Shown here: in pieces, positions 1 to 64,000 of the stretch | Position numbering within the stretch: the stretch's first letter is position 1 | How the letters are laid out: each line of letters begins with the position of its first letter | Notes under the pieces: model-generated | The model's input: the letters and a program-made list of their open reading frames with translations, nothing else | Databases searched by the model: none | Told to the model about the DNA's origin: nothing | Source: Marinobacter pelagius | Lineage (GTDB): Bacteria; Pseudomonadota; Gammaproteobacteria; Pseudomonadales; Oleiphilaceae | Assembly (NCBI RefSeq): GCF_900114925.1 | Contig: NZ_FOUR01000003.1 | Location: forward strand, 310,001-374,000 | DNA: 64,000 nt | Direction of reading: 5' to 3' | Made by a program: the position numbers and the translations under genes

Positions 1-2
1 GG

Positions 3-47
3 ATTGACCGTTTTATCGAGCGTAACCCGAGGCTGTTCCGGCGCTAG
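3..47 (+). CDS. 3' end of an unidentified upstream gene (partial)
   Basis: The frame that opens at the left edge reads IDRFIERNPRLFRR and ends in TAG at 45-47, so a gene entering from the left probably finishes here. Fourteen residues are too few to name a family. It lies 64 bases ahead of arfB on the same strand. The call rests only on an open frame with plausible composition. Confidence 0.4.
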   Translation: MDRFIERNPRLFRR

Positions 48-111
48 CTGGGCTCGCCGTTGCGCAGAAAGCTAAAACACTCAAACCATTAACAGGCTTA
101 ATCACCGCACA

Positions 112-525
112 ATGCTGAAAATTTCCAACGCCGTCGAACTCGCCGACTGGGAAATCCAGATCACCCAGATCCGCGCTCAGGGTGCCGGTGGCCAGAATGT
201 GAACAAGGTGGCCACGGCGGTTCACCTGCGCTTCGATATCCTCCACTCCACCCTGCCGCCCTTTTACAAGGAGCGACTCATGGCGTTGTCCGACCAGCGC
301 ATCAGCAAAGACGGCATCGTGGTAATCAAGGCACAATCCTTTCGCACCCTGGAGCAGAACAAGGAAGACGCACTCGAACGCCTCAAGGAACTGATACAGA
401 GCGCGGTCAAACAACAGAAGGCCCGCCGGCCAACCCGCCCGACCAAGGGTTCTCAACGGCGCAGGGTGGACCGCAAAACCCAGAAGGGAAAGATCAAGTC
501 GCTACGCGGCAAAGTGAAGGTGTGA
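112..525 (+). CDS. arfB: Alternative ribosome-rescue factor ArfB (YaeJ)
   Basis: ArfB hydrolyses the peptidyl-tRNA ester on ribosomes stalled without a stop codon. It inserts a basic C-terminal tail into the empty mRNA channel. The 137-aa protein has the release-factor GGQ motif at residues 26-28 inside RAQGAGGQNVNKVATAVHL, and a lysine/arginine-rich tail (about residues 104-137, RRPTRPTKGSQRRRVDRK). Length and architecture match the family, which lacks the codon-recognition domains of true release factors. The ATG at 112 has only a weak upstream AACAGG. It converges on the AEC transporter gene with a gap of about 26 bases. The call is secure. Confidence 0.95.
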   Translation: MLKISNAVELADWEIQITQIRAQGAGGQNVNKVATAVHLRFDILHSTLPPFYKERLMALSDQRISKDGIVVIKAQSFRTLEQNKEDALERLKELIQSAVKQQKARRPTRPTKGSQRRRVDRKTQKGKIKSLRGKVKV

Positions 526-551
526 CGCGCCCTTCCAGAGCAGGCCACACG

Positions 552-1430
552 TCACCAGAGACTAAACCACACCGCCACACCCAGAGATACCACCAGTGAT
601 ATCGGGATGGTGAGCGCAATTTCCTGTGCCGGGCCCTGGTACCGCACCGCCAGCACATAACTCATCACTGCAACAGACATGGCGCACTGGACCAGGAAAA
701 CCTGCGCTTGCAGCCCTTCAAGAGGCCACAAGAGCAACAATCCGGCGGCCACAGCCAGTCCTGCCAAAGGCCGGTAGAAACTGAACACCAGTGGCCTGAG
801 CATCTCCCGTGCCCCGGAAAACCTGAGGTTGGCGATAGAGCTGCCAAGCTGCATCAGCATTACCGGCACGGTAATGGAGCCAAGCATATCGAGTGTCGTC
901 ATCACCGGCCCTGGCGGTTGGACTTTCAGTGCCAGCAGGATCGCACCGGCGATCAAGGCCAGCACCGGTCCGTTCTTCAGCATCGCCCGGAGGGATAGCC
1001 GGCCGGAGAGGCAACCGATCCCCAGCGTGAAGTGGCTGACCTGGATCACAGAGGAAATGACCATCGCAAAGCCGAGAGACTGGGCGCCGAACAACGCAAA
1101 GCAGACCGGCACCCCCATATTGCCGGTGTTGGGATGCACCAGCGCCGGCAGATAGGACCTCACCGGCAAGCCCATCAGCACCAAGACCACTGCCGTGACT
1201 GCGCTCATCGCCACCAGCCAGAGCACAGTCACGCCAACGAGCTCACCCATCTCGAATATGCCCAGGTCCATGCTCAGCACCGAGTGAAGCAACAAAGCCG
1301 GGATGCCCACGGTGGTAACCAGCCCGGACAGCGCCCGGCCATCAAAGAAATCGGTTTTACGACCCAGAACCGCTCCAATCGCGATCAGGGACAACAGGGG
1401 AATCAGGGCGTCAGAAAGGGTTTGAATCAT
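552..1430 (-). CDS. AEC family (auxin efflux carrier-like) transporter
   Basis: This is a predicted inner-membrane permease of the AEC/PF03547 family, about 292 aa. It is hydrophobic throughout with roughly ten membrane segments and a central polar loop, the usual layout of the family. The segment HPNTGNMGVPVCFALFG near the middle is the typical AEC asparagine/glycine/proline-rich half-repeat. Substrates in bacteria are usually small carboxylates or amino-acid derivatives; nothing here fixes the substrate. I chose the ATG at 1430; the frame extends to a TTG at 1457 with no better ribosome-binding site. It follows the 124-aa gene at 1466-1840 by 35 bases on the same strand, so the two may be co-transcribed. 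Confidence 0.85.
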   Translation of the reverse strand: MIQTLSDALIPLLSLIAIGAVLGRKTDFFDGRALSGLVTTVGIPALLLHSVLSMDLGIFEMGELVGVTVLWLVAMSAVTAVVLVLMGLPVRSYLPALVHPNTGNMGVPVCFALFGAQSLGFAMVISSVIQVSHFTLGIGCLSGRLSLRAMLKNGPVLALIAGAILLALKVQPPGPVMTTLDMLGSITVPVMLMQLGSSIANLRFSGAREMLRPLVFSFYRPLAGLAVAAGLLLLWPLEGLQAQVFLVQCAMSVAVMSYVLAVRYQGPAQEIALTIPISLVVSLGVAVWFSLW

Positions 1431-1465
1431 GGACAAAAGGTCTGGATCAGCAATCAAGGTTCGCG

Positions 1466-1840
1466 TTAGTCAATCAACCCGGATTGCGGCACCAGGCAGT
1501 TCATCATCGTGATGGACAGATCCCGGAACACCGCATCAGAGGCCACGATGCTCGGAAACCGGTCGTGCATCTCGCGCCGGCAAACCGAGCTCCGGGCCTC
1601 GCTCTCTTTCACGCAAGTCGAATGGGCATCCGTGCCCACAGACTGGCCGGTGGCCTGCTCACAGAAAGCGGGAACCTGGGTGACCAGCCAGTCCACGGCC
1701 ACACCAAGCTGAACCGGATCTGTTGCCAGATTGGCAAAGCGACTGGCATCCGCAGGCTCGGGCTTCTCCCGGGTCTGGTCCCAGAGAACAAAAATCAGCG
1801 CTAGGGAAACCAGTGTGACGGTGACCGTTGGGAACTTCAT
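1466..1840 (-). CDS. Hypothetical secreted or membrane-anchored protein
   Basis: I do not recognise this 124-aa protein. It begins with a hydrophobic stretch (residues 4-20, PTVTVTLVSLALIFVLW) that can act as a signal anchor, followed by a polar domain. Four cysteines (CEQATG, STCVKE, SSVCRRE, MNCLVP) would lie in the periplasm and could form two disulfides. It sits directly upstream of the AEC transporter on the same strand. The ATG at 1840 is the first in the frame. Function is unknown. Confidence 0.6.
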   Translation of the reverse strand: MKFPTVTVTLVSLALIFVLWDQTREKPEPADASRFANLATDPVQLGVAVDWLVTQVPAFCEQATGQSVGTDAHSTCVKESEARSSVCRREMHDRFPSIVASDAVFRDLSITMMNCLVPQSGLID

Positions 1841-2376
1841 CGGCGGACTTCCAAGTTTTCAAGGGTGATCCGCGATGATAAAGACTCCGCACCGGCAGGA
1901 CAAAGGCCTGAAAAGACAGGATTGCCCCCAAGACAGGCAGTCGCGCAAACTGACATTAAAATTCACATCTGCGCCAACACGCCTGCGATGCCAGCAATGG
2001 ACCCGACACTACCTCCCGCAAGACTCTTTTTTTTAACCCGGCCATGCAGCCGAGGCCGACTACCCCTTGATGGGCAACATGGTCGACCCACCAGCGGAGG
2101 TCCATCTGGTTCACACAGAGTTTCTCGAAGACGCCCATACCGTAGAGGCTCTCAGTGAAATGGACAGTATCGGGCGCCTGTCGAAAGGCGCGGAAGCGCT
2201 GGCCGGGCTGGGGCGGTTGTTTGAGGAAGTGCCCTGACCCTATACCTGCCAGTTACCGGCTTTGAAACTCCCGGTTCTTTGATCGAAAAAACCAGAGAAT
2301 AAAGCCCAAAAAGCCTGATGTTCTTCGCCTCGCCAAACCGTAATGATGGTAACCAGACCAAAAGGAGGCGAGGCTC
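1841..2376. other. Intergenic stretch of about 535 bases
   Basis: No convincing long gene lies here. It holds a run of eight or more T near 2027-2034, a short open frame at 2070-2237 listed separately, and just before 2377 the promoter/leader of the next gene with a strong ribosome-binding site (AAAGGAGG at 2360-2367). The rest shows no hairpin or repeat that I could support. Confidence 0.4.
2070..2237 (+). CDS. Short open frame, possibly a gene remnant
   Basis: From an ATG at 2070 the frame encodes 55 aa (MGNMVDPPAEVHLVHTEFLE... to ...RLFEEVP) ending in TGA at 2235. It is open upstream only to 2037. Composition is protein-like (acidic, amphipathic) rather than random. There is no ribosome-binding site before the ATG, which makes a decayed C-terminus of an older gene as likely as a functional small protein. 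Family not recognised. Confidence 0.25.
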   Translation: MGNMVDPPAEVHLVHTEFLEDAHTVEALSEMDSIGRLSKGAEALAGLGRLFEEVP

Positions 2377-2721
2377 ATGAAGACTATCGACAAGTACCTG
2401 CTTTGCTTTGGACAGGAACCAACAGCGCTCAAACTTATGCCGGATTTCCAGGTGGTGTTCTGCGAGTATCTGGTGGGCGCCAAAGGCGTGTATCTCTGGG
2501 TAGAGCAGTCTCCGGTAGTTTCTGGAAAAGCCACAACCAGACGCTTCATTGTTGCCCGGCCGGGCAAGTCGGTGCCTGATCATTACGAGTACGTGGACTC
2601 TGCGGTCGATCCGTTCGGCTCGACCGCTCATCATGTCTTCCAGCTACCAGTGAAAATGGCAGGACGTAACTGGGCCATACAGTCGGCTTATGGCCAGGCA
2701 TCCCAGGTCACCAGATCCTGA
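2377..2721 (+). CDS. Hypothetical protein, 114 aa
   Basis: The soluble 114-aa protein starts MKTIDKYLLCFGQEPTALKL and contains VYLWVEQSPVVSG and RRFIVARPGKSVPDHYEYVDS. The pattern resembles the small single-domain β-rich proteins of DUF7352 type, but I am not certain of that family. It has a very good ribosome-binding site (AAAGGAGG) 9 bases before the ATG, supporting real translation. It stands alone between converging neighbours. No catalytic motif is evident. Confidence 0.6.
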   Translation: MKTIDKYLLCFGQEPTALKLMPDFQVVFCEYLVGAKGVYLWVEQSPVVSGKATTRRFIVARPGKSVPDHYEYVDSAVDPFGSTAHHVFQLPVKMAGRNWAIQSAYGQASQVTRS

Positions 2722-2766
2722 ATACTTTTCCAACGATTCAGATAGGGTATGTATCAGGGAGCTGGG

Positions 2767-2841
2767 CTAGGACTTCAGCGCGTGCGGCCGAAACAGCGCA
2801 GTGCCCAGCACCAGGAAAAATCCGGCAAGAACCTGATCCAT
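2767..2841 (-). pseudogene. Remnant resembling the C-terminus of a LysE/RhtB exporter
   Basis: On the minus strand 24 residues (MDQVLAGFFLVLGTALFRPH plus four) end in TAG at 2767. The pattern DxVLAGFFLVLGTALF matches the last membrane helix of LysE/RhtB amino-acid exporters. The frame closes upstream at a TAA (2845-2847), so only the tail is left. It lies directly after the end of the UMF1 transporter gene. The match is by eye over a short hydrophobic segment and may be fortuitous. Confidence 0.25.
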
Positions 2842-2883
2842 CGATTACCGGGATTTCCGGTTGGCCTTGCCATGACATTCCCC

Positions 2884-4215
2884 TCAGCCGGGTTTCCGGG
2901 CCTCGGTCGCCGGAACTTTCAGCATCAGCACGAAGCCTACCAGCAGGAATACAAGGATAGTGCTCATGCCCCAACGCTGACTATCGGTCAGTGCGGTCAC
3001 AGCACCCACCAGCAAGGGGCCGGCGAAAGCCGTAGCCTTACCGGAAAAGGCGAACAGGCCGAACATCTGGGTCTGCAGGTGTGGCGGAGCCACCCGGGCC
3101 AGATGTGACCGGCTGGCCGATTGCAGCGGCCCGACAAAAATACCCAGGATCATGCCCCAAACCCAAAAGGCCGTCGCGCTGTCTACCAGCAGGATGGCCA
3201 AAGCACTGCTACCCAGCCCCACCAACGCCAGCAAAATGGTGTTACGCCCGCCAAGGGCATCATCGATCCAGGCAAACCCCAGCGCGCCCAGGCCTGCCGT
3301 CACGTTCAGGGCAATGGCAAATTGCAGGACTTCCGTGGGCGCCATGTTGAACGTGCCGGCGGCGTAAACGCCCCCGAAGGTAAAGATGGTCGCCAGGCCA
3401 TCGGTGTAGAGCATACGGGCGATCAGGAATCGCACAATGTCCTTGTACTGGCGGACATGGGCGATGGACTCCTTGAGTTGCACAAACCCTGCACGGCTGG
3501 CTGCCGCCAGGCTCAGGCCAGTAGGCGGCCGATCCGGGGTAAAGAAAAACGCCGGCAGCGCGAACACCAGATACCAGACAGCCACGAGCACGAAGGTCGC
3601 GCGCACGTGCTCGGCCTGATCCCGGTCCAGGTTGAAAAGATTGGCGTCGGTCTCGATGAATCCATACAACGCGACCACCAGACTTGTGACGCCACCCACG
3701 TACCCCAAGCCCCAGGCCCAGCCAGACCAACGGCCGGTGCGCTCCTGGCTGGCCATATCCGGCAACATGGCGTTGTAGAAAATGAACGCGAACTCGGCAC
3801 CCAGCGTGCCCAGCCCCACCCATAACGCAGCGTTCCAGAACTGGTCCTGATCCGGTGTAACGGTCCAGAGCATGGCGCATGACACCACGCACAGCAGGGT
3901 AAAACTGATCAACCAGGGTTTACGGCGCCCTGACTGGTCCGCAATGGCCCCCAGCATGGGCGCGAGGATCGCAATAAACACACCGGAGATGCCCACGATG
4001 TTGCCCCAGGCATTGGTGCCCGCGACCTTGTCCTGCACCACAGACACGCTGAAGTACTGGGCAAAGACAAACGTGAGAATGATCGTGAAGAAGGCACTGT
4101 TGGCCCAGTCATACAGCGCCCAGGACCAGAGTGCGCGTTTGTCTTCCTGAGCGCCTGCAGGCTGGGCATGGGGCATGTGTGGTGGCATGTTCGGCTCGGC
4201 TAGTGATCCATACAA
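2884..4215 (-). CDS. MFS permease of the UMF1 (Atg22-like) family
   Basis: This inner-membrane transporter of about 443 aa starts its first helix with SWALYDWANSAFFTIILTF, the diagnostic N-terminus of UMF1/Atg22-type major-facilitator proteins. Twelve hydrophobic segments can be traced, with an MFS loop motif around IADQSGRRKPWLISF and a second-half repeat near TDGLATIFTFGGVYAAG. Substrate is unknown; relatives are often proposed as amino-acid or peptide effluxers. The start is uncertain: ATG codons at residues 1, 10 and 14 have no clear ribosome-binding site, and the conserved part begins near residue 28. It is monocistronic by spacing. Confidence 0.88.
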   Translation of the reverse strand: MYGSLAEPNMPPHMPHAQPAGAQEDKRALWSWALYDWANSAFFTIILTFVFAQYFSVSVVQDKVAGTNAWGNIVGISGVFIAILAPMLGAIADQSGRRKPWLISFTLLCVVSCAMLWTVTPDQDQFWNAALWVGLGTLGAEFAFIFYNAMLPDMASQERTGRWSGWAWGLGYVGGVTSLVVALYGFIETDANLFNLDRDQAEHVRATFVLVAVWYLVFALPAFFFTPDRPPTGLSLAAASRAGFVQLKESIAHVRQYKDIVRFLIARMLYTDGLATIFTFGGVYAAGTFNMAPTEVLQFAIALNVTAGLGALGFAWIDDALGGRNTILLALVGLGSSALAILLVDSATAFWVWGMILGIFVGPLQSASRSHLARVAPPHLQTQMFGLFAFSGKATAFAGPLLVGAVTALTDSQRWGMSTILVFLLVGFVLMLKVPATEARKPG

Positions 4216-4283
4216 GGGAGTTCCGTGGCGTGATTGTGGCCGGTCTCAAGCCAAATGCACAGTCCCTGGGTATTACAACGGCT

Positions 4284-4931
4284 TCACTCGGATTCTGCCG
4301 CAATCTCCTGGAACGCCTGCACCAGGGCATCCGGCTCCTGGGCACCGGAGATGAGGTACTTGTTGTTGATAATGAACGCAGGCACCGCCGAAACGCCCGC
4401 CTGCTGATAGGTCGCTTCGTCCTTGCGTACCACTTCCGCGAACTGATCGGAATCAAGCACGTTTGCAGCCTTCGCTGAATCCAGTCCGGCCTTTTCAACG
4501 CAACCCAGTAGAACGTCCCGGTCCGAGACGTTTTCGGCGCGCCCGAAATAGGCGTCGAACAGTGCCTGTTTCATGGCCGTCTGCTGGCCCTGCTCACCCG
4601 CCCATTTCACCAGCCTGTGGGCATCGAAGGTATTGCAGGTAAATCTCTCCTGCATCTTCTCGAAGTTGAGACCCAGATCCTTCGCGATGGTCATCATCTG
4701 ATTCTGGGTGGACCGCATTTCCTCCTCGCTGCGCCCGTACTTGCGAGCCAGGGCCGGCAGGATTGGCTCACCCTCGCCACCGTGATCCGGGTTCAACTCA
4801 AACGCATGCCATTGAACGGTGAAATCATACTCGGGCGCCAACTGTTCCATGGCCCGCTCAAGGCGAGCGTAACCGATGGCACACCAGGGACAGGCTATAT
4901 CTGAAACAATGTCGATCTGAATGTTGTTCAT
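4284..4931 (-). CDS. DsbA-family oxidoreductase, FrnE-like
   Basis: This is a thioredoxin-fold oxidoreductase of 215 aa with the active site CPWC in IDIVSDIACPWCAIGYARLE near the N-terminus, an inserted α-helical domain and a cis-proline loop (AVPAFIINNKYLISGAQ). That order is typical of FrnE/2-hydroxychromene-2-carboxylate isomerase-like DsbA proteins, which act in the cytoplasm on disulfides and lack a signal peptide, as here. I placed the start at ATG 4931 because an AGGAG lies at the right distance and the conserved domain begins immediately; the frame runs further upstream but without family sequence. It is followed downstream by the UMF1 gene. Confidence 0.9.
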   Translation of the reverse strand: MNNIQIDIVSDIACPWCAIGYARLERAMEQLAPEYDFTVQWHAFELNPDHGGEGEPILPALARKYGRSEEEMRSTQNQMMTIAKDLGLNFEKMQERFTCNTFDAHRLVKWAGEQGQQTAMKQALFDAYFGRAENVSDRDVLLGCVEKAGLDSAKAANVLDSDQFAEVVRKDEATYQQAGVSAVPAFIINNKYLISGAQEPDALVQAFQEIAAESE

Positions 4932-4987
4932 GGCGGCTCCTGTTACCAGACCTGAATAATCACCCGATAAAACCGTACCGGTTGTGC

Positions 4988-5377
4988 CTAAAAGCTCGGA
5001 CCCGCCAATACTTCCTGCAGGTCGCCTTTCAGTTCCTCCGGCGCAGTTATCCAGAGTTCCCCCTGCCCACCGGGAAACACCCCGATTTCGAGCCCATCCC
5101 TGGTTAATCCCGGCACCCATTTCTTGAAGAAGTCCGGCAGGGAAATCGCTTTGGGAGAAAGATCGCCTGATCCTTTGGCGTAATCGGTGGCAAATTCTGC
5201 GCTTGGCCAAACTGGCAAATACGCCACACCGTCTTCTTCCGAGACGATCTTCAGAAAGTGGTTGTCGGCGTTGACCAGAATCCAGATCTCGCGCTCCTCG
5301 ACTACCGCGTCCAGAAAGTAGTCGTAGCGTTCCTCACCGTCCATCTCGAGGGCTTGGGTTAACGGGTTATCACTCAT
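4988..5377 (-). CDS. DUF2750 domain-containing protein
   Basis: This acidic cytoplasmic protein of 129 aa has the DUF2750 pattern: a helical start (ALEMDGEERYDYFLDAVVE), then EIWILVNADNHFLKIVSEED, VAYLPVWPSAEFATDYA and SLPDFFKKWVPGLTRDGLEI. These small proteins resemble SMI1/SUKH-like or YfbU-type folds, but no activity is established. It lies 56 bases upstream of the DsbA-like gene on the same strand, so they may be co-transcribed. Family call good, role unknown. Confidence 0.8.
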   Translation of the reverse strand: MSDNPLTQALEMDGEERYDYFLDAVVEEREIWILVNADNHFLKIVSEEDGVAYLPVWPSAEFATDYAKGSGDLSPKAISLPDFFKKWVPGLTRDGLEIGVFPGGQGELWITAPEELKGDLQEVLAGPSF

Positions 5378-5441
5378 GAAGGTTCCACCGGGAAGTTGGA
5401 TGTTGATGATGAAGTCTACCGTAAACCCGCCAAGTGAGCTT

Positions 5442-5900
5442 TCACAAGATCAGCGTGAGGCCGCCGGTAATCACCGCGAAAAGGATGGACAACCCGATCA
5501 GCATTTTCCAGGGGAACGGAGGCGGGGGCGGCTCAACCGCCAGCTGCTCCTCCAGATAGCGTTTCAGCAACAGGGTATTGCGGGTATTGGCCTTGTAGAT
5601 GGCGTCGAACGCATCCCCCACTACCGGCAGCAGGCCACCGAGAAAATCGATGCCCATGTTGCGCAGCATTCGCAGCTTCACCGCCCGGCTCGCGCCCACC
5701 CGCTGTGCCTCGACAAGCACATAGGCTGACAACACCAGGCCCACCATGTCGCCCACACCTGGCAGCAGCCCGATGATGGCTTCCACTCCGATCCGGAATC
5801 GGGTGAAGGGAAGCCCAATGCTGCTGTCGGTAAATCGACTGAATTTCTCCAGGCGGCGAAGTGTCGCGCGCTGTCTGGCTTCGGTGAGCTGTTGAGTCAT
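5442..5900 (-). CDS. DUF4112 domain-containing membrane protein
   Basis: A 152-aa protein with the DUF4112 signature: a basic helical N-terminus (RATLRRLEKFSRFTDSSIGL), then GVEAIIGLLPGVGDMVGLV and RNMGIDFLGGLLPVVGDAFD, two glycine/proline-rich repeats, and a C-terminal membrane helix (residues about 130-150) after a short PPPPPF linker. It is probably an inner-membrane protein of unknown role. The start at ATG 5900 has AGGAG eight bases upstream; the longer open frame before it is not family-like. Confidence 0.85.
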   Translation of the reverse strand: MTQQLTEARQRATLRRLEKFSRFTDSSIGLPFTRFRIGVEAIIGLLPGVGDMVGLVLSAYVLVEAQRVGASRAVKLRMLRNMGIDFLGGLLPVVGDAFDAIYKANTRNTLLLKRYLEEQLAVEPPPPPFPWKMLIGLSILFAVITGGLTLIL

Positions 5901-6104
5901 GGAATCTCCTGGAATGTTACCCACAGCATCTGTGGATAACTTTGTTGGCAACGACAGGATACCCGGTGCAAACCCTTCAACCACGGGCGCTGGCGCAAAG
6001 CGGAGGTAATTTGACCAATATTCACAAGAACGCAGTCGGTTGGAAAGGATTATCATCCATTCCGCGCTTCCCCGGGGACATGAGAGCATTCGGAAACATG
6101 CTTA

Positions 6105-6815
6105 TTAACCCAACAAACACTCCTTCGCCTCATTGATCCGGGCCGCCAGATAGTTACTGCCACCATGGTCCGGGTGCACTTTCTGCATCATCCGGCGGTG
6201 AGCCCGGATGACCTCTTCCCGACTGGCACCGGGCTCCAGTCCCAGGATGTCCAGGGCTTCGCGCTCGGTCAGAGGGCCGCCGGCATTACCATGCTCGCGC
6301 GACTCCCCATCGTCATTGCTAGCGTCATCGTCCGCCCGCCAGGAGTCGCCGAACCGGCGGTCCAGGTAGGTTTCCAGCAACCGGGCAGAATCCTCATCTT
6401 GCGCCCGGCAGTAGCGTAGCAGTTCAAGGAATTCGCTCTCGCTCAGATCCGCCAGTTCCCGGCCGGCCATGGGGCCTTTGAGGATCTTTCCGCTCATGGT
6501 TCCGGAGTCGTGATCGAGGCTCATTTCCAGAATGTCGCTGGACACGCGGGACTGGTTGCCCGACTTGCCCTCTGCGCCCCCATTAGCGGCCCCGGACAGC
6601 AGCGACGGCAGTACGCGACGCAACAGCGGATAAAGAAACGCCAACGCGGCAAACACAAAGTGCAGTCGGCCGGTAACGGCCAGCAGAACCACGATCCCGA
6701 TACCCGCGATCAACGCCAGCTTGAGAATGGCCGGTTTACGTTGGCTGGCCGGCTGGTTGCGCAGCCAGAGCCAGGCAACAACCGACAGAACAATAACCAG
6801 AAGTGTTAACGGCAC
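6105..6815 (-). CDS. Membrane-anchored J-domain protein
   Basis: This predicted co-chaperone of 236 aa has two hydrophobic segments at its N-terminus (about residues 1-17 and 28-62), a middle region with GTMSGKILKGPMAGRELADL and a C-terminal J-domain (about 182-236) containing the essential HPD in MMQKVHPDHGGSNYLAAR. The C-terminal position of the J-domain behind membrane helices resembles Tim14/DjlA-like proteins, which stimulate a DnaK-type ATPase at the membrane. Translation appears to start at GTG 6815, the only in-frame start before the first helix. Confidence 0.85.
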   Translation of the reverse strand: MPLTLLVIVLSVVAWLWLRNQPASQRKPAILKLALIAGIGIVVLLAVTGRLHFVFAALAFLYPLLRRVLPSLLSGAANGGAEGKSGNQSRVSSDILEMSLDHDSGTMSGKILKGPMAGRELADLSESEFLELLRYCRAQDEDSARLLETYLDRRFGDSWRADDDASNDDGESREHGNAGGPLTEREALDILGLEPGASREEVIRAHRRMMQKVHPDHGGSNYLAARINEAKECLLG

Positions 6816-6861
6816 TCAGATACCCCGGGCCCATTGGCCCATCGGTGGATGATTGCAAGCG

Positions 6862-7557
6862 CTATCTGATCTGCCGGGTCAGGCGCTTGACCTCCGGGGA
6901 GCTGCGGCTGGAGAAGTCCTGCAGGGCCTTGGCTCCCCCGGAAGCATAGACCGCAACTGCGGCCATAAGATCCTTCAGAACCTGAGGGCTGTTACGATCA
7001 AATGGGGCGTAGGCGCCTCCGGAAAGCTTGCTTACCTGCTGGAACACCGCCCTGGCATGAGGATCTGCGCCCTCGTGAAACATGAACACCGGAGTTCGCA
7101 ACAGGCCCAGTTCCCCAGCGGTGTGGCAGAGCTCATCCACCGACTCCTCGCAACAATCCCCGATAAACACCACCGCCTTGACAGGCCTTGCGCGGGTTTC
7201 TTTCACGGCGTGGGCCAACATCCGGCTGATCTGGGTGAGGCCACCCCGGCAGGAAACGCCGTTCATCAGGTTCAGCAGCTGACCGGTCTCGGTGACAAAC
7301 TTCGTGGCCTTGAACTCGCCAAAGCCGCGGTAGTAGCAAAGCTGAATGGCCAACCCACCCAAGTCCCGGGTCGCCTGGAACAGTTCGCTCTGCAAATGGC
7401 AGGCCTGGTCCCAGGTCGCCTCCCGGCTCGCGGTGGCATCCAGGGCAAAAATCAGCCTGCCCTACCCGCCACCTTGTTTGGGCAGCTTGCGGACCTCATT
7501 GATGAACTGGTCGATGGACTGCTTATCGGATTTTGTGCGTAACTCTTTGTCGGACAT
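6862..7557 (-). pseudogene. VWA domain protein interrupted by an in-frame amber codon
   Basis: The intact frame would give 231 residues: ATG at 7555-7557, 31 codons (MSDKELRTKSDKQSIDQFIN then EVRKLPKQGGG), a TAG at 7462-7464, then an uninterrupted VWA domain beginning GRLIFALDATASREATWDQA. The metal-site motif is DATAS (DxTxS), with FIGDCCEESVDEL later. Frame is kept on both sides and the sequence after the TAG is not decayed. The TAG sits in the hinge just before the first β-strand, where CAG or AAG would be expected. It may be a young nonsense mutation, an assembly error or a suppressed stop. A downstream TTG (7395) would remove the metal site. Confidence 0.75.
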
Positions 7558-7638
7558 AAGCTTCTCGAACCGCCCAGGCTGGCCACTATCTCGCTAAAAG
7601 CTTAGGGCAAAGATCACGCATTTCACAGGCTCGACCGA

Positions 7639-8094
7639 TCAGCCCGCCAGCGCCGCCCGCACCTTCTTGCTCAGATGGCCCATGTCAACCCGGCCAAGTA
7701 CCTGCGGGCGCAGCTCGTTCATCACTCGCCCCATATCCTGCATGCCCTGGGCATCGGTTGAACTGATGGCCATTCGGATCAGGGCGTCCAGGTCATCCTC
7801 GCTCAGGGCGGCGGGCATGAATTCCTCAAGGATCACCATTTCCGCCCGCTCCTTGTCGCCCAGCTCCTCGCGACCGGCGTCATCATACTGACTGGCAGCA
7901 TCCCGGCGCTGCTTGAGCATCTTGTCCAGCACTTTGAGAACGTCCTCGTCACTCAGCTCGCGACGCTCATCAATCTCGATCTGTTTGACCGCGGACTGGG
8001 CCATGCGCAGGGTGGTAAGCCGGATTTTATCCTTGCTCCGCATTGCGTCTTTCACCGCGTTGCTCAGTTGCTCCTTGAGTGATTGTTCTGCCAT
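7639..8094 (-). CDS. GatB/YqeY domain-containing protein
   Basis: A 151-aa cytoplasmic protein of the YqeY family: MAEQSLKEQLSNAVKDAMRS, KDKIRLTTLRMAQSAVKQIE, then the tail domain with MGRVMNELRPQVLGRVDMG and SKKVRAALAG. The C-terminal region is shared with the tail of the GatB subunit of tRNA-dependent amidotransferase, which contacts tRNA. Family members often neighbour rpsU and dnaG, which is not seen here. CAGGAGG precedes the ATG at a good distance. Exact function is not established. Confidence 0.92.
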   Translation of the reverse strand: MAEQSLKEQLSNAVKDAMRSKDKIRLTTLRMAQSAVKQIEIDERRELSDEDVLKVLDKMLKQRRDAASQYDDAGREELGDKERAEMVILEEFMPAALSEDDLDALIRMAISSTDAQGMQDMGRVMNELRPQVLGRVDMGHLSKKVRAALAG

Positions 8095-8207
8095 AACCGG
8101 CCTCCTGTTCTGTGGATTAGGCTACCTCCGCGCATAATGCCAAGAGGTAGATGTAACGGGTTGGTTACCCCGAGTTTACTCCTGTGTCAGTCAGAGTCGT
8201 GCACCAA

Positions 8208-8531
8208 TCAGGCAAAATACTCCTGCATCCAGTCGAACAGTTTGCTCTCGGACATATCGCCCAAAGCCATCTGCTGGAAATCGTTGCCCACTTCATCCTC
8301 GATGGTCACGAACTGGTACAGGATAACGCCAGGCTGCTCATCATGAAGGATAATGTTAATGCGCCGGCGGGTTTGCAAACAGTCAATCGTCATGACATCC
8401 GCAGGGATGCCGGCATCACGCATACCTCTGCGAACCTCCACAACCGGATTGATGTGCTGGTGGGTTGCCTGGATGCGGGTGTGGGCATCGCTGGCCAAGT
8501 CGGACAGGGTTTTAAGGGGATCTTCCGGCAT
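8208..8531 (-). CDS. Hypothetical protein, 107 aa
   Basis: I do not recognise a named family. The protein (start MPEDPLKTLSDLASDAHTRI) is small, acidic and soluble, with a β-rich middle (ADVMTIDCLQTRRRINIILH) and a helical end (LGDMSESKLFDWMQEYFA). The open frame extends upstream but the family-like part starts at the ATG at 8531. No motif suggests enzymatic activity. Confidence 0.6.
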   Translation of the reverse strand: MPEDPLKTLSDLASDAHTRIQATHQHINPVVEVRRGMRDAGIPADVMTIDCLQTRRRINIILHDEQPGVILYQFVTIEDEVGNDFQQMALGDMSESKLFDWMQEYFA

Positions 8532-8731
8532 GGGGATAGCTTCTCTGGGATCGGGACATTTTAAACGCCAAACATGGTAGCCCAATCCACAGCGCAAATG
8601 AAAAACACCCCCTGCCGGACGGGCCTTCAGAAGCTGCTCAGGCCAAAAACGAACGACGGGGTGAACCAAAAAGCCATTTGCAGACTACTCTTCAGGGCTA
8701 TCCATTCTTTTGATGCGAAAGGAGTTTGCAC

Positions 8732-9400
8732 ATGATTACGGTTCATCACCTGAACAATTCCCGCTCACAACGTGTTCTCTGGATGCTGGAGGAGTTGGGC
8801 GTGCCCTACGAGATCCAGCGTTACCAGCGCGACCCCGAAACCATGCTGGCGCCGGAAAGCCTCAAGAAGGTACACCCGCTGGGCAAATCACCGGTGATTA
8901 CCGATGGAGATCTGGTCGTGGCCGAGTCCGGCGCCATTATCGAATACCTTGCCCACACCTATGGCAAAGACACCATGCTGCCGGAAGCCGGTGGCCAGGC
9001 CCGGCTGGATTACACCTACTGGCTGCACTACGCCGAAGGCTCCCTGATGCCTCCTCTGGTCATGCGCCTGGTGTTTGAAAAGGTAAAAACCAGCCCCATG
9101 CCATTTTTCATCAAGCCAGTGGCAAAAGGTATCTCGGACAAAACCAATCAGGTTTTCATCGGTCCGATGATCAAGACACACCTGGATTTTGTCGAAGCCC
9201 ACCTGGCGAAAAACACCTGGTTTCTCGGGGAGAATATCAGCGGGGCAGATATCCAGATGAGCTTTCCGTTGGAAGCCTCCGTGGCACGGGGTATCGTTGG
9301 CCAGAACCGGCCTAACATCACTGCCTGGGTGGAACGAGTACATGCCAGACCGGCGTACCAACGGGCTCTCGAAAAAGGGGGCGAATACGACTTTGCCTGA
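8732..9400 (+). CDS. Glutathione S-transferase
   Basis: A 222-aa cytosolic GST with an N-terminal thioredoxin fold (ITVHHLNNSRSQRVLWMLEE) whose catalytic serine/asparagine region is NNSRSQR. The glutathione-binding segment is GKSPVITDGDLVVAESGAII (about residues 49-68), with the conserved cis-proline and the ES pair. A C-terminal helical domain ends in RPNITAWVERVHARPAYQRA. It would conjugate or reduce electrophiles using glutathione. AAAGGAG lies 7-8 bases before the ATG at 8732, favouring this start over the TTG at 8726. Confidence 0.93.
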   Translation: MITVHHLNNSRSQRVLWMLEELGVPYEIQRYQRDPETMLAPESLKKVHPLGKSPVITDGDLVVAESGAIIEYLAHTYGKDTMLPEAGGQARLDYTYWLHYAEGSLMPPLVMRLVFEKVKTSPMPFFIKPVAKGISDKTNQVFIGPMIKTHLDFVEAHLAKNTWFLGENISGADIQMSFPLEASVARGIVGQNRPNITAWVERVHARPAYQRALEKGGEYDFA

Positions 9401-9619
9401 GTAGATACTCAGCCCCTGTTGCCGAGACGAGGGCTACTGCATATGGGTGCTGAGTTATAGCATGGTGCAGAAGCTGCTCACGCTTGCCCCAACACACCTG
9501 GAATAACTAAACCGCGAAATTTTTAACCGGCGACGGTCACATTCGGCGCGCTATGAGTCCGCGGTTAAATCAAAAGCGTAGTATTGCATCGAAACACCGA
9601 ACCGGCGCAAAGTCCGACT

Positions 9620-10186
9620 ATGACCAAGCCTCAACGACTACTCGCCCTGCTCACCTTCGCCTTCCTGGCCCAGACCAGCCAAGGCGCGCTTCGCTGCGGC
9701 AGCGCTCTGGTCAATGACGGAGCCTGGCCTATCGAGGTTGAGGAAAGCTGTGGGCCGCCGGACTATGTCGCGGAATACCCCAGCGCGACCGTACCCGGCC
9801 TCGGCGTGGTGCAGACCGAGGCGCACTGGTACTACAACCACGGCCCCCAGCGCTTCATGCAGCGGTTGGTCTTTCGCAATGGCAAGCTCGCTCGGGTCGA
9901 CACCCTCGGGTACGGATTCCATACCTCCGATTCACCCAGGTGCACTCCCAACACGCTCAGGCATATCAAAACCGAATACGAGCTGATCGCCCGATGCGGC
10001 GAGCCGATATCCAAACGCCTGGAATGGCAGGCACCCCCGCTCCGCAAACACTCGGAAACGTGGCAAACCCTGCAACCGGTGCTGATTCAGGAGTGGTTAT
10101 ACGATTTCTCGGACAATCAGTTTCGGCAGGTTGTCACCCTGAGAAACGGTCAGGTTGTGGACATTGAGTCCCGCCCTGGCCGGTGA
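9620..10186 (+). CDS. DUF2845 domain-containing exported protein
   Basis: This 188-aa protein has a signal peptide (MTKPQRLLALLTFAFLAQTS, cleavage near QGA-LRC) and then the DUF2845 pattern ALRCGSALVNDGAWPIEVEE with a paired CGxP motif (CGPPDY and later ARCGEPISKRLEW). These repeats resemble small outer-membrane-assembly folds such as SmpA/OmlA. It ends 14 bases before the convergent PAAR gene. Function unknown; periplasmic location inferred. Confidence 0.82.
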   Translation: MTKPQRLLALLTFAFLAQTSQGALRCGSALVNDGAWPIEVEESCGPPDYVAEYPSATVPGLGVVQTEAHWYYNHGPQRFMQRLVFRNGKLARVDTLGYGFHTSDSPRCTPNTLRHIKTEYELIARCGEPISKRLEWQAPPLRKHSETWQTLQPVLIQEWLYDFSDNQFRQVVTLRNGQVVDIESRPGR

Positions 10187-10200
10187 GTCGTCGGCGCATA

Positions 10201-10491
10201 CTAATCACCAACAACAACGCTGCCGCTACCAATAGTCACCCCGCCACAAGAAATCGCACCGCCGGTTATCGCGGCCGGCTTGCCATTAATCATCACCGTA
10301 CTGGAGCCACCGGCAATCGTGCGCGGATGCGGGGGATGCTTCGGTTTGGAGTGTGGTGCCAACGGATCCCCCACACGGGCAGCGGGTTTGCCATTAATCA
10401 GAACATCGGGGGAGCCGGCAATCACCGGAGTGGGAGGAAAACCCTCGTGGTCGGAGCCCATGTCTCCGAGCAGAACAATCGCTCTGTTCAT
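10201..10491 (-). CDS. PAAR domain-containing protein (orphan spike tip)
   Basis: PAAR proteins cap the VgrG spike of type VI secretion systems and related contractile machines, and may carry effectors. The 96-aa protein is a bare PAAR domain: repeated turns PDVLINGKPAARVGDPLAPH, RTIAGGSSTVMINGKPAAIT and GGAISCGGVTIGSGS, with histidine and cysteine residues that can bind the apical zinc. No toxin extension follows. No vgrG, hcp or tss gene is present in the window, so its partners must lie elsewhere. AAGGAT precedes the ATG. Confidence 0.92.
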   Translation of the reverse strand: MNRAIVLLGDMGSDHEGFPPTPVIAGSPDVLINGKPAARVGDPLAPHSKPKHPPHPRTIAGGSSTVMINGKPAAITGGAISCGGVTIGSGSVVVGD

Positions 10492-10737
10492 ATCGCATCC
10501 TTTGCGTTAGCTGTCATCCTTGATACGCATCACCGTCAACCGGGCGGTCCGCGCCCTGGCGATGCAGCCTGAGATCTTACCCTTAAGAGCGCGAGTAACC
10601 AACATCCGATCAATGCAAAGGGTGTGGAGACCGCTCCTTGATCACCGGCTTAGTATTGAACAAACTCCCGAACCATAGCAAAGTCCGAACAAGATCATGA
10701 TCGACATTCTCTCCACCATATTCACAGGCACTCGCGC

Positions 10738-11616
10738 ATGAAACTCAACCCCTTCAACACTCGCATTGGCCTGGCTCTCGGAGGCGGTGCGGCCAAGGGT
10801 ATTGCCCACATTGGCGTCCTGAAGGCGTTCGAGGAAGAGCAGATCCCGATTCATTGCATTTCGGGCACCAGTGCCGGAGCGCTGATCGCCAGTTACTACG
10901 CCTTCGGCCGCCCGGCAGAGTCCATACTGTCGATCTGTTCAACGTTGAACCTGTCGAAGATCATCAACTTCACGTTCGAACGCGGCGGCCTGTTCAGTAC
11001 CGATAACATCCGGGCGATGATCCATCGGGATCTGGGGGATTGCCGGATCGAGGATGCCAGGATTCCCCTGGCCATTTGCGCAACGGACATCGAAACCGGT
11101 GAACAGCTGGTCTTCAGAAAAGGGAACCTGGCAGACGCCGTCTGCGCGTCCATGGCGGTGCCTGGCCTGTTTGTGCCGGTGGAAGTGGATGGCCGGGTTC
11201 TGGTAGACGGCGGGCTGGTTGAGAACGTCCCGATTTCGCCACTGGAGAGTATGGGCGCGGGTATTACCGTGGCCATTGATCTGAGCCATGTCAGCCGCTA
11301 CCCGAAACCGCACGACACGTTTGATGTGATCACCAATGCCATCAACATCGGCATCGATTTCAATACGCGCAAGCAGCTGAAAAACGCAGATATCGTGGTG
11401 CCGCTCGATCTGAGCCAATACAGCCTCACCAACAACGCCAAATGCGTGGACGAGCTCTACATGGAGGGCTACCACCCAATGAAGGAAAAGATTCGCCGGG
11501 TCCTCTGGTACAAGAGGATGAATCTGATGATTTACCTTTTGCACGCGGTCCGGAAGTTGCTGCCCTTCAAGGTGCCGGAGATTATCAAAGACCTTAAACG
11601 CCACGGGCCGGCCTGA
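10738..11616 (+). CDS. Patatin-like phospholipase family protein (RssA-like)
   Basis: A 292-aa serine hydrolase with the complete patatin set: glycine-rich oxyanion loop IGLALGGGAAKGIAHIGVL (about residues 11-29), nucleophile GTSAGAL (serine about residue 44), and catalytic aspartate in VDGGLVENVPIS (about residue 159). This Ser-Asp dyad cleaves acyl esters of phospholipids; the closest general type is RssA/NTE-like. No signal peptide is seen, so it probably acts at the cytoplasmic face. It stands alone downstream of a 246-base intergenic gap. Confidence 0.92.
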   Translation: MKLNPFNTRIGLALGGGAAKGIAHIGVLKAFEEEQIPIHCISGTSAGALIASYYAFGRPAESILSICSTLNLSKIINFTFERGGLFSTDNIRAMIHRDLGDCRIEDARIPLAICATDIETGEQLVFRKGNLADAVCASMAVPGLFVPVEVDGRVLVDGGLVENVPISPLESMGAGITVAIDLSHVSRYPKPHDTFDVITNAINIGIDFNTRKQLKNADIVVPLDLSQYSLTNNAKCVDELYMEGYHPMKEKIRRVLWYKRMNLMIYLLHAVRKLLPFKVPEIIKDLKRHGPA

Positions 11617-11722
11617 AAACCCATGAGTTCGGATTCAGGGGTGCTGCATCTCTTCAAAACATGGTGAAGGATGACGAGTTATCCTCTGATGTAAGCAACC
11701 CGTGGCATTGAACTGTTTGCAC

Positions 11723-13027
11723 CTACCAGGCACCCACCACATAACCCAGCTTCTCCGGCAGCCACAGCGCAATGCCCGGCATCAGCATCACCAGCAGCAA
11801 GCTGGAGGCCATGGCCACGATAAAGACCAGCGACCAGCCTATAGTGTGTTCCAGGCGGATATTCGCGATACGGGTGGTGACCATCAGGTTAACGGCAACC
11901 GGTGGCGTAAACTGCCCGATGGCGATGTTCATCGCCAGCAGAATGCCAAACCAGATCGGGTTCCAGCCGAAATGATTCATCAGCGGCAGCACGATCGGGA
12001 TCAGGATCAGGTAAATGGAAATCGCATCCAGCAACATGCCGGCGATCAGCACCAGAATCATCACCAGGCCCAGCAGCACCCAGCCGTTTTCAGAGAGTGA
12101 CAGCAGCGCATCTGCCAAGTGCTGGAAGGTACCCAGGGTGGTGCCTGCCCAGGCGAAGATGCCCGCCAGCGCGATGATGAACATGACCACCCCGGAGGTA
12201 ACGGCCGCCTCGGTCATCAGATTCCACAGGTCCCGGAGGCCCAGATTCCGGTACAGCAGGCAACCGACCAGCACCCCGTATGTCACCGCAACGACAGCGG
12301 CTTCCGTGGGAGTGAACAGCCCCGAACGAAGCCCGCCCAGAATGATCACCGGGGCAAACAGCGCCGGAAGGGCTGCCTTGAAGCTGGGCCAGAACGGTGG
12401 GCGCTCAACCGTTTCCGGATCTTCCCACCGATACTTCCTGGAGAAATACAGTGCCGGTGCCAGCAGGGATACCCCCGCCAGGATACCCGGGAACAGGCCG
12501 GCGGCGAACAGCGCCCGAAGATCCACCCCGGGCACCACGATGGAATAGAGAATCAACGCGATGGAGGGCGGGATCAGAATCGCGGTGGACGACGAGGCTG
12601 CAATCAGCGAAGCGGAGAACGGCTGCGGGTACCCCGCCTTCTTCATGCTCGGCAACATCACCATTGCCACCGCCGCCGCATCGGCAGGACCCGAGCCGCT
12701 CATGCCGCCCATGATGAGACACACCAGCACCGCGACCACCGTAAGCCCCCCGTGCCGGGGGCCGATAATCGCCTGGGCGAAACGAACCAGGCTTGCGGCC
12801 ACACCCGCCCGCTCAAAAATCAGACCCGTCAGAATAAACAGGGGAATCGCAATCAGCGGGTACTTGGCCACACTGTTGTAGGTGTTGGTGCCGAAGGTGC
12901 CCAGCATGGCGGGAGGCAGTCCGGCCACAATGCCGACAACACCGCCCACGCCCAGGGCAATGGCCACCGGCACTCCCATGATCAAGGCCAGCAGGAAGCT
13001 GGCAACCATCAAAAGATCAGGACTCAT
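11723..13027 (-). CDS. dctM: TRAP transporter large permease, DctM
   Basis: This 434-aa integral membrane subunit carries the ion-coupled transport path of a tripartite ATP-independent transporter. The protein is hydrophobic with about twelve helices and typical DctM segments: ALIMGVPVAIALGVGGVVGI, PLFILTGLIFERAGVAASLV, GGMSGSGPADAAAVAMVMLP and GQFTPPVAVNLMV. The start overlaps the end of dctQ by 11 bases, showing translational coupling. It is the last gene of dctP-dctQ-dctM, read on the minus strand. Confidence 0.95.
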   Translation of the reverse strand: MSPDLLMVASFLLALIMGVPVAIALGVGGVVGIVAGLPPAMLGTFGTNTYNSVAKYPLIAIPLFILTGLIFERAGVAASLVRFAQAIIGPRHGGLTVVAVLVCLIMGGMSGSGPADAAAVAMVMLPSMKKAGYPQPFSASLIAASSSTAILIPPSIALILYSIVVPGVDLRALFAAGLFPGILAGVSLLAPALYFSRKYRWEDPETVERPPFWPSFKAALPALFAPVIILGGLRSGLFTPTEAAVVAVTYGVLVGCLLYRNLGLRDLWNLMTEAAVTSGVVMFIIALAGIFAWAGTTLGTFQHLADALLSLSENGWVLLGLVMILVLIAGMLLDAISIYLILIPIVLPLMNHFGWNPIWFGILLAMNIAIGQFTPPVAVNLMVTTRIANIRLEHTIGWSLVFIVAMASSLLLVMLMPGIALWLPEKLGYVVGAW

Positions 13028-13511
13028 GAATCGCCTCCGGATCTGTCTTGCCCCGCAGGCGGTCGATCAGGTTCTGGGTCATGCGGATGATGATGGCCAC
13101 AGACAACAGCGGCAGCCAGATCACATAGATCCAGTTGGGCAGCCCCAGCCCCGGTGACAGAGATTCCCACTGGTATTCCTGCCAGGCGAAGGTGCTGCCG
13201 TACCAGGTCATGATGCCCACAACGGTCACACCGGCCAGCCACTGCAGTACAAAAACCACCTTGCATGCCCACAACGGAAGGAAATGTTCGATCAGTTCGA
13301 TGCGGATGTGCTGGTTATGGCGTGCGGCCACCGCCGCCCCTGCAAAAGTGAGCACCACCAGAAAGAACACCGAGAACTCCTCGGTAAAAGCGAACGACGC
13401 ATCCGTGGCGTAGCGGACAATCACGTTGCCCAGGCTAATCCCGCAGATCGCAATCAGGGCAATGGTGGCCAGCCAGGCCTCAGGGCGAAACTTGGGAGAA
13501 CGGGACGGCAT
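13017..13511 (-). CDS. dctQ: TRAP transporter small permease, DctQ
   Basis: A 164-aa membrane subunit with four helices (first: WLATIALIAICGISLGNVIV) and the DctQ pattern AFTEEFSVFFLVVLTFAGAA followed by ARHNQHIRIELIEHFLPLW. It stabilises and scaffolds the large subunit. The ATG at 13511 is preceded by GGAG; a TTG 21 bases upstream has none. It follows dctP by 60 bases that contain a strong hairpin, and overlaps dctM. Confidence 0.93.
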   Translation of the reverse strand: MPSRSPKFRPEAWLATIALIAICGISLGNVIVRYATDASFAFTEEFSVFFLVVLTFAGAAVAARHNQHIRIELIEHFLPLWACKVVFVLQWLAGVTVVGIMTWYGSTFAWQEYQWESLSPGLGLPNWIYVIWLPLLSVAIIIRMTQNLIDRLRGKTDPEAIHES

Positions 13512-13532
13512 GGAAACTCCGTTATGGAACAA

Positions 13533-13556
13533 GCGCCCGCCGATGTTGGCGGGCGC
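13533..13556 (-). promoter_or_regulatory. Intercistronic hairpin between dctP and dctQ
   Basis: A perfect 9-bp stem (GCGCCCGCC / GGCGGGCGC) with loop gatgtt lies between the dctP stop and the dctQ start. It lacks a T-tract, so it is not a full terminator. Such hairpins typically protect the upstream mRNA or attenuate transcription, giving more binding protein than permease. That role is inferred. Confidence 0.6.
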
Positions 13557-13571
13557 GGGGGCAGGTCTGAC

Positions 13572-14585
13572 TTACTGGTTGCGGTTGGCAACTGCGTCCT
13601 GTGCCTGCTTGATGAGATCTTCACCAATACGGGACGTCCATTTCTCATAGACGGACTTCGTAGCCTCCTTGAAGGCCTCACGCTGCTCCGGCGTCAACTC
13701 GGTGACTTCCACGCCACGCTCCTTGATAGCGGCCAGAGTCGCGTCCACTTCGCCACGGGATTTCTCGATTTCCCACTGGCCGGCGTCAATCGCCGCCTGC
13801 TTCAGCAGGGCCTGATCTTCGGCCGAGAACTGGTCCCAGACCTGGTTGCTGACGGCAAACACCAATGGATCCGCCATGTAGTGCCAGCGGGTCAGGTATT
13901 TCTGACCAACCTGGTCGATACGTGCCACGTCAAAGACCGACAGCGGGTTTTCCTGACCATCCACAGCACCGGTGGTCAGCGCCGGCTTGGCGTCGGCCCA
14001 GCTCATCTGGGTGGGGTTGGCGCCAAGGGCAGTAAAGGTATCCTGGAACAGCGGAGAACCGACAACGCGGATTTTCAGCCCGTCCAGGTCAGCCGGCTCA
14101 TCAATGGTCAGCTTGGAATTGGACAACTCACGGAAGCCGTTCTCACCCCAGGCCAGAGGGGTCACTCCGCGCTTCTTGATGGCGGCAAAGACTGCCTCGC
14201 CCGCCTCACCCTGGGTAATGGCATCAATGGCAGCGTAGTCGGGCATCAGGAACGGCAGGGAAAACAGGTTCAGTTCCGGTACCTGGGGCGACCAGTTGAT
14301 GGTAGAACCGACCGCCATATCGATCAGCCCGGAACGCATGGCAGAAAACTCCTTGGTCTGGTCGCCGGAGACCAGCTGGGAGTTGCTGTAAATCTTCATA
14401 TTGATTCGCCCGTCAGAGCGCTCTTTCACCAACTCCACCCACTTGTCAGCAGCCTGGCCCCAGGGAAAGGCAGACGGGAGGACTGTTGAGACGGTGTATT
14501 CATCCTTGTACTCGGCGTGGGAAGCGCCACTGAACAGGAACGTAGCCGCCACAGCGGCAGCCAGAAGTGTGCGACGTTTCGACAT
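13572..14585 (-). CDS. dctP: TRAP transporter substrate-binding protein, DctP
   Basis: A 337-aa periplasmic solute receptor of the DctP/TAXI-independent class. The signal peptide (SKRRTLLAAAVAATFLFSGA) ends at SHA-EYKD. Conserved parts include YKDEYTVSTVLPSAFPWGQA, the NMKIYSNSQLVSGDQTKEF segment, GLKIRVVGSPLFQDTFTALG with the carboxylate-binding arginine (IRV), and GAVDGQENPLS. C4-dicarboxylates or other organic acids are the usual ligands; the exact one is unknown. It is the first gene of the dctPQM operon. AAGGA precedes the ATG at 14585. Confidence 0.94.
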   Translation of the reverse strand: MSKRRTLLAAAVAATFLFSGASHAEYKDEYTVSTVLPSAFPWGQAADKWVELVKERSDGRINMKIYSNSQLVSGDQTKEFSAMRSGLIDMAVGSTINWSPQVPELNLFSLPFLMPDYAAIDAITQGEAGEAVFAAIKKRGVTPLAWGENGFRELSNSKLTIDEPADLDGLKIRVVGSPLFQDTFTALGANPTQMSWADAKPALTTGAVDGQENPLSVFDVARIDQVGQKYLTRWHYMADPLVFAVSNQVWDQFSAEDQALLKQAAIDAGQWEIEKSRGEVDATLAAIKERGVEVTELTPEQREAFKEATKSVYEKWTSRIGEDLIKQAQDAVANRNQ

Positions 14586-14692
14586 AGCGATTTCCTTCTT
14601 ATTGGAGTTGTTCCGATCGCCAAGCGGCAATCAGGCAGCGGACCGCCTGAAGGAGTATAGAAAGGGTGCTATCAAGAGGCAACGAATGCCCG

Positions 14693-16078
14693 CTAACGAG
14701 GCCGAATATTCTGATTCACCCGGAACAGATTCTCCGGATCATACTTCTGCTTGACCTCCACCAGCCGCTTGTAGGCCGCCCCGTAGGCAAACTCGACCCG
14801 GTCAGCCTCATCATGGGAAAGAAAATTGATGTAAGCACCACCGCTGGCATAAGGCTTGGCGGCTTCAAAGAATGCGCGCGCCCACTGGCGGCAATGCTCG
14901 TCTTCCCCGGGCGTTTCCCAGCGTCCATGCACATTCATCACATAGTTTGCGTCACGGCTGGAGTAGGCCATGGCGTCGTGCGCCACCCGGCCGGTCTGGC
15001 CGCCAATCGAGGCAATAAAGATCTCACAGTGGGGCGATGGCAGCTTGTCTCCATACTCCAGCGCAACCCGGATCACATCGTCGGTCAGCTTTACGAAATT
15101 GTGGGACTTCCAGTAATTCCTCGCACCGTCCGCCAGCAGTGGGTCAAACGCCTGTTGCCAGTTGGCGTAGGGTTGAACACCAACATGCTCGCCATGCGCA
15201 TCGCCGAATGAACGCAGAGGCGCAATCAGTTGTTCGCCAACTTCCGGGTCCCCGGCATAGCAAATCGCCAGAGCGACAATCGGCTCGCCATGAACGGACT
15301 CAGGCAGGAAGGGCAATGGCGGCGCATGGCGAATCACTAACCACACATTCAGTTCATCGGGCATGATTTCCGTGAAACGCGCAAACTGCGTCAGCACCGA
15401 CCGCGCCTGCTTGAACGGGAATACCATCAGCCCACTCAACAACTCCGGCCCCACTGGGTGCAGCTGAAACTCGAACCGGGTAACAATGCCAAAATTACCG
15501 CCACCACCCCGTGTGCCCCAGAACAGGTCCGGATTCTCAGTGGCACTGGCGCGAACCTGGCGCCCATCGGCGGTCACCATGTCCGCTGAAATCAGGTTAT
15601 CCACGGTCATGCCAAACTTCCGGCTGAGCCAGCCAAACCCGCCCCCGAGGGTCAGGCCTGCGACGCCCGTTGTGGAATTGATCCCCAGCGGCGTCGCCAA
15701 CCCATGCATCTGGGCAGCCGCGTCAAAATCTGCCAGAGTGCAGCCGGGCCCTACAAAGGCCCGTTGTTTCTCAACATCGACCTCAACGTCCTTCATCTGC
15801 GACAGATCGATCATCAGTCCGTCATCGCACACCGCGTTGCCCGCGATGTTGTGCCCGCCGCCCTTGACCGAAACCAACATGGACTGATCACGCCCGAAGT
15901 TGACCGCAGCCACTACATCCTCCGCCGAATGGCACTGGGCAATCAGAGCCGGCTTCCGGTCAATCATGGCGTTCCAGATCTGACGAGCCTCGTGGTACCC
16001 AGCATCTGCAGGCTCAAACACAGGGCCACCGAACTGCCCTCTGAAGGTGTCAATCGTTCCTCGCTGTAACGTAGTCAT
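14693..16078 (-). CDS. FAD-binding oxidoreductase, berberine-bridge type
   Basis: A 461-aa flavoenzyme of the PCMH/BBE group. The FAD domain has MLVSVKGGGHNIAGNAVCDD, whose histidine is the usual covalent FAD attachment, then TPLGINSTTGVAGLTLGGGF GWLSRKFGMTVDNLISADMV. The position where bicovalent enzymes carry a cysteine is not a cysteine, so linkage is probably single. It ends with the BBE motif KYDPENLFRVNQNIRP. Such enzymes oxidise alcohols or sugars with oxygen. I chose ATG 16078, with AAGGAG upstream at good spacing; the further open frame to 16279 is not family sequence. Confidence 0.88.
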   Translation of the reverse strand: MTTLQRGTIDTFRGQFGGPVFEPADAGYHEARQIWNAMIDRKPALIAQCHSAEDVVAAVNFGRDQSMLVSVKGGGHNIAGNAVCDDGLMIDLSQMKDVEVDVEKQRAFVGPGCTLADFDAAAQMHGLATPLGINSTTGVAGLTLGGGFGWLSRKFGMTVDNLISADMVTADGRQVRASATENPDLFWGTRGGGGNFGIVTRFEFQLHPVGPELLSGLMVFPFKQARSVLTQFARFTEIMPDELNVWLVIRHAPPLPFLPESVHGEPIVALAICYAGDPEVGEQLIAPLRSFGDAHGEHVGVQPYANWQQAFDPLLADGARNYWKSHNFVKLTDDVIRVALEYGDKLPSPHCEIFIASIGGQTGRVAHDAMAYSSRDANYVMNVHGRWETPGEDEHCRQWARAFFEAAKPYASGGAYINFLSHDEADRVEFAYGAAYKRLVEVKQKYDPENLFRVNQNIRPR

Positions 16079-16417
16079 AGCCATCTCCTTGCCCCGTAGG
16101 ACTCCTCTCTCCATCCTGCGCCCTTCCAGCGGGAACGCCAGCGGGTTATTAGACTGTTTGAGGACTATGGCGGAACTGTTAGCCGGTTTTGGTGAGGTCG
16201 CCCCGGAAACGAGTGACGCCCTTCCCTTGAAAAGCAATGCGGGCTTCGGAACCGCGACAGTCTTGCTTTTCACACTCATTCATAATCCACGGGCACCAAA
16301 CTGCTATTCTCTTTCCTGAGGTCGACAGTTGCCGCGCCTGCTGATGGCTGCAGGTCTGACATTGTTGCCGGACCTTGGGCGGGAAGTAATTAAGAACCAA
16401 GAACGGAGAAAACGGAG
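16079..16417. other. Intergenic stretch of about 340 bases
   Basis: This gap separates the divergent FAD oxidoreductase and the 61-aa membrane protein, and must carry both promoters. An open minus-strand frame continues to 16279 but has no family-like residues and no start signal. Just before 16418 lie two GGAG-type boxes (GAACGGAG and AACGGAG). I see no strong hairpin or palindrome. Confidence 0.4.
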
Positions 16418-16603
16418 ATGAAATGGATCGTACTGATCATTATCGGCGCTGTTGTGGCATTCTGGCTTTATCGGGGCCGTCGCAAAAACAGCATTGAAGA
16501 TCCTGAGGTGAAGACCTTCGAAGAGAAGGATTACTACCTGACATCCGATGAAAACTCATCCGATAAAGAGTCGTACTCTGATAAAAGTAATCCGCGACAC
16601 TGA
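16418..16603 (+). CDS. Small single-pass membrane protein, 61 aa
   Basis: The N-terminal half is one membrane helix (KWIVLIIIGAVVAFWLYRGR) and the rest is a charged, serine-rich cytoplasmic tail (SSDKESYSDKSNPRH). It has no recognised family. GGAG boxes precede the ATG. It lies 65 bases upstream of the 320-aa membrane-associated protein on the same strand and may form an operon with it. Confidence 0.6.
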   Translation: MKWIVLIIIGAVVAFWLYRGRRKNSIEDPEVKTFEEKDYYLTSDENSSDKESYSDKSNPRH

Positions 16604-16668
16604 AACGGTTTTCTCAATTGCGCTTTCATGCCCCAGACACTCACTTGCCTGCAGATAGGCCTGCCACT

Positions 16669-17631
16669 ATGTCCACTGGCCCATCGCCCGATCACAAGGT
16701 CTCGGAAGTCGAGATAGAGCAGGCCATCGGCGCAGGCATCGAGCGTTACTTTGATGACTGCCGGGCGCGGATACCGGCGTTTATTGATCGTCATTTCCAT
16801 TACCCTGGCGCCATCGCGACCAACAGGAAGGCACTGGGATGGGACATGTTGAGGGCGCCGCTGAATCTGCTTTGGGCGCCGGTATACGCCCTGGCGAGCC
16901 TGGTAAGAGTCCTGACTCGAAAACGAACAGGCCTGGGGTGGCTGCACGACTTGGCGGATCGCGTACCTGCCGGTTTTACCACCCGGGTACAGCAGCACAT
17001 CTCTCACCTGATCCTGGTGGACCTGCTGAACAATGGCCAGGAGAAATCACTGCTGGAGAGCTATCTGGTTGAGGCCCTGGAAGCGGTCTATGCGCGCCAT
17101 ACCTCTGAGCCGATCGATCACCGGCGGTTCAGCAAGCTGATTGAGCCACTGGTCGATGAGGCGCTCAGCCAGTACCGGGTGACCCGGACGGCGTCTGCCG
17201 ATATCACTAACAGTCTCACCTGCACGGTCTTGGGCGCGTTTACCTTCCAGAAATTCACACCGGGTGGCATCGGGCTCGGGGTAGTGCTCGCCTCCGTGCT
17301 CGCCAAGACCCTGGCCGCGAGGGACTTTATCCTCGGTGAAACCATTGGCGAGTGGTACTACAGCGTATTTCCACCGGAACCTTCAGTGGCGACGACGGCC
17401 AGCGTGATGTTTGCTGTCATGGCTGCATTGGCAGCGTTTGCGGCTTTGTCCGGTGTTATTTTCGATCCTGTTCAGGCGGCGGTCGGCCTGCACCGTCGGC
17501 GCCTGCGCAAATTGCTGGATCACCTGCAGAGGGATGTGTCACTCAACACCCAAAGCAGCTTTCGCCCGAAAGACCAGTTTATAGCGCGAATTCTGGATAC
17601 GTTCGACATGATCAGATCGGGTCTGCTTTAG
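16669..17631 (+). CDS. Hypothetical membrane-associated protein (possibly DUF6635)
   Basis: A 320-aa protein starting MSTGPSPDHKVSEVEIEQAI. It has helix-rich soluble segments (FIDRHFHYPGAIATNRKALG, then WDMLRAPLNLLWAPVYALAS), and hydrophobic helices near residues 182-206 and 236-262 (SVMFAVMAALAAFAALSGVI). The general pattern fits the DUF6635 family as I remember it, but I cannot confirm this. Its last 20 bases overlap the convergent NTF2-like gene tail to tail. I chose ATG 16669; an upstream TTG at 16618 lacks support. Confidence 0.6.
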   Translation: MSTGPSPDHKVSEVEIEQAIGAGIERYFDDCRARIPAFIDRHFHYPGAIATNRKALGWDMLRAPLNLLWAPVYALASLVRVLTRKRTGLGWLHDLADRVPAGFTTRVQQHISHLILVDLLNNGQEKSLLESYLVEALEAVYARHTSEPIDHRRFSKLIEPLVDEALSQYRVTRTASADITNSLTCTVLGAFTFQKFTPGGIGLGVVLASVLAKTLAARDFILGETIGEWYYSVFPPEPSVATTASVMFAVMAALAAFAALSGVIFDPVQAAVGLHRRRLRKLLDHLQRDVSLNTQSSFRPKDQFIARILDTFDMIRSGLL

Positions 17632-18001
17632 CTGACGGCATACTCCCACCCAGCATATTTTCAATCACTGCCGCATTATAGAAAGTTTCAACGCACTGGA
17701 TTTTGTCTTCCCGCACACGAAACCAGACGGCAAGGCGCACGTCCCCGATTGGCTCGAAGTAGGTACGGTAGTCCAGGATCGCAAACACATGCTCACCGTC
17801 GGCACTGAGCTGCCGGAGGACCAGATCTTTCTGGATGGCAAACATACCGAACTGGTAAGCCAGCATGTCGTCCCGGCTCAGGAAACGCATGTTCGGGCCC
17901 ACATATTCAAACCCCTCGGCCGCCAGCAAGGCCTTTGCCTCCTCCAGCCGCTGGGCACGGATATCCGCAATGAACTGAGCCACAATGTCTTTTGGCTGCA
18001 T
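17612..18001 (-). CDS. NTF2-like/SnoaL-type protein
   Basis: A 129-aa α+β-barrel protein: MQPKDIVAQFIADIRAQRLE, EAKALLAAEGFEYVGPNMRF, GEHVFAILDYRTYFEPIGDV and RLAVWFRVREDKIQCVETFY. Order and length match the nuclear-transport-factor-2-like superfamily, which includes SnoaL cyclases, ketosteroid isomerases and many binding proteins. Function cannot be assigned from motif alone. GGGGAGC precedes ATG 18001. The stop lies inside the end of the convergent gene. Confidence 0.75.
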   Translation of the reverse strand: MQPKDIVAQFIADIRAQRLEEAKALLAAEGFEYVGPNMRFLSRDDMLAYQFGMFAIQKDLVLRQLSADGEHVFAILDYRTYFEPIGDVRLAVWFRVREDKIQCVETFYNAAVIENMLGGSMPSAKADPI

Positions 18002-18059
18002 GAACAAGCTCCCCACAAGATCCCTCTCCCTTGTATAGCAGAAAACAATTAAAACTTTA

Positions 18060-18261
18060 CTATGCAGGGCCTCTTAATTAGCGTACTGTCTATCTCGTTG
18101 GAAAGATTTAGCAAAGCATTTCACGACTAAGACCTTTTGTGTTGTCACACCTCTTGTCCTGTTTTTGATCCTGCACGTTTTTTGTTTCCCGCATATCGCT
18201 GATCAAAGATCATAACGATCTTTTGGCGGCACATTAATGATTAAATTCAGGATATCTAATT
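18060..18261 (+). promoter_or_regulatory. Long leader/promoter region of the cold-shock gene
   Basis: About 200 bases of T-rich sequence precede the csp gene. It contains a short inverted repeat AAAGATC-ataac-GATCTTT (about 18207-18225) shortly before the ribosome-binding site (AGGAT) and start. Cold-shock genes of the cspA type often have long leaders that refold with temperature. That is the inferred role; the transcription start cannot be read directly. Confidence 0.45.
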
Positions 18262-18468
18262 ATGTCTACAATTACCGGCAACGTTAAGTTCTTCAACGAA
18301 GCAAAAGGTTTTGGTTTTATTTCTCGTGAAGGCGGCTCAGACGTCTTTGTTCACTACAGCTCTATTCAGGGTAGCGGCTTCAAAACTCTGGCCGAAGGCC
18401 AGGAAGTTGAGTTCAGCGTGACCCAGGGTCAGAAAGGCCCACAGGCAGAGAACGTAATTGGCCTGTAA
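18262..18468 (+). CDS. Cold-shock protein, CspA family
   Basis: This 68-aa single cold-shock domain binds single-stranded RNA and DNA. Both nucleic-acid-binding motifs are present: RNP1 KGFGFISRE and RNP2 VFVHYSSIQ. The sequence ends [10 protein letters not shown] as in CspA-like chaperones. It is monocistronic, with a long leader upstream and an intrinsic terminator 20 bases downstream. Confidence 0.96.
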
Positions 18469-18488
18469 ATAACAGCCAATACGTGATG

Positions 18489-18517
18489 AAAAAAGGCAGC
18501 TCAGGCTGCCTTTTTTA
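18489..18517 (+). terminator. Intrinsic terminator after the cold-shock gene
   Basis: GGCAGC-tcag-GCTGCC is preceded by AAAAAA and followed by TTTTTT, a standard Rho-independent terminator about 20 bases after the csp stop. The flanking A/T tracts could make it bidirectional, also serving the minus-strand 55-aa gene. Confidence 0.85.
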
Positions 18518-18537
18518 TTGAATACAGAAAGCCGAGT

Positions 18538-18560
18538 AAAAACGGGACAGATTTACTTCC
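18538..18560. repeat. Copy of the dispersed CGGGACAGAT repeat
   Basis: AAAACGGGACAGATTTACTT matches, with drift, the short repeat seen at 23731, 24876, 35332, 36460 and 37452. It sits between the csp terminator and the 55-aa gene, outside coding sequence. Confidence 0.45.
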
Positions 18561-18586
18561 CTCAACCTGCCCCGGCTTCCGATAAA

Positions 18587-18754
18587 TCATTGACCACTTT
18601 TCAGGTTAATCTGCTTTGAACCTGTCGTGGAAAACTGCCCACTTTTACCTTTATCCACATACTCAACAGACCCGCCAGACTTTATAAAAGCAGCAGTCTG
18701 CTCCTCAATCTGGGCAGAGGTTAATGTAGATTTTTGAGGTTTCTTGCTCATCAT
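18587..18754 (-). CDS. Small hypothetical protein, 55 aa
   Basis: On the minus strand an ATG pair at 18749-18754, preceded by GGGGA, opens a frame reading MMSKKPQKSTLTSAQIEEQT, then AAFIKSGGSVEYVDKGKSGQ and a basic/polar tail, ending in TGA at 18587. The pattern 'IxxQxxxFIxxGGxVEYVxxGxSG' looks like a conserved small gammaproteobacterial protein, probably nucleic-acid-associated, but I cannot name it. Codon use and the ribosome-binding site support translation. Confidence 0.6.
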   Translation of the reverse strand: MMSKKPQKSTLTSAQIEEQTAAFIKSGGSVEYVDKGKSGQFSTTGSKQINLKSGQ

Positions 18755-18830
18755 ATTTCCCCACGTTAAATACCGGCATATTCGCCAACATTAATCGTCC
18801 ATAATACCCGAAACCGGGAAAAATTGTTGA

Positions 18831-19265
18831 TTACTCCACCGTGATGGTAATTTTCTCGGACATGACCGGCGGCTCGTGGGGCACGTGCATGTGGTCACCC
18901 ACCAGCAGTTGCAGGGTATGCTCGCCCGGTGAAAGCTCCAGGGTGGTTTGGGTTTGTCCTCCGCCAAAATGGATATGCCGCTCATCGGCAGGAACCGGTT
19001 GATCCATCGGCGGCATCTCATCGACATCCACAAGCAGGTGATGGTGCCCGGTGGCCTCGCGTTCCACGCCTGCGGGTGCCACGCCCAGATTTTCCAGGCC
19101 GAACCTCACTGTCACCGGCGAACTTACGGTCTGCCCATCAGTTGGCGTTACAAAGTACACCGCCGCCCCTTCGGGCGCAGGCGTCGCGGCGTGGGCCCCG
19201 GCAACCAGCGCGGCAGCAAGAACTGAAGATAGGACCAATCGTTGTGTGCTGTTGATCATGCTCAT
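18831..19265 (-). CDS. DUF4399 domain-containing periplasmic protein
   Basis: A 144-aa secreted protein: signal peptide (LVLSSVLAAALVAGAHA) then the DUF4399 domain, VYFVTPTDGQTVSSPVTVRF, GLENLGVAPAG, and the histidine-rich HHHLLVDVDEMPPMDQPVPA, IHFGGGQTQTTLELSPGEHT and VGDHMHVPHEPPVMSEKITI. The many conserved histidines suggest metal binding, though no function is established. AAGGAG precedes the ATG at 19265. Confidence 0.88.
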   Translation of the reverse strand: MSMINSTQRLVLSSVLAAALVAGAHAATPAPEGAAVYFVTPTDGQTVSSPVTVRFGLENLGVAPAGVEREATGHHHLLVDVDEMPPMDQPVPADERHIHFGGGQTQTTLELSPGEHTLQLLVGDHMHVPHEPPVMSEKITITVE

Positions 19266-19358
19266 GACTCACTCCTTGAATCAGCGGACTGTCTTTCAAT
19301 TGTAGGACACACTTCAGAATCTTGCTGGCGCTTTACATCAACCTGGCTGATAAAAAGC

Positions 19359-20465
19359 TCAGGGGCGGCATACATACCAGTAGTTCTGGAAATCATGTGC
19401 GAGCTCATGCACGTCGATATTCCGAAAGCCCGCTTCACGAAAATATTCCAGCGCTTTCTCCCTCCCCCACATGGCTCCCAGGCCCTCGCCACCCTGTGCC
19501 AGGGAAACCGTCATGCAGTGCATGCAGGAAACGGTGTAAAGCAACGGGCCGATCGGGTGGTCCCGGTCGCTGTGATGATGGCTCGACCCCTTGATGTCCT
19601 GGGCCAGATAAACACCGTCGTCAGCGAGCGCTTTGCGGATACCCCGCAACACGGCAAGAGGGTCCCTCTGATCGTGAACGGCATCGAAGGTGGTGATCAG
19701 CTGGTAAGTGCCGGGCCGATCGCTGTGTTCAAGGTCACTGACGTCAAATATCTCGAAGCTGGCGTTGTCATTCCCGAGTGCCCTGGCCTCCTGGCTGGCA
19801 TACCGGACGGCATCCCCGGATATGTCGTACCCCGTAAACTGACTGTTCGGGAAGAGCCTGGCCAGCTTGTTCAGTGCCCGCCCCCTGCCACAACCGACGT
19901 CGAGAACCCGAATACCTCGTTCCAGACGTTCGATAAGGCCTGGCACCAGCGGGAGGATATCCGTTTCCAGGGCGGGAACAACGGACTGACCGCTGTCCTC
20001 GGCCATAACCTCGTGGAACCGCTCGAAACGCTCATAGGGGACGCCCCCTCCATTGCGAAAGCAGTGAACGATGTCATCCTCCACCGAGCCAAGCAGCGGA
20101 ATGTACTGGGCAAACACCGCGATGTTGTCTGTCGGTGACTTCCGGCACAGGCTGGCAGCGTGTTCCCTGGGCAGGTAGTAGGTTTTTCCTGCGGGATCAT
20201 TCTCGACAATGTTGCCAACGGTCATCGCTCCAAGCCATTCCCTGACGTAGCGCTCGTCCAGTCCAGCCTTTTCGGCAATCTGAACACTGGTTGCGGCCGG
20301 CATCTCGGCCATGGTGTCAAACAGTCCGGTTCGGTGGCCGACCGAAAGCATCAGGGCCAGCGCACCCGAATTCAGTGTCTCAACCATGCGGTCGCCGAAT
20401 GCCTCCACCACCGCTTGATCTGTCTCGGCGATGTCGTAAGTGAGAGCCTCTGCGTTGCTTGTCAT
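19359..20465 (-). CDS. Class I SAM-dependent methyltransferase with N-terminal winged helix
   Basis: A 368-aa protein. Residues about 20-110 form a helical, winged-helix-like domain (GALALMLSVGHRTGLFDTMA, VQIAEKAGLDERYVREWLGA), as in Rv2258c-type methyltransferases. The SAM-binding fold follows, with motif I RVLDVGCGRGRALNKLARLF, acidic loop VSDLEHS and motif IV ITTFDAVHDQRDP. Substrate is not evident. AAGGAGG precedes ATG 20465. It is divergent from a TetR regulator whose operator lies between the genes, so repression by that regulator is likely. Confidence 0.88.
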   Translation of the reverse strand: MTSNAEALTYDIAETDQAVVEAFGDRMVETLNSGALALMLSVGHRTGLFDTMAEMPAATSVQIAEKAGLDERYVREWLGAMTVGNIVENDPAGKTYYLPREHAASLCRKSPTDNIAVFAQYIPLLGSVEDDIVHCFRNGGGVPYERFERFHEVMAEDSGQSVVPALETDILPLVPGLIERLERGIRVLDVGCGRGRALNKLARLFPNSQFTGYDISGDAVRYASQEARALGNDNASFEIFDVSDLEHSDRPGTYQLITTFDAVHDQRDPLAVLRGIRKALADDGVYLAQDIKGSSHHHSDRDHPIGPLLYTVSCMHCMTVSLAQGGEGLGAMWGREKALEYFREAGFRNIDVHELAHDFQNYWYVCRP

Positions 20466-20552
20466 GGTGCTATCCTCCTTATTAGGGTTAACGGGTTGTT
20501 TCCCGTTAAGAACAGGATGTACCTGGAAGCGAAAAGCAACCAGAGAGCACAT

Positions 20553-20566
20553 GGTATGGTTTTACC
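20553..20566. promoter_or_regulatory. Second TetR-type half-site near the methyltransferase promoter
   Basis: GGTATGGTTTTACC contains the half-site GTATGGTTT of the perfect palindrome at 20648-20676, and is itself a partial palindrome. It lies about 90 bases upstream of the methyltransferase start, suggesting that the same regulator acts in that direction. Confidence 0.5.
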
Positions 20567-20647
20567 AGAAAGCTCCACATCGTTTTAAAACAATGGCATA
20601 CAGAGCCTTAAGCGTGCCATTGGGCACTGGCGGTAGGGGTTCTCGCA

Positions 20648-20676
20648 GGGAAACCATACTCAGGGTATGGTTTCCC
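20648..20676. promoter_or_regulatory. Perfect inverted-repeat operator of the TetR regulator
   Basis: GGGAAACCATAC-tcagg-GTATGGTTTCCC is a perfect 12-bp inverted repeat with a 5-base spacer, ending 11 bases before the TetR start codon. Position and symmetry are those of an autoregulatory TetR-family operator. Confidence 0.75.
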
Positions 20677-20687
20677 GGAGGTGGCAG

Positions 20688-21308
20688 ATGGAAAAAGGTC
20701 AGGCTACCCGAGATCGGTTGTTGGACATCACCGAAAAATCCGTCCTCAGGAAAGGCTTTGGCGCCACCTCCATTGAAGAGGTGATTGCCGAGGCCGGCAT
20801 TACCAAGAGTGGCTTCCTGTACCATTTTTCCAACAAGAACGCGCTGGCCCACGCATTGCTGTTGCGCTATATGGCGCGTGAGGACGCCCTGCTGGATGAC
20901 GTGTTTGCCCGTGGCCAGCAATTGACTGACGACCCTTTGCAGGGCTTCCTGGTCGGGCTGAAGTTGCTGGCGGAGATAATGGAGGACCTGCCCCATGAAT
21001 ATCCGGGTTGCCTGGTGGCAACCTACTGTTATCAGGAAAGCCTGTTTGATCGCGATGTTCGGGAACTGAACAGGCGAATTGTCCTGAGTTGGCGTGCGCG
21101 GTTTCGCACGCTGTTGGACCTGATCTACGAACGTTACGAACCCCGGGACGCCATCGACCCGGATGCGTTGGCCGACATGGTGTCAACGGTCATCGAGGGA
21201 GGCCTGGTCCTGGGTCGGGCGACCGGAGAGCGGGCCCTTCTGCCCCACCAACTGATGCTGCTTCGAAGTTATATCAAGCTGTTATTCGAGCCAGGTGCGT
21301 CGCGGTAG
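20688..21308 (+). CDS. TetR/AcrR family transcriptional regulator
   Basis: A 206-aa dimeric repressor. Residues about 5-55 are the DNA-binding domain with helix-turn-helix GATSIEEVIAEAGITKSGFL YHFSNKNALAHALL, closely matching the TetR signature. The C-terminal half is a ligand-binding helical bundle with CLVATYCYQESLFDRDV, similar to the TetR_C domain of YcdC/AcuR-like regulators. ATG 20688 follows a GGAGG box. It is divergent from the methyltransferase gene, its probable target. Ligand unknown. Confidence 0.92.
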   Translation: MEKGQATRDRLLDITEKSVLRKGFGATSIEEVIAEAGITKSGFLYHFSNKNALAHALLLRYMAREDALLDDVFARGQQLTDDPLQGFLVGLKLLAEIMEDLPHEYPGCLVATYCYQESLFDRDVRELNRRIVLSWRARFRTLLDLIYERYEPRDAIDPDALADMVSTVIEGGLVLGRATGERALLPHQLMLLRSYIKLLFEPGASR

Positions 21309-21321
21309 CAAGGTGTGCCAT

Positions 21322-22215
21322 TCAGACCGGCAGCCGCCGCCCCAAGAACTCAAGCTGATCCCTTATGGACTGAGCCAGAGCGTCACCCCGATACACATCA
21401 AAATGCCCGACCGGATAGTGCTTCACTTCGGAGTTCGGCATTTTTTCCGCCGCTTTGGCCGCGGCATTTGCCGGAGCGACCGTATCGCGGTCGCAAATCA
21501 GCACCAGGGCCGGACAGGTGACTTTGCTGGCCAAACGGGTGGGCCGGAAAAGCGGAATCGTAAAACTCACGCCCGCGGCGACGTAGTTCAACGCATTATC
21601 GGCCAACAGGGGCACATAACCATCCTGGCAATCCTCGGCCGTCATCATGCCCAGCTCCCCGGGGCGAGCCGCTGATGCAATGTACCGGGGAGACATCCCC
21701 AGCCCGCGGCGAATCCAGTCTACCGATCCGTGCCAGGTCAGGCGCATCGCCTGCATGATCCCGGCATAATCGACGACGCCCAGCAACGAGGCCAAACCAT
21801 CCACCATCGGGCATTGAGAGATGGTGCACTGCACGTCGCCATCCCTCGCCGCGGCCGCGATCACCAGCCCACCAGAAAAAGACGTCCCCCACAGGCAAAT
21901 GCGGCTTCCATCGACACCATCCAGCTGCCGTGCAAACTTCAGCGCCGCCAGCCAGTCTGCCACTTCCTTGCCGGGGCTCAGGGTCTGGCGTGGCTGGCCA
22001 TCACTGTCCCCGAAATGGCGGTAGTCAAAGGCAAAGACCGCATAGCCCGCATCGCAAAAAGCTTCCTTGAACGGCGCAAGACCACTGGCATGAGTCAGCC
22101 CGAAACCATGCGCCATCACGATACACGGCAAGTCACGGCCCTCGGCGTCCGGCGTATAAAGTACACCGCGGCAGGTTGTACCCTGGCTCGGGAATTCCAG
22201 TGGCGTTTCGATCAT
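21322..22215 (-). CDS. Alpha/beta hydrolase
   Basis: An esterase/hydrolase of about 297 aa with the catalytic set visible: nucleophile in CLWGTSFSGGLVIAAAA (GxSxSGG), acid in LVLICDRDTVAPANAA and histidine in YPVGHFDVYRGDAL. The oxyanion strand is IVMAHGFGLTHASGLAPF. It resembles dienelactone hydrolase/DUF-type α/β hydrolases; substrate unknown. The chosen ATG (22215, MIETPLEFPSQGTTCRGVLY) has GAG upstream; another ATG at 22260 would add 15 residues. It lies 13 bases convergent to the TetR gene. Confidence 0.85.
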   Translation of the reverse strand: MIETPLEFPSQGTTCRGVLYTPDAEGRDLPCIVMAHGFGLTHASGLAPFKEAFCDAGYAVFAFDYRHFGDSDGQPRQTLSPGKEVADWLAALKFARQLDGVDGSRICLWGTSFSGGLVIAAAARDGDVQCTISQCPMVDGLASLLGVVDYAGIMQAMRLTWHGSVDWIRRGLGMSPRYIASAARPGELGMMTAEDCQDGYVPLLADNALNYVAAGVSFTIPLFRPTRLASKVTCPALVLICDRDTVAPANAAAKAAEKMPNSEVKHYPVGHFDVYRGDALAQSIRDQLEFLGRRLPV

Positions 22216-22353
22216 TGCTCGGCTCTCATACTGAAGGTTGAGAGTCACAGGATAGCTCATTGGTTCAAGATGGGATCCGTAAGAGATTTTTGGGGTCCCC
22301 AAGTTAGTCTGTAGAGGATAAGGTAAACCTTTTCCGCCGGAGACATTCACGCT

Positions 22354-22557
22354 ATGGACACCGCGATCCTGGTTTGGGGCTTGATCTTCAGCTCCATCGG
22401 CATCGGTTATTTCATTTACGGGCGAAGGCAGTCCAATATGGCCGTCCGCTGGTGTGGCCTCGCGCTGATTCTTTACCCGTACCTTATGACCGATGCCCTC
22501 ACCATGGTGGCCGTAGGCATTGCGATTATGTTGGTCCCCCGGTTCGTTGACCTTTGA
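22354..22557 (+). CDS. Small two-helix membrane protein, 67 aa
   Basis: Two membrane helices (AILVWGLIFSSIGIGYFIYG and LTMVAVGIAIMLVPRFV) flank a short basic loop (RRQSNMAVRW). This is a common small proteobacterial inner-membrane protein sometimes annotated as amino-acid-transport-related, without evidence. It lies alone between two minus-strand genes. GGAG lies upstream of the ATG. Function unknown. Confidence 0.6.
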   Translation: MDTAILVWGLIFSSIGIGYFIYGRRQSNMAVRWCGLALILYPYLMTDALTMVAVGIAIMLVPRFVDL

Positions 22558-22584
22558 ACCGGGGGATTCGTCCCTTACCGCAAA

Positions 22585-23574
22585 TCACCGAGTCGGCGGC
22601 GCCATAAACTCCGGCCCGACGGGGTCCTTAATACATCTGGCCAGAATGTCATCGATTTCGACCATCGCGTCCTTATCCAGCGACCAGCCCTCAATGTCAT
22701 CGACCGGGTCCAGCTGTTCCGGTCTTCTCGCACCCCAAAGCGCGGTTGTGACACCGGGCTGATCCACCAGCCAGCGAAGCGCCAGTGCCAGCACATTTTT
22801 CTGGTACCGTTCGCGGGCAAAGGCATCCAGCTCAGCCACGGCATTCAGGTATTGGCGATAGCGGTCGCCCTGGAACTTGGGATCGTTCTTGCGCAGGTCG
22901 TCACCGGTGAACTGGGTGTTCTCCCGCATCTTGCCGGACAGCAGACCGCGGCAAAGCCCGCCGTAGGTGATGGTAGCAATGCCATTTTCCCGGCAATACG
23001 GAAGAATCTCGTTTTCGATCTCCCGTTCAAACAGGTTGTACGGGGGCTGCAGACTGTGCAGGGGCACACTCTTCTGCAACTCGTCCATCTGCGAGGGCGT
23101 GAAGTTGCTGACACCAATGGCGCGGATTTTCCCTGCCTGGTAAAGGTTCTCCAGCGCCCGGGCGGTCTCTTCCATGGGCGTCTTCGGATCTGGCCAGTGG
23201 ACCTGGTAAATGTCGATCCTGTCCGTTTGAAGGCGTTTCAGGGAATCCTCGACCTCCCGCTCTATGCGCGCGGCAGTCGCGTCCCGCCAGACTTTGTCCT
23301 GATCATCGTTCCAGTTCAGAGCCACTTTGGTGGCCAGGGCAACCTGATCCCGCCGGCCGTTGGCGAGGGCCTTGCCCACAATTTCCTCTGAGCGCCCGAA
23401 GCCGTAAACCGGCGCCGTGTCGATCAGACCAATACCCTTGTCGATGGCCCTGTGGATGGTATCAATGGACTGGGCTTCGTCTGTTCCGCCCCACATCCAG
23501 CCACCAATGGCCCAGGTACCGAGCCCGACGGGTGTGACCTGAATGTCTGTGTTCCCGAATGTTCGCGTATCCAT
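22585..23574 (-). CDS. Aldo/keto reductase
   Basis: A 329-aa NAD(P)H-dependent oxidoreductase with a (β/α)8 barrel. Catalytic residues are visible: aspartate and tyrosine in GIGLIDTAPVYGFGRSEEIV, lysine in QVALATKVALNW and histidine in DIYQVHWPDPKTP. The C-terminal cofactor loop is TTALWGARRPEQLDPV. Closest general type is the YajO/general-stress AKR subgroup. CAGGAGG precedes the ATG. The substrate cannot be read. Confidence 0.93.
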   Translation of the reverse strand: MDTRTFGNTDIQVTPVGLGTWAIGGWMWGGTDEAQSIDTIHRAIDKGIGLIDTAPVYGFGRSEEIVGKALANGRRDQVALATKVALNWNDDQDKVWRDATAARIEREVEDSLKRLQTDRIDIYQVHWPDPKTPMEETARALENLYQAGKIRAIGVSNFTPSQMDELQKSVPLHSLQPPYNLFEREIENEILPYCRENGIATITYGGLCRGLLSGKMRENTQFTGDDLRKNDPKFQGDRYRQYLNAVAELDAFARERYQKNVLALALRWLVDQPGVTTALWGARRPEQLDPVDDIEGWSLDKDAMVEIDDILARCIKDPVGPEFMAPPTR

Positions 23575-23689
23575 GCTTCCTCCTGTTGCCTCGAAAAACC
23601 ACTTGGAGCAAATGCGGCACTAAAAATGGTTGGTATCACAGACATGCGAGGGAGAGCGCGTGAATTCAACCCCAAGAGTCTCATGCACA

Positions 23690-23719
23690 GGGGTCTGATG
23701 AACTCGTTCATCTGACCCC
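23690..23719. repeat. 30-nt GGGGTC palindrome, copy 1
   Basis: GGGGTCTGATGAA / TTCATCTGACCCC forms an almost perfect hairpin of exactly 30 nt. It is followed at once by a CGGGACAG repeat. The preceding bases atgcacag are shared with the copy at 50530. Confidence 0.8.
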
Positions 23720-23730
23720 AAGTTTCGGTT

Positions 23731-23754
23731 AAAACCGGGACAGACTTATTATTC
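23731..23754. repeat. Copy of the dispersed CCGGGACAGA repeat
   Basis: AAAACCGGGACAGACTTATT lies directly after the GGGGTC palindrome. It is the reverse complement of the form at 37452 (AAATAGATCTGTCCCGGTTTT), with small differences. It lies between the AKR gene and the DUF6644-like gene. Confidence 0.6.
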
Positions 23755-23784
23755 GATTCATGACTACTGACCGGCAACACGAGC

Positions 23785-24270
23785 TCAGAAGTACCCCAGC
23801 AGCCGGCCAAGGATCAGCACACTGATCCAGACCACCAGAGACAACCCGGCTCCCACCCTCAAGGACAAAGGCATGCGAGCCTTCATCGGAAGGCTCGGTA
23901 TATCCTGGCGCTTCAACACCCGCCCGAGAATCAACGCGTTCGACACACCCAACAAGACAAGCGCAATCTTCGCCTGGAACAACGGCGACCGGGCATAACC
24001 CAAGGCCGCTGTAGCGAATAAAAGCGCACCGCATACGACCGCCAACCCCAAACCAATCGCCGATGTAATTCGAAGCACATCGACAAACACCATCACGGGG
24101 TACGTGCGCCAGAGCCCCAGCAGACGTAAATCCAGCGGCACAATGCCACCGACCAGCATCGAAACCCCGAGAATATGCCCTGCATTTACCAGCGGGTACA
24201 TGAATGTGGAGTTGCGCAGGGCCGAGACAAAGGCCAAATCCTCGACGGCAACCAGTGCTTGTTCAATCAT
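23785..24270 (-). CDS. DUF6644-like four-helix membrane protein
   Basis: A 161-aa protein with about four membrane helices: STFMYPLVNAGHILGVSMLV, VFVDVLRITSAIGLGLAVVC, LFQAKIALVLLGVSNALILG and the C-terminal VGAGLSLVVWISVLILGRLL. Histidine in the first helix (NAGHILG) could ligate haem or metal. The layout resembles the DUF6644/DUF2214 and CopD-like groups. It starts 8 bases after the DUF6152 gene ends, so the pair is an operon. Function unknown. Confidence 0.7.
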   Translation of the reverse strand: MIEQALVAVEDLAFVSALRNSTFMYPLVNAGHILGVSMLVGGIVPLDLRLLGLWRTYPVMVFVDVLRITSAIGLGLAVVCGALLFATAALGYARSPLFQAKIALVLLGVSNALILGRVLKRQDIPSLPMKARMPLSLRVGAGLSLVVWISVLILGRLLGYF

Positions 24271-24278
24271 TCCCGGGT

Positions 24279-24659
24279 TCAGGAATCACGACCCGGATAC
24301 AGGTTGTAGTCTTTCCCGTCGATCACAACCCGCTCGGCCTTCACCAGTCGCTCGCCTTCTCTGGCGGAGCGATGACCATGCACGGTAATTTCCCGGCCCT
24401 CGCTCAACATCTCCTTGCTGAGCCCAACCCGGTCGTTACGCCAGGGCTGACCAACTTCCACAACCCACTCCTCGCCATCCACGTCTATCGTGACCTCGCC
24501 ATGGGGATTACCCAGGCGCACGGACTGGATGACACCGGTGATTTCAAATTCCTCGTCGGTTGCCCAGGCCCAACCGTGATGGGCCTGGGCCGCCGAGGCA
24601 GCGAGAAATGCAGCAAGAACTGCAAAACAAAGCAGGTAGGTAAAACGAAGCTGAGGCAT
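24279..24659 (-). CDS. DUF6152-like periplasmic protein
   Basis: A 126-aa secreted protein: signal peptide (FTYLLCFAVLAAFLAASAAQ, cleavage before AHHGW) and the characteristic start HHGWAWATDEEFEITGVIQS, then RLGNPHGEVTIDVDGEEWVV and QPWRNDRVGL. The N-terminal HH immediately after cleavage and the NPHG motif are typical of DUF6152 and could bind copper (inferred). AGAGGAT precedes ATG 24659. It is the first gene of a pair with the membrane protein at 23785-24270. Confidence 0.75.
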   Translation of the reverse strand: MPQLRFTYLLCFAVLAAFLAASAAQAHHGWAWATDEEFEITGVIQSVRLGNPHGEVTIDVDGEEWVVEVGQPWRNDRVGLSKEMLSEGREITVHGHRSAREGERLVKAERVVIDGKDYNLYPGRDS

Positions 24660-24776
24660 ATCCAATCCTCTTTTCGCAGTTTCGTCAGGGCAATCTCCCA
24701 AGCACTCATCCATGCTCAGTCAAATTTACGAGATCCCCGTCTCATCAGACTAGATCAGGTAACACACGGATGCATG

Positions 24777-24846
24777 CTCACTGCGACGATACTCGTCCTG
24801 ATGGCCACTTGCGTTCCTACAACACCGAATAGCCTGAACAGCCGCA
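24777..24846 (-). repeat. Decayed partial duplicate of the 3' end of the gene at 25604-25996
   Basis: The stretch CTGCGACGATACTCGTCCTG ATGGCCACTTGCGTTCCTAC AACACCGAATAG matches, with scattered changes, the sequence at about 25575-25635 (TTGCGACGATATTCGTCCTG...), which is the last codons and downstream region of the 130-aa gene. The two copies are 0.8 kb apart in the same orientation. It is no longer coding. Confidence 0.55.
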
Positions 24847-24875
24847 TGGTTGGGTGTTGATGGTTCCCTCTGGAG

Positions 24876-24900
24876 AACATATCTGTTCCGGTTTTCGGTT
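24876..24900. repeat. Copy of the dispersed TCTGTCCCGG repeat (diverged)
   Basis: AACATATCTGTTCCGGTTTT is a variant of the repeat best preserved at 37452. It lies just downstream of the thioesterase gene. Confidence 0.45.
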
Positions 24901-24918
24901 AAACCGGGCCCCAGCCCT

Positions 24919-25416
24919 CTATACGCGACCGTGGGCCTGCGATTGCAGTTGTTCGGTGTCTACCCGAACGAAAATCGAATCGGCAGTCACCGTGAGGACG
25001 TCGCCGGCCCAGATCTCGCAGATCACCCGGCTCTTACGGCCCACATCGCCTTCTACTCTGGCTTTAAGGGTCAATTCCACGCCCATGGGAGTGGGCTTGA
25101 TGTAAGTGAGATTGAGTTTGCCCGTAACGCAATCGATGCGCGGCAGGCTGCCCGGCTCACGGCCTTCGGCACGATAGTGATAAGCCATGGCCGTCCAGTT
25201 GGAATGGCAATCTGCCAGCATGGCCAGGAAACCGCCGTAGACCAGCTCTGGCCAACCGGTGAACTTGGGGTCCGGAGTGTAAGTGGCCACCACGTAAACG
25301 CCGTCCTCGTCCCAATGACTCTTCAGTTGCAGACCCTCAGGGTGGGCACTTCCGCAGCCATAGCAAACCCCATCCGGGGCGGCCAGGTCCTGCAGAGCGG
25401 GGGAAACATCGCTCAT
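24919..25416 (-). CDS. PaaI-type hotdog thioesterase
   Basis: A 165-aa acyl-CoA thioesterase of the hotdog fold. Visible family parts are CYGCGSAHPEGLQLKSHWDE, FTGWPELVYGGFLAMLADCH with the GG-x-LAMLxD helix that carries the catalytic acid, and GKLNLTYIKPTPMGVELTLK. The CYGCG start motif is common in this subgroup. It would hydrolyse small acyl-CoA esters. The start at ATG 25416 has AAGGAG nine bases upstream; the longer frame does not. Confidence 0.85.
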   Translation of the reverse strand: MSDVSPALQDLAAPDGVCYGCGSAHPEGLQLKSHWDEDGVYVVATYTPDPKFTGWPELVYGGFLAMLADCHSNWTAMAYHYRAEGREPGSLPRIDCVTGKLNLTYIKPTPMGVELTLKARVEGDVGRKSRVICEIWAGDVLTVTADSIFVRVDTEQLQSQAHGRV

Positions 25417-25603
25417 GATCCAAGACTCCTTCACAAAATAATTTGTCACGACGACAGGAAAAGCCGCCACAGCAGGTGCAGCATAATACCCAAAAAAACT
25501 CGGCGACGGCGTCGGAACAGCTGCGACTAAACAGCGCGGCCTGGAGGGCTAATGGGTGCCCCGGTTATTTGTAAGGGAGTTGCGACGATATTCGTCCTGA
25601 TCG

Positions 25604-25996
25604 TCAGTTGCGCTCCTTCAAAACCGAGTAGATGCTGCGAACGGCGGCAACGTCTGACGCGTCCGATTCGATCAGGTCCTCCAGCAATTCCAGAACCCGC
25701 TTTTCATCATTACTTCGAAGGCTCGGCCAGAACACATAGGGAATGACATCCGGATTCCGGATATAGAAGAGCGCCGCTTCCTCTGGTTTGGCGGTATCGC
25801 CCCGAAGACCGACGGTAAATCGCTGCCCTTCTCTGTCCACCAGTGTAACCACCAGCGATTGTTCAGACTCCACTTCCCGAACTTCACCAACGGTGATGGG
25901 AGCCTCAAGAGCAGGGACGGAAGTAATGTAATACTGAACACCGAGAAACCCCAGAAGCACAACTAACAGTGCCGCCAGAGCGATTGATTTCATCAT
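25604..25996 (-). CDS. Hypothetical membrane-anchored protein, 130 aa
   Basis: It starts with one membrane helix (MMKSIALAALLVVLLGFLGV) followed by a β-rich periplasmic part (SLVVTLVDREGQRFTVGLRG) and a helical end (ELLEDLIESDASDVAAVRSI). Not recognised. A decayed copy of its 3' end lies at 24777-24846. It is followed upstream on the same strand by slyD at a distance of 78 bases. Confidence 0.6.
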   Translation of the reverse strand: MMKSIALAALLVVLLGFLGVQYYITSVPALEAPITVGEVREVESEQSLVVTLVDREGQRFTVGLRGDTAKPEEAALFYIRNPDVIPYVFWPSLRSNDEKRVLELLEDLIESDASDVAAVRSIYSVLKERN

Positions 25997-26074
25997 GAAT
26001 ACAGCCTGAATGCCTTGAGATGGCAGACGCGTCGCGTCTGCCCGGTAAATCCGCGGTTGAGGGCACTTCACCCC

Positions 26075-26557
26075 TCAGTGGTGATGCCCACCCGGCCCAT
26101 GGACGTGGCCGTGCGCAATCTCTTCCGGATCGGCGGCGCGGACTTCAAGGATTTCGATATCGAAGGTCAGGGTTCTGCCGGCCATCGGATGGTTGGTGTC
26201 GACATCGGCAAACTTGTGGCCAACCTTGGCGACGACCACATGGCGCGGGCCGTGCTCGGTTTGTACCTGGGCAATCATGCCCGGCTTCCAGCGTTTGGCA
26301 CCGATCAGATGCTTGATCGGCACACGCTGGATGGCATCGGCCTTGCGCGGACCATAGGCTTTTTCCGGAGTGACGGTAACACTGAAGGTTTCGCCGGCTT
26401 CGCGACCTTCCAGGGCCTCCTCCAGGCCCCGGATAATGCCGCCGTGACCATGCAGGTAGGCGTTCGGCTCGCCGCCACGGGAGCTTTCAACAAGATTGCC
26501 CTGCTCATCACTGACGTTGTAGTGAAACAAGACCACCTGATTCTTTTCGATTGGCAT
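26075..26557 (-). CDS. slyD: FKBP-type peptidyl-prolyl isomerase, SlyD
   Basis: A 160-aa cytoplasmic prolyl isomerase and metallochaperone. The FKBP parts are QVVLFHYNVSDEQGNLVESS and HGHGGIIRGLEEALEGREAG; the inserted chaperone flap follows (YGPRKADAIQRVPIKHL); the C-terminus is histidine-rich (HGHVHGPGGHHH), shorter than in E. coli SlyD but able to bind nickel. GGAG precedes the ATG. Function in NiFe-enzyme maturation is established for the family; here it is inferred. Confidence 0.94.
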   Translation of the reverse strand: MPIEKNQVVLFHYNVSDEQGNLVESSRGGEPNAYLHGHGGIIRGLEEALEGREAGETFSVTVTPEKAYGPRKADAIQRVPIKHLIGAKRWKPGMIAQVQTEHGPRHVVVAKVGHKFADVDTNHPMAGRTLTFDIEILEVRAADPEEIAHGHVHGPGGHHH

Positions 26558-26680
26558 AGGGTTCTCCGGGACGGTTCAAGATATGCCATTATAACCAGCA
26601 GCAGCTTTATTCTCAGCTAATCACCAAAGCATCGGGCAGCGGCAGCTACCGTCGCTACCCGACAGAGGAGATGTTACCCG

Positions 26681-27286
26681 ATGACCGAAGACCTGCCCTA
26701 TTCCCAGGCCTGCGAGAACAACAAGGCCCCGATCCTGGAGAAGCTGAAGGCAATCTTTATCACGCCGGGCAAGGTGCTGGAAATCGGAACACTCACCGGC
26801 CAGCACGCCGTGCATTTCGCACAGGCCATGCCCCACCTGCAGTGGCAACCCAGTGATCACCCCGAGGCGGCTCACCTGTGTCGTCTCAGGCTTGAGCAGG
26901 CCGGACTGCCCAACATCCTGCCCGTCGTGGAGTTGGACGTAAGCGCTCCTAACTGGCCGGTCGACACCTTCCAATGGGCATTCTCCGCCAATACCGCCCA
27001 CATCATGTCCTGGAGCGAAGTCGAACAAATGTTCCGTGGTATTGGTGAGCGCTTGCCGAAAGATGGCGCCTTTTGCCTGTACGGTCCCTTCAACAACCAG
27101 GGCGAATACTCGAGTGACAGCAACCGTCGTTTTGACCAGAGCCTGAGATCCCAGGCCGCTCATATGGGCATCCGGGACCTGGTGGACCTTAGCGCCCTGG
27201 CAGAATCGGCCGGGATGACGCTTGCCGAAAACCACCCCATGCCAGCCAACAACCGGCTACTGGTGTTCCGACGCAGCTCTTCTTAA
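26681..27286 (+). CDS. DUF938 SAM-dependent methyltransferase-like protein
   Basis: A 201-aa protein of the DUF938 family: it begins with YSQACENNKAPILEKLKAIF, then a methyltransferase motif I VLEIGTLTGQHAVHFAQAMP, HLQWQPSDHPEAAH, and NTAHIMSWSEVEQMFRGIGE, GPFNNQGEYSSDSNRRFDQS. These are diagnostic of the family, whose substrate is unknown. GAGGAG precedes the ATG. It converges on radD. Confidence 0.9.
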   Translation: MTEDLPYSQACENNKAPILEKLKAIFITPGKVLEIGTLTGQHAVHFAQAMPHLQWQPSDHPEAAHLCRLRLEQAGLPNILPVVELDVSAPNWPVDTFQWAFSANTAHIMSWSEVEQMFRGIGERLPKDGAFCLYGPFNNQGEYSSDSNRRFDQSLRSQAAHMGIRDLVDLSALAESAGMTLAENHPMPANNRLLVFRRSSS

Positions 27287-27298
27287 CGCTTCCGGGCG

Positions 27299-29068
27299 TT
27301 ACGTTTCATACGCCTTTCGATAGTTGCCCTGATAATCAAAGATCCGTTCCTGCACCTGCCAATAGTGCTTTTGCTTCCGGGCAATCACAAAATCCGGTGC
27401 CGGCAACAAGGCTTGAATCTCAAGCACCTCATCCGCCGTGCTGAACTTTTTCGGGGCCTGGCTGTTCGCGAAACGACGTCCGAACAGTTTGTTGAAGACG
27501 GTGCGCTGGCCCGGCTTGCTGAAATCAAACGATTCGCTGAGCTCCTCCCCGTCCTCACCGTGATAGGTGAGCCTCAGTTTGCTGCCATCAACACCTAACG
27601 TGATCCCGGCGCAACGAATCACCATGGCATCCTTGAGCCTCAGCGCATCTCTTAGCTGATCATCCGGGTCGATGATCGCCTTATGGCACTGCTGGCAGTT
27701 ACGGGCCGCGATATCATTCTCGCCACCGCAGTGTGGGCACTCCTTGAATCGAAAACGGTAATCGCACTGTTGCGGGCGGCCGTTCTGCACGGCAGGCTCA
27801 CCCTCGTCCGCAGGCTCCAGCAGCCCCTGACAACGCCGTCCATAGTGCTCGATCACACGGCCGTCACTGTCCGTTTTGCCCCAAAAGATATTGGCAAACC
27901 CGCAGCCCGGGCAGAACACCTGCACCGGCTCGCTGTCCGGGTTCGGTTTCGGCTCCCCCACCTCCGGGTGATGAAGGTTCACACTGTTGCCCGCGTAATC
28001 AATCACCAGACAGTCCTGTTTGCCTTCATCCAGACGAAGACCGCGGCCCACGATCTGCTGATACAGGCTGACCGATTGGGTAGGCCGAAGAATGGCAATA
28101 AAGTCCACATGGGGCGCATCAAAGCCCGTGGTCAGCACGGACACGTTCACCAGGTACTTCAACTGCCGCTGCTTGAAGCGCTGGATCAGCACGTCCCGTT
28201 CCTTCGAATCGGTCACGCCGGTCACCAGGGCGGTTTCGTGTTCAGGCAGATAGCCGGTGATCTCCCGGGCATGCTCCACCGTTGCCGCAAAGATCATCAC
28301 GCCTTTGCGGTCGGCGGCCAGCTCCACCACCTGCTCGATGATCGCCCGGGTCACACGCTTGTGTTTGCTCAGCAGCTGGTTGACGTCCTTCTCCGCGTAT
28401 TCGCCAAAGCGGTCCTGAGCCAGCGAGGAGAAATCGTACTGGGCCACCGCCGCATTCACCAGCTCGGGACGGGTGAGATACCCCCGGTTGATCATGTAGC
28501 TCAATGGCAGTTCGTAAATGCAGTGCTGAAAGGGCTTTTCCTGATCGCTTCGGACAAAGCCCCGGTAGTGATAGCGATAGATCCAGCCCATGGCCAGACG
28601 ATAAGGCGTAGCGGTCAGCCCGAGCACCTTGAGGGCGTCATTCTGCTGCCGTAGCAACTCGATGATCCGTTGATACTGACTGGTTTCCTCACCGCTAACC
28701 CGATGGCACTCATCGATGATGACCAGCGAGTATTCATCCCGGAACTGATCCAGATTCGCCGCGACGGACTGCACACTGGCAAAGGTGACCTGGTGCTGAT
28801 TCTCCTTGCGCTTCAACCCGGCGGAGAAGATGCCACCTTCCAACCCATAGCTCTGGTACTTGGCGTGATTCTGCTCCACCAGCTCTTTGACGTGGGTCAG
28901 CACCAGAATTTTGCGGCGGGCTAGCCGGGCCAACTCGGCAATGACCAGGCTCTTACCCGCGCCGGTGGGCAGCACAATAACGGCAGACTCGTCCGATTTG
29001 CGGAAATGGCTCAGCGTGGCGTCGACAGCTTCCTGCTGGTAGGGCCGCAGTTTGAAGGGAGCATTCAT
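27299..29068 (-). CDS. radD: RadD (YejH)-type DEAD/DEAH helicase
   Basis: A 589-aa superfamily 2 ATPase of recombinational repair, close in length to E. coli RadD. Walker A is [16 protein letters not shown] (about residues 34-49), motif II DECH in [12 protein letters not shown], motif [11 protein letters not shown] and motif [17 protein letters not shown]. The C-terminal half has zinc-finger cysteines ([26 protein letters not shown]). It supports RecA-dependent processes and binds SSB in E. coli; here the role is inferred from homology. The ATG at 29068 lies just before the conserved [16 protein letters not shown] decayed copy of its 5' end lies at 31182-31274. Confidence 0.93.
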
Positions 29069-29255
29069 TTTGCAGGGTCTGGTCGATCTCAGGGTGGGAA
29101 CCAACAGTAAGGCATTACGACCTTACCAATACTCCAGCAATTCACTCAACCAGTAGATCGTCCATATCCACGTTTAGCGCTAAAGTAGCAGGAGATTCGA
29201 GCCTCTGGCGCGACCAGAGGCGAAACCAAACCTTATTGGAAAACAGGAGCATTCA

Positions 29256-30005
29256 ATGACATTTGATTTCCACGGCCGGCGCGTCATTGTCGCTGGCGGC
29301 AGCAAGGGTATTGGCCGGGCCATCGCGTTGGGATTTGTCCGAGCCGGTGCCAGCGTTTCTGTGTGCGCGCGCGGGCAGGCGTCCCTGGACGCACTGGCGG
29401 AAGAAGTGGCAGACGAGGGGCTGGCGCTGCATGTGGCCTCCTGCGACATCGGCGACAAGGCCGCGCTGGAGACCTATCTGCAGAGCGCCATGGCCGAGCT
29501 GGGCGGCCTGGACGTGCTGGTCAATTGTGCCTCGGCCTTCGGGCGGGAGGACAACGAAGAGGGCTGGCTGAGCAGCATTGAGGTGGATCTGATGGGCACG
29601 GTTCGCGCCGGCCATACCTGCCTGCCAGCGCTCAAGGAAACCGGGGGCACGATCATCAACATTGCCTCCATCGCCGCCCTGCACGCCTCGACACGCACCG
29701 CCCCCTACGCGGCCATCAAGGCCGCCGTCGCTCATTATACCGCCAGCCTCGCGGTGGCCATGGCCCCGCATAAAGTGCGTGTTAATGGCATTGCCCCTGG
29801 TTCCATCGAGTTTCCGGGTGGCGTCTGGGATCAGGCCCGTCAGAACAATCCGGATCTATACGACCGTATTCGCGGTGGGATTCCCTTCGGGCGCCTGGGC
29901 ACGCCGGAGGAAGTCGCCGACGTGGCATTGTTCCTGGCCTCCGATCTGGCCCGGTGGATCACCGGCCAGACACTGGTGGTGGACGGCGGCCAGGTTCTGT
30001 CCTGA
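29256..30005 (+). CDS. Short-chain dehydrogenase/reductase
   Basis: A 249-aa NAD(P)-dependent oxidoreductase with the classical SDR motifs: cofactor loop VIVAGGSKGIGRAIALGF (residues about 10-27), NCAS at residues about 89-92, catalytic serine in INIASIAALHAS, YxxxK in APYAAIKAAVAHY, and the C-terminal GQTLVVDGG. Adenosine-loop arginine SVCARG suggests NADP preference. Substrate unknown. AACAGGAG precedes the ATG. Confidence 0.93.
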   Translation: MTFDFHGRRVIVAGGSKGIGRAIALGFVRAGASVSVCARGQASLDALAEEVADEGLALHVASCDIGDKAALETYLQSAMAELGGLDVLVNCASAFGREDNEEGWLSSIEVDLMGTVRAGHTCLPALKETGGTIINIASIAALHASTRTAPYAAIKAAVAHYTASLAVAMAPHKVRVNGIAPGSIEFPGGVWDQARQNNPDLYDRIRGGIPFGRLGTPEEVADVALFLASDLARWITGQTLVVDGGQVLS

Positions 30006-30077
30006 ACCACGTTGTTCAGGCGGACTTTTTCATAAAAACTGGACGACAGCGCAGCCAACAGAAGCGTTTTGGCCGGA

Positions 30078-30458
30078 TCAGTGCCTGGCTTTGCTCACCA
30101 CTTCCGGAGTTGCCGGCTCACCGGGTTCGCTGGCCAGAATACGGTCTGCATCAAGTGAGGCAATCGGCACCCGGGTATCCCTCGGAACGTCGCCGCTCAG
30201 TTGCAGCTCAAGATAGCGCAGCGCACAAACCCGAAGGAAGGAGGTGAAATTCCCGAGATCATGGCCGGCATCAATGGATTCGTGGTAAAGCCGGGTGATC
30301 ATCTGCGGCAGGTTCATCCCATCCCGGTCGGCCAACTCTGACAGTACCTGCCAGAAGGCGTTTTCCATCCGCACACTGGTCACCATGCCGTCAATACGCA
30401 GGGAGTGGGTCCGGCTGACCCAAAGCTCCGGATCGGCATTGATAAAGAGCTTGCACAT
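30078..30458 (-). CDS. Ribbon-helix-helix domain protein
   Basis: A 126-aa protein matching the RHH_4 (PF13467) pattern: β-strand with SRTHSLRIDGMVTSVRMENA, followed by helices FWQVLSELADRDGMNLPQMI and LGNFTSFLRVCALRYLELQL. These domains usually bind DNA as dimers; the tail past residue 95 is disordered. GGGAGG precedes ATG 30458. It lies 60 bases downstream of the DJ-1 gene on the same strand and may be co-transcribed. Target unknown. Confidence 0.8.
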   Translation of the reverse strand: MCKLFINADPELWVSRTHSLRIDGMVTSVRMENAFWQVLSELADRDGMNLPQMITRLYHESIDAGHDLGNFTSFLRVCALRYLELQLSGDVPRDTRVPIASLDADRILASEPGEPATPEVVSKARH

Positions 30459-30518
30459 GACGGCCTCCCTGGGTGCGCCTGAGAGCACTGAGGGGCCGGT
30501 GGACTGGCCCCTGCGGCG

Positions 30519-31088
30519 TTATTGATCCAGCAATTTGAAGAATTGCGCCAGCCAGGCCGGATGGGCTGGCCACGCGGGCGCTGTTACCAGATTAGCATCG
30601 GTTACAGCCTGATCAACCTCGATACCGGCAAAGGTCCCGCCGGCCAGTTCCACTTCCGGTTGGCAGGCCGGATAGGCAGAACATTTGCGGCCCTCCAGAA
30701 CACCCGCTGCGGCCAACAACTGGGCACCGTGGCAGATCGCCGCCACCGGCTTGTTGGTTTCGAAGAAATGGCGAACCAGATTCTGCACATCCTTGTTCAG
30801 GCGCAGGTATTCGGGTGCACGACCGCCGGGCACCACCAGTGCGTCGTAATTGGCCGGGTCCAGCCCCTCAAAATCCGCATTCAGGGCAAACCGATGGCCC
30901 GGTTTTTCGGTGTAGGTCTGGTCGCCCTCGAAGTCATGGATGGCAGTGGCCACGGTATCGCCCGCTTTCTTGTCCGGGCAAACGGCATGAACCGTGTGGC
31001 CAACGGCCTGTAGTGCCTGGAATGGCACCATGGTTTCGTAATCCTCGGTGAAATCACCGGTAATCATCAGAATCTTCTTCCCGCTCAT
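30519..31088 (-). CDS. DJ-1/PfpI family protein
   Basis: A 189-aa class I glutamine amidotransferase-like protein. The nucleophile elbow is [17 protein letters not shown] (cysteine about residue 119, next to histidine), with the acidic partner in [16 protein letters not shown] (glutamate about residue 15). Such proteins act as protease/chaperone or deglycase-like stress proteins. Which of these activities applies cannot be read. AGGGAG precedes the ATG. Confidence 0.93.
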
Positions 31089-31181
31089 GGCTATCTCCCT
31101 GTGTTTTTGTTGCCAAGTCTGAAAACAGTAGCAGCGGCGATGGTGAAGCGGGTATTAAGGGACTACTACAGGGCTGGAAGT

Positions 31182-31274
31182 GGCAGACTCATCTGATTTG
31201 CAAGAATGGCTCAGCGTGGCGTCGACGGCTTCCTGCTGCTAGGGCCGCACTTGAAGGGAGCATTCATTTAGCAG
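31182..31274 (-). pseudogene. Decayed duplicate of the radD 5' end
   Basis: This stretch matches radD 28982-29074 at most positions (for example TCAGCGTGGCGTCGAC and AGGGAGCATTCATTT occur in both), in the same orientation. A one-base deletion (cagttt to cactt) shifts the frame after MNAPFK, and a stop follows soon. About 90 bases survive, including the start codon. It shows that a partial copy of radD was inserted or left here after rearrangement. Confidence 0.75.
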
Positions 31275-31287
31275 AGATTGATGGCTT

Positions 31288-31599
31288 TCAGGCTGCCTGA
31301 GGGGAGCCGTTATTGCCCTCAGACTCCAGTGTCCATGTCATTCCCAATGCCCGCCCGGCTTTTACAAGCGTGGTAATTGTTACACCGGTATCCTTCTCAT
31401 CAAGCAGCCGGTTTACCACCGTACGACTGGTGTGCATCCGCTTCGCCAGTTGGGTTTTGTTCACGCCCGTGTGTTTCATCGCCTGCTGAACTTGCCAGAC
31501 AATCACGCGCTTCAGAGCCTCGGCTTCTGCCTGCTCCAGCGTGCCATCAGTTTCGAGCAGATCATCGAGAGAGCTGCCAATATGTTTATGCTGTGCCAT
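31288..31599 (-). CDS. XRE-family antitoxin-like regulator (HigA type)
   Basis: A 103-aa protein with a C-terminal helix-turn-helix: KHTGVNKTQLAKRMHTSRTV VNRLLDEKDTGVTITTLVKA. Size and layout match HigA-type antitoxins encoded after their toxin. The matching toxin lies immediately upstream but only its C-terminus remains, so this antitoxin is an orphan. It may still repress its own promoter or neutralise related toxins elsewhere. Confidence 0.85.
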   Translation of the reverse strand: MAQHKHIGSSLDDLLETDGTLEQAEAEALKRVIVWQVQQAMKHTGVNKTQLAKRMHTSRTVVNRLLDEKDTGVTITTLVKAGRALGMTWTLESEGNNGSPQAA

Positions 31600-31614
31600 G
31601 TTCTTTGCTCCCGA

Positions 31615-31722
31615 TCAGACAAGATTCTTCTTTCGATCTCTTGCCTTCTTCAACTCTTGATCCGGTGTCTTTTGAGTTTTTTTGATAAAGCCATGTAGCA
31701 AGACCATGTCGCCTTCGCAGTC
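31615..31722 (-). pseudogene. C-terminal fragment of a HigB/Gp49-like toxin
   Basis: The frame DCEGDMVLLHGFIKKTQKTP DQELKKARDRKKNLV ends in TGA at 31615-31617, 15 bases before the antitoxin start. The motif LLHGFIKKTQKTPxxE is the hallmark end of phage-derived Gp49/HigB toxins. The N-terminal two thirds are missing: the sequence upstream is the end of the DUF1294 gene, whose TGA (31721-31723) lies at the break. The toxin must be inactive. Confidence 0.8.
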
Positions 31723-32353
31723 AAATCCCGATATTCATGACCGGTTTAATCTCCAGCACCTGCCGGGCAAACTCCGCATCCGGCCAAACCAACAACCAAC
31801 CGAGAACCGCAAGATTGAGAATCACATTGAACCAGAATGCCACCTGAAACGAGGCCTTGCGGGTTTTGTGGCGAAAGAATTGCTGACCCACCAGAGCCCC
31901 AGGCCAGCCACACAGAAGTTCAAACAGGTGCAAACGTCCCTCAGGCACACGCCGGTTGCCGCTCTCGGCGGCCCCTTTGTCGACCGCGTACATCAGGAAA
32001 GTAACGAGACTCATCACCCCATAGGCGACCGGCAAAACCACCGGCACATGCCCCTGAAGATACAACACAGAGATCGCGCCCCCGACTGCGGCTGCAATCA
32101 ACAGAGCGACCCAGACACCAGTTGCTACCGCTGCGCGGTGTCGTGCAACGCCAGCGTACTGGAAACTAGCCGCCCTTAGCCGGCCCTTCTCGTCTTTTGT
32201 CTGGGAGTAAACCACCTTGCAACTGGCCGAAGGTCTGCCCCGCCCTTGATAGGCGCTGATATGGGCAAACAGACGCTCACCTCCGTTTTCCGGAGTGATA
32301 AAGCCAAAGCCCTTTGCGTCATTCCATGAGGTGAGTGAGCCTTTTTGATTCAC
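31721..32353 (-). CDS. Cold-shock domain fused to DUF1294 membrane domain
   Basis: A 210-aa protein. Residues 1-65 are a cold-shock domain (KGSLTSWNDAKGFGFITPEN with RNP1 KGFGFI and RNP2 LFAHISAY). Two to four membrane helices follow and the C-terminal part is DUF1294 (RRVPEGRLHLFELLCGWPGA, LVGQQFFRHKTRKASFQVAF). The fusion is known in proteobacteria; it may sense RNA at the membrane, but no function is proven. Start is GTG 32353 with AAGGGAT upstream. Its 3' end abuts the broken toxin, which may mark a deletion junction. Confidence 0.88.
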   Translation of the reverse strand: MNQKGSLTSWNDAKGFGFITPENGGERLFAHISAYQGRGRPSASCKVVYSQTKDEKGRLRAASFQYAGVARHRAAVATGVWVALLIAAAVGGAISVLYLQGHVPVVLPVAYGVMSLVTFLMYAVDKGAAESGNRRVPEGRLHLFELLCGWPGALVGQQFFRHKTRKASFQVAFWFNVILNLAVLGWLLVWPDAEFARQVLEIKPVMNIGI

Positions 32354-32414
32354 TTGCAGGTATCCCTTCGGTCAAAGTTGATTCGACGGCTTCACGGCTT
32401 CCACTGTTTAACTT

Positions 32415-32636
32415 TCAATAAAGCCATAACAACAAGCCAGCAACACAGAAAAAAAGCACTGCAACGTGAACAGCCAAGTTTTTCTGGGTAGATGGGGCGG
32501 GCTTTCTGGCGAAACGGAAGTAATCCTCACCAAACAGCCCCACGCCGCAACCCTCACAGTAGTTTTTTGAGTAAGAAACCCTCAGCGCAGATGGCTCAAA
32601 CTTTTTCCGACAGCTGTAACAACTAGGCTTGATCAT
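32415..32636 (-). CDS. Small zinc-ribbon membrane protein, 73 aa
   Basis: The N-terminus has four cysteines in two pairs (CYSCRKKFEP and YCEGCGVGLF) that can hold zinc. The C-terminus is one membrane helix (NLAVHVAVLFFCVAGLLLWL). Unknown family. It lies between the CSD-DUF1294 gene and the SEC-C remnant. Confidence 0.6.
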   Translation of the reverse strand: MIKPSCYSCRKKFEPSALRVSYSKNYCEGCGVGLFGEDYFRFARKPAPSTQKNLAVHVAVLFFCVAGLLLWLY

Positions 32637-32752
32637 TTCGGGGCTCCGGGCCGATTCAGAAAATTAAATCTTCCTATATCACCGTTTTCACAAGCGCGCT
32701 AACAGATTCCTCCCGGCAGTAGCTCGGGTATTCTCCCCATCAGGATATCAGC

Positions 32753-32836
32753 ATGTCAGATAAATTTTTCTTCAAGGGTCGGCAGGACGCGCGTAAGCAG
32801 GAGATTGAGGCACAGGTGGTTCAGGGTCGAAAATAA
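32753..32836 (+). pseudogene. Internally deleted duplicate of the PBPRA1643-type SEC-C gene
   Basis: The frame encodes MSDKFFFKGRQDARKQEIEA QVVQGRK and then stops. Residues 1-14 equal the start of the intact protein at 37556 (MSDKFFFKGRQDAR), and KQEIEAQV matches its residues about 50-57 (KQEVEAQV). About 35 codons are missing between two short GC-rich 'GC-AR' segments (gacgcgcg / gaagcgcg), as expected from slippage between direct repeats. The upstream 80 bases (CGGCAGTAGCTCGGGTATTC...) are also shared. A terminator follows. Confidence 0.85.
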
Positions 32837-32866
32837 AAAAAGCCTTCCCATTAGAGAAAGGCTTTT
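32837..32866. terminator. Intrinsic bidirectional terminator
   Basis: AAAAGCCTT-cccattagag-AAGGCTTTT with flanking A- and T-tracts follows the deleted SEC-C copy. It can end plus-strand transcripts from that copy and minus-strand transcripts from the glycine-zipper gene. Confidence 0.75.
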
Positions 32867-32901
32867 GAAACGCACGGATAAAACTTCAGGCTTTTCGCGT
32901 A

Positions 32902-33228
32902 TTAGCAGTTGCCCTTTTTCGCTTGGCCCGGTGGACAGAAATGGCCACCAGACTTACGGTAAGACCGGCGATCGTCGTAGTCATGATGACGGCGATCATG
33001 GTCGCGGTAGTATTCTTCATGATCTCTGGTGGTAATGGCTGTTCCCGTTGCCGCACCGACGGCACCGCCGAGAATAGCACCGTCTCTGCCACCTACCTCG
33101 TTGCCGATGGCAGCCCCGATCGCGCCACCAAGACCGCCACCTATCGCGGCGTCGGCCGTGTCACCCGCCACGGCCCCCAGAGAGGTGACACTCAGAGATA
33201 AAAAAACGAGCAGTGATTTCATTTTCAT
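32902..33228 (-). CDS. Exported glycine-zipper protein
   Basis: A 108-aa secreted protein: signal peptide (KSLLVFLSLSVTSLGAVAG) and a glycine-zipper pair (AAIGGGLGGAIGAAIGNEVG and GRDGAILGGAVGAATGTAI), then a histidine/arginine/aspartate-rich tail (YYRDHDRRHHDYDDRRSYRK) ending in GGHFCPPGQAKKGNC. Glycine zippers pack helices in membranes, as in 17-kDa surface antigens. The function is unknown; the tail could bind metal. Confidence 0.75.
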   Translation of the reverse strand: MKMKSLLVFLSLSVTSLGAVAGDTADAAIGGGLGGAIGAAIGNEVGGRDGAILGGAVGAATGTAITTRDHEEYYRDHDRRHHDYDDRRSYRKSGGHFCPPGQAKKGNC

Positions 33229-33470
33229 TGACGTAAATCCCATTGTTCAGGTGGTCTGACTTGCCCAGCATGGCGGGAAGGAAAACATTGTCTTCATCGT
33301 CCCATCAGTCACTGATCAGTTCTGTGAACCATTCGAGAATATCAGGAGTACACGCGAAGCAGCATGTTAATTTTTATTTAAAATTCAACAATTTAGACCA
33401 GATGGAGAGATGTAACTTACTGACGGATTTGATCTTTCTTTTTGTTGCGGCTATTACCCCGACACTGCTA

Positions 33471-33800
33471 TCACGTCACAAGCCCATAAGGCCGCTCCAG
33501 AGCCGAGCGCACCTCACCAATGGAAAACACTCTCGCGAATTCCGCGAATCGCTGCCCGCCAAACCATAGCTGGACCACAGGCAGAGAAAAAATACCGCGG
33601 GCAGCACACACCGGCGCGGCAGCTTCCTGGCAATCAATGTAGGCCGTCACCAGTTTCGGGAACTCGTCATTCGCGAGCTTTTCGAGCTGAGGCTTGATGG
33701 CCTGGCAGACACCGCAGTGCGGTCCGCCAAAGAGCACAAGAACCGCAGGGTTCGACTGCAGCAGTTCCGACAAGGCTTCTTCTGAGCAAACGTTGATCAT
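33471..33800 (-). CDS. Thioredoxin-family protein with CGVC site
   Basis: A 109-aa thioredoxin fold without signal peptide: AVLVLFGGPHCGVCQAIKPQ carries the CxxC pair (residues about 29-32), and SLPVVQLWFGGQ has the cis-proline (SLPVV). It probably reduces disulfides in the cytoplasm, but CGVC differs from canonical CGPC and may shift redox potential. Nearby minus-strand genes are a 35-aa protein and a ferric-reductase-like protein, in likely operon order ferric reductase, 35-aa protein, thioredoxin. Confidence 0.85.
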   Translation of the reverse strand: MINVCSEEALSELLQSNPAVLVLFGGPHCGVCQAIKPQLEKLANDEFPKLVTAYIDCQEAAAPVCAARGIFSLPVVQLWFGGQRFAEFARVFSIGEVRSALERPYGLVT

Positions 33801-33838
33801 CGTTACATCCTGATGGGCATGGTCTGTTCAGTCCTGAA

Positions 33839-33946
33839 TCAGCGCAACACAAAAACCAGAAGGATCAGGCATAAGCTGATGTTCACACCCCAAATGATCA
33901 AGGATAGCCGCCGACGCTGGCTCAACCGCCTGATTGGATTAATCAT
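33839..33946 (-). CDS. Small membrane protein translationally coupled to the ferric reductase-like gene
   Basis: A 35-aa frame (MINPIRRLSQRRRLSLIIWG VNISLCLILLVFVLR) starts inside the last codons of the upstream gene: its ATG is in TATGATTAA, so start and stop overlap by 8 bases. It has a strongly basic N-terminus and one membrane helix (LIIWGVNISLCLILLVFVL), a topology fitting a small membrane partner. No family known. Confidence 0.55.
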   Translation of the reverse strand: MINPIRRLSQRRRLSLIIWGVNISLCLILLVFVLR

Positions 33947-35243
33947 AGCTGAACCGCTCCGCCAGGATACGCTGAGGAGGTGTGCCCCTCGTGCTCAGGT
34001 GGTCTTCAACAACATCCATCATGATCGCCGGTCCGCACATCACAAAGACCCAGTCGCGAAACTCGTTCTCTGAAAACTCACGATCCATCAGCGCTCCATC
34101 GATGAAGCCTGTCTCCCCGTGCCAGTCTTCTGGCGGTTCTGACAGCACATAGACCACATCCTCATCACCCAACTCCTCGTGATAGGCAATCTGGTTGATG
34201 ATCCGGTTTCCATAGATCACCTTCACTTTGCGCGAATCGCCGGTCAGGCGCATTTGCCTGAGTATGCCGAGCAGCGGCGCAAGGCCCACACCACCGGCGA
34301 TGAGCGCGACCCCGGACTCCTCGCGACCATCGACGGTAAGATTGCCATAAGGGCCGTCCAGATAGGCGACGGTGTCAGGTTTTATCTGGCCAATGGTTCG
34401 TGTGAAGTCGCCAAGCTCCTTGATCATGAAGGAGACTTCCGGGCCGCCCGCCGGCGCTGAGGACATGGAGAACGGGTTTTCCTTCATCGAGAAGGTACTG
34501 TGCCCCACATTCAGCCAGACGAATTGCCCGGCCTGGTAATCCAGACCATCATGACCGTCGGGCGTCACCGTCACTTCCCATTGCTTGGGCGTCAATCGGA
34601 CGACGGAAGTCACGCGCCAGGGGCGAGCCTTCTGCAGCCAGGGAACCACCAGGTAAACCATCAGCAATGACCCAACCGCCACGCCCGTCATGACCAGCCA
34701 CACCCAGGTCATCACCGGCTGTGATCCGTAACGCCCGGCATACACGGTATGGTGCAACAGAAGCACCGCAATCAGGAGCGCGCCGAGCCCGTGCAACAGG
34801 CGCCACGTCTCGTACCGGTAGCCCAGCTGGGTGCGCCCAATGGCCATGACAATAAGGCCTGCAAGCAGCAAATAGGCGGCAATCCCGGTCGCCAGATCGG
34901 AAAAATCGGTCGTGAGCGTCAATTGCCGTGTGGGGTCCCATGGGCGCTCCCCCCCTGTCGGCGTCCCCTGGTAAAGAAACGGGTGCAGCAGCGCAAAGAC
35001 CAGTAACGTGCGGGCCATGATCTGGTGAAACCGCATGGTCACGTCCATGCCGACGTCATTGGAAATGGCCTTGAAGCGGCCGGACAGGATGAATTCCACG
35101 AGGATCATCGAGAAGGCAAGAATGCCAAGGCCTGAGGCGAGTTCCTGGTGCAACTGGCGTGGCGGGCCTCCGACCCAGGCGGACAGAAGCAGCGGCAAGG
35201 TAACGGCGACGAGGTAAGCAACGATCAGAAGGAGCGGTTTCAT
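33939..35243 (-). CDS. Ferric reductase-like/NOX-type transmembrane oxidoreductase
   Basis: A 434-aa protein: six N-terminal helices with histidines suited to haem (FHQIMARTLLVFALLHPFLY, RLLHGLGALLIAVLLLHHTV), then an FAD domain (AGQFVWLNVGHSTFSMKENP FSMSS, with the FSMSSAP FAD loop) and a NAD(P)H domain with GGVGLAPLLGILRQMRLTG and GPAIMMDVVEDHL. It carries electrons from NAD(P)H across the membrane to iron or another acceptor. It heads a likely operon with the 35-aa protein and a thioredoxin. Confidence 0.9.
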   Translation of the reverse strand: MKPLLLIVAYLVAVTLPLLLSAWVGGPPRQLHQELASGLGILAFSMILVEFILSGRFKAISNDVGMDVTMRFHQIMARTLLVFALLHPFLYQGTPTGGERPWDPTRQLTLTTDFSDLATGIAAYLLLAGLIVMAIGRTQLGYRYETWRLLHGLGALLIAVLLLHHTVYAGRYGSQPVMTWVWLVMTGVAVGSLLMVYLVVPWLQKARPWRVTSVVRLTPKQWEVTVTPDGHDGLDYQAGQFVWLNVGHSTFSMKENPFSMSSAPAGGPEVSFMIKELGDFTRTIGQIKPDTVAYLDGPYGNLTVDGREESGVALIAGGVGLAPLLGILRQMRLTGDSRKVKVIYGNRIINQIAYHEELGDEDVVYVLSEPPEDWHGETGFIDGALMDREFSENEFRDWVFVMCGPAIMMDVVEDHLSTRGTPPQRILAERFSYD

Positions 35244-35331
35244 CTGGCTAGTCTGTTTCCCTTCCTTTGATCATGCAAGATACCCCTGATAATAGCCAAT
35301 ACTGTCAGCTTTGGGGCACCCGAGTTCCTCC

Positions 35332-35360
35332 GAAAATAAATCTGTCCCGGCTTTCCCGGA
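35332..35360. repeat. Copy of the dispersed TCTGTCCCGG repeat
   Basis: AAAATAAATCTGTCCCGGCT ttcccgg is one of the better preserved copies, located between the ferric reductase gene start and the 55-aa gene. Confidence 0.7.
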
Positions 35361-35456
35361 TAAAGCTTACCCGCGGTGATCGCTCTCCAGCAGTCTGACC
35401 CGACGCGGGCATCGTAGTTTGATGAGAGAGTGTGAAAGTCGGGCACGGACGGTCTT

Positions 35457-35624
35457 ATGAAATACGAACACGCAATTGTGAAATTTGACGGAGACGTTGC
35501 GATCCTGCTCTGCAATGGCTGCGGCATCACTATCGCAGAGGGCACCAAACACGAGGACCGTGAGCACTACTGTACGATGTGCATGAGCGGCAATTGCAAA
35601 GCAAAGTTCAAAAAAGAAACATAG
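35457..35624 (+). CDS. Small putative zinc-ribbon protein, 55 aa
   Basis: MKYEHAIVKFDGDVAILLCN GCGITIAEGTKHEDREHYCT MCMSGNCKAKFKKET. Two cysteine pairs (CNGC and CTMC) spaced 17 residues apart form a probable zinc ribbon; a third (GNC) follows. The start AIVKFDGDVAILLC is β-strand-like. I recognise the pattern as a small conserved gammaproteobacterial protein without known function. ATG at 35457, TAG at 35622-35624. Confidence 0.65.
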   Translation: MKYEHAIVKFDGDVAILLCNGCGITIAEGTKHEDREHYCTMCMSGNCKAKFKKET

Positions 35625-35746
35625 AAAACGTCCTTTAACCTCCCCATAAACCTTATCTTCAGGCATGATTTCCATACCGACCTCAAACATATTCTGACAC
35701 GATTACCAAAGCAGAGGATTCAAACTGCAATCAGGTGACATTGGCA

Positions 35747-36424
35747 ATGAGTGAGACAACCGAGGATAAAACAGCAGCACCGGCACCCGCAAAGAAGGGT
35801 TTCAGTGGCTGGCATGTCTTTGGCATTGTCGTGCTCACCATCGTTGCCACCATCGGCGTTGGTTACTGGTGGTTAAGCCACTACGTGTTTCCTGAGAAAT
35901 TCGACCCCGTAACCCTGAATGCGAGTGAACAGGATTCACTGAATAACAAGCTGAACACTCTGGGTATTGATACCCAGGGTGGCAAATCCGAGCGGCGGTT
36001 GCAGCCGGTACCCTACAGTGAGGAAGGCGCCAGCCGGGAGGTACGCTTCAGCGAGCGGGAACTCAACGGTATGCTGGCCAATAACACCGATCTGGCGCAG
36101 AGACTCGCAGTCGACCTTTCAGACGATCTACTCAGCGCCCTGCTCCTTGTGCCTCTTGAAGAGAATTTCCCTGTACTCGGCGGCAGAACCCTACGAGTAA
36201 ATGCCGGTGTAGAGTTGTCCTTTGCCAACGGTCGCCCCCTGGTTAAATTAAGGGGCGTCAGCGTGATGGGCGTACCCATTCCGAATGCCTGGCTGGGTAA
36301 CCTCAAGAATGTGGACCTGGTTAACGAGTTCGGCGCCGATCCGGGATTCTGGCAATCCTTTGCAGCCGGGGTGGATTATATCCAGGTCGAGGATGGCCGG
36401 TTGCTCGTCCGGCTCAAGGAATAG
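35747..36424 (+). CDS. Hypothetical membrane-anchored protein, 225 aa
   Basis: A short alanine/proline-rich cytoplasmic start is followed by one membrane helix (WHVFGIVVLTIVATIGVGYW) and a large periplasmic domain: VRFSERELNGMLANNTDLAQ, RLAVDLSDDLLSALLLVPLE and RVNAGVELSFANGRPLVKLR. The pattern of alternating β-strands resembles lipid-binding LolA/YceI-like or AsmA-like domains, but this is not a firm match. AGGTGA precedes ATG 35747. Confidence 0.65.
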   Translation: MSETTEDKTAAPAPAKKGFSGWHVFGIVVLTIVATIGVGYWWLSHYVFPEKFDPVTLNASEQDSLNNKLNTLGIDTQGGKSERRLQPVPYSEEGASREVRFSERELNGMLANNTDLAQRLAVDLSDDLLSALLLVPLEENFPVLGGRTLRVNAGVELSFANGRPLVKLRGVSVMGVPIPNAWLGNLKNVDLVNEFGADPGFWQSFAAGVDYIQVEDGRLLVRLKE

Positions 36425-36459
36425 CACCTTGCGGACAGAATAGAAATAAGGTTCTCAAG

Positions 36460-36487
36460 AAAATAGATCGGCCCCGGTTTTCCCAAC
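36460..36487. repeat. Copy of the dispersed TCTGTCCCGG repeat (diverged)
   Basis: AAAATAGATCGGCCCCGGTT ttccc differs from the copy at 37452 by a few bases. It lies just downstream of both flanking genes. Confidence 0.6.
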
Positions 36488-36490
36488 CGA

Positions 36491-36946
36491 TCAAACCGGC
36501 AGCTCAACAATCTCACCAACCACACCGTCCTCACTCACCTGAAGCCGCCCCACCGTGATCGGCAGAGTAAATCGGCGGGGGCCGGCGCCTCCTGGATTGA
36601 AATAGAGCACATCTCCAATCCATTCATTACGGGGTTTGTGGGAATGGCCGGCGATGACCACGCGGTAACGGCCTTGAGGATCGATGTCGAGGGTTTTAAC
36701 GTCGTGGAGCATGTAGAAAGCGTGGCCGAGAAATTCCAGATCCTGAACATCTGGAAGCGTCGCAGCTCGACCTGCTTTGTCGATATTGCCACGGATCGCA
36801 ATCAAGGGGGCGATCCCCTCCAGCGCTTCCAGAACCTCGTCCCGCCCCACGTCACCGGCATGAAGGATCAGATCCGAGCCTTTCAAAACCTCCAGGGCTT
36901 CTGGACGCATTTTGCTGTGGGTGTCAGCGATCACTCCGATTTGCAT
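36491..36946 (-). CDS. YfcE/MJ0936-type metallophosphodiesterase
   Basis: A 151-aa calcineurin-like phosphoesterase with all metal-binding motifs: IGVIADTHSKM (D-x-H), ILHAGDVGRDEVLEAL (GD), AIRGNID (GN), MLHDV, and VIAGHSHKPRNEW (GHSH). It binds two metals and hydrolyses phosphodiesters; physiological substrate unknown. Conserved NPGG follows in YFNPGGAGPRR. Confidence 0.93.
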   Translation of the reverse strand: MQIGVIADTHSKMRPEALEVLKGSDLILHAGDVGRDEVLEALEGIAPLIAIRGNIDKAGRAATLPDVQDLEFLGHAFYMLHDVKTLDIDPQGRYRVVIAGHSHKPRNEWIGDVLYFNPGGAGPRRFTLPITVGRLQVSEDGVVGEIVELPV

Positions 36947-36970
36947 GTTTACGCCCCTTTGAACCCCTCA

Positions 36971-37072
36971 ATGACGCCCACCCAGCCCGTGCGCGGGCAC
37001 GGTGGAATCACAAGCCGGGTGGTTGAAGCGGGTGACATTGCCCTTGGGGACGATGTCCGGGCCTGTCCGTAA
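36971..37072 (+). pseudogene. Remnant resembling the end of a MOSC-domain protein
   Basis: The 33-residue frame MTPTQPVRGHGGITSRVVEA GDIALGDDVRACP has the C-terminal MOSC pattern 'GGITARVVEGGxIxxGDxV'. Nothing of the upstream domain or its cysteine is present and the reading frame upstream belongs to the opposite-strand gene. Probably a decayed tail; the match is by eye. Confidence 0.35.
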
Positions 37073-37363
37073 TCAAGTTTCACTGAGAGTGGAAATACCA
37101 TTGACCTCAGTCACCGTTTTGGCATCCGCCCGCTCAATGATTTTCAGGAGGGTGGATTGAATGGTTTCGTCTTCCCGGGCATCACCCCCACTCACAAACG
37201 TTTGCTTCTGGGGTTCCGCGCCCTCTTCCTCGGTATATGAAATAACAACCTCGATGGCTGAATCCGGCGTTTTACCAAAGTACTCCAGCGAAACTAACGG
37301 ATAGCCGTGAAAGCCCTTCTTAACCTGCTTTGCAATACGCTTCTTTGCTTTATCCACGTGCAT
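37073..37363 (-). CDS. Hypothetical protein, 96 aa
   Basis: A small soluble protein starting MHVDKAKKRIAKQVKKGFHG YPLVSLEYFGKTPDSAIEVV ISYTEEEG. A basic N-terminus is followed by an α+β domain and a helical end (TLLKIIERADAKTVTEVNGI). Not assigned to a family. It lies downstream of the MOSC remnant on the opposite strand. Confidence 0.55.
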   Translation of the reverse strand: MHVDKAKKRIAKQVKKGFHGYPLVSLEYFGKTPDSAIEVVISYTEEEGAEPQKQTFVSGGDAREDETIQSTLLKIIERADAKTVTEVNGISTLSET

Positions 37364-37451
37364 AATCGGAGCCTTTCGCTGCGTTTGTTATCTGGTTGCA
37401 CATGAGCTCCCAGTAGATACCACTTGCCAATTCTATGCCCTTCAATCCATC

Positions 37452-37478
37452 TAAAATAGATCTGTCCCGGTTTTCCCT
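37452..37478. repeat. Best-preserved copy of the dispersed TCTGTCCCGG repeat
   Basis: TAAAATAGATCTGTCCCGGT tttccc lies upstream of the intact SEC-C gene. Confidence 0.65.
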
Positions 37479-37555
37479 ATATCCCCGTTCCCATAAGCAT
37501 GCTAAAAGACTCCCCCCGGCAGTAGCTCGGGTATTCTTCTCATCAGGATATCACC

Positions 37556-37900
37556 ATGTCAGATAAGTTTTTCTTCAAGGGCCGGCAGGACGCACGCCAG
37601 AACCACACCGCTTACGGCGGCTTTCAGACCAACGCCAGCCAGAAGAGTGGCAGCCGGAAGTATCCGCTAAAACTGGTGGTTACCAGTGAAGCGCGCAAGC
37701 AAGAGGTTGAGGCACAGGTTGCCCGGGCGAAGCTGCATGCGACTATTTCGGTTGATACCCGCGAAGGCGCCGTTGAATCCATCAACGAGCTCACCGCTAT
37801 CCTGAATAAAGGCGGGACAGTCACCACGGTAAAACCGCCCTCCCGCAACGACGTCTGCAACTGCGGTAGCGGTATCAAATTCAAGAAGTGCTGTGGCTAA
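37556..37900 (+). CDS. PBPRA1643 family SWIM/SEC-C metal-binding protein
   Basis: A 114-aa protein with the family start MSDKFFFKGRQDARQNHTAY and a C-terminal SEC-C zinc motif (RNDVCNCGSGIKFKKCCG), the metal ligands being C-x-C...CC. Between them lies VEAQVARAKLHATISVDTRE. Metal binding follows from the motif; a role is not established. It has a full, internally deleted duplicate at 32753-32836, with shared upstream sequence (GGCAGTAGCTCGGGTATTC), indicating that the promoter was duplicated too. Confidence 0.9.
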   Translation: MSDKFFFKGRQDARQNHTAYGGFQTNASQKSGSRKYPLKLVVTSEARKQEVEAQVARAKLHATISVDTREGAVESINELTAILNKGGTVTTVKPPSRNDVCNCGSGIKFKKCCG

Positions 37901-37929
37901 CAGCAACGGGCGTGTAGAGGGCAATGGCT

Positions 37930-38370
37930 ATGATTATTTGCGGGGTTGAGCTGACTGGCAACGATGCGGTGGTGTGTTTGCTGAATATGGACAGGGGGCA
38001 GTTCAACCTGCCGGAGTGCAAGGTGCGCAAACTGTCACTGCCAAAAAACCATAGCCGTGAAGATCTGAAGCGGTTCCAGGCGGCCTTTTCGGCGTTAATG
38101 GCCGAATACGGAGTCACCACTGTCGCTATCAAAGAGCGGATGCCCAAAGGCAAATTTGCAGGTGGTGCCATCAGCTTCAAAATGGAAGCGGCCATTCAAC
38201 TGATCACCGATATTGAGTTGACGGTGACCCTGCTGCCCCCGGCCCTTATCAAGTCCACCCTGGCAGCCAACCCGCTGCCCATTGCGTTTGCCGAGACGGG
38301 TTTGAAGGCCTTTCAGGAAACGGCCTTTATCACCGCCTATGTGGGACAGCTGCAAGGTGGTTGCAGCTGA
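37930..38370 (+). CDS. DUF3010 family protein
   Basis: A 146-aa protein of the DUF3010 family: MIICGVELTGNDAVVCLLNM, YGVTTVAIKERMPKGKFAGG, AISFKMEAAIQLI. The fold is RNase H-like (Holliday-resolvase-like YqgF type), with D/E residues that could form a metal site, but nuclease activity has not been shown to my knowledge. The ATG at 37930 has AGAGGG at good spacing, better than ATG 37924. Confidence 0.88.
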   Translation: MIICGVELTGNDAVVCLLNMDRGQFNLPECKVRKLSLPKNHSREDLKRFQAAFSALMAEYGVTTVAIKERMPKGKFAGGAISFKMEAAIQLITDIELTVTLLPPALIKSTLAANPLPIAFAETGLKAFQETAFITAYVGQLQGGCS

Positions 38371-38429
38371 TAGCGTGTACTCAGAGACTAGACAGGTAAA
38401 TAAACGTCACTCTCGGTAGGATGTCCCTC

Positions 38430-38861
38430 ATGCCCACTTATACCGTAACGGTCGCGAATCTTTCCCTGTCGCAGCAGCAGAAATCACAGATAGCGGAAGC
38501 CATAACCACGGCCCATCACACGCAAACGGGCGCCCCCCGTTTTTTTGCCCAGGTTTCGTTTTTTCTTACCAATGATGGCGAGCACTTTGTAGGTGGCACC
38601 GTGAACAAGGCGCCCCAGGTGTATGTCCACGGCCTGGTGCGCGAGGGCCGCACTGCCGAGGTCAAGCAAGCCCTGATGAGCCAGATGCTTGAAGAGATAG
38701 TCCAAATTACGGGAATAACGGTTGAGGACGCCTGGATCTATCTGCAGGACATTCCCGCCACTCAGATGATCGAGTTTGGCCGGTTTCTGCCAGCGCCGGG
38801 CGATGAAGCTGAATGGGAAAGGGGAATGACTCCAGAAAAGCGGGCCACGTTACCCGATTAA
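38430..38861 (+). CDS. Tautomerase family protein
   Basis: A 143-aa protein with the 4-oxalocrotonate tautomerase hallmark: proline directly after the start Met (MPTYTVTVANLSLSQQQKSQ), which becomes the catalytic N-terminus. A second repeat-like half is present (YVHGLVREGRTAEVKQALMS), as in cis-CaaD/MIF-like members. GGTAGGA lies before ATG 38430, while the upstream ATG at 38421 would bury Pro1. Substrate unknown. Confidence 0.88.
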   Translation: MPTYTVTVANLSLSQQQKSQIAEAITTAHHTQTGAPRFFAQVSFFLTNDGEHFVGGTVNKAPQVYVHGLVREGRTAEVKQALMSQMLEEIVQITGITVEDAWIYLQDIPATQMIEFGRFLPAPGDEAEWERGMTPEKRATLPD

Positions 38862-39018
38862 CTGGACGCTGGCACTCGGCGACAAGATGCCGGCTTGCCT
38901 ATGAACCCAAATAATAGATTTGAAGATCATGTGGCCAGCTCCCTTGGCTCACATCAGCGTAGGAAATATCGCACAAACCGCAGAGCGAATATCCGATTTT
39001 GCTACAGACCATCTTCGA

Positions 39019-39024
39019 TAGAAT
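39019..39024 (+). promoter_or_regulatory. Possible -10 box of the GGA-rich RNA
   Basis: TAGAAT lies 7 bases before the first hairpin of the GGA-rich RNA. No good -35 is present at the right distance, as expected of an activator-dependent promoter. Upstream at 38930-38953 an imperfect palindrome TGTGGCCAGC...TTGGCTCACA might be an activator site. Both are weak predictions. Confidence 0.35.
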
Positions 39025-39030
39025 AGGAAT

Positions 39031-39237
39031 TGTCAGGGATGACAGCCGGCAAGGATCGTTGGCTCAAGGATGGAAACTCCACGGATCAGGAGTTACCCGA
39101 AGGATCGGGATTACAGGGATGAACACAAGGATGAAGCGCTCAGGATGATGCGCAGCCTGATGGATCAGGCAGGGGTCAGCCACGGATATTGGGTCCACAG
39201 GGAGCGTGGCCCAGTCCGTGCACTTCCGTTTTCGGAA
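39031..39237 (+). ncRNA. Candidate CsrB/RsmZ-like CsrA-binding small RNA
   Basis: About 200 bases contain 14 GGA motifs. Seven lie in loops of predicted hairpins: TGTC-AGGGAT-GACA (39031), GCCGGC-AAGGAT-CGTTGGC (39045, with wobbles), AACTCC-ACGGATCA-GGAGTT (39075), CCCG-AAGGAT-CGGG (39096), GCGC-TCAGGATGAT-GCGC (39136), GCCTGA-TGGA-TCAGGC (39155), and CCAC-AGGGAGC-GTGG (39195). Between them are single-stranded CAGGGATGA and CAAGGATGA. This is the pattern of CsrB/RsmX/Y/Z RNAs, which titrate the translational regulator CsrA/RsmA. A weak terminator-like TTCCG-TTTT-CGGAA ends at 39237. The exact ends are unknown. It precedes the comEA-like gene. Confidence 0.75.
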
Positions 39238-39363
39238 TACCTTCCTTACACCTCATCACCTCCGAACCTTTATTCTCGCCTCTCAACCGAGCCTGCGCCT
39301 GTGCGGCATGACGTCCTGGCAAACAACCATAACGACGTTATTCAATCTCAGGAGTATGCTCAC

Positions 39364-39633
39364 ATGAAAAGAACCCCGATTATCGCCACGCTGGTCCTGC
39401 TGTTCAGCCTGTTCATCGGTTTCGCCCACGCCCAGGACGCCACCGTGAACATCAACACCGCAGACGTAACCACTCTGGCGAGTCTCAACGGAATCGGCGA
39501 TAGCAAGGCCCAGGCCATTATCGAGTACCGCGAAGCAAATGGCCCCTTCGCCTCCACCGCCGACCTCTCCAAGGTCAAAGGCATTGGCGCACGCACTGTG
39601 GAGAAGAACGCGGATCGTCTCAGCATAGAGTAG
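39364..39633 (+). CDS. ComEA-like helix-hairpin-helix DNA-binding protein
   Basis: An 89-aa secreted protein: signal peptide (IATLVLLFSLFIGFAHA) then a single HhH domain: VNINTADVTTLASLNGIGDS KAQAIIEYREANGPFASTAD and LSKVKGIGARTVEKNADRLS, with two hairpins GIGDS and GIGAR. This ComEA-type domain binds DNA non-specifically in the periplasm and is associated with natural transformation. No other competence gene is nearby. The start at 39364 follows CAGGAG at 13 bases; the open frame upstream belongs to the small RNA region. Confidence 0.88.
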   Translation: MKRTPIIATLVLLFSLFIGFAHAQDATVNINTADVTTLASLNGIGDSKAQAIIEYREANGPFASTADLSKVKGIGARTVEKNADRLSIE

Positions 39634-39732
39634 GATTAACGAAGGGTGGCGCAAGCCACCCTGTCACTATCGGCAACAGGCAAAGAATGGTCTAAAATGA
39701 GATCTTATTTTGATGCACATTTGAGGTCTTTT

Positions 39733-39984
39733 ATGCGCAAAGTACTTGCCGATTGCTCAGCCAGCATTTCCGAACTGAAGCGCAACCCTACAGCCCTGCT
39801 TGCCGAATCTGATGGTGCGCCTATCGCTATTCTTAACCACAACAAGCCCGCAGCGTATTTGGTTCCAGCGGAAACCTATGAGTGGATAATGGAAATGATC
39901 GACGACCAGGAGCTAAGCCAAATCGTCGAGAAGCGCCGCCAAGAAAAACACAAGGCTGTCAGCGTCAATCTGGATGACTTATAA
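39733..39984 (+). CDS. Phd/YefM-type antitoxin
   Basis: An 83-aa antitoxin: MRKVLADCSASISELKRNPT followed by LAESDGAPIAILNHNKPAAY LVPAETYEWIMEMIDD, the Phd/YefM DNA-binding domain, and a flexible C-terminus (QIVEKRRQEKHKAVSVNLDD) that neutralises the toxin. The stop overlaps the toxin start by 11 bases. It likely represses its own operon with the toxin. Confidence 0.92.
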   Translation: MRKVLADCSASISELKRNPTALLAESDGAPIAILNHNKPAAYLVPAETYEWIMEMIDDQELSQIVEKRRQEKHKAVSVNLDDL

Positions 39985-40261
39985 ACTTAAATTTCTGCCA
40001 GTTGCACTGAAGGAGTGGAAAAAACTTCCGCCACCAATAAAGCAACAATTCAAGAATAAACTGTCTGAACGGCTTGAGAATCCTCACGTAGTTTCGGCCC
40101 GTCTAGGCGGCTACCAGAGCGTCTATAAGATCAAACTTCGTAATGCCGGCTATCGCCTCGCCTACGAGGTGGTTGATGACGAGTTAATTGTTTATGTCCT
40201 CGCTATTGGCAAACGCGAGAAATCCAAGGTCTATCAAAAGTTATCCAACAGAAGCTGCTGA
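39974..40261 (+). CDS. RelE/ParE-family toxin
   Basis: A 95-aa protein with the RelE fold: YKLKFLPVALKEWKKLPPPI KQQFKNKLSERLENP, RLGGYQSVYKIKLRNAGYRL AYEV and VLAIGKREKSKVYQKL. The basic residues of the mRNA interferase active site (lysine pairs, R in RLAYEV, KREKSKVY) are present. It forms an intact toxin-antitoxin pair with the preceding gene. Confidence 0.92.
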   Translation: MTYKLKFLPVALKEWKKLPPPIKQQFKNKLSERLENPHVVSARLGGYQSVYKIKLRNAGYRLAYEVVDDELIVYVLAIGKREKSKVYQKLSNRSC

Positions 40262-40343
40262 GCCGAAAGTCGTTTGGCAACCACCGCTCCCCCACCCTAT
40301 TATTGTTGGATAACAACAATCCCACACCCGGAGCGGGGCGTTA

Positions 40344-41123
40344 ATGTCTGATCCCATCAAGGTTTATCCTTCCAAACCTCAGAAGGTCTATTACTTCGGC
40401 ACCTGCCTGGTGGACATGTTCTACCCGGATGCGGGGATTGCCGGGGTGGAATTGCTGGAGCGGGAGGGCATCGAGGTGATCTTCCCCCAGGGCCAGACCT
40501 GCTGTGGCCAACCGGCCTACACCTCCGGTTACCACGATGAGGCCCGCTCGGTGGCGCAAGCCCAGCTGGACCTGTTTCCCGAAGACTGGCCGATTGTGGT
40601 GCCCTCCGGTTCCTGTGGCGGGATGATGCGCAAGCATTACCCTGCACTGTTCAAGGACACACCCCAGGCTACCCAGGCCGCGGAAATTGCCGGGCGGGTC
40701 TGGGAGCTGACGGATTTCCTGCTGAATGTCTGCCACATCAAACTGGAGGATCTGGGTGATCCGGTCACAGTTGCCATGCATACCTCCTGCTCGGCCCGCC
40801 GGGAAATGGGGGTGGCCGAGGTCGGCCCGGCACTGCTTGGGCAGCTGAAAAACGTCAACCTTGTGGAACAGATCCGGCCAGAAGAATGCTGCGGCTTTGG
40901 CGGCACCTTTGCGGTTCGCCACCCGGAGATTTCTGCCGCCATGGTCAGTGAGAAGGTCGACACCCTGGTGGATACCGGCACCCAAGAATTTGTCACCACC
41001 GACTGCGGCTGCCTGATGAACATCGCCGGCTATGCGGAGAAGAACGGCAAGCCCCTGCAGGGCCAGCACATCATCAGTTTCCTGTGGGAGCGCACCCGCG
41101 GAAACCAGGGAGGCCAGTCATGA
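40344..41123 (+). CDS. lutA: LutA/YkgE-type L-lactate utilisation Fe-S subunit
   Basis: A 259-aa protein of the cysteine-rich CCG-domain family. Both domains are visible: VYYFGTCLVDMFYPDAGIAG ... FPQGQTCCGQPAYTSGYHD and SCSARREMGVAE ... EECCGFGGTFAVRHPEISAA ... TTDCGCLMNIAGYAEKNG. The protein forms the LutABC complex oxidising L-lactate to pyruvate. It is the first gene of lutABC-eamA; its TGA overlaps the lutB ATG. Confidence 0.94.
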   Translation: MSDPIKVYPSKPQKVYYFGTCLVDMFYPDAGIAGVELLEREGIEVIFPQGQTCCGQPAYTSGYHDEARSVAQAQLDLFPEDWPIVVPSGSCGGMMRKHYPALFKDTPQATQAAEIAGRVWELTDFLLNVCHIKLEDLGDPVTVAMHTSCSARREMGVAEVGPALLGQLKNVNLVEQIRPEECCGFGGTFAVRHPEISAAMVSEKVDTLVDTGTQEFVTTDCGCLMNIAGYAEKNGKPLQGQHIISFLWERTRGNQGGQS

Positions 41124-42559
41124 GCGAGACCACTGCCCACGCCCATCCGCACGTCGATGTGAAGGAATTTCACCCCCGGGCACACGCGGCCATCCACAAC
41201 CCGAAGATCCGCCAGAATTTCCGCAAGGCGATGGACGGCCTGATGGCCAAGCGCACGGCAGCGTTCGAGGGCTGGGACCTGGAAACCCTGCGGGACCTGG
41301 GCGCCAACATCCGCCTGAAAGCCCTGTCCAACCTACCGGACCTGCTGGAGCAGCTGGAACAGAAGCTCACCGAGAACGGTATCAAGGTGCACTGGGCGGT
41401 GGACGGCGACGAGGCGTGCCGCATCGTCCGCGATATCTGCGTGGCCCGGGACGCCAAGAGTGTCATCAAGGGCAAGTCCATGGTGTCCGAGGAGATGGAA
41501 CTCAACCATTACCTTCAGGACCACGGCATCGAGGCGCTGGAATCGGATCTGGGGGAGTACATTGTCCAGCTCGCGGATGAGACGCCCTCCCACATCATCA
41601 TGCCGGCGATCCACAAGAACACCGGGGAAATCTCCGAGTTGATGCACGAGAAGACCGGCACCGATCTCTCCAACGATGTGGAATACCTGACTGCCTCTGC
41701 CCGCCAGCAGCTGCGGGAGAAATTCATGAACGCGGACGTGGGTGTCTCCGGCGTTAACTTCGCGGTAGCGGAGACCGGCACCCTGTGCCTGGTGGAGAAC
41801 GAGGGCAACGGCCGGATGACCACCACGGTGCCAAAGTGCCATATTGCCGTCACCGGTATCGAAAAGGTGGTGCCGAGCCTGGAGGATGTCTCCGCCCTGC
41901 TGGCGCTGCTGACCCGTTCCGCCACCGGCCAGCACATCACCACCTACTTCAACATGATCTCCAGCCCCCGCAAGGGCGAGGAGCTGGACGGGCCCGAGGA
42001 AGTCCATGTGGTGCTGGTGGATAACGGCCGGTCCTCCATCTACCAGGACGACGAGCTGTTGGACACCCTGCGTTGCATCCGCTGCGGCGCCTGTATGAAC
42101 CACTGCCCGGTCTATACCCGGGTCGGTGGCCACACCTATGGCACAACCTACCCTGGCCCCATCGGCAAGATCCTGATGCCGCACCTGATCGGCCTGGACG
42201 AGGGCCGGCACCTGCCCACCGCATCCAGCCTGTGTGGCGCCTGTGGCGAAGTCTGCCCTGTGAAGATTCCGATTCCGGACCTGCTGGTGCGCCTGCGCCA
42301 GGAATCCGTGGATGGCGACCGGCTACACCCGGCCAAAGTGCGGGGCCATGGCGCCAAGCGCAGTACCGGCGAAGCCATGATCTGGAAGGGGTGGGCCTGG
42401 ATGCATGCCAGCCCTGGCATATACCGGTTGGGCACCGGGGTCGCAGCGAAATTCCGGGCCCTGCAGCCCTCGAAAGCCGGCGCCTGGACCGATTTCAGGA
42501 CCGTACCGAAGCTTGCGCCGAAAACCCTGCACCAGCGGATGAAGGAGCGTGGCCAGTGA
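41120..42559 (+). CDS. lutB: LutB-type L-lactate utilisation iron-sulfur protein
   Basis: A 479-aa protein: N-terminal LUD domain (AFEGWDLETLRDLGANIRLK, GKSMVSEEMELNHYLQDHGI, SGVNFAVAETGTLCLVENEG) and a C-terminal ferredoxin domain with two 4Fe-4S motifs, CIRCGACMNHCPVYTRVGGH (about 314-333) and SLCGACGEVCPVKIPIPDLL. The C-terminus (AKVRGHGAKRSTGEAMIWKG) is typical. ATG 41120 overlaps lutA (ATGA). Role in lactate oxidation is inferred from family. Confidence 0.94.
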   Translation: MSETTAHAHPHVDVKEFHPRAHAAIHNPKIRQNFRKAMDGLMAKRTAAFEGWDLETLRDLGANIRLKALSNLPDLLEQLEQKLTENGIKVHWAVDGDEACRIVRDICVARDAKSVIKGKSMVSEEMELNHYLQDHGIEALESDLGEYIVQLADETPSHIIMPAIHKNTGEISELMHEKTGTDLSNDVEYLTASARQQLREKFMNADVGVSGVNFAVAETGTLCLVENEGNGRMTTTVPKCHIAVTGIEKVVPSLEDVSALLALLTRSATGQHITTYFNMISSPRKGEELDGPEEVHVVLVDNGRSSIYQDDELLDTLRCIRCGACMNHCPVYTRVGGHTYGTTYPGPIGKILMPHLIGLDEGRHLPTASSLCGACGEVCPVKIPIPDLLVRLRQESVDGDRLHPAKVRGHGAKRSTGEAMIWKGWAWMHASPGIYRLGTGVAAKFRALQPSKAGAWTDFRTVPKLAPKTLHQRMKERGQ

Positions 42560-43209
42560 GTTCCCGAAACATTATTCTGCAGCGCCTGCGCAACCGCACC
42601 GGTGGCGAGCTGACCGCCCCGGAATGCGACTTCTCGGTTCTGAAGCGCCCGGACTGGAGCACCGCCGAACGGATCGAACTGTTCGAGAAAATGATCGAGT
42701 CGGTCCACGGTGAGGTCCATCATTGCACCTCCGATACCTGGATCGAGCGGCTGGCCGAGGTGCTGAATACCCGGGGTGCCCGCAACCTGATGATCCCGAA
42801 AGAGCATCCCATCGGGCAGGCGATCAAGGCTTCCGAGCGCACGGACCTGCCGGAACTGCTGCTCTACGACGAGCCCATCGAGAGCTGGCAGCCCTACCTG
42901 TTCAACGAGGTGGACGCCAGCATCACCTCCACCCGGGGCGGCATTGCCGAAACCGGCTCGCTGATTCTCTGGCCGACGCCGGACGAACCACGCCTGATGA
43001 GCCTGGTGCCGCCGGTGCACATTGCCGTGCTGAATGCCTCGGAAATCTACACCACGTTCCACGAAGCCATGATTTCCCAGAACTGGGCCTCTGGCATGCC
43101 GACCAATGCGCTGTTAATCTCTGGGCCATCCAAAACCGCGGATATCGAGCAGACCCTGGCCTACGGTGTCCACGGCCCCAAAGAGCTGATTGTACTGGTT
43201 ATAGAATGA
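42556..43209 (+). CDS. lutC: LutC-type L-lactate utilisation protein
   Basis: A 217-aa LUD-domain protein starting at GTG 42556, which overlaps the lutB TGA (GTGA). Visible features: SSRNIILQRLRNRTGGELTA, DASITSTRGGIAETGSLILW, HIAVLNASEIYTTFHEAM and the C-terminal TADIEQTLAYGVHGPKELIV, all LutC-like. It ends by overlapping the EamA gene (ATGA). It completes the lutABC set. Confidence 0.93.
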   Translation: MSSRNIILQRLRNRTGGELTAPECDFSVLKRPDWSTAERIELFEKMIESVHGEVHHCTSDTWIERLAEVLNTRGARNLMIPKEHPIGQAIKASERTDLPELLLYDEPIESWQPYLFNEVDASITSTRGGIAETGSLILWPTPDEPRLMSLVPPVHIAVLNASEIYTTFHEAMISQNWASGMPTNALLISGPSKTADIEQTLAYGVHGPKELIVLVIE

Positions 43210-44159
43210 TCCAAGGCGCACTGTTGATCGCCCTGGCGGCCTTGCTGTGGGCGACCACAGGCATCGTCGCCAAATTCCTGTTTACCGGCACCGAGCTGGA
43301 ACCCATAACCCTGGGCTTTCTGCGCCTGGTGGTGGCGTTGCCGTTTTTCTGGCTGCTGATGCGGCGGGAACAGGTACAACTCAAGCGCAACCATCCTGAC
43401 GAGCGGGTACCCGGAAGCTCCTTGCGGCATCTGGGGCTGAAGGCACTGCTGCCCCTGGCGGCCCTCGGCCTGTTCCAGGCGTTCTACCAGGGCAGCTACC
43501 TGCTGGCTGTGGACCTGACCGGCGCCGGCATAGCCACCCTGATTGCCCTGTGCCTGCCGCCGGTGCTGGTGGCGATCACCGCCGCGCCCCTGCTCGGTGA
43601 GAAACCCGGGCTGTTGACCATCCTGTCACTGATCGCCGCCATTGCCGGCACGGCCATGCTGGTGCTGAGCGACATGGACACCAGCGGCACCCTGCGCTTG
43701 GCCGGTATCCTGATGGCCTTGCTGGCCGCTTGTGTCTACACCGGTTTCACCCTCACCAGCCGGTACAGCTCCGCAGGCACACCGGTGTTCACCACGGCCT
43801 TCATCTGCTTCTTTACCGCGGCGCTGATCCTGTTGCCGGTGGTAGCCGCCACCGGAGGCTTTGCCGGCCTGGAAACCCTGGCGTTCAGGCACTGGCTGAT
43901 GGTGACCTACATTGGCGTGGTGCCGACCTGCATCGGTTACGTGAGCTTTTTCACCGGCATGAAAACCACGCCCGCGACGCTTTCAAGCATCATCGTGACG
44001 CTGGAACCGCTGTTCGTGGCCTTGCTGGCCTGGGTCTTCCTGGGAGAGGTGCTGGGGCCGATTGGCATTACCGGCGCCCTGATCCTGACGGCGGCGGTGA
44101 TCGTCGCCTCCAGATTTGGCGGGAAAGCCGCCGCCGGACAGACATCCGACGGCGGTTAA
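43206..44159 (+). CDS. EamA/DMT family permease co-transcribed with lutABC
   Basis: A 317-aa drug/metabolite-transporter-type protein with ten helices in two EamA repeats: IALAALLWATTGIVAKFLFT, LGLFQAFYQGSYLLAVDLTG and the second with FICFFTAALILLPVVAATGG, PATLSSIIVTLEPLFVALLA WVFLGEVLGPIG. Its ATG overlaps the lutC stop (ATGA), showing that it belongs to the lut operon. It might export or import organic acids, unusual since LldP/LutP permeases are normally of another family. No LldR-type regulator is next to it. Confidence 0.92.
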   Translation: MIQGALLIALAALLWATTGIVAKFLFTGTELEPITLGFLRLVVALPFFWLLMRREQVQLKRNHPDERVPGSSLRHLGLKALLPLAALGLFQAFYQGSYLLAVDLTGAGIATLIALCLPPVLVAITAAPLLGEKPGLLTILSLIAAIAGTAMLVLSDMDTSGTLRLAGILMALLAACVYTGFTLTSRYSSAGTPVFTTAFICFFTAALILLPVVAATGGFAGLETLAFRHWLMVTYIGVVPTCIGYVSFFTGMKTTPATLSSIIVTLEPLFVALLAWVFLGEVLGPIGITGALILTAAVIVASRFGGKAAAGQTSDGG

Positions 44160-44171
44160 TCAAGTGGACGT

Positions 44172-44720
44172 TCAGTCGTCCTTCTGCTGCTTGGCGAGCA
44201 TGTCCGGCTGCAGGATCTCGATCCAGTAGCCGTCCGGATCCTTGATGAAGGCCAGGCCTTTCATCTTGCCGTCGTCCGGCTTCTTCACAAACTCGACACC
44301 CAGTTTCTCGAAACGGTCCGACGCGGCATACACATCCGGCACCGCAATGCCGATATGGCCGAAGCCCTGGGGCTCGTCGTTGCCGTTGTGGTAGGCGAAA
44401 TCATTGTCGTCTTCGGTGCCCCAGTTATGAGTCAGCTCGAGCATCGCCTCACGGCCGAAGGTGTAGGTGGTGCGATGGGCATCGTCGTTCGGGACGAACT
44501 GGGCCGAACGGTCATCCAGGTACCCCAGGAAGTACAGAGTGAACTTCATCTCCGGGAAATCCAGCTTCCGGATGAGGTGCATCCCCAGAACGCGGGTGTA
44601 AAAGTCCATTGAGCGCTCGGGTTCCTTGATGCGCATCATGGTCTGGTTGAAGACATAGCCTTCTGTCTCGGGAACGGGCGCGTCGTACAGGCCGGGGGCG
44701 TCTTCGAAATGCTTGGGCAT
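44172..44720 (-). CDS. gloA: Lactoylglutathione lyase (glyoxalase I)
   Basis: A 182-aa metal-dependent lyase converting the methylglyoxal-glutathione adduct to S-lactoylglutathione. Family parts: [80 protein letters not shown] and the metal-binding [10 protein letters not shown]. Its size matches the longer eukaryote-like class of GloA. ATG 44720 has AAAGGGAA at good spacing; ATG 44726 is too close. It is convergent to the lut operon. Confidence 0.94.
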
Positions 44721-44961
44721 GATCATTTCCCTTTTGGTTCAGAGCATTCAAACTTTATACCTGCGTGCGTTTCAATCGGATTTCAAGGGGCGACGCCAGA
44801 TCCAGCCCGGACAATGAAACAGCTATTCGGGATCTGTATCACAGACAGCCGACCTTCCGGACTCTAATGTAACAGTCTGTAACCTTTGATCGCCGCATTG
44901 ATTCAGGTGTCCCTGCGGCCCGGATAACAACAAGAATCCGTCGAACAATATCGGGACGCTC

Positions 44962-45984
44962 ATGATTCCATCTCTCCTGACCCAGTTTTCAACGCCGCGC
45001 AGGTGCTTTCCCCTTATGGCATTTGCGATGGCGTTGCCTACTTCTACACTTGCCGAATTCCGGGCGCTGGATGACAGCAGCCTTTCTACCGTTACCGGCC
45101 AGGCCGGCGTGACCATCGAGCTTGAGACCCGGCTCACCATGGACAGCCTGACCTGGACCGATGAAGGCTCCCTGAGCGTTAACGGGCTGCGGCTCTCCGG
45201 CCAGAATGACACCGTGCTGGACAACATGAAGCTGACCCTCGATATCGCCGGTGATGGCGAGGTGCTGGAGCATGGCTTCTCGGAGATTGCCCGGCGAGCG
45301 AATGCGGGTTTGCTGGACCCGAGTGATCCGGATGTGGCCGAGGCCCTGGCCACCTACTCGGTGAATGGCGAGTTCGGCAAGCAGTTCGACAGTGGCGACC
45401 TGGTGATTCACCTGGGCGCCATTGATTACGGCGATCCAACCAGTCTCAATGATTACCTGCAGGCGGTGGATTTCGAACTGGCCGTGGACAGCATCGTAAC
45501 GTCCGGCACCGAAGGCAGCGCCACGCTGTTCTCGGATATGTTGCTTCAGGGTTACGTGGGACCCACGGACCTGGTCATCCGGAACCAGGGCGGCAATACC
45601 CGAACCCTGGCCAACGGTAATGTGGTGTCCGGTTCCGAGTTGCAGCTGGACACCCACTTCGAGATCACCAACGGCAGTCTGAACTGGGACGCCGCCGACC
45701 TGATCCTGCTGTTCAATTTCGCCGCCGTAGGCATCGAAGGGCTGCAGATTCATAACCGGCGCGGGGACGACACCCTGGGGCATTTCGGGATGGCTCACGC
45801 CACGGCAAAGCTTTCCCGGGGCACCAGCGCCGCCTCGGCAGTGGAGGGGCTGTCGGTACATGATGTGGAATTCCGCGCGGACATCGACATGCCGATCTTC
45901 CGGATTGGCGGCACCAGCATCGGCAGTGTCCAGTTCACGGACTTTGCCATCACGGACACCACCATGATGGTATATGGCCACTGA
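44962..45984 (+). CDS. DUF6160-like secreted protein
   Basis: A 340-aa exported protein: signal peptide (RCFPLMAFAMALPTSTLA) followed by the DUF6160-type motif FRALDDSSLSTVTGQAGVTI ELETRLTMDSLTW. The rest is β-rich with regular strands (LQLDTHFEITNGSLNWDAAD and AVGIEGLQIHNRRG), like solenoid surface proteins found near pilus or outer-membrane systems. Molecular function is unknown. It stands alone after a 240-base promoter region. Confidence 0.75.
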   Translation: MIPSLLTQFSTPRRCFPLMAFAMALPTSTLAEFRALDDSSLSTVTGQAGVTIELETRLTMDSLTWTDEGSLSVNGLRLSGQNDTVLDNMKLTLDIAGDGEVLEHGFSEIARRANAGLLDPSDPDVAEALATYSVNGEFGKQFDSGDLVIHLGAIDYGDPTSLNDYLQAVDFELAVDSIVTSGTEGSATLFSDMLLQGYVGPTDLVIRNQGGNTRTLANGNVVSGSELQLDTHFEITNGSLNWDAADLILLFNFAAVGIEGLQIHNRRGDDTLGHFGMAHATAKLSRGTSAASAVEGLSVHDVEFRADIDMPIFRIGGTSIGSVQFTDFAITDTTMMVYGH

Positions 45985-46049
45985 GGCACCACTGGACAAC
46001 TACTGCCACTTCACATGTAAACTGCCCGTCTCACTCTGACGGGCAGCCC

Positions 46050-47108
46050 ATGACAGACTCAACGGACATCGATTACGAGAGCGGGACCTCCTGGCGAAGA
46101 CTCGGTTTCTTCAGCCTGATCTTTGTCGCCCTGACCGCTGCCGGGCTTTACACCGTCTATCACCAGTTCGCCGACCGCAGCATTACCTTCGACACCCGGC
46201 TAATCGCACCAGAGAGCCTGCTGGCATTCGGCGCCTTGCTGCTGGTGTATTTCCTGTCTGACGGGCTGAGGCTCTACTACACGTTGCGGGCCCTGGAACA
46301 CAAATTGCCGTTCCGGATCATGTTCAAGCTGGTATTCATCAACCTGTTTTTCTCGAACGTGACGCCCATGGCCACCGGTGGGGGCTTTGCCCAGATCTGG
46401 TATCTCACCCGTCATGGCGTCCCCGTGGGGCGGGCCACGGCCGCGACTACGATCCGCACCGTACTGGCAGTGATCTTCATCTTCTCGCTGACCCCGGTTT
46501 TCCTGTTCACCCTGAAAGCACTGGAAGATCATACGATCTCCGGGGAGATCGGCACCGCCCTCGCGGTGTTTATCACTCTCTACCTGGGTTTCTTTATCGT
46601 CCTGCTGTTCCGGACCCGCTGGCTCATCCTGCCCCTGAGCAAACTCATCAGCCTGCTCAGACGGGCGCACCTGATCGGCGCCCGTCGCCACGACCGCTGG
46701 CAGTTCAAGTGCCGCCGGGAGATGCTGAGGTTCTCCTTCAGCTTCAACGATTACATCGAGGGGCGGCCGCTGTTCGTGCTGCTGTCGATCTTCTTCACCG
46801 CCACCTTCCTGCTCAGCCTGTTCAGTTTTCCGGCCCTGCTCATTCACAGCCTGGGCTATGAGGTGGACTACCTGGTCACGGTGGGGCTGCTGGTAGTGAC
46901 CACCTTCATCATGTATTTCTCACCCACCCCCGGCGCCTCGGGCATCTCCGAGGGGGTGTTTGGCAGTTTCTTTCGGGATATATTGTCCGGTAATCACCTG
47001 GTTCTGGTCACCGTGGGCTGGCGCTTCCTGACCATTTACCTGGGCATGATTGTCGGACTGCTTGTCCTCCAGAGGGAACTGACCAAAGACCGCAGGAAAT
47101 CCGGATGA
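46050..47108 (+). CDS. Flippase-like lysylphosphatidylglycerol-synthase TM domain protein (UPF0104)
   Basis: A 352-aa integral membrane protein with about eight helices, matching the LPG_synthase_TM family (PF03706): LGFFSLIFVALTAAGLYTVY, INLFFSNVTPMATGGGFAQI with the conserved NxxPxxxGG patch, AATTIRTVLAVIFIFSLTPV and FSPTPGASGISEGVFGSFF. Proteins of this kind are thought to flip lipids or polyprenyl intermediates. The stop overlaps the start of the glycosyltransferase gene (ATGA), so the two are co-translated and probably act together on a glycolipid. Confidence 0.88.
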   Translation: MTDSTDIDYESGTSWRRLGFFSLIFVALTAAGLYTVYHQFADRSITFDTRLIAPESLLAFGALLLVYFLSDGLRLYYTLRALEHKLPFRIMFKLVFINLFFSNVTPMATGGGFAQIWYLTRHGVPVGRATAATTIRTVLAVIFIFSLTPVFLFTLKALEDHTISGEIGTALAVFITLYLGFFIVLLFRTRWLILPLSKLISLLRRAHLIGARRHDRWQFKCRREMLRFSFSFNDYIEGRPLFVLLSIFFTATFLLSLFSFPALLIHSLGYEVDYLVTVGLLVVTTFIMYFSPTPGASGISEGVFGSFFRDILSGNHLVLVTVGWRFLTIYLGMIVGLLVLQRELTKDRRKSG

Positions 47109-49366
47109 TCTTCCGAAACCCGCTCAAGCTGCTGTTCTACCTGTGCCTGCTGATCGTCATTCTGTTAGTGGGCTACAAGGCCTACCTCAACCTGTTCATG
47201 CAGGACTTCAACAGCCTGCACAGTACCCAGGTGGAGCGCATCCATGAACGAGTGAAACCCGGGGAAGCAGTCAACTTTGCCGTGGTCGGCAACATCAACA
47301 ACTCCATCGGGATTTTCGAGGAACGGATTATTCCGGAGCTGAACAGCTCCGGGCTGGACTTCATGGTGTCTGCAGGCAACGCGGTCAGTGGTGGCGGAGA
47401 GGACAAGTACCGGGCCCTGTATGGCACCCTGAGCAATCTGCAGATCCCCTACCTGCTCACATTCGGCGCCCACGAATTCGACAACTTCGGCAGCTTTCGC
47501 TTCTACGACCATTTCGGCCCGCACTTCTACAGCATCCGCACCGGCAATGCCCGGTTGATCTTCCTGGACAGCACCGGCAAGACCCCCTGGCGGTGGCAGA
47601 TCCGCTGGCTCACCGATCTGCTCACCCAGGACACCAGCAACGCCCGCATCCTGTTCATCGGCCATCCGCCACTGGAGCCGGAACAGAACCCCCTGTTCGA
47701 CCAGGAAGACGACTACCTGCAACCACCGGAATTCCGGGACGCGCTGCTTGAGCTTATCGACAGCCAGGGCATCGACATGGTGTTCTCCTCGAACCTCTCC
47801 GTATATGCCGAGAAGGAACGGGAAGGCACGCAGTTCATCACCACCGGCGGGGCCGGAGGCCTGGTGCTCAACAACGAGAGCAGTTTCTATCACTACGTGG
47901 AAGTGGGTGTGACCCCGGATGGTGACGTCTCCCACAACCTGCAGCGACTGGAAGTCGGGCAGCATCCGGTGTGGAGCACCCTGGAGAGCTTCTGGTTCTT
48001 CATCTACTCCCTGTTCTACACCGGCTACCTCAACTTCATCCTGATCGTTGCGGTATTCGCGGCCATAGCCATCAAGCTTTACCAGATCATCTTCATCGGC
48101 AAGGACTACTACCCCGACTACGACCTGGACCCCGCCCCCTGGCTCGAAAACCCCCTCCGGGTCACCATGTTCACCAACAACTACCTGCCCTTCATCGGCG
48201 GCGTACCCATCTCCATCGACCGCCTCAGGCGTGGTCTGGAAGGGCTTGGCGACAAACTGCTGATCGTGGCCCCGAGCTACAAGGACCAGCCGGAAAGCGA
48301 GGAATACGTCTACCGGGTGCCGTCACTGCTGGCCATGGGCAAGAACCGGGAATTCCGACTGGCCAACATCTTCCTGGCCAGAATCCGCGAACAGGTCAAG
48401 GCATTCCGCCCGGACATCATCCATGTTCACCACCCGTTCTGGCTCGGCAGCCTCGGCCTGTTCATCGCCCGCACCCTCAAGGTCCCGGCGATCTACACCT
48501 ACCATACGCGGCTGGAGCACTACGCCCACTTCGTACCGCTACCCGGCATTCTGTTCCGGAACCTGATCTCCCACGCCCTGATCAAACACTTCGCCAACAA
48601 ATGCGACGGCGTCATCGTGCCCACCTACTCCACGGAAGAATACCTGCGCATGATCGGGGTAAAGACCCCCACCTTCGTGCAGCCCACCGGCATCGAATAC
48701 CAGAAATTCCAGCAAGTGAACCGGGAGGACGTGGACAACCTGCGCAAGGAACTCGGGATCACCGAAGAGAAAATCTTCGTCAGCGTCTCGCGCCTGTCCA
48801 ACGAGAAAAACATCGACTTCATGATCGAAGCCATCGACGCCCTGTGCAAACAGACCGACGTACCCTTCCGATTCCTGATGATCGGCGACGGCCACCAGAA
48901 AGACCGGCTACAGAAGAAAATCGAATCCCTCGGTCTGCAGCGGCACTTCACACTCGTCGGCGCGGTACCACCCGATGAAATGGCCCTGTGGTACCACCTG
49001 GGCGACGCCTTCCTGTTCGCTTCCAAGTCCGAAACCCAGGGAATGGTCATCCTCGAAGCCATGGCCGCTGGCCTTCCGGTGGTCGCGGTACGTTCCAGCG
49101 GCATCGACGATGTGGTGCGGCACGGGTTCAACGGCTTCAAGACGCCGGAAAAGCAGGATCAGTGGGTTGCGAAGGTGAAGGAGCTGTTGGAAGACGACAA
49201 ACTGCGGGGAACCCTTTCAAGCAACGCTTTGGAGTTTGCGGCTGATTTCTCAGTGGAACAATTCGCCAAGGACGTCCGAAACATTTATGCGAGTACTCTC
49301 GCCCTCGTAGAAAAAAAGCGTCACCAGCACCCGATCAGCGGACTACCAAAGTCCGGGTCGGCCTAG
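47105..49366 (+). CDS. GT4 glycosyltransferase fused to degenerate metallophosphoesterase domain
   Basis: A 753-aa protein: membrane helix (PLKLLFYLCLLIVILLVGYK), a periplasmic calcineurin-like domain (about 50-290) whose metal motifs are altered (GDxH to VGNINNS, GD to SAGNAV, GNHE to GAHEFDNFG; only GHPPLE is normal), two more helices (SFWFFIYSLFYTGYLNFILI) and a cytoplasmic GT4 domain (about 350-735). The latter has FTNNYLPFIGGVPISIDRLR and the donor motif SETQGMVILEAMAAGLPVVA with EX7E. Similar to diacylglycerol glucosyltransferases. It is coupled to the flippase-like gene. The 111-nt repeat begins in its last codons. Confidence 0.9.
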   Translation: MIFRNPLKLLFYLCLLIVILLVGYKAYLNLFMQDFNSLHSTQVERIHERVKPGEAVNFAVVGNINNSIGIFEERIIPELNSSGLDFMVSAGNAVSGGGEDKYRALYGTLSNLQIPYLLTFGAHEFDNFGSFRFYDHFGPHFYSIRTGNARLIFLDSTGKTPWRWQIRWLTDLLTQDTSNARILFIGHPPLEPEQNPLFDQEDDYLQPPEFRDALLELIDSQGIDMVFSSNLSVYAEKEREGTQFITTGGAGGLVLNNESSFYHYVEVGVTPDGDVSHNLQRLEVGQHPVWSTLESFWFFIYSLFYTGYLNFILIVAVFAAIAIKLYQIIFIGKDYYPDYDLDPAPWLENPLRVTMFTNNYLPFIGGVPISIDRLRRGLEGLGDKLLIVAPSYKDQPESEEYVYRVPSLLAMGKNREFRLANIFLARIREQVKAFRPDIIHVHHPFWLGSLGLFIARTLKVPAIYTYHTRLEHYAHFVPLPGILFRNLISHALIKHFANKCDGVIVPTYSTEEYLRMIGVKTPTFVQPTGIEYQKFQQVNREDVDNLRKELGITEEKIFVSVSRLSNEKNIDFMIEAIDALCKQTDVPFRFLMIGDGHQKDRLQKKIESLGLQRHFTLVGAVPPDEMALWYHLGDAFLFASKSETQGMVILEAMAAGLPVVAVRSSGIDDVVRHGFNGFKTPEKQDQWVAKVKELLEDDKLRGTLSSNALEFAADFSVEQFAKDVRNIYASTLALVEKKRHQHPISGLPKSGSA

Positions 49367-49468
49367 CGGGGCAAGGTTTCCAGAATCGTGCGGAGCCATG
49401 GATGGCGGAGCCGAGCGTACAGGGACGTATTCACAGCGTATTCTGGAAACCTTGCCCCGCTAGGCCGA
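49358..49468 (+). repeat. 29-53-29 stem-core-stem element, copy 1
   Basis: Left arm 49358-49386 and right arm 49440-49468 are perfect reverse complements of 29 bases (starting TCGGCCTAGCGGGGCAAG). Core 49387-49439 (CGTGCGGAGCCATGGATGGC...ACAGCGT) is 51/53 identical to the core at 52568-52620. The left arm includes the stop codon (49364-49366) of the glycosyltransferase. The core contains two GCGGAGCC direct repeats and the small hairpin GCCA-TGGA-TGGC. Arms of the two copies are unrelated. Confidence 0.95.
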
Positions 49469-49551
49469 TTCCACCAGTTTCGTGAGTGCGCTGATCGAGC
49501 TAGACTGAAATCACGTATTACAAGTGACGTTTTAACAACCGGAGACAACAC

Positions 49552-50499
49552 GTGAGCGGCATCCCCGTCGGAATCAGCACCTGCCTGCTGGGCAAGGAAG
49601 TCCGCCATGACGGCGGCCACAAACATTCCCGCTACTGCACCCAGGTACTGTCAAAACATTTCGAATTCCGATCCATCTGCCCCGAACTGGAAGCCGGCCT
49701 CGGCGTCCCACGCCCGGCCATCCACCTGCGGGAATACCCCGATGGCATCCGCCTGATCGACACCAAAGGCACCGCCGACCACACCGATGAAATGAACGCC
49801 TTCATCGAGCGGATCATGCCCACTCTTTCGGATCTGCGTGGCTACATCCTCATGGCCAAGTCCCCGAGCTGCGGCATGGAACGCATCAAGGTCCACAACG
49901 AGGAAGGCCGGGTAACCCGCCGGGACGGCCGCGGCCTGTTCGCCGAGGCCCTGATGCGTGCCTACCCGCTGATGCCCGTGGAGGAAGAAGGCCGGCTGAA
50001 CGATGATATGTTGCGTGAGAACTTCATCGAACGGGTCTTCGCCTACGACGACTGGATGCAGAACGTCGCCGGCGACAAGCTGAGCGCCCAGGCCCTGATC
50101 GAATTCCACACCCGCCATAAGTTCCAGCTGCTGGCCCACTCGGAAAAGATCTACCGCCAACTCGGCCCGCTGCTGAGCGACCTGAAGTCCGAGCCGCTGG
50201 AAAACACCGCAGACAAATACATCCACCTGTTCATGGAAGCCATGAGCCAGAAAGTCAGCCGCGGCTCCCACATGAACGCCATGATGCACCTGCTGGGCTA
50301 CCTCAAGGACTCCATGCATGCGGAGGACAAGAAGGTGCTGCTGGAGCAGATGGAAGCCTACCGCCGGGGTGAAGTGCCGCTGGTGGTGCCCATGACCTTA
50401 CTGCGCATGGCCCAGCGCCGGGAGCCCGTGGATTATCTGCATGTGCAGAAGTATTTGACGCCGTACCCGGATGAGTTGGGGTTGAGGAATAACGTCTGA
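49552..50499 (+). CDS. DUF523 and DUF1722 two-domain protein
   Basis: A 315-aa protein starting at GTG 49552. The N-terminal DUF523 domain has GISTCLLGKEVRHDGGHKHS, CPELEAGLGVPRPAIHLREY and LMAKSPSCGMERIKV with conserved cysteines (STC, SPSCG) that could bind metal. The C-terminal DUF1722 domain (YbgA-like) has LIEFHTRHKFQLLAHSEKIY and MNAMMHLLGYLKDSMHAEDK. The fusion occurs widely; biochemical role unknown. The GTG is preceded by GGAG. Confidence 0.9.
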   Translation: MSGIPVGISTCLLGKEVRHDGGHKHSRYCTQVLSKHFEFRSICPELEAGLGVPRPAIHLREYPDGIRLIDTKGTADHTDEMNAFIERIMPTLSDLRGYILMAKSPSCGMERIKVHNEEGRVTRRDGRGLFAEALMRAYPLMPVEEEGRLNDDMLRENFIERVFAYDDWMQNVAGDKLSAQALIEFHTRHKFQLLAHSEKIYRQLGPLLSDLKSEPLENTADKYIHLFMEAMSQKVSRGSHMNAMMHLLGYLKDSMHAEDKKVLLEQMEAYRRGEVPLVVPMTLLRMAQRREPVDYLHVQKYLTPYPDELGLRNNV

Positions 50500-50529
50500 A
50501 GCTTGAAAGAGGGGTCAGACGGATGCACA

Positions 50530-50559
50530 GGGGTCTGATGAACGCTTTCATCTGACCCC
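50530..50559. repeat. 30-nt GGGGTC palindrome, copy 2
   Basis: GGGGTCTGATGAACG / CTTTCATCTGACCCC. A shorter piece (GAGGGGTCAGACG) lies just before it. It is preceded by atgcacag as is the copy at 23690. Confidence 0.85.
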
Positions 50560-50590
50560 ACTTTCACCTCGCCCCCACAGTTATGAAGAA

Positions 50591-50620
50591 GGGGTCAGAA
50601 GAAGGCTTTCTTCAGACCCC
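50591..50620. repeat. 30-nt GGGGTC palindrome, copy 3
   Basis: GGGGTCAGAAGAAGG / CTTTCTTCAGACCCC, of the GAAGAA subtype. Together with copy 2 it fills the short gap between the converging DUF523/DUF1722 and DUF481 genes. Confidence 0.85.
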
Positions 50621-50626
50621 GACATG

Positions 50627-51358
50627 TCAAAATCCATACAACAGGGACAGCGAAGTCTCTTTATCCGTCCTCTCCGCCCCCTCCGGCGGCTCCGACACAT
50701 GCTTGACCCGGAACGCCACCTTCATCGACAGATTTCCCACCACAGTCGATTGCAACGAGGTCTCGGATTCGCTGACGGTGTTGTTGTCATCCAGGCCAAT
50801 CTCGGTGCTCAGCTTCTGACGAAACAGCGAGTTCTCGGACAGCGCATAATCAAAATGCCCCGCCAGCCGGGCGATGGCCTCTTCCTCGGCATTCTGCCGG
50901 TCGGCGTTGGGCTCGTTCAGCCGGTTGTAGCGATAACCGGCACCGGCGGAGAGGTCCAGGAAGGAGCGCTCCCCGGATTCCCAGACCCGGTGGCCGTAAC
51001 CGGTGGTGGCGGTGGACTCGAAGTCGTACCCGGAGAAGCGGTCATCCTCATAGGAGCCCCGCAGGAACCAGTATTGGCGCTCGGCGAACTTGTAGTCGGT
51101 CTGGCCTGTTGCCTTGTACTCCTCGGTCGTGGTTTCACCCTCAGCTTCGGAGTACTTCGAACTCAATTCGCCGGTGTTGCGCCATTTCTCGATTTCATGG
51201 ATCAGGGCCAGCCGGCCGTTAACATTGGCTTCCTCGGAATTACCCGAGGTCACCAGCACGCCCAGTTCGGCCTCGCCTTCCCAGTCCGAGGCATCCTGTG
51301 CCTGCACGAACGGCGCAAGTGCCGTGAGCGTTACTGCGACTGCGTGTCTGAACCCCAT
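50627..51358 (-). CDS. DUF481 outer-membrane-like protein
   Basis: A 243-aa exported protein: signal peptide (HAVAVTLTALAPFVQAQD), then the DUF481 β-barrel pattern with alternating strands (EGEAELGVLVTSGNSEEANV, WRNTGELSSKYSEAEGETT, YWFLRGSYEDDRFSGYDFES, and aromatic end LSLLYGF). The terminal phenylalanine is a typical outer-membrane barrel signature. AGGAGG precedes ATG 51358. Function unknown; may aid salt or stress response as in related families. Confidence 0.88.
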   Translation of the reverse strand: MGFRHAVAVTLTALAPFVQAQDASDWEGEAELGVLVTSGNSEEANVNGRLALIHEIEKWRNTGELSSKYSEAEGETTTEEYKATGQTDYKFAERQYWFLRGSYEDDRFSGYDFESTATTGYGHRVWESGERSFLDLSAGAGYRYNRLNEPNADRQNAEEEAIARLAGHFDYALSENSLFRQKLSTEIGLDDNNTVSESETSLQSTVVGNLSMKVAFRVKHVSEPPEGAERTDKETSLSLLYGF

Positions 51359-51380
51359 GAAACCTCCTGTCGATTGAATA

Positions 51381-52400
51381 TCAGGCGTCCGCGGTTTTAC
51401 GAGCCTTTTCTCCTTGCAGACTCTTTCTGGCCTGAGCCTCGCGTTCAGCTTTCTTGCGAGCCTTGCGCTCGGCGATGATGCGGGCCGCTTCGCCGCCAAC
51501 GTGTACTTCGCCACGCTCCTCGGCCAGGCGCATCTGGCGCTCGCGCTCCTTGAACCGGGCCTTTTGCTCTTCGGTCAGGGAGTCGATGCACTGGTGGCAG
51601 CTCACGCCCTGCTCGTACTCGGGGCGCTGCTTGTCGTCCTCGGTAATCGGGCGTCGGCAGGCATGGCACTGATCGTAATCGCCGCGCTCAAGCCGGTGGT
51701 TCACCGTTACCCGGTCATCAAACACAAAGCATTCCCCGTGCCAGAGACTCTGTTCTTCGGGTACGTCTTCCAGGTACTTCAGGATGCCACCTTTGAGGTG
51801 ATACACCTCATCGAAGCCCTGTTCCTTCAGGTACGCGGTGGATTTTTCGCAGCGGATACCACCGGTGCAGAACATCGCGACCTTCTTGTGCTTTGAAGGA
51901 TCGAGGTTTTCCTTCACGTACTCGGGGAACTCACGGAAGGTGTCGGTGGACGGATTGACCGCGTTCCTGAAGGTGCCGATCTCCACTTCATACTGGTTAC
52001 GGGTGTCGATCAGCAGCACTTCCGGATCGGAGATGAGGTCGTTCCACTCTTTCGGATCCACGTAGGTGCCAACCACGCGTTTCGGGTCGATGCCTTCCAC
52101 GCCCATGGTGACGATCTCTTTCTTGAGCTTCACTTTGGTGCGTTTGAACGGCTGGATATCGACAAAGGATTCTTTGTAGTCGATGCCGTCGAAGCGCTCG
52201 TCGCTGGCAATCCAGGCTTTGATGGCGTCGATGCCTTCGCGGCTGCCGGCGATGGTGCCGTTGATGCCTTCGCGGGCCAACAGCAGGGTGCCGTGGACGT
52301 CTTTTTCCAGCATCAGGTTTAGCAGGGGCTGGCGTAGGTCTTTGTAATCATTCAGGACTGCGAACTTGTAGAGTGCGCAGACAACTACTTCATTGCTCAT
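51381..52400 (-). CDS. trhO: tRNA uridine(34) hydroxylase TrhO
   Basis: A 339-aa protein (YceA/TrhO) that hydroxylates U34 of tRNA using oxygen in cells where prephenate-derived routes are absent. Visible: N-terminal ferredoxin-like domain ([20 protein letters not shown]), rhodanese domain with catalytic cysteine in [20 protein letters not shown], and C-terminal zinc-like pairs (CHACRRP, CHQCIDS) and a basic tail. CAGGAG precedes the ATG. Secure. Confidence 0.95.
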
Positions 52401-52538
52401 GGTTTTCTCCTGCGGGCCGGATCGTAAATCCGGAGCATGGGTTTTAGTTCATTCGCGGGTTTCGCGAGGGCGCAAAGTTTAACCAACTTGGAGCCTCAAG
52501 CAAGTCCGGGATACTCGCAGCCTTGAGGTAGACGGCCC

Positions 52539-52649
52539 GCCATTGAACGATGGGGGCCTGCCAAAATACGCTGTAGATACGTCCCTGTACGCTCGGCTCC
52601 GCCATCCATGGCTCCGCACGATTTTGGCAGGCCCCCACCGCTCAATGGC
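52539..52649 (-). repeat. 29-53-29 stem-core-stem element, copy 2
   Basis: Arms 52539-52567 and 52621-52649 pair over 29 bases with two mismatches. Both mismatches are A·C on the plus strand but U·G wobbles on the minus-strand transcript. The core 52568-52620 (reverse complement) is 51/53 identical to copy 1. Seen from the minus strand, it lies 7 bases after the stop of the DsbA-like gene (52657-52659), sense orientation. Confidence 0.95.
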
Positions 52650-52656
52650 TCACTGT

Positions 52657-53385
52657 TTAGTCAGCCTGCTGGCTCAATTCGCGTTCTACTACCGCCGACA
52701 ACTGACCCCAGCCGGGACGCGTCAGCTGGATGTTATCCACATAAACAGTCGGAGTGCTCATCACCCGCAGCTGTGTAGCTGCCTGACGGCTCTGCTCGAC
52801 ATCCTCGCGATGCAGCTCGGATTCCATGCAGTTTTGGAAACGGCGCTCGTTCAATTCGAGGTCACCGGCGTAGCGGGTGAATGTGGCTACCGGGTCGTTG
52901 GAGCCGCTCCATTCGGTCTGGCTGCCGTAGAGCTGGTCGTGCATCTGCCAGTAGGCGTCCTGGTCGCCGGCGCAGCGGGCGGCGAGGGCTGCGGGCATGG
53001 CGTTCTGGTGTTGCTGCAGAGGCAGGTCGAAGTAGACGAAGCGGACTTTGCCGGTTTCGACGTATTCCTGTTTCAGGCGCTGGCTTGCTTCGGCAAATCG
53101 GCCGCAGGCCGGGCACTGGTAGTCGGCGAATTCGCGGACGACGACGGGAGCGTTTTCGTCACCGACCGAGACACCGTACTGGTCTAGCTGTGCGGGGAAG
53201 GGTTGGGCGTCAGGCGCGGCTACGGGCAAGGCGTCGGAGGTGGGCTCGGGCGCCGAGGTGAGGAAATACAGGCCTGCAATGACGGCGATGGCAACGACTG
53301 CGGCGATGCCGATGATGAGGCCACGATTGCCGGACTTCCGCGAGGATGGTGTTCCGGTTTGCTTGCGGCGTTTCGCTTCACCCAT
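52657..53385 (-). CDS. Membrane-anchored DsbA/thioredoxin-like protein
   Basis: A 242-aa protein: short basic cytoplasmic start (MGEAKRRKQTGTPSSRKSGN), membrane helix (GLIIGIAAVVAIAVIAGLYF), then a DsbA-type domain with active site CPAC in EFADYQCPACGRFAEASQRL (residues about 102-105), a helical insertion and cis-proline MSTPTVYVDN. It probably oxidises or reduces cysteines of periplasmic proteins. GGGAG precedes ATG 53385. The 111-nt repeat follows its stop. Confidence 0.9.
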   Translation of the reverse strand: MGEAKRRKQTGTPSSRKSGNRGLIIGIAAVVAIAVIAGLYFLTSAPEPTSDALPVAAPDAQPFPAQLDQYGVSVGDENAPVVVREFADYQCPACGRFAEASQRLKQEYVETGKVRFVYFDLPLQQHQNAMPAALAARCAGDQDAYWQMHDQLYGSQTEWSGSNDPVATFTRYAGDLELNERRFQNCMESELHREDVEQSRQAATQLRVMSTPTVYVDNIQLTRPGWGQLSAVVERELSQQAD

Positions 53386-53511
53386 GTCAGGGCTCCCTTT
53401 TGATTTTTGAATGTTCCGATCCGATGGGCCATCCGTCGTTTGCACGGAGGCCGAGGCACGCTAAGATCCTTTATATCCTACAAAAGTTCCGATAAAAATT
53501 AAGGAAATGCC

Positions 53512-54477
53512 ATGCCACTGCCCTCCTCGCTTGCCGATTCGCTGTCACTGCCCCTGGTGGCAGCCCCCATGTTTCTCATTTCCGGTCCGGAGCTGGCGCT
53601 TGCCTGCTGCAAGGAGGGCATTGTGGGAAGTTTTCCGGCACTGAACCAGCGTACCAGCGAGGGCTTTGAGCAGTGGCTGGTGCAGATGCACGAGGAGCTG
53701 GAGCAATTTCGCACAGAGAACCCGGACGCTACGGTGGCACCCTGGGCGGTGAACCTGATCGTCCACCGCAGTAACCCGCGCTGGCAGGCGGATCTGGAGC
53801 TGTGCGTGAAGCACAAGGTGCCCATGGTGATTACCTCCCTGGGTGCCGCCAGTCAGGTGGTGGATGCGGTACACAGTTACGGCGGGCTGGTGTTCCATGA
53901 TGTCACCAATCAGAAACACGCCCGAAAAGCGGCCGAGGCCGGTGTGGATGGGATTATCGCGGTGGCAGCCGGGGCCGGTGGCCATGCGGGCACCATCAAC
54001 CCGTTCGTGCTGGTCCATGAAATCCGGGAGGTGTTCGACGGCACCATCCTGCTGGCCGGTGGCCTGTCCCACGGTGAGGATATTCTCGCAGCGCAGGCGC
54101 TGGGCGCGGACCTTGCCTATGTGGGCACACGGTTTATCAACACAACTGAGTCGCAAGCGGACGATGCCTACCGGAATATGATCATTGAGGCGGTTTCGGC
54201 CGACATTATCCATACCCCGGCCGTCTCCGGTGTGCCCGCCAGCTTCATGCGTCAGAGCCTGGAAGCGGCGGGATATGACATGGACAAACTGAACCAGGCC
54301 GGCAACATCAACTACGGCGAGAAGCTGAAGCCGGTGGATGATGAGGCGAAGGCCTGGAAAACCGTGTGGTCCGCCGGCCAGGGGGTGAGCCAGATCCACG
54401 ATGTGCTAAGTGTGTCAGACCTCGTGGACCGGCTTAAGAAGGAATACCGGGAGGCTCGCTCCCGGGTTTGTGGCTGA
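53512..54477 (+). CDS. Nitronate monooxygenase
   Basis: A 321-aa FMN-dependent oxygenase of the 2-nitropropane dioxygenase family. Parts: LPLVAAPMFLISGPELALAC, GIVGSFPALNQRTSEGF, FHDVTNQKHARKAAEAGVDG, catalytic/FMN site GAGGHAGTINPFVLVHEIRE and GLSHGEDILAAQALGADLAY VGTRF. It oxidises nitronates, some toxic to cells. AAGGA precedes the ATG. It is convergent with the DUF5666 gene. Confidence 0.92.
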   Translation: MPLPSSLADSLSLPLVAAPMFLISGPELALACCKEGIVGSFPALNQRTSEGFEQWLVQMHEELEQFRTENPDATVAPWAVNLIVHRSNPRWQADLELCVKHKVPMVITSLGAASQVVDAVHSYGGLVFHDVTNQKHARKAAEAGVDGIIAVAAGAGGHAGTINPFVLVHEIREVFDGTILLAGGLSHGEDILAAQALGADLAYVGTRFINTTESQADDAYRNMIIEAVSADIIHTPAVSGVPASFMRQSLEAAGYDMDKLNQAGNINYGEKLKPVDDEAKAWKTVWSAGQGVSQIHDVLSVSDLVDRLKKEYREARSRVCG

Positions 54478-54505
54478 AAGTCAGGAGAATGACTCGACGG
54501 CGAAA

Positions 54506-56008
54506 TTAATCGTCGTCGTCCTCCTCCAGTTCAATTTCCTGGATCTCGAATCGAGCACCGTTGAATTGATATTCGACTTCAACAACCGGCTGCTGACCTG
54601 AATCAACCCGTGCCTGCAGGTCGGATTTGGTTATATCGTCGAAATCGGTATCTGTAGTGGTGAACACATCAAGACCGAGAACCCGGATCCGGTCATCGAC
54701 CATTTCCGTTATGCGACCGGTCAACTCGTATTCACTGTCAGCTGCATCATCTCCTCGCTCAATGAGGAGTGCCTCCAGATATCCACTACCATCGCTGTTA
54801 AACCGGTCCACGCCTTCAACCGTCAATTCCAGCGACGTCTGCAGATCCCCGAGGGTAAGCCTGGTTTCGTCATCGTCGTCAGTAATGATGGTGAGCGGCG
54901 AAACCTGCACCAGTACCCCACCAATTCGCAACTGACTCAACGAATAATCGATCTCCGACGTCCTGGCGGCTTCGACTTCCGAATCCGCCTCTCGTAACTC
55001 GATTTCTTCGGCGGTGATGGTGCCATCACTCTCGAAGTCACCTTCAACCTGGACCAAAAGCCCCGGAATCAACTGGTCCGGGCCCGAGAGCGCATCATCG
55101 AACTCTGTCTCGGCGGTAACACGGACGGTCAGGCCATTAATGGTAAAGGTCGCGTTCGAGCTGTTGTAGGCCGAAGACACCGGCCCCACAAACTCTATAT
55201 CACCTTCATCATCCAGGGTGTAACGACGGAAATCGTCCCGCTCAACTTCATTGGCCTGAAGTACGCCACCAACGAGGTTGCCTTCGACTTCAACCGAGGT
55301 ACCAACCGCCAGATCTTCACGAGCCAGGTCTGTGAACTCCGCCCCGCCATAGGAAATTACCTGCGATCCGATATTGAACGTCTCGTCCGAGGTGTTGATC
55401 GAGGAAATAGCACCCTCGAGTTCCACTTCGTTTAGGTCATCAAAATCATCAAGATTCGAGCTCGATCTGAGCCCCAGGAACGAAGCACGGAACTCACCAT
55501 TCGGGAGCCTCCACCCGGATATCCGGACGAAATCTCCCTCTGCCAGATCCACTACTGCCTTGCCTTTGACTACCGTCTGAGCATCGATATGAACTGTTCT
55601 GCCAAGAATTTCGATGATGGCGGTTTTGGTGACGATATCCCATGCCTGGATAATCAGGATTTCACCACGGAGCGTATCGTCATAGGTGAGCCCCGAGGCC
55701 TCTCCGGTACCGTCGGTGAACCACTCCCCCTGCACCTCGAGAATCATGCCTGTCTGTAGGCGGGACTCAGAGGCTACACCGTCATCGCCACCCACCGACC
55801 CTCCAAGAGAGTCGGTATCAAATTTAACCCCATTAACAAACACACTCCCAAACCCGGACACCGGCCCGACGCTCGATCCGGTTCCCCGGATGCCTCCGTC
55901 TGCCACGTCCAGGCTCGTGCCCGCGCCTCCGCCACAGGCGGAAAGGATTCCCAGTGCCAGGGTGCTGGCAGTCAGTCCGATTGATCGATAGAGCAATTTC
56001 CGTTTCAT
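54506..56008 (-). CDS. DUF5666 domain lipoprotein
   Basis: A 500-aa exported protein. The signal peptide is a lipoprotein type (GLTASTLALGILSACGGGAG; lipobox ILSAC, cysteine residue 25). Several DUF5666 repeats follow, each with β-strands ending in short acidic runs (VSGFGSVFVNGVKFD, VVVDLAEGDFVRISGWRLPN, ISGWRLP, EVELEGAISSINTS, VEVEGNLVGGVLQANEVERD). The end is EEDDDD. ATG overlaps the stop of the DUF6502 gene (ATGA), so it is the second gene of that operon. It resembles the larger DUF5666 protein at 56932. Confidence 0.88.
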   Translation of the reverse strand: MKRKLLYRSIGLTASTLALGILSACGGGAGTSLDVADGGIRGTGSSVGPVSGFGSVFVNGVKFDTDSLGGSVGGDDGVASESRLQTGMILEVQGEWFTDGTGEASGLTYDDTLRGEILIIQAWDIVTKTAIIEILGRTVHIDAQTVVKGKAVVDLAEGDFVRISGWRLPNGEFRASFLGLRSSSNLDDFDDLNEVELEGAISSINTSDETFNIGSQVISYGGAEFTDLAREDLAVGTSVEVEGNLVGGVLQANEVERDDFRRYTLDDEGDIEFVGPVSSAYNSSNATFTINGLTVRVTAETEFDDALSGPDQLIPGLLVQVEGDFESDGTITAEEIELREADSEVEAARTSEIDYSLSQLRIGGVLVQVSPLTIITDDDDETRLTLGDLQTSLELTVEGVDRFNSDGSGYLEALLIERGDDAADSEYELTGRITEMVDDRIRVLGLDVFTTTDTDFDDITKSDLQARVDSGQQPVVEVEYQFNGARFEIQEIELEEDDDD

Positions 56009-56856
56009 TCGTCTCTCCCTGCCTGCACAGGATCCTCAAAGTAAAAGATGCTCACACCGGTGCGCACTGGCTCGCCTGTGTGATTGCCGTTACCGTTGCC
56101 CGCGATACCCCGGTCGTGTGGCCCCAGCCACTTGTCCAGCTGCTCGAGCAGGGCCTGGGACTGGGCGGCGGCATGGGCGCGCCACCGGTCCATGATTTCC
56201 GGAGGAATGTTGTCGTAGGTCAGAGTCCGCTGGAACAGGGGCTGCTGGCCCGCTTCACTACTTACAAGGTTATAGTCGATAGTGGCGATAAGGTCAGATA
56301 CGTCTTCCCCAAAGATCTGGAGCATTTCCTCGCTGTCACCGGCCGGCACATAGGCCCGTTGCCTGAGCTGAATCAGCCCCGAGTCACTGTCCACAGACGC
56401 AACGCCCACCCGGACCAGCTCGTCCAGCACCGCCCGGGGCGGGACGTCACCGCTGTACTGCTTGACCAGTTCACTGAAACTCAGCGAGCCTTCGAACGGC
56501 AGCAACGCGGGCGCACCGTCGCGGGCCTGGAAGGCTTCGTCATGTACCCAGCCAGACACTACCCGGGAAGCGCGGTTGGCATGGGTGGTGGTCTCCCGGA
56601 CCGGGTTCTCTCCGGCGAGGATCTCGCGCTGGCGTTTGACTTCCTTGCGGGTCAGGCCGGTCATCACTGCCGCCCGGGAATCGGTGGGTTTGCGGCGGCC
56701 GCCGGAAAAATCTTCCAGCGCGGCTTCCACATAGGCTCGTTTGACCAACTCCGCGAACTCTCCGAAGGGGATGCCATTACGCAACAACAATCTGGCAAGA
56801 GGGCGCAGAATACGGAACAGTGCCTGGTGCAACGGATTGGTCGGGGTCTTTTTCAT
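56005..56856 (-). CDS. DUF6502 family protein, candidate transcription factor
   Basis: A 283-aa soluble protein with the DUF6502 pattern: LFRILRPLARLLLRNGIPFG EFAELVKRAYVEAAL, then TDSRAAVMTGLTRKEVKRQR EILAGENP, whose helix-turn-helix-like composition (GLTRKEVKRQREIL) suggests DNA binding. Its own start lies only 3 bases after a perfect 16-bp palindrome shared with the next DUF5666 gene's promoter. Its stop overlaps the DUF5666 start. A regulatory role is inferred, not shown. Confidence 0.8.
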   Translation of the reverse strand: MKKTPTNPLHQALFRILRPLARLLLRNGIPFGEFAELVKRAYVEAALEDFSGGRRKPTDSRAAVMTGLTRKEVKRQREILAGENPVRETTTHANRASRVVSGWVHDEAFQARDGAPALLPFEGSLSFSELVKQYSGDVPPRAVLDELVRVGVASVDSDSGLIQLRQRAYVPAGDSEEMLQIFGEDVSDLIATIDYNLVSSEAGQQPLFQRTLTYDNIPPEIMDRWRAHAAAQSQALLEQLDKWLGPHDRGIAGNGNGNHTGEPVRTGVSIFYFEDPVQAGRDE

Positions 56857-56859
56857 GTT

Positions 56860-56875
56860 TGGGATTGTATTCCCA
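56860..56875. promoter_or_regulatory. TGGGAW(n)TTCCCA palindrome before the DUF6502 operon
   Basis: TGGGATTGTATTCCCA is a 16-bp palindrome located 3 bases before the DUF6502 start codon (minus strand), where it would overlap the transcription start or ribosome-binding site. The same motif occurs twice at 58453-58494. Confidence 0.75.
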
Positions 56876-56890
56876 TAGTAACGCCGAACA

Positions 56891-56923
56891 CCAGCGAGGG
56901 CGCCCCGAAGAGCGCCCTGCTGG
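56891..56923 (-). terminator. Strong hairpin after the second DUF5666 gene
   Basis: CCAGCGAGGGCGC-cccgaaga-GCGCCCTGCTGG forms a long GC-rich hairpin just past the stop of the gene at 56932-58398. It lacks a clear T-tract, so termination may be Rho-assisted; it may also protect the 3' end. Confidence 0.5.
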
Positions 56924-56931
56924 ATCAGGCA

Positions 56932-58398
56932 TCAATCATCGTCGCTGTCATCATCGGAATCCGAGTCTTCAACCTCGATTTCGTCGATGACGTATTCTCC
57001 GCCGGAGGTCTTGGAATAGTCGACTTCAACATGGTCTCCTACCGAGATGCCGGAAGTAGTGCCCAGAAGCTCGAGACCGAGCACGGTGATGCGATCACTG
57101 GAGACTGCTGTCACGCGACCTTCCAGCTCGAACCCGTCGTCATCGTCGTCTTCCCGTTCAAGCTTCAGGGCAACGAGGCCACCGCCCTGGTCCGAAGTCT
57201 GGATACCTTCGATCTCCAGGTAATCGCCGACATTCAGGCTGTCGATATCCTGGATCCGGCTCACGGTACTGTCGTCATCATCGTCCCGATCGTCATCATC
57301 GATCAGTGTGTTCGCGGTGATGAACACCTGGACACCACTTACCACCAAGGTTTCGCCGTCACCACCGAGGGATTCGATAACACCGTCCAGCTCCGCCTCG
57401 CCCTCGCGGGGCTCAATCTCCTCGGCCACGATCACGCCACCGCGGTACTCGCCTTCAACTTTCACCAGTAGGCCATCGCTCAGATCGGATTCCCGGAGGC
57501 CGTCATCGAATTCGGTATCGTTGTCGACCTGGATGGTGAGACCGTTGAGCTGGAACTGGCGGCTGCCAGAGTCATAACTGCCGGCGATGGCGCCGGAGAT
57601 TTCCACGTCATCGTCGTCATCGAACAGGTCATCTTCATCGTCGATTTCCCGGGCGATCAGTGTGCCGTTCTCCAGGAAGCCCTCGACTTCTACAGCCAGG
57701 CCATTGGCCAGCTCGGTTTCGTCGAGATCATCATCGAATACCGCACTGCTATAATCCACTGGGTAGCCGTTGATGGTGAAGGTCTGGGCCACATCATCGA
57801 GATTGGCGACCACACCTTCGATTTCCACTTCGTTGTCATCATCGAAATCGGTTCCGAAGGCGCGGGCACCCACAAAGCTTGCCCGGAAGCTGCCATCGTC
57901 CAGGCGCCAGCCGCTCACACGCACCCGCCAGTTAGCGGCGGAGTCTCGCAGCTCAACGGGCGTGGCGCCCTTGAAGACGGTCTGGTCATCCACCCGGATG
58001 GTCTGGCCGGCGACGATCAGTTCACCGGTGGTCTCGACTTCGTCCCAGGTTGCGGAGGTCAGCGGGCCACGGAGGGTGTCGTCGTAATCAATACGGCGGG
58101 CCTCACCCTCACCGGAATCATCCCAGTTGCCATCGACCTTCAGGATCACGCCCTTTTCCAGCTGGGTCTCGCGCTCGATGCCGTCGTCGCTGGAAACACT
58201 GCCATCGGTCCGGAACCGGGTGCCGTTGACGTAGACGCTGCCGAAGCCGGTGACCGGACCAACGCTGGTGCCGTCAGAGGTGGTGCTGACTGTGTCTGTG
58301 GAGGTACTGCTGGAGCCGCCACCGCAGGCGGCAAGGGACCCGGCCAGGGCGCCGGTGAGGACTAGCTTTACTGCCAGAGTCAGGGGATTGCGTTTCAT
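56932..58398 (-). CDS. DUF5666 domain lipoprotein (second copy)
   Basis: A 488-aa paralog of the gene at 54506: lipoprotein signal (VKLVLTGALAGSLAACGGGS; lipobox LAAC), VGPVTGFGSVYVNGTRFRTD (same opening as the first), then DUF5666 repeats with aspartate runs (FDDDDDVEISG, DDDDRDDDDD, DSDSDDDSDDD). The acidic runs could bind calcium. It has two operator-like palindromes upstream. Surface or outer-membrane location is inferred from the signal. Confidence 0.88.
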   Translation of the reverse strand: MKRNPLTLAVKLVLTGALAGSLAACGGGSSSTSTDTVSTTSDGTSVGPVTGFGSVYVNGTRFRTDGSVSSDDGIERETQLEKGVILKVDGNWDDSGEGEARRIDYDDTLRGPLTSATWDEVETTGELIVAGQTIRVDDQTVFKGATPVELRDSAANWRVRVSGWRLDDGSFRASFVGARAFGTDFDDDNEVEIEGVVANLDDVAQTFTINGYPVDYSSAVFDDDLDETELANGLAVEVEGFLENGTLIAREIDDEDDLFDDDDDVEISGAIAGSYDSGSRQFQLNGLTIQVDNDTEFDDGLRESDLSDGLLVKVEGEYRGGVIVAEEIEPREGEAELDGVIESLGGDGETLVVSGVQVFITANTLIDDDDRDDDDDSTVSRIQDIDSLNVGDYLEIEGIQTSDQGGGLVALKLEREDDDDDGFELEGRVTAVSSDRITVLGLELLGTTSGISVGDHVEVDYSKTSGGEYVIDEIEVEDSDSDDDSDDD

Positions 58399-58452
58399 GT
58401 TCTTCTCCAGGCTTTTGCTTTCGTTTTCGGGCCGGCGGGGTTTTGCCGGGTT

Positions 58453-58494
58453 TGGGATTAATTTCCCATTTCATTATTTGGGAATTTATTCCCA
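58453..58494. promoter_or_regulatory. Two tandem 16-bp palindromes before the second DUF5666 gene
   Basis: TGGGATTAATTTCCCA (58453-58468) and TGGGAATTTATTCCCA (58479-58494), centre to centre 26 bases (about 2.5 helical turns), lie 55-96 bases before the start codon. Both match the palindrome before the DUF6502 gene. Likely binding sites for the DUF6502 protein or another dimeric regulator. Confidence 0.75.
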
Positions 58495-58553
58495 ATTTCT
58501 TGGGTTGTCCAGATTTTGATCATTAAATTTTTGTGACGGTGGGAGGTGAAGGA

Positions 58554-58583
58554 GGGGTCAGATGAAAGTTTTCATCTGACCCC
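58554..58583. repeat. 30-nt GGGGTC palindrome, copy 4
   Basis: GGGGTCAGATGAAAG / TTTTCATCTGACCCC, GATGAA subtype, upstream of the DUF6435 gene. Confidence 0.85.
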
Positions 58584-58615
58584 GGGGTTTGACCTCGGAA
58601 AGGGGCGCCAAGGTC

Positions 58616-58645
58616 GGGGTCTGAAGAAAGCCTTCTTCTGACCCC
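58616..58645. repeat. 30-nt GGGGTC palindrome, copy 5
   Basis: GGGGTCTGAAGAAAG / CCTTCTTCTGACCCC, GAAGAA subtype. The intervening CGCCAAGgtc sequence is shared with the downstream block before copy 7. Confidence 0.85.
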
Positions 58646-58721
58646 TTTTTCACCACCAGGACTGTGAACCATTCCGCCCAACAGGCGTACCCTTTCCAAG
58701 TCCAACCAACCGGGAGCAACC

Positions 58722-58898
58722 ATGCTGGGATTTCTGAAGGGTGATCCGAAGAAGAAGCTGAAGAAGGCCTACGAGGACAAACTCGCCAAGGCGCTCCATG
58801 CGCAGCGGAATGGGGATTTGCGCACACATGGGACGTTGATGGAGGAGGCGGAGAAGATTTATGGGGAGTTGCAGGCTTTGGAGAAGGGGGAGAAGTGA
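58722..58898 (+). CDS. DUF6435 family small protein
   Basis: A 58-aa protein, MLGFLKGDPKKKLKKAYEDK LAKALHAQRNGDLRTHGTLM EEAEKIYGELQALEKGEK, with the family's opening FxKxDPKKKLxKxYE and the AQRNGD motif. It is all helical and highly charged. These proteins are widespread in marine bacteria without known function. CGGGAG precedes the ATG. The gene is enclosed by five copies of the 30-nt palindrome (two upstream, three downstream). Confidence 0.85.
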   Translation: MLGFLKGDPKKKLKKAYEDKLAKALHAQRNGDLRTHGTLMEEAEKIYGELQALEKGEK

Positions 58899-58902
58899 AG
58901 GT

Positions 58903-58932
58903 GGGGTCTGAAGAAAGCGTTCTTCAGACCCC
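58903..58932. repeat. 30-nt GGGGTC palindrome, copy 6
   Basis: GGGGTCTGAAGAAAG / CGTTCTTCAGACCCC, starting 4 bases after the DUF6435 stop codon. Confidence 0.85.
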
Positions 58933-58968
58933 TGAGTTGGGTTTGACTTCGAAGTTTGGCGCCAAGAT

Positions 58969-58998
58969 GGGGTCAGAAGAAAGTTTTCTTCAGACCCC
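58969..58998. repeat. 30-nt GGGGTC palindrome, copy 7
   Basis: GGGGTCAGAAGAAAG / TTTTCTTCAGACCCC, preceded by TTTGACTTC...GGCGCCAAG, which also precedes copy 5. Confidence 0.85.
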
Positions 58999-59016
58999 TG
59001 AGTTTGGCACTGACTT

Positions 59017-59046
59017 GGGGTCTGATGAACGCTTTCATCTGACCCC
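59017..59046. repeat. 30-nt GGGGTC palindrome, copy 8
   Basis: GGGGTCTGATGAACG / CTTTCATCTGACCCC, identical in sequence to copy 2 at 50530. Confidence 0.85.
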
Positions 59047-59060
59047 GTCTTCAAGAGGTC

Positions 59061-59405
59061 TCACTCCCCCAGCAGATGCCGCAACTGCCGGTTAAGCCGA
59101 TCCACCTCCCGCCGCATTTCCTGCACTTCGTCCAGCAGGTCCAGCGACATCGCCAGGCCTGGCAGGTTGATCTTGAGGTCCCGCTGCAGCCGCATGGCCT
59201 TGCGCAGGCGGCTCAGGGCGGCGACGTCAAACTGCCACTGCCCGGCCTCGGGGATATCCTCCACGGGCGCAATGACACCATAGTTCACCAGCTTGATGAC
59301 AAACTCGGCGTGGCAGTCACCCCGTTCGCATATCTCTCGCAGGGTGAAGGTGCCCCCCTCCGAGTCCACCACTTCCACGGTCAGAATCTGGTCTTGCCTG
59401 GTCAT
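59061..59405 (-). CDS. cbpM: CbpM, modulator of CbpA
   Basis: A 114-aa MerR-like helical protein that inhibits the co-chaperone CbpA. Features: FTLREICERGDCHAEFVIKL VNYGVIAPVE (winged-helix part) and a coiled C-terminus LDLLDEVQEMRREVDRLNRQ. It is directly downstream of cbpA (13 bases), as in other gammaproteobacteria. Confidence 0.92.
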   Translation of the reverse strand: MTRQDQILTVEVVDSEGGTFTLREICERGDCHAEFVIKLVNYGVIAPVEDIPEAGQWQFDVAALSRLRKAMRLQRDLKINLPGLAMSLDLLDEVQEMRREVDRLNRQLRHLLGE

Positions 59406-59418
59406 TTCCTACCCCCGC

Positions 59419-60390
59419 TCAGACATGGAGCTTGCTGCGTGGATTGAAGTTCTTCTCGGCCTCGGCCAGCTGCTCGTAGAGCTTTTCTGCCTCCGGCGTG
59501 TGCTTCTCGGGCATGGCCACCTGCAGGATCACGATCTGGTCACCCGGATGCTTGCCGGGGAAGCCCTTGCCCTTGAGCCGGAGTTTTCGGCCGCTGGTGG
59601 AGCCTTTGGGCACCTTTACATTCACCTTGGAGCCAACGGTTGGAACAGTCACCGTTGCGCCCAGTGCCGCCTCCCAGGGTGCCACCGGCACGGTGATCAA
59701 TACGTCTCGCCCTTCCACGGTGAAATGCGGATGTGGCGCGAACTCGATCTCGATGAACAGGTCACCTGACTCACCACCGCCGATGCCAGGCGAGCCCTGC
59801 CCCTTCAGGCGGATGTGCTGGCCTTCGCGCATGCCGGCGGGGATCTTCACCTTCAGAGTCTTCTGGCGGGCAATCACGCGGCCCTGCTCGTCGGCCTCAT
59901 GCACCGTGAACGACACCTGCTTTTCGCAGCCGTTAAATGCTTCCTCCAGGAACAGAGCGAGACGGGCATGAACGTCTTCACCACGCATGCGCATGTTCTG
60001 GCGGAAACCACCACCGCTGAAACCACCGGAAAAGCCACCGCGGCGACCGCCACCGAAGATTTCCTCAAAGAAGTCACTGAACTGGCTGGCATCGGCGTCG
60101 GTGAAGCCACCACCGCCAAAACCGGAGGCACTCTGCCAACCGGGTGGTGGTTCGAATGAGCCGTCACCCCGGGCGCCGTATTTGCGAAGCTGATCGTATT
60201 CGGCCCGTTTCTCGGGGTCTTTCAGGACTTCATAGGCCTCACCGACGTCCTTGAACTTTTCGTCGGCCTTTTCTTCCTTGCTGACGTCCGGATGGTACTT
60301 CCGCGCCAGCTTGCGGTAGGCCTTCTTGATTTCCTCGGGGGTGGCAGACTCGCTCACACCGAGTACGGCGTAATAGTCTTTGAATTCCAT
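59419..60390 (-). CDS. cbpA: Curved-DNA-binding co-chaperone CbpA
   Basis: A 323-aa DnaJ homolog. The J-domain (residues 3-70) contains [20 protein letters not shown] and HPD in [18 protein letters not shown]; a glycine/phenylalanine linker ([20 protein letters not shown]) and the C-terminal DnaJ substrate domains ([20 protein letters not shown] and [40 protein letters not shown]) follow, with no zinc finger, as in CbpA. It stimulates DnaK. AGAGGTG precedes ATG 60390; cbpM is next. Confidence 0.94.
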
Positions 60391-60511
60391 CTGCACCTCT
60401 TGTTCCACAAAATCTCAGGTTTGCTTGCTACTTATAATAGTCGGTGCCGGAAGCGAAAATACAAGACACGGATCAATTTCCGTTCACTTGAGGGAGGGAT
60501 TCGGTAGGGCC

Positions 60512-60545
60512 CTAAAAAGAAAGGCCCCGGCGGATGCCGGGGCCT
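60512..60545 (-). terminator. Intrinsic terminator of the CTERM surface-protein gene
   Basis: On the minus strand AGGCCCCGGC-atcc-GCCGGGGCCT (10-bp stem) is followed by TTTCTTTTTAGG, 25 bases after the stop of the 809-aa gene. A strong Rho-independent terminator. Confidence 0.85.
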
Positions 60546-60569
60546 GGGGTTTACGCCTGCAGATCAGGA

Positions 60570-62999
60570 TCAGTGCAGGGTTTGCTTACGACGGTGCCTG
60601 ATAACCAGACCCGCGATGGCAGCCAAAGCAACCAGCGGCAGGGTCGGGTCAAACGGAGCACGCGGGTTGTAGCTACAACCGAAGATGGTGCCATCACCGC
60701 CACCACTGGAGGATTCCTCAACAGGCGGCTCATAGATCTCCGGAGTATCGTCGATCCTCACAGTGACCAGAGCAGCATTCGAGACTTTATCCTCGACTGT
60801 GACCCGATAAGTGAATCGAGCAGGTATATCAAAGGCTGTGTAGCCTTCCGCCGGTGTGAACACAATTGCTTCACCTTCGACTACCGCGGTTCCTTGAGCA
60901 GACGGCGGTGCATCAAGGATCTCAATAGTTGGCGTTCCGGCCGGCAAAGTATCGTTCGCCAGCACGTCGATAGTTACCGGAGTATCGAAGAATGTTACCG
61001 CCGAGTCGTTGGCTGCAACAGGCGCATCTGGATCGGGCCTTTCGTCAACACGAACATTTACCGTAGCAGTGTTTGACACGATGTCAGGATTAGCTTCATC
61101 GGCATCGGCGATTGCAACCGTATACTTGAAGGAAGCAACACCAGTGAAATCAGGCTCCGGCGTGAAATCCACTGTAGCTGCATTAGTCCCTTGGTCGACC
61201 ACCACAGCCGATCCACCAGTTACTGGTGTGACAGTGATCTCTGTAATGGTAGCACCGCTATCGAGTAGACGTTGTCCGTCCAACAGATCATTGGCCAAAA
61301 CATCAATATTCAGCGCAGGATCATTTTCAATCATGGTAGCTAGATCGTTCAGAGCTACTGGCACACCATCCGCGACCATATAGGTCGACAGGTCAGGCGC
61401 AGTATTTTCTCCATCTTCGCCGATCCAGGCAGGAGTGGCATTACCTGTGACAGCACCCAAGCTTTCGGATGACACGCCGGTAACCCGTAGAGTGATGTTT
61501 TCATGCTTCAGCGAACCATCCTCATTCAAGATACCATCACCGATATAGATGAACACATCCATATTCTGGGTGGCGAGATCATCCGCAAGGATAGATGCAT
61601 ACCGGTAGTTATCTTCCGGGTTTGCAGGGTTCTCATCAGTATCGAGACCCAACAGCTTTTCAGCCCATTGCTGCAACTGGTCGTTTACCACAACGCCAAA
61701 GGGAGGGGTACCATCTTCACCACCAGCAAGGCCATACCGCCAGTTGTTACCATCCCACCAGGCTTCCAGAGCATCTGACTCACCGGAGGGGTCACCACTC
61801 TCATAGAGAGCAATGCTATACGGGGCAAGAGAGTCAGAAAGCAGGTAACCGAACACACCGGTTGTTAGATCGCTTCCAGCGGCCTGTGCATCCACCATGC
61901 TGAAGTGGTTCAGTGTAATGGCACCATAGGCGCCGTCTTCACGGAGGTCGTCGCCACTGAAGATGTAGGGAGTTTTGTCACCTGAACCACCTGTGTCCTG
62001 CGGCGGAAACAGGCCGGCTGCGGCATCATCAAAGAAACCAGGATCGAAACGCTCCCGGGAGCCATCATCAAATGCCTTGGGTGAGAATGTGGCATACCTT
62101 TCAGGAACCCAGACCTCGATGTCCGGAGCACCGGTTTCACCCTCGAAGAATTCCCTCGGCACCAGGTTCCTTAACTCGAAAGCCACGCCGTCTTCTTCGA
62201 AGTTGAAACGTTCGAATTCGGCGCCCACACCGTGGCCAATCTCTACGTTAATGCCGACCCAGCGCTCGTCCGAATTATTGATTACCTTCTGAATGGCACG
62301 ATAAATCCGGCCAATGCCATATTCCTCGCGGAAGGCTTCCAGCGCCTCACCACCGTCGTCTGCGGGGTCTTTCACGCCACCGTAGCGGATGTCTTTCATG
62401 CCGACATCAAACACCATATCGACAGGCGTATCGGCCTCACGGATCTCGAGGAAATAACGTTTAGAACTGCTGGCAGGATCACTACAGGTTTTTGGTACGA
62501 TCGTGGGCTCTGTATCCTCACCATCAACAAAATACTCACGCTCACCGGAAGCCATAATGCAGTTATTGGTGGGGAATGCGAAATCGTCGGTCACCACCTG
62601 GATTCCTGGTGCGCGACCACTACCGTCATCGAGCTCGTAATACACGGCTGCAGGACTATCGGCCCAAAGTTTGTCCTCAATCAGAGGGTCAGCCGGATCA
62701 GTCGCCAATGCGTCAGCAGCGGCTTGCTTCGCTGCCTCACTTGTGTATATGTGCGTCCTGGCAGACGCCCCGGAGTATCCATCGATACCCGGCTCGACGT
62801 TCAGGTAGTTGACTTCATTCCACTTAGTCAACTGCGGTACAGGAACGTCTACGAAAGTATTTGGCGTCGGCTCCTGCGCAACCGTCGTGCCGGCCACCAG
62901 GCCCGCGGCCAGGATGGCTGCCGTTATGCCACTTTTCCGGAAAACCGGCCCTTTGCCCGTGCTGCTCGCACACGACCTCAATCTACTACTCAAACCCAT
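60570..62999 (-). CDS. Choice-of-anchor F-type surface protein with CTERM sorting tail
   Basis: A large exported protein of 809 aa. The signal peptide (GITAAILAAGLVAGTTVAQE) is followed by a unique region with choice-of-anchor F-like segments (VPQLTKWNEVNYLNVEPGID, YFLEIREADTPVDMVFDVGM, LNHFSMVDAQAAGSDLTTGV FGYLLSD), then tandem cadherin/Ig-like repeats ('VDFTPEPDFTGVASFKYTV', 'IVFTPAEGYTAFDIPARFTY' with VLANDxL). The C-terminus is GGGDGTIFGCSYNPRAPFDP TLPLVALAAIAGLVIRHRRK: a glycine stretch, a cysteine motif, a hydrophobic helix and an arginine tail, a CTERM sorting signal (JDVT-type-like). ATG 62999 has AGAGG upstream. Confidence 0.82.
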   Translation of the reverse strand: MGLSSRLRSCASSTGKGPVFRKSGITAAILAAGLVAGTTVAQEPTPNTFVDVPVPQLTKWNEVNYLNVEPGIDGYSGASARTHIYTSEAAKQAAADALATDPADPLIEDKLWADSPAAVYYELDDGSGRAPGIQVVTDDFAFPTNNCIMASGEREYFVDGEDTEPTIVPKTCSDPASSSKRYFLEIREADTPVDMVFDVGMKDIRYGGVKDPADDGGEALEAFREEYGIGRIYRAIQKVINNSDERWVGINVEIGHGVGAEFERFNFEEDGVAFELRNLVPREFFEGETGAPDIEVWVPERYATFSPKAFDDGSRERFDPGFFDDAAAGLFPPQDTGGSGDKTPYIFSGDDLREDGAYGAITLNHFSMVDAQAAGSDLTTGVFGYLLSDSLAPYSIALYESGDPSGESDALEAWWDGNNWRYGLAGGEDGTPPFGVVVNDQLQQWAEKLLGLDTDENPANPEDNYRYASILADDLATQNMDVFIYIGDGILNEDGSLKHENITLRVTGVSSESLGAVTGNATPAWIGEDGENTAPDLSTYMVADGVPVALNDLATMIENDPALNIDVLANDLLDGQRLLDSGATITEITVTPVTGGSAVVVDQGTNAATVDFTPEPDFTGVASFKYTVAIADADEANPDIVSNTATVNVRVDERPDPDAPVAANDSAVTFFDTPVTIDVLANDTLPAGTPTIEILDAPPSAQGTAVVEGEAIVFTPAEGYTAFDIPARFTYRVTVEDKVSNAALVTVRIDDTPEIYEPPVEESSSGGGDGTIFGCSYNPRAPFDPTLPLVALAAIAGLVIRHRRKQTLH

Positions 63000-63223
63000 A
63001 ATCAACCTCTTTTTCACTTCCAATGTATGAAAAGAGTAGAGAATCCATGGCTACTACGAGTCGAACTCAACCAAGACTCCATCTTCTTTTATGCAGGTTA
63101 ACGCGGTTGTTCAATCCATAACCTGCTGCAGGTCAAAATACCTTAAGACTTGGTCGTTGGCACCAAAAAGAATATGCGATTTGGTTATGGAAAGCAGAGG
63201 AAATATAGAGGGGGGGGGGGTCT

Positions 63224-63263
63224 TAAAAAGAAGAACTCCACCCCCGCAACGGCAGGGGTGGAG
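63224..63263 (-). terminator. Intrinsic terminator of the aldolase gene
   Basis: CTCCACCCC-(10)-GGGGTGGAG is followed on the minus strand by TTCTTCTTTTTAAGA, 12 bases after the stop. A run of 11 G on the plus strand (63210-63220) borders it. Confidence 0.85.
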
Positions 63264-63274
63264 CGAATCAGCGC

Positions 63275-64000
63275 TTACTTGATCTTCGGATCCAGTTCAC
63301 CAGCCGCATACCGCTCGAACATGCGCTCGAGGTTGATCGGCTTGATCTTGCTCGCGTTGCCGGCACAACCGAAGGCTTCATAGCGTGCGATGCACACGTC
63401 GGTCATGGCCTTCATGGTTTCCTTGAGGAATTTGCGCGGATCAAACTCGGCCGGGTTTTCGGCCAGGAAACGACGGACAGCGCCAGTGCTGGCCAGACGC
63501 AGGTCGGTGTCGATGTTTACCTTGCGCACGCCGTGCTTGATGCCCTCGACGATTTCTTCAACCGGGACACCGTAGGTTTCCGGGATCTCGCCGCCATACT
63601 CGTTGATGATCTTCAGCCACTCCTGGGGGACGGAGCTGGAGCCGTGCATGACCAGGTGGGTATCCGGAATCCGGGCGTGGATTTCCTTGATGCGGTCGAT
63701 GGCCAGGATGTCGCCGGTGGGCGGACGGGTGAACTTGTAGGCACCGTGGCTGGTGCCGATGGCGATGGCCAGGGCGTCCACGTGGGTTTTCTTGACGAAG
63801 TCCGCGGCTTCTTCCGGATCGGTCAGCATCTGGCTGTGGTCCAGGGTACCTTCAGCGCCGATGCCATCCTCTTCGCCGGCCTGGCCGGTTTCGAGGGAGC
63901 CGAGGCAGCCCAGCTCGCCTTCCACGGAGACACCACAGGCGTGGGCCATTTCGACGGTGCGGCGGGTGACGTCGACGTTGTATTCGTAGTCGGTCGGGGT
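63275..64000 (-). CDS. fba: Fructose-bisphosphate aldolase class II (3' part, cut by window edge)
   Basis: The frame is open to the right edge (242 codons here) and carries the C-terminal two thirds of class IIB aldolase, which cleaves fructose-1,6-bisphosphate in glycolysis/gluconeogenesis. Visible: [20 protein letters not shown] with metal-ligand glutamate, [20 protein letters not shown] with the zinc histidine (GTSHGAYKF), [13 protein letters not shown] with the second histidine, and [20 protein letters not shown]. The C-terminus LDPKIK fits. The N-terminus lies beyond the window. Confidence 0.95.

Follow-up and report, generated by a model that had tools for sequence, protein, structure and literature searches.

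A dispersed family of TwoAYGGAY-related elements with site-specific stems in Marinobacter

Results

The 64,000-nt stretch of the Marinobacter pelagius genome analyzed here (hereafter, the window) contains two 111-nt elements, one overlapping the stop codon of the ORF at 47105-49366 (copy 1) and the other lying just past the stop of the minus-strand ORF at 52657-53445 (copy 2). A preliminary description of this DNA had assigned to each a 29-nt arm, a 53-nt core, and a second 29-nt arm complementary to the first, and recomputation gave exactly this 29-53-29 geometry at both sites (copy 1, 49358-49468, plus strand; copy 2, 52539-52649, minus strand). The arm pairing and core identity reported there were likewise reproduced: 29 of 29 positions are Watson-Crick paired in copy 1 and 27 of 29 in copy 2, the cores are identical at 51 of 53 positions, and the two exceptions in copy 2 are G·T, that is, the expected G·U wobbles on the core-sense strand. 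The component features are as follows.

49358..49386, plus strand: 5' arm of copy 1, 29 nt, holding the stop codon of ORF 47105-49366; pairs 29/29 (Watson-Crick) with the 3' arm
49387..49439, plus strand: core of copy 1, 53 nt, 51/53 identical to that of copy 2; best BLAST match in the genome
49395..49406, plus strand: hairpin 1 of copy 1, GCC-AUGGAU-GGC, by its place in the core and the loop tallies
49418..49429, plus strand: hairpin 2 of copy 1, UAC-AGGGAC-GUA, 11/12 against the CsrA SELEX consensus RUACARGGAUGU as quoted from PMC7652899; stem variants covary across copies
49440..49468, plus strand: 3' arm of copy 1, 29 nt, pairing 29/29 with the 5' arm
52621..52649, minus strand: 5' arm of copy 2, 29 nt, joined to the 3' arm by 27/29 Watson-Crick pairs and two G·U
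52568..52620, minus strand: core of copy 2, 53 nt, by BLAST match and 51/53 identity to copy 1
52601..52612, minus strand: hairpin 1 of copy 2, GCC-AUGGAU-GGC, by its place in the core
52578..52589, minus strand: hairpin 2 of copy 2, UAC-AGGGAC-GUA, 11/12 against the SELEX consensus
52539..52567, minus strand: 3' arm of copy 2, 29 nt

Nowhere in the window but at copy 1 does a perfect 20-mer inverted repeat enclose a loop shorter than 160 nt (0 in 20 mononucleotide shuffles), and a 23-nt core pattern allowing up to three mismatches matched the window twice, as compared to no match in 100 shuffles. A covariance model built for this study from 69 elements scored the two copies at 114.8 and 109.7 bits, both having been in its training set, and found one weak partial match in the rest of the window (8.9 bits, E 4.4). 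Elsewhere in the window, positions 18077-18519 (plus strand) match the Rfam cspA thermoregulator at 79 bits, slightly above the cut-off, and a weak RsmZ match below the cut-off lies inside it (18388-18519).

The suggestion that core and arms constitute one repeated element was borne out by dozens of armed copies. The genome holds at least 44 of them with distinct arms; BLAST with a 67-nt query returned 41 matches at E≤1, some partial, which are unevenly spread, as seven crowd within 38 kb (G000:C6:489163-526492). By BLAST, the core was present in 25 of 25 genomes of the genus and absent from 13 genomes taken from the rest of the order, and an exact core pattern recovered at least 117 stretches, 107 of them from Marinobacter. 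Arms accompanied 187 of 193 counted core matches, or 187 of 200 with seven non-Marinobacter pattern loci that this count left out (among the loci left out, seven anchors scored 20-39, below threshold, and one was too close to an end); two of the 187 armed matches (L214, L241) come from outside Marinobacter, as does one of the six misses (L215). As for the misses, L020, L111, and L139 look like chance matches, L215 is from a Planctomycete, L059 is a truncated element, and L224 is degenerate, so bare cores, which the preliminary description had held to be evidence against its account, mostly do not occur.

The constant arm length proposed earlier was also upheld, with Watson-Crick pairing ending sharply at 28-29 bp (52 of 61 elements paired at position 28, 35 at position 29, and 11 at position 30) in a local-helix search that reached 48 nt upstream and penalized G·U and A·C alike in helix choice. 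The arms had been called unrelated between the two sites. This is correct in that self-complementarity is site-specific, but the two 5' arms have 15 of 29 letters in common, and over 41 genome copies the inner 12 nt average 73% pairwise identity vs 41% at positions 13-27. Arm positions 17-19 are usually G (55, 50, and 50 of 61 elements). Within this genome every copy has arms of its own, the best similarity between copies being 77% over 22 nt, and the copy 1 arm has no other genomic occurrence with two or fewer mismatches. The arm as a guide to another target was tried with one 21-nt arm stretch and rejected; besides its own two arms, the genome contained only one match, with three mismatches. 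In the 3' flank, about 3-8 nt past the 3' arm, there is a weak C-rich motif ending in A (C in 30/41, 25/41, and 27/41 copies at +3, +5, and +6 and A in 27/41 at +8), some copies show an outer CTTGG/CCAA pairing beyond the arms, and at L004, L005, L007, and L028 elements occur in divergent pairs, their 5' arms 50-120 nt apart.

Covariation, a check called for in the preliminary description, was assessed over 69 sequences: 97.2% of cells were paired vs 68.8% after shuffling, and 655 cells carried double changes vs 167, with no slid register coming close. Because the elements were picked for having arms, the paired percentage arises partly by construction, which is not so for the double changes. 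Both sides change in 28 of 29 arm pairs in this set, describing an outer stem without sequence conservation.

The residual mismatches are strongly asymmetric. Over the inner 25 positions, 61 elements gave 1453 Watson-Crick pairs, 36 G·U, 5 A·C, and 31 others, and 177 distinct elements (187 reduced to 184 by register and to 177 by distinctness of arms, many being orthologs and hence non-independent) gave 4275, 96, 10, and 44; the inner 27 positions of 44 elements from this genome gave 1148, 23, 2, and 15. Mismatches gather in the outer stem, with 86 G·U at positions 20-27 vs 24 at positions 1-19. Since G·U far exceeds A·C, the core-sense strand is supported as the one that folds. The same bias is expected of single-stranded DNA, so the earlier hint that the fold is kept as RNA stands as regards folding of one strand (G·U 96 vs A·C 10), but the asymmetry does not distinguish RNA from single-stranded DNA.

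The core consists of two small hairpins. Among 171 elements (the 177 minus six with long loops), loop 1 was ANGGAT in all, the second letter being T in 136, G in 23, A in 10, and C in 2, and loop 2 was ANGGA in 169, with all four bases at the second letter. Loop 1 is partly fixed by the search pattern, as 116 of the 177 elements came from the exact-pattern scan, which fixed most of it; ANGGAT was also found in 61 of the 61 elements not fetched by that pattern. Linker letters aside, the variable columns of the core include the N letters of both loops. Hairpin 2 stems change in pairs (CAC/GTG in 82, TAC/GTA in 65, and CCC/GGG in 10 of 171), and in 169 of 171 elements the distance between the two GGA starts is 25, 23, or 24 nt. 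High-affinity sites for CsrA/RsmA are described, in PMC7652899 and PMC4005645, as an ANGGAN/ANGGAX hexaloop on a stem with AC/GU closing pairs, and one dimer bridges sites 10-63 nt apart, with an optimum above 18 nt. The elements have the two or more stem-borne ANGGAN hexaloops 10-63 nt apart by which CsrA sites have been defined in print. Their best 12-nt match to the SELEX consensus was 12/12 in 8 and 11/12 in 40 of 177 elements (48/177), as compared to 10 or fewer in 177 shuffled loops. The genome encodes one csrA homologue. The Rfam RsmZ model gave five weak matches in the genome, none above cut-off, and is uninformative, as 8 of 14 control genomes also match.

Both window copies lie, as noted earlier, in sense at the 3' end of a gene, but this is not the rule for the family. 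With gene directions taken relative to core sense, 158 classified copies comprised 56 between two co-directional genes (→E→), 41 in convergent gaps (→E←), 38 between two genes antisense to the core (←E←), and 23 in divergent gaps (←E→); the set was 160 elements with enough flank, one being inside a gene call and one unclassified, and the gene calls were home-made. Orientation is near random, so that many copies would not be read in sense as part of a neighboring transcript. The typical distance to a gene 3' end is nonetheless shorter than that to a gene start (median 40 vs 95 nt in →E→), and convergent gaps are more frequent than in the background (41/158 vs 22/198 gaps from the same loci). 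The bias of G·U over A·C is present in all four classes (39:8, 18:2, 27:1, and 11:0, with 18:2 in ←E← and 11:0 in ←E→). A T-run (6 of 8) was found within 60 nt downstream of only 3 of 176 elements and a crude promoter scan upstream showed no excess, so any transcript of their own is hypothetical.

Orthologous sites show how the arms change. At the site of copy 2, beside ORF 52657-53445, an element is present in 11 of 30 loci of the genus, one of them truncated. Of 12 elements on contig C11, 10 could be placed in the related genome G052, where the core type is retained in eight (in one of them enlarged) and the remaining two carry, respectively, a different core and a different hairpin. Sixteen independent ortholog pairs whose flanks diverge by 10% or less yielded 50 double changes from one Watson-Crick pair to another (31 of them transversions) vs 15 single changes; orthologous arms thus change together. 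The doubles per pair have a mean of 3.1 and a variance of 14.9, are zero in 8 of 16 pairs, and are uncorrelated with singles. When pairs with eight or more doubles (possible register shifts) are removed, 21 doubles (11 transversions, 10 transitions) remain vs 12 singles in 13 pairs. The transition/transversion contrast of arms with flanks reached p 0.046 only and fades at higher divergence. Mean identity was 0.87 in arms and 0.88 in near flanks (non-independent pairs to 12% divergence); the pace of arm change is close to the local one, yet the changes are two-sided. Because transversion pairs cannot pass stepwise through G·U but can arise by template switching, as set out in PMC8794818, we infer templated correction. 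The concerted change suggests that one arm may serve as template for the other besides selection, a case that is weaker without the pairs of eight or more doubles.

Orthologs differ in core length class whether their arms are kept (3 of 14 pairs, to 15% divergence) or changed (5 of 14), and cores and arms can therefore change separately. The orthologs of window copies 1 and 2 in G052 and G002 (L077 and L047) have enlarged 136-nt cores and related arms; these cores contain additional hairpins, of which one is tipped by CCATGGACGG or CCAAGGACGG. L193, at the site orthologous to L035, is a long hairpin with a G-rich 5' arm and a different core. One clean empty site was identified, in G052: the flanks that enclose a unit in G000 and L190 (another Marinobacter) have none between them there. 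Both arms are missing from it, which indicates that at this site gain or loss of the element includes its arms; the remaining close comparisons lacking the core have a different hairpin or a different core in its place. The idea that the arms were made at insertion, by inverted duplication of the target, fails on this comparison of orthologous loci. Its variant, copying after fold-back, survives as template switching between pre-existing arms.

The window copies were not listed by cmscan at the gathering threshold, yet the elements are akin to TwoAYGGAY (Rfam RF01731). That model gave 47 matches in the genome, all spanning model positions 1-168 and all below the 43-bit cut-off (18.0-41.3 bits; best E 4.7e-5, 15 at E<0.001, and 29 at E≤0.01), the two window copies scoring 26.0 and 18.5 bits. 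The 47 were inspected in part; 11 had no nearby BLAST match, and 4 of the 41 BLAST matches had no RF01731 match. Only 1 of 14 control genomes matched, none above cut-off. The AYGGAY loop fits 138 of 171 elements at loop 1 and 76 of 171 at loop 2, the second base otherwise often being G or A. Across gammaproteobacteria, RF01731 matched 18 of 274 genomes, 13 of them above cut-off and often several times each; among the matches folded, those in G342, G231, G314, and G098 (L274-L291) were larger multi-hairpin intergenic repeats with locus-specific stems. Our own covariance model matched 66 of 369 gammaproteobacterial genomes and 59 of 272 genera at E≤0.001 (61 genomes and 55 genera at 1e-6) in a survey that scored ten candidates per genome with rough E-values and was run without control genomes. 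Of 29 loci in other genera, 24 were analyzed; 19 had two ANGGA hexaloop hairpins and 5 had one, all with long stems of their own, and one related element found in another genus with this model (L298) scores 45.2 bits against RF01731, above the 43-bit cut-off.

The core 20-mer GGAGCCANGGATGGCGGAGC recurs in at least eight Planctomycetota records (L129, L149, L162, L172, L188, L205, L215, L241) and at least two from Deltaproteobacteria (L173, L214); in seven such loci from distant phyla that were looked at, the fold differs outside the first hairpin. A scan of four Planctomycete loci against Rfam gave only a tRNA. Rfam microRNA matches to the elements reflect likeness to long hairpins and were rejected, being far below cut-offs. 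A search of the open-access literature returned no description of dispersed TwoAYGGAY-like repeats. The elements are a dispersed multi-copy family related to TwoAYGGAY, itself a known orphan family.

Discussion

We slightly favor the view that these TwoAYGGAY-related folded elements are putative CsrA landing sites whose pairing is kept by selection together with probable template switching. In this view the core-sense strand folds into a long stem that in Marinobacter runs to about 29 bp and closes a junction with two ANGGA-hexaloop hairpins. If present as RNA, each element could hold one CsrA/RsmA dimer by both loops, which we regard as its most likely, though putative, use, and dozens of copies together may act as a distributed sponge or as local CsrA landing sites. 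The stem would present the loops and may shield the ends; its sequence would be free and its pairing required, the latter presumably being kept by selection on the folded strand, while template switching between arms during replication probably copies a change in one arm into the other. A more ambitious version, in which bivalent units form a genome-wide CsrA sponge in many gammaproteobacterial genera and template switching rewrites the stems so that the fold corrects itself as the sequence drifts, is a tentative proposal that we hold to be doubtful.

Ordinary structured RNA under selection alone, with stepwise compensation through G·U and without templated copying, would account for the preponderance of G·U among residual mismatches and its gathering in the outer stem, as well as for arms diverging about as much as their near flanks. 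It does not readily explain the excess of doubles over singles in close pairs, many of them transversion pairs unable to pass through G·U, or the overdispersion of doubles and their lack of correlation with singles (a contrast that weakens without the pairs of eight or more doubles), and we consider it rather unlikely to suffice. One-strand tolerance of G·T also follows if the folded strand is single-stranded DNA recognized by a hairpin-acting transposase or recombinase (REP/RAYT, IS200/IS605, or attC-like), the elements then being non-autonomous mobile repeats, as their dispersal, almost always intergenic position, occurrence in either orientation, and occasional divergent pairs 50-120 nt apart would fit. 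However, Y1 transposases (PF01797) numbered 0 at E≤1e-5 in four genomes with 24-25 core matches listed each (G001, G005, G008, G009), whereas G004 has 19 such genes yet 7 core matches listed; mobility of the REP/RAYT kind was rejected, since Y1 transposase genes do not track copy number. The confinement of variation to the N of the ANGGA loops would be unexplained, and no recent movement is seen, as copies in the genome share no arms and sites are common to several species. As for carriage, blastn with one copy (L016) found no match in plasmids or phages, and viral contigs contained no exact core match. We regard mobile single-stranded DNA as a clearly unlikely explanation.

That the elements are 3'-end terminators or mRNA stabilizers in the sense of the upstream gene, another possibility raised in the preliminary description, is suggested by both window copies, by the proximity of copies to gene 3' ends, and by the excess of convergent gaps. 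The 38 ←E← and 23 ←E→ copies cannot be sense 3' UTRs yet show the same G·U bias, and downstream T-runs are rare; the orientation counts and this rarity rule against a sense 3'-UTR terminator as the rule, and we give the explanation very little probability. Least credible of all, to the point of being scarcely tenable, is the notion that a bare core inserts and duplicates its target in inverted form, one arm being native. Site-specific, self-complementary arms, such as the unique arm of copy 1, would be its natural product, but it is ruled against by the clean empty site, which has neither arm, and by orthologs that keep the site but have rewritten arms.

With this family, the orphan TwoAYGGAY becomes a dispersed repeat that occurs tens of times in a single genome and whose matches extend to 59 of the 272 gammaproteobacterial genera sampled. 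If the more ambitious version above were true, chromosomal repeats would buffer CsrA dosage and would also be natural recorders of template-switch mutation. A culturable genus allows two questions to be tested, namely, whether repeats titrate a global regulator and how long stems stay paired despite sequence change; for the latter, called a "long-standing dilemma" in PMC8794818, the stems offer dozens of parallel cases per genome.

Among the known systems that come closest, TwoAYGGAY (clan CL00106) shares with the elements an extended outer stem of low sequence conservation and a pair of GGA-loop hairpins, and Gardner and Eldai proposed it to be CsrA-binding, according to the passages of PMC4333381 drawn on. 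The loops of the Marinobacter elements follow ANGGA and fit the strict AYGGAY in part, these copies score below cut-off, and the same passages make no mention of the multi-copy dispersal with private arms seen here. CsrB, CsrC, RsmX, RsmY, and RsmZ similarly carry GGA hairpin loops spaced so that one dimer can bridge two sites, but they are single loci with several GGA sites, as opposed to dozens of units with two GGA each. REP/BIME sequences with their RAYTs are also short, intergenic, palindromic, multi-copy repeats, sometimes in opposed pairs; the elements differ from them in having a constant loop, a variable stem, and no link to Y1 transposases. RNA hairpins maintained by template switching, as treated in PMC8794818, undergo concerted two-sided changes that keep the stem paired, just as these elements do; there, the histories of RNA genes are rebuilt, whereas here the stems belong to a dispersed repeat, with dozens of them in parallel in each genome.
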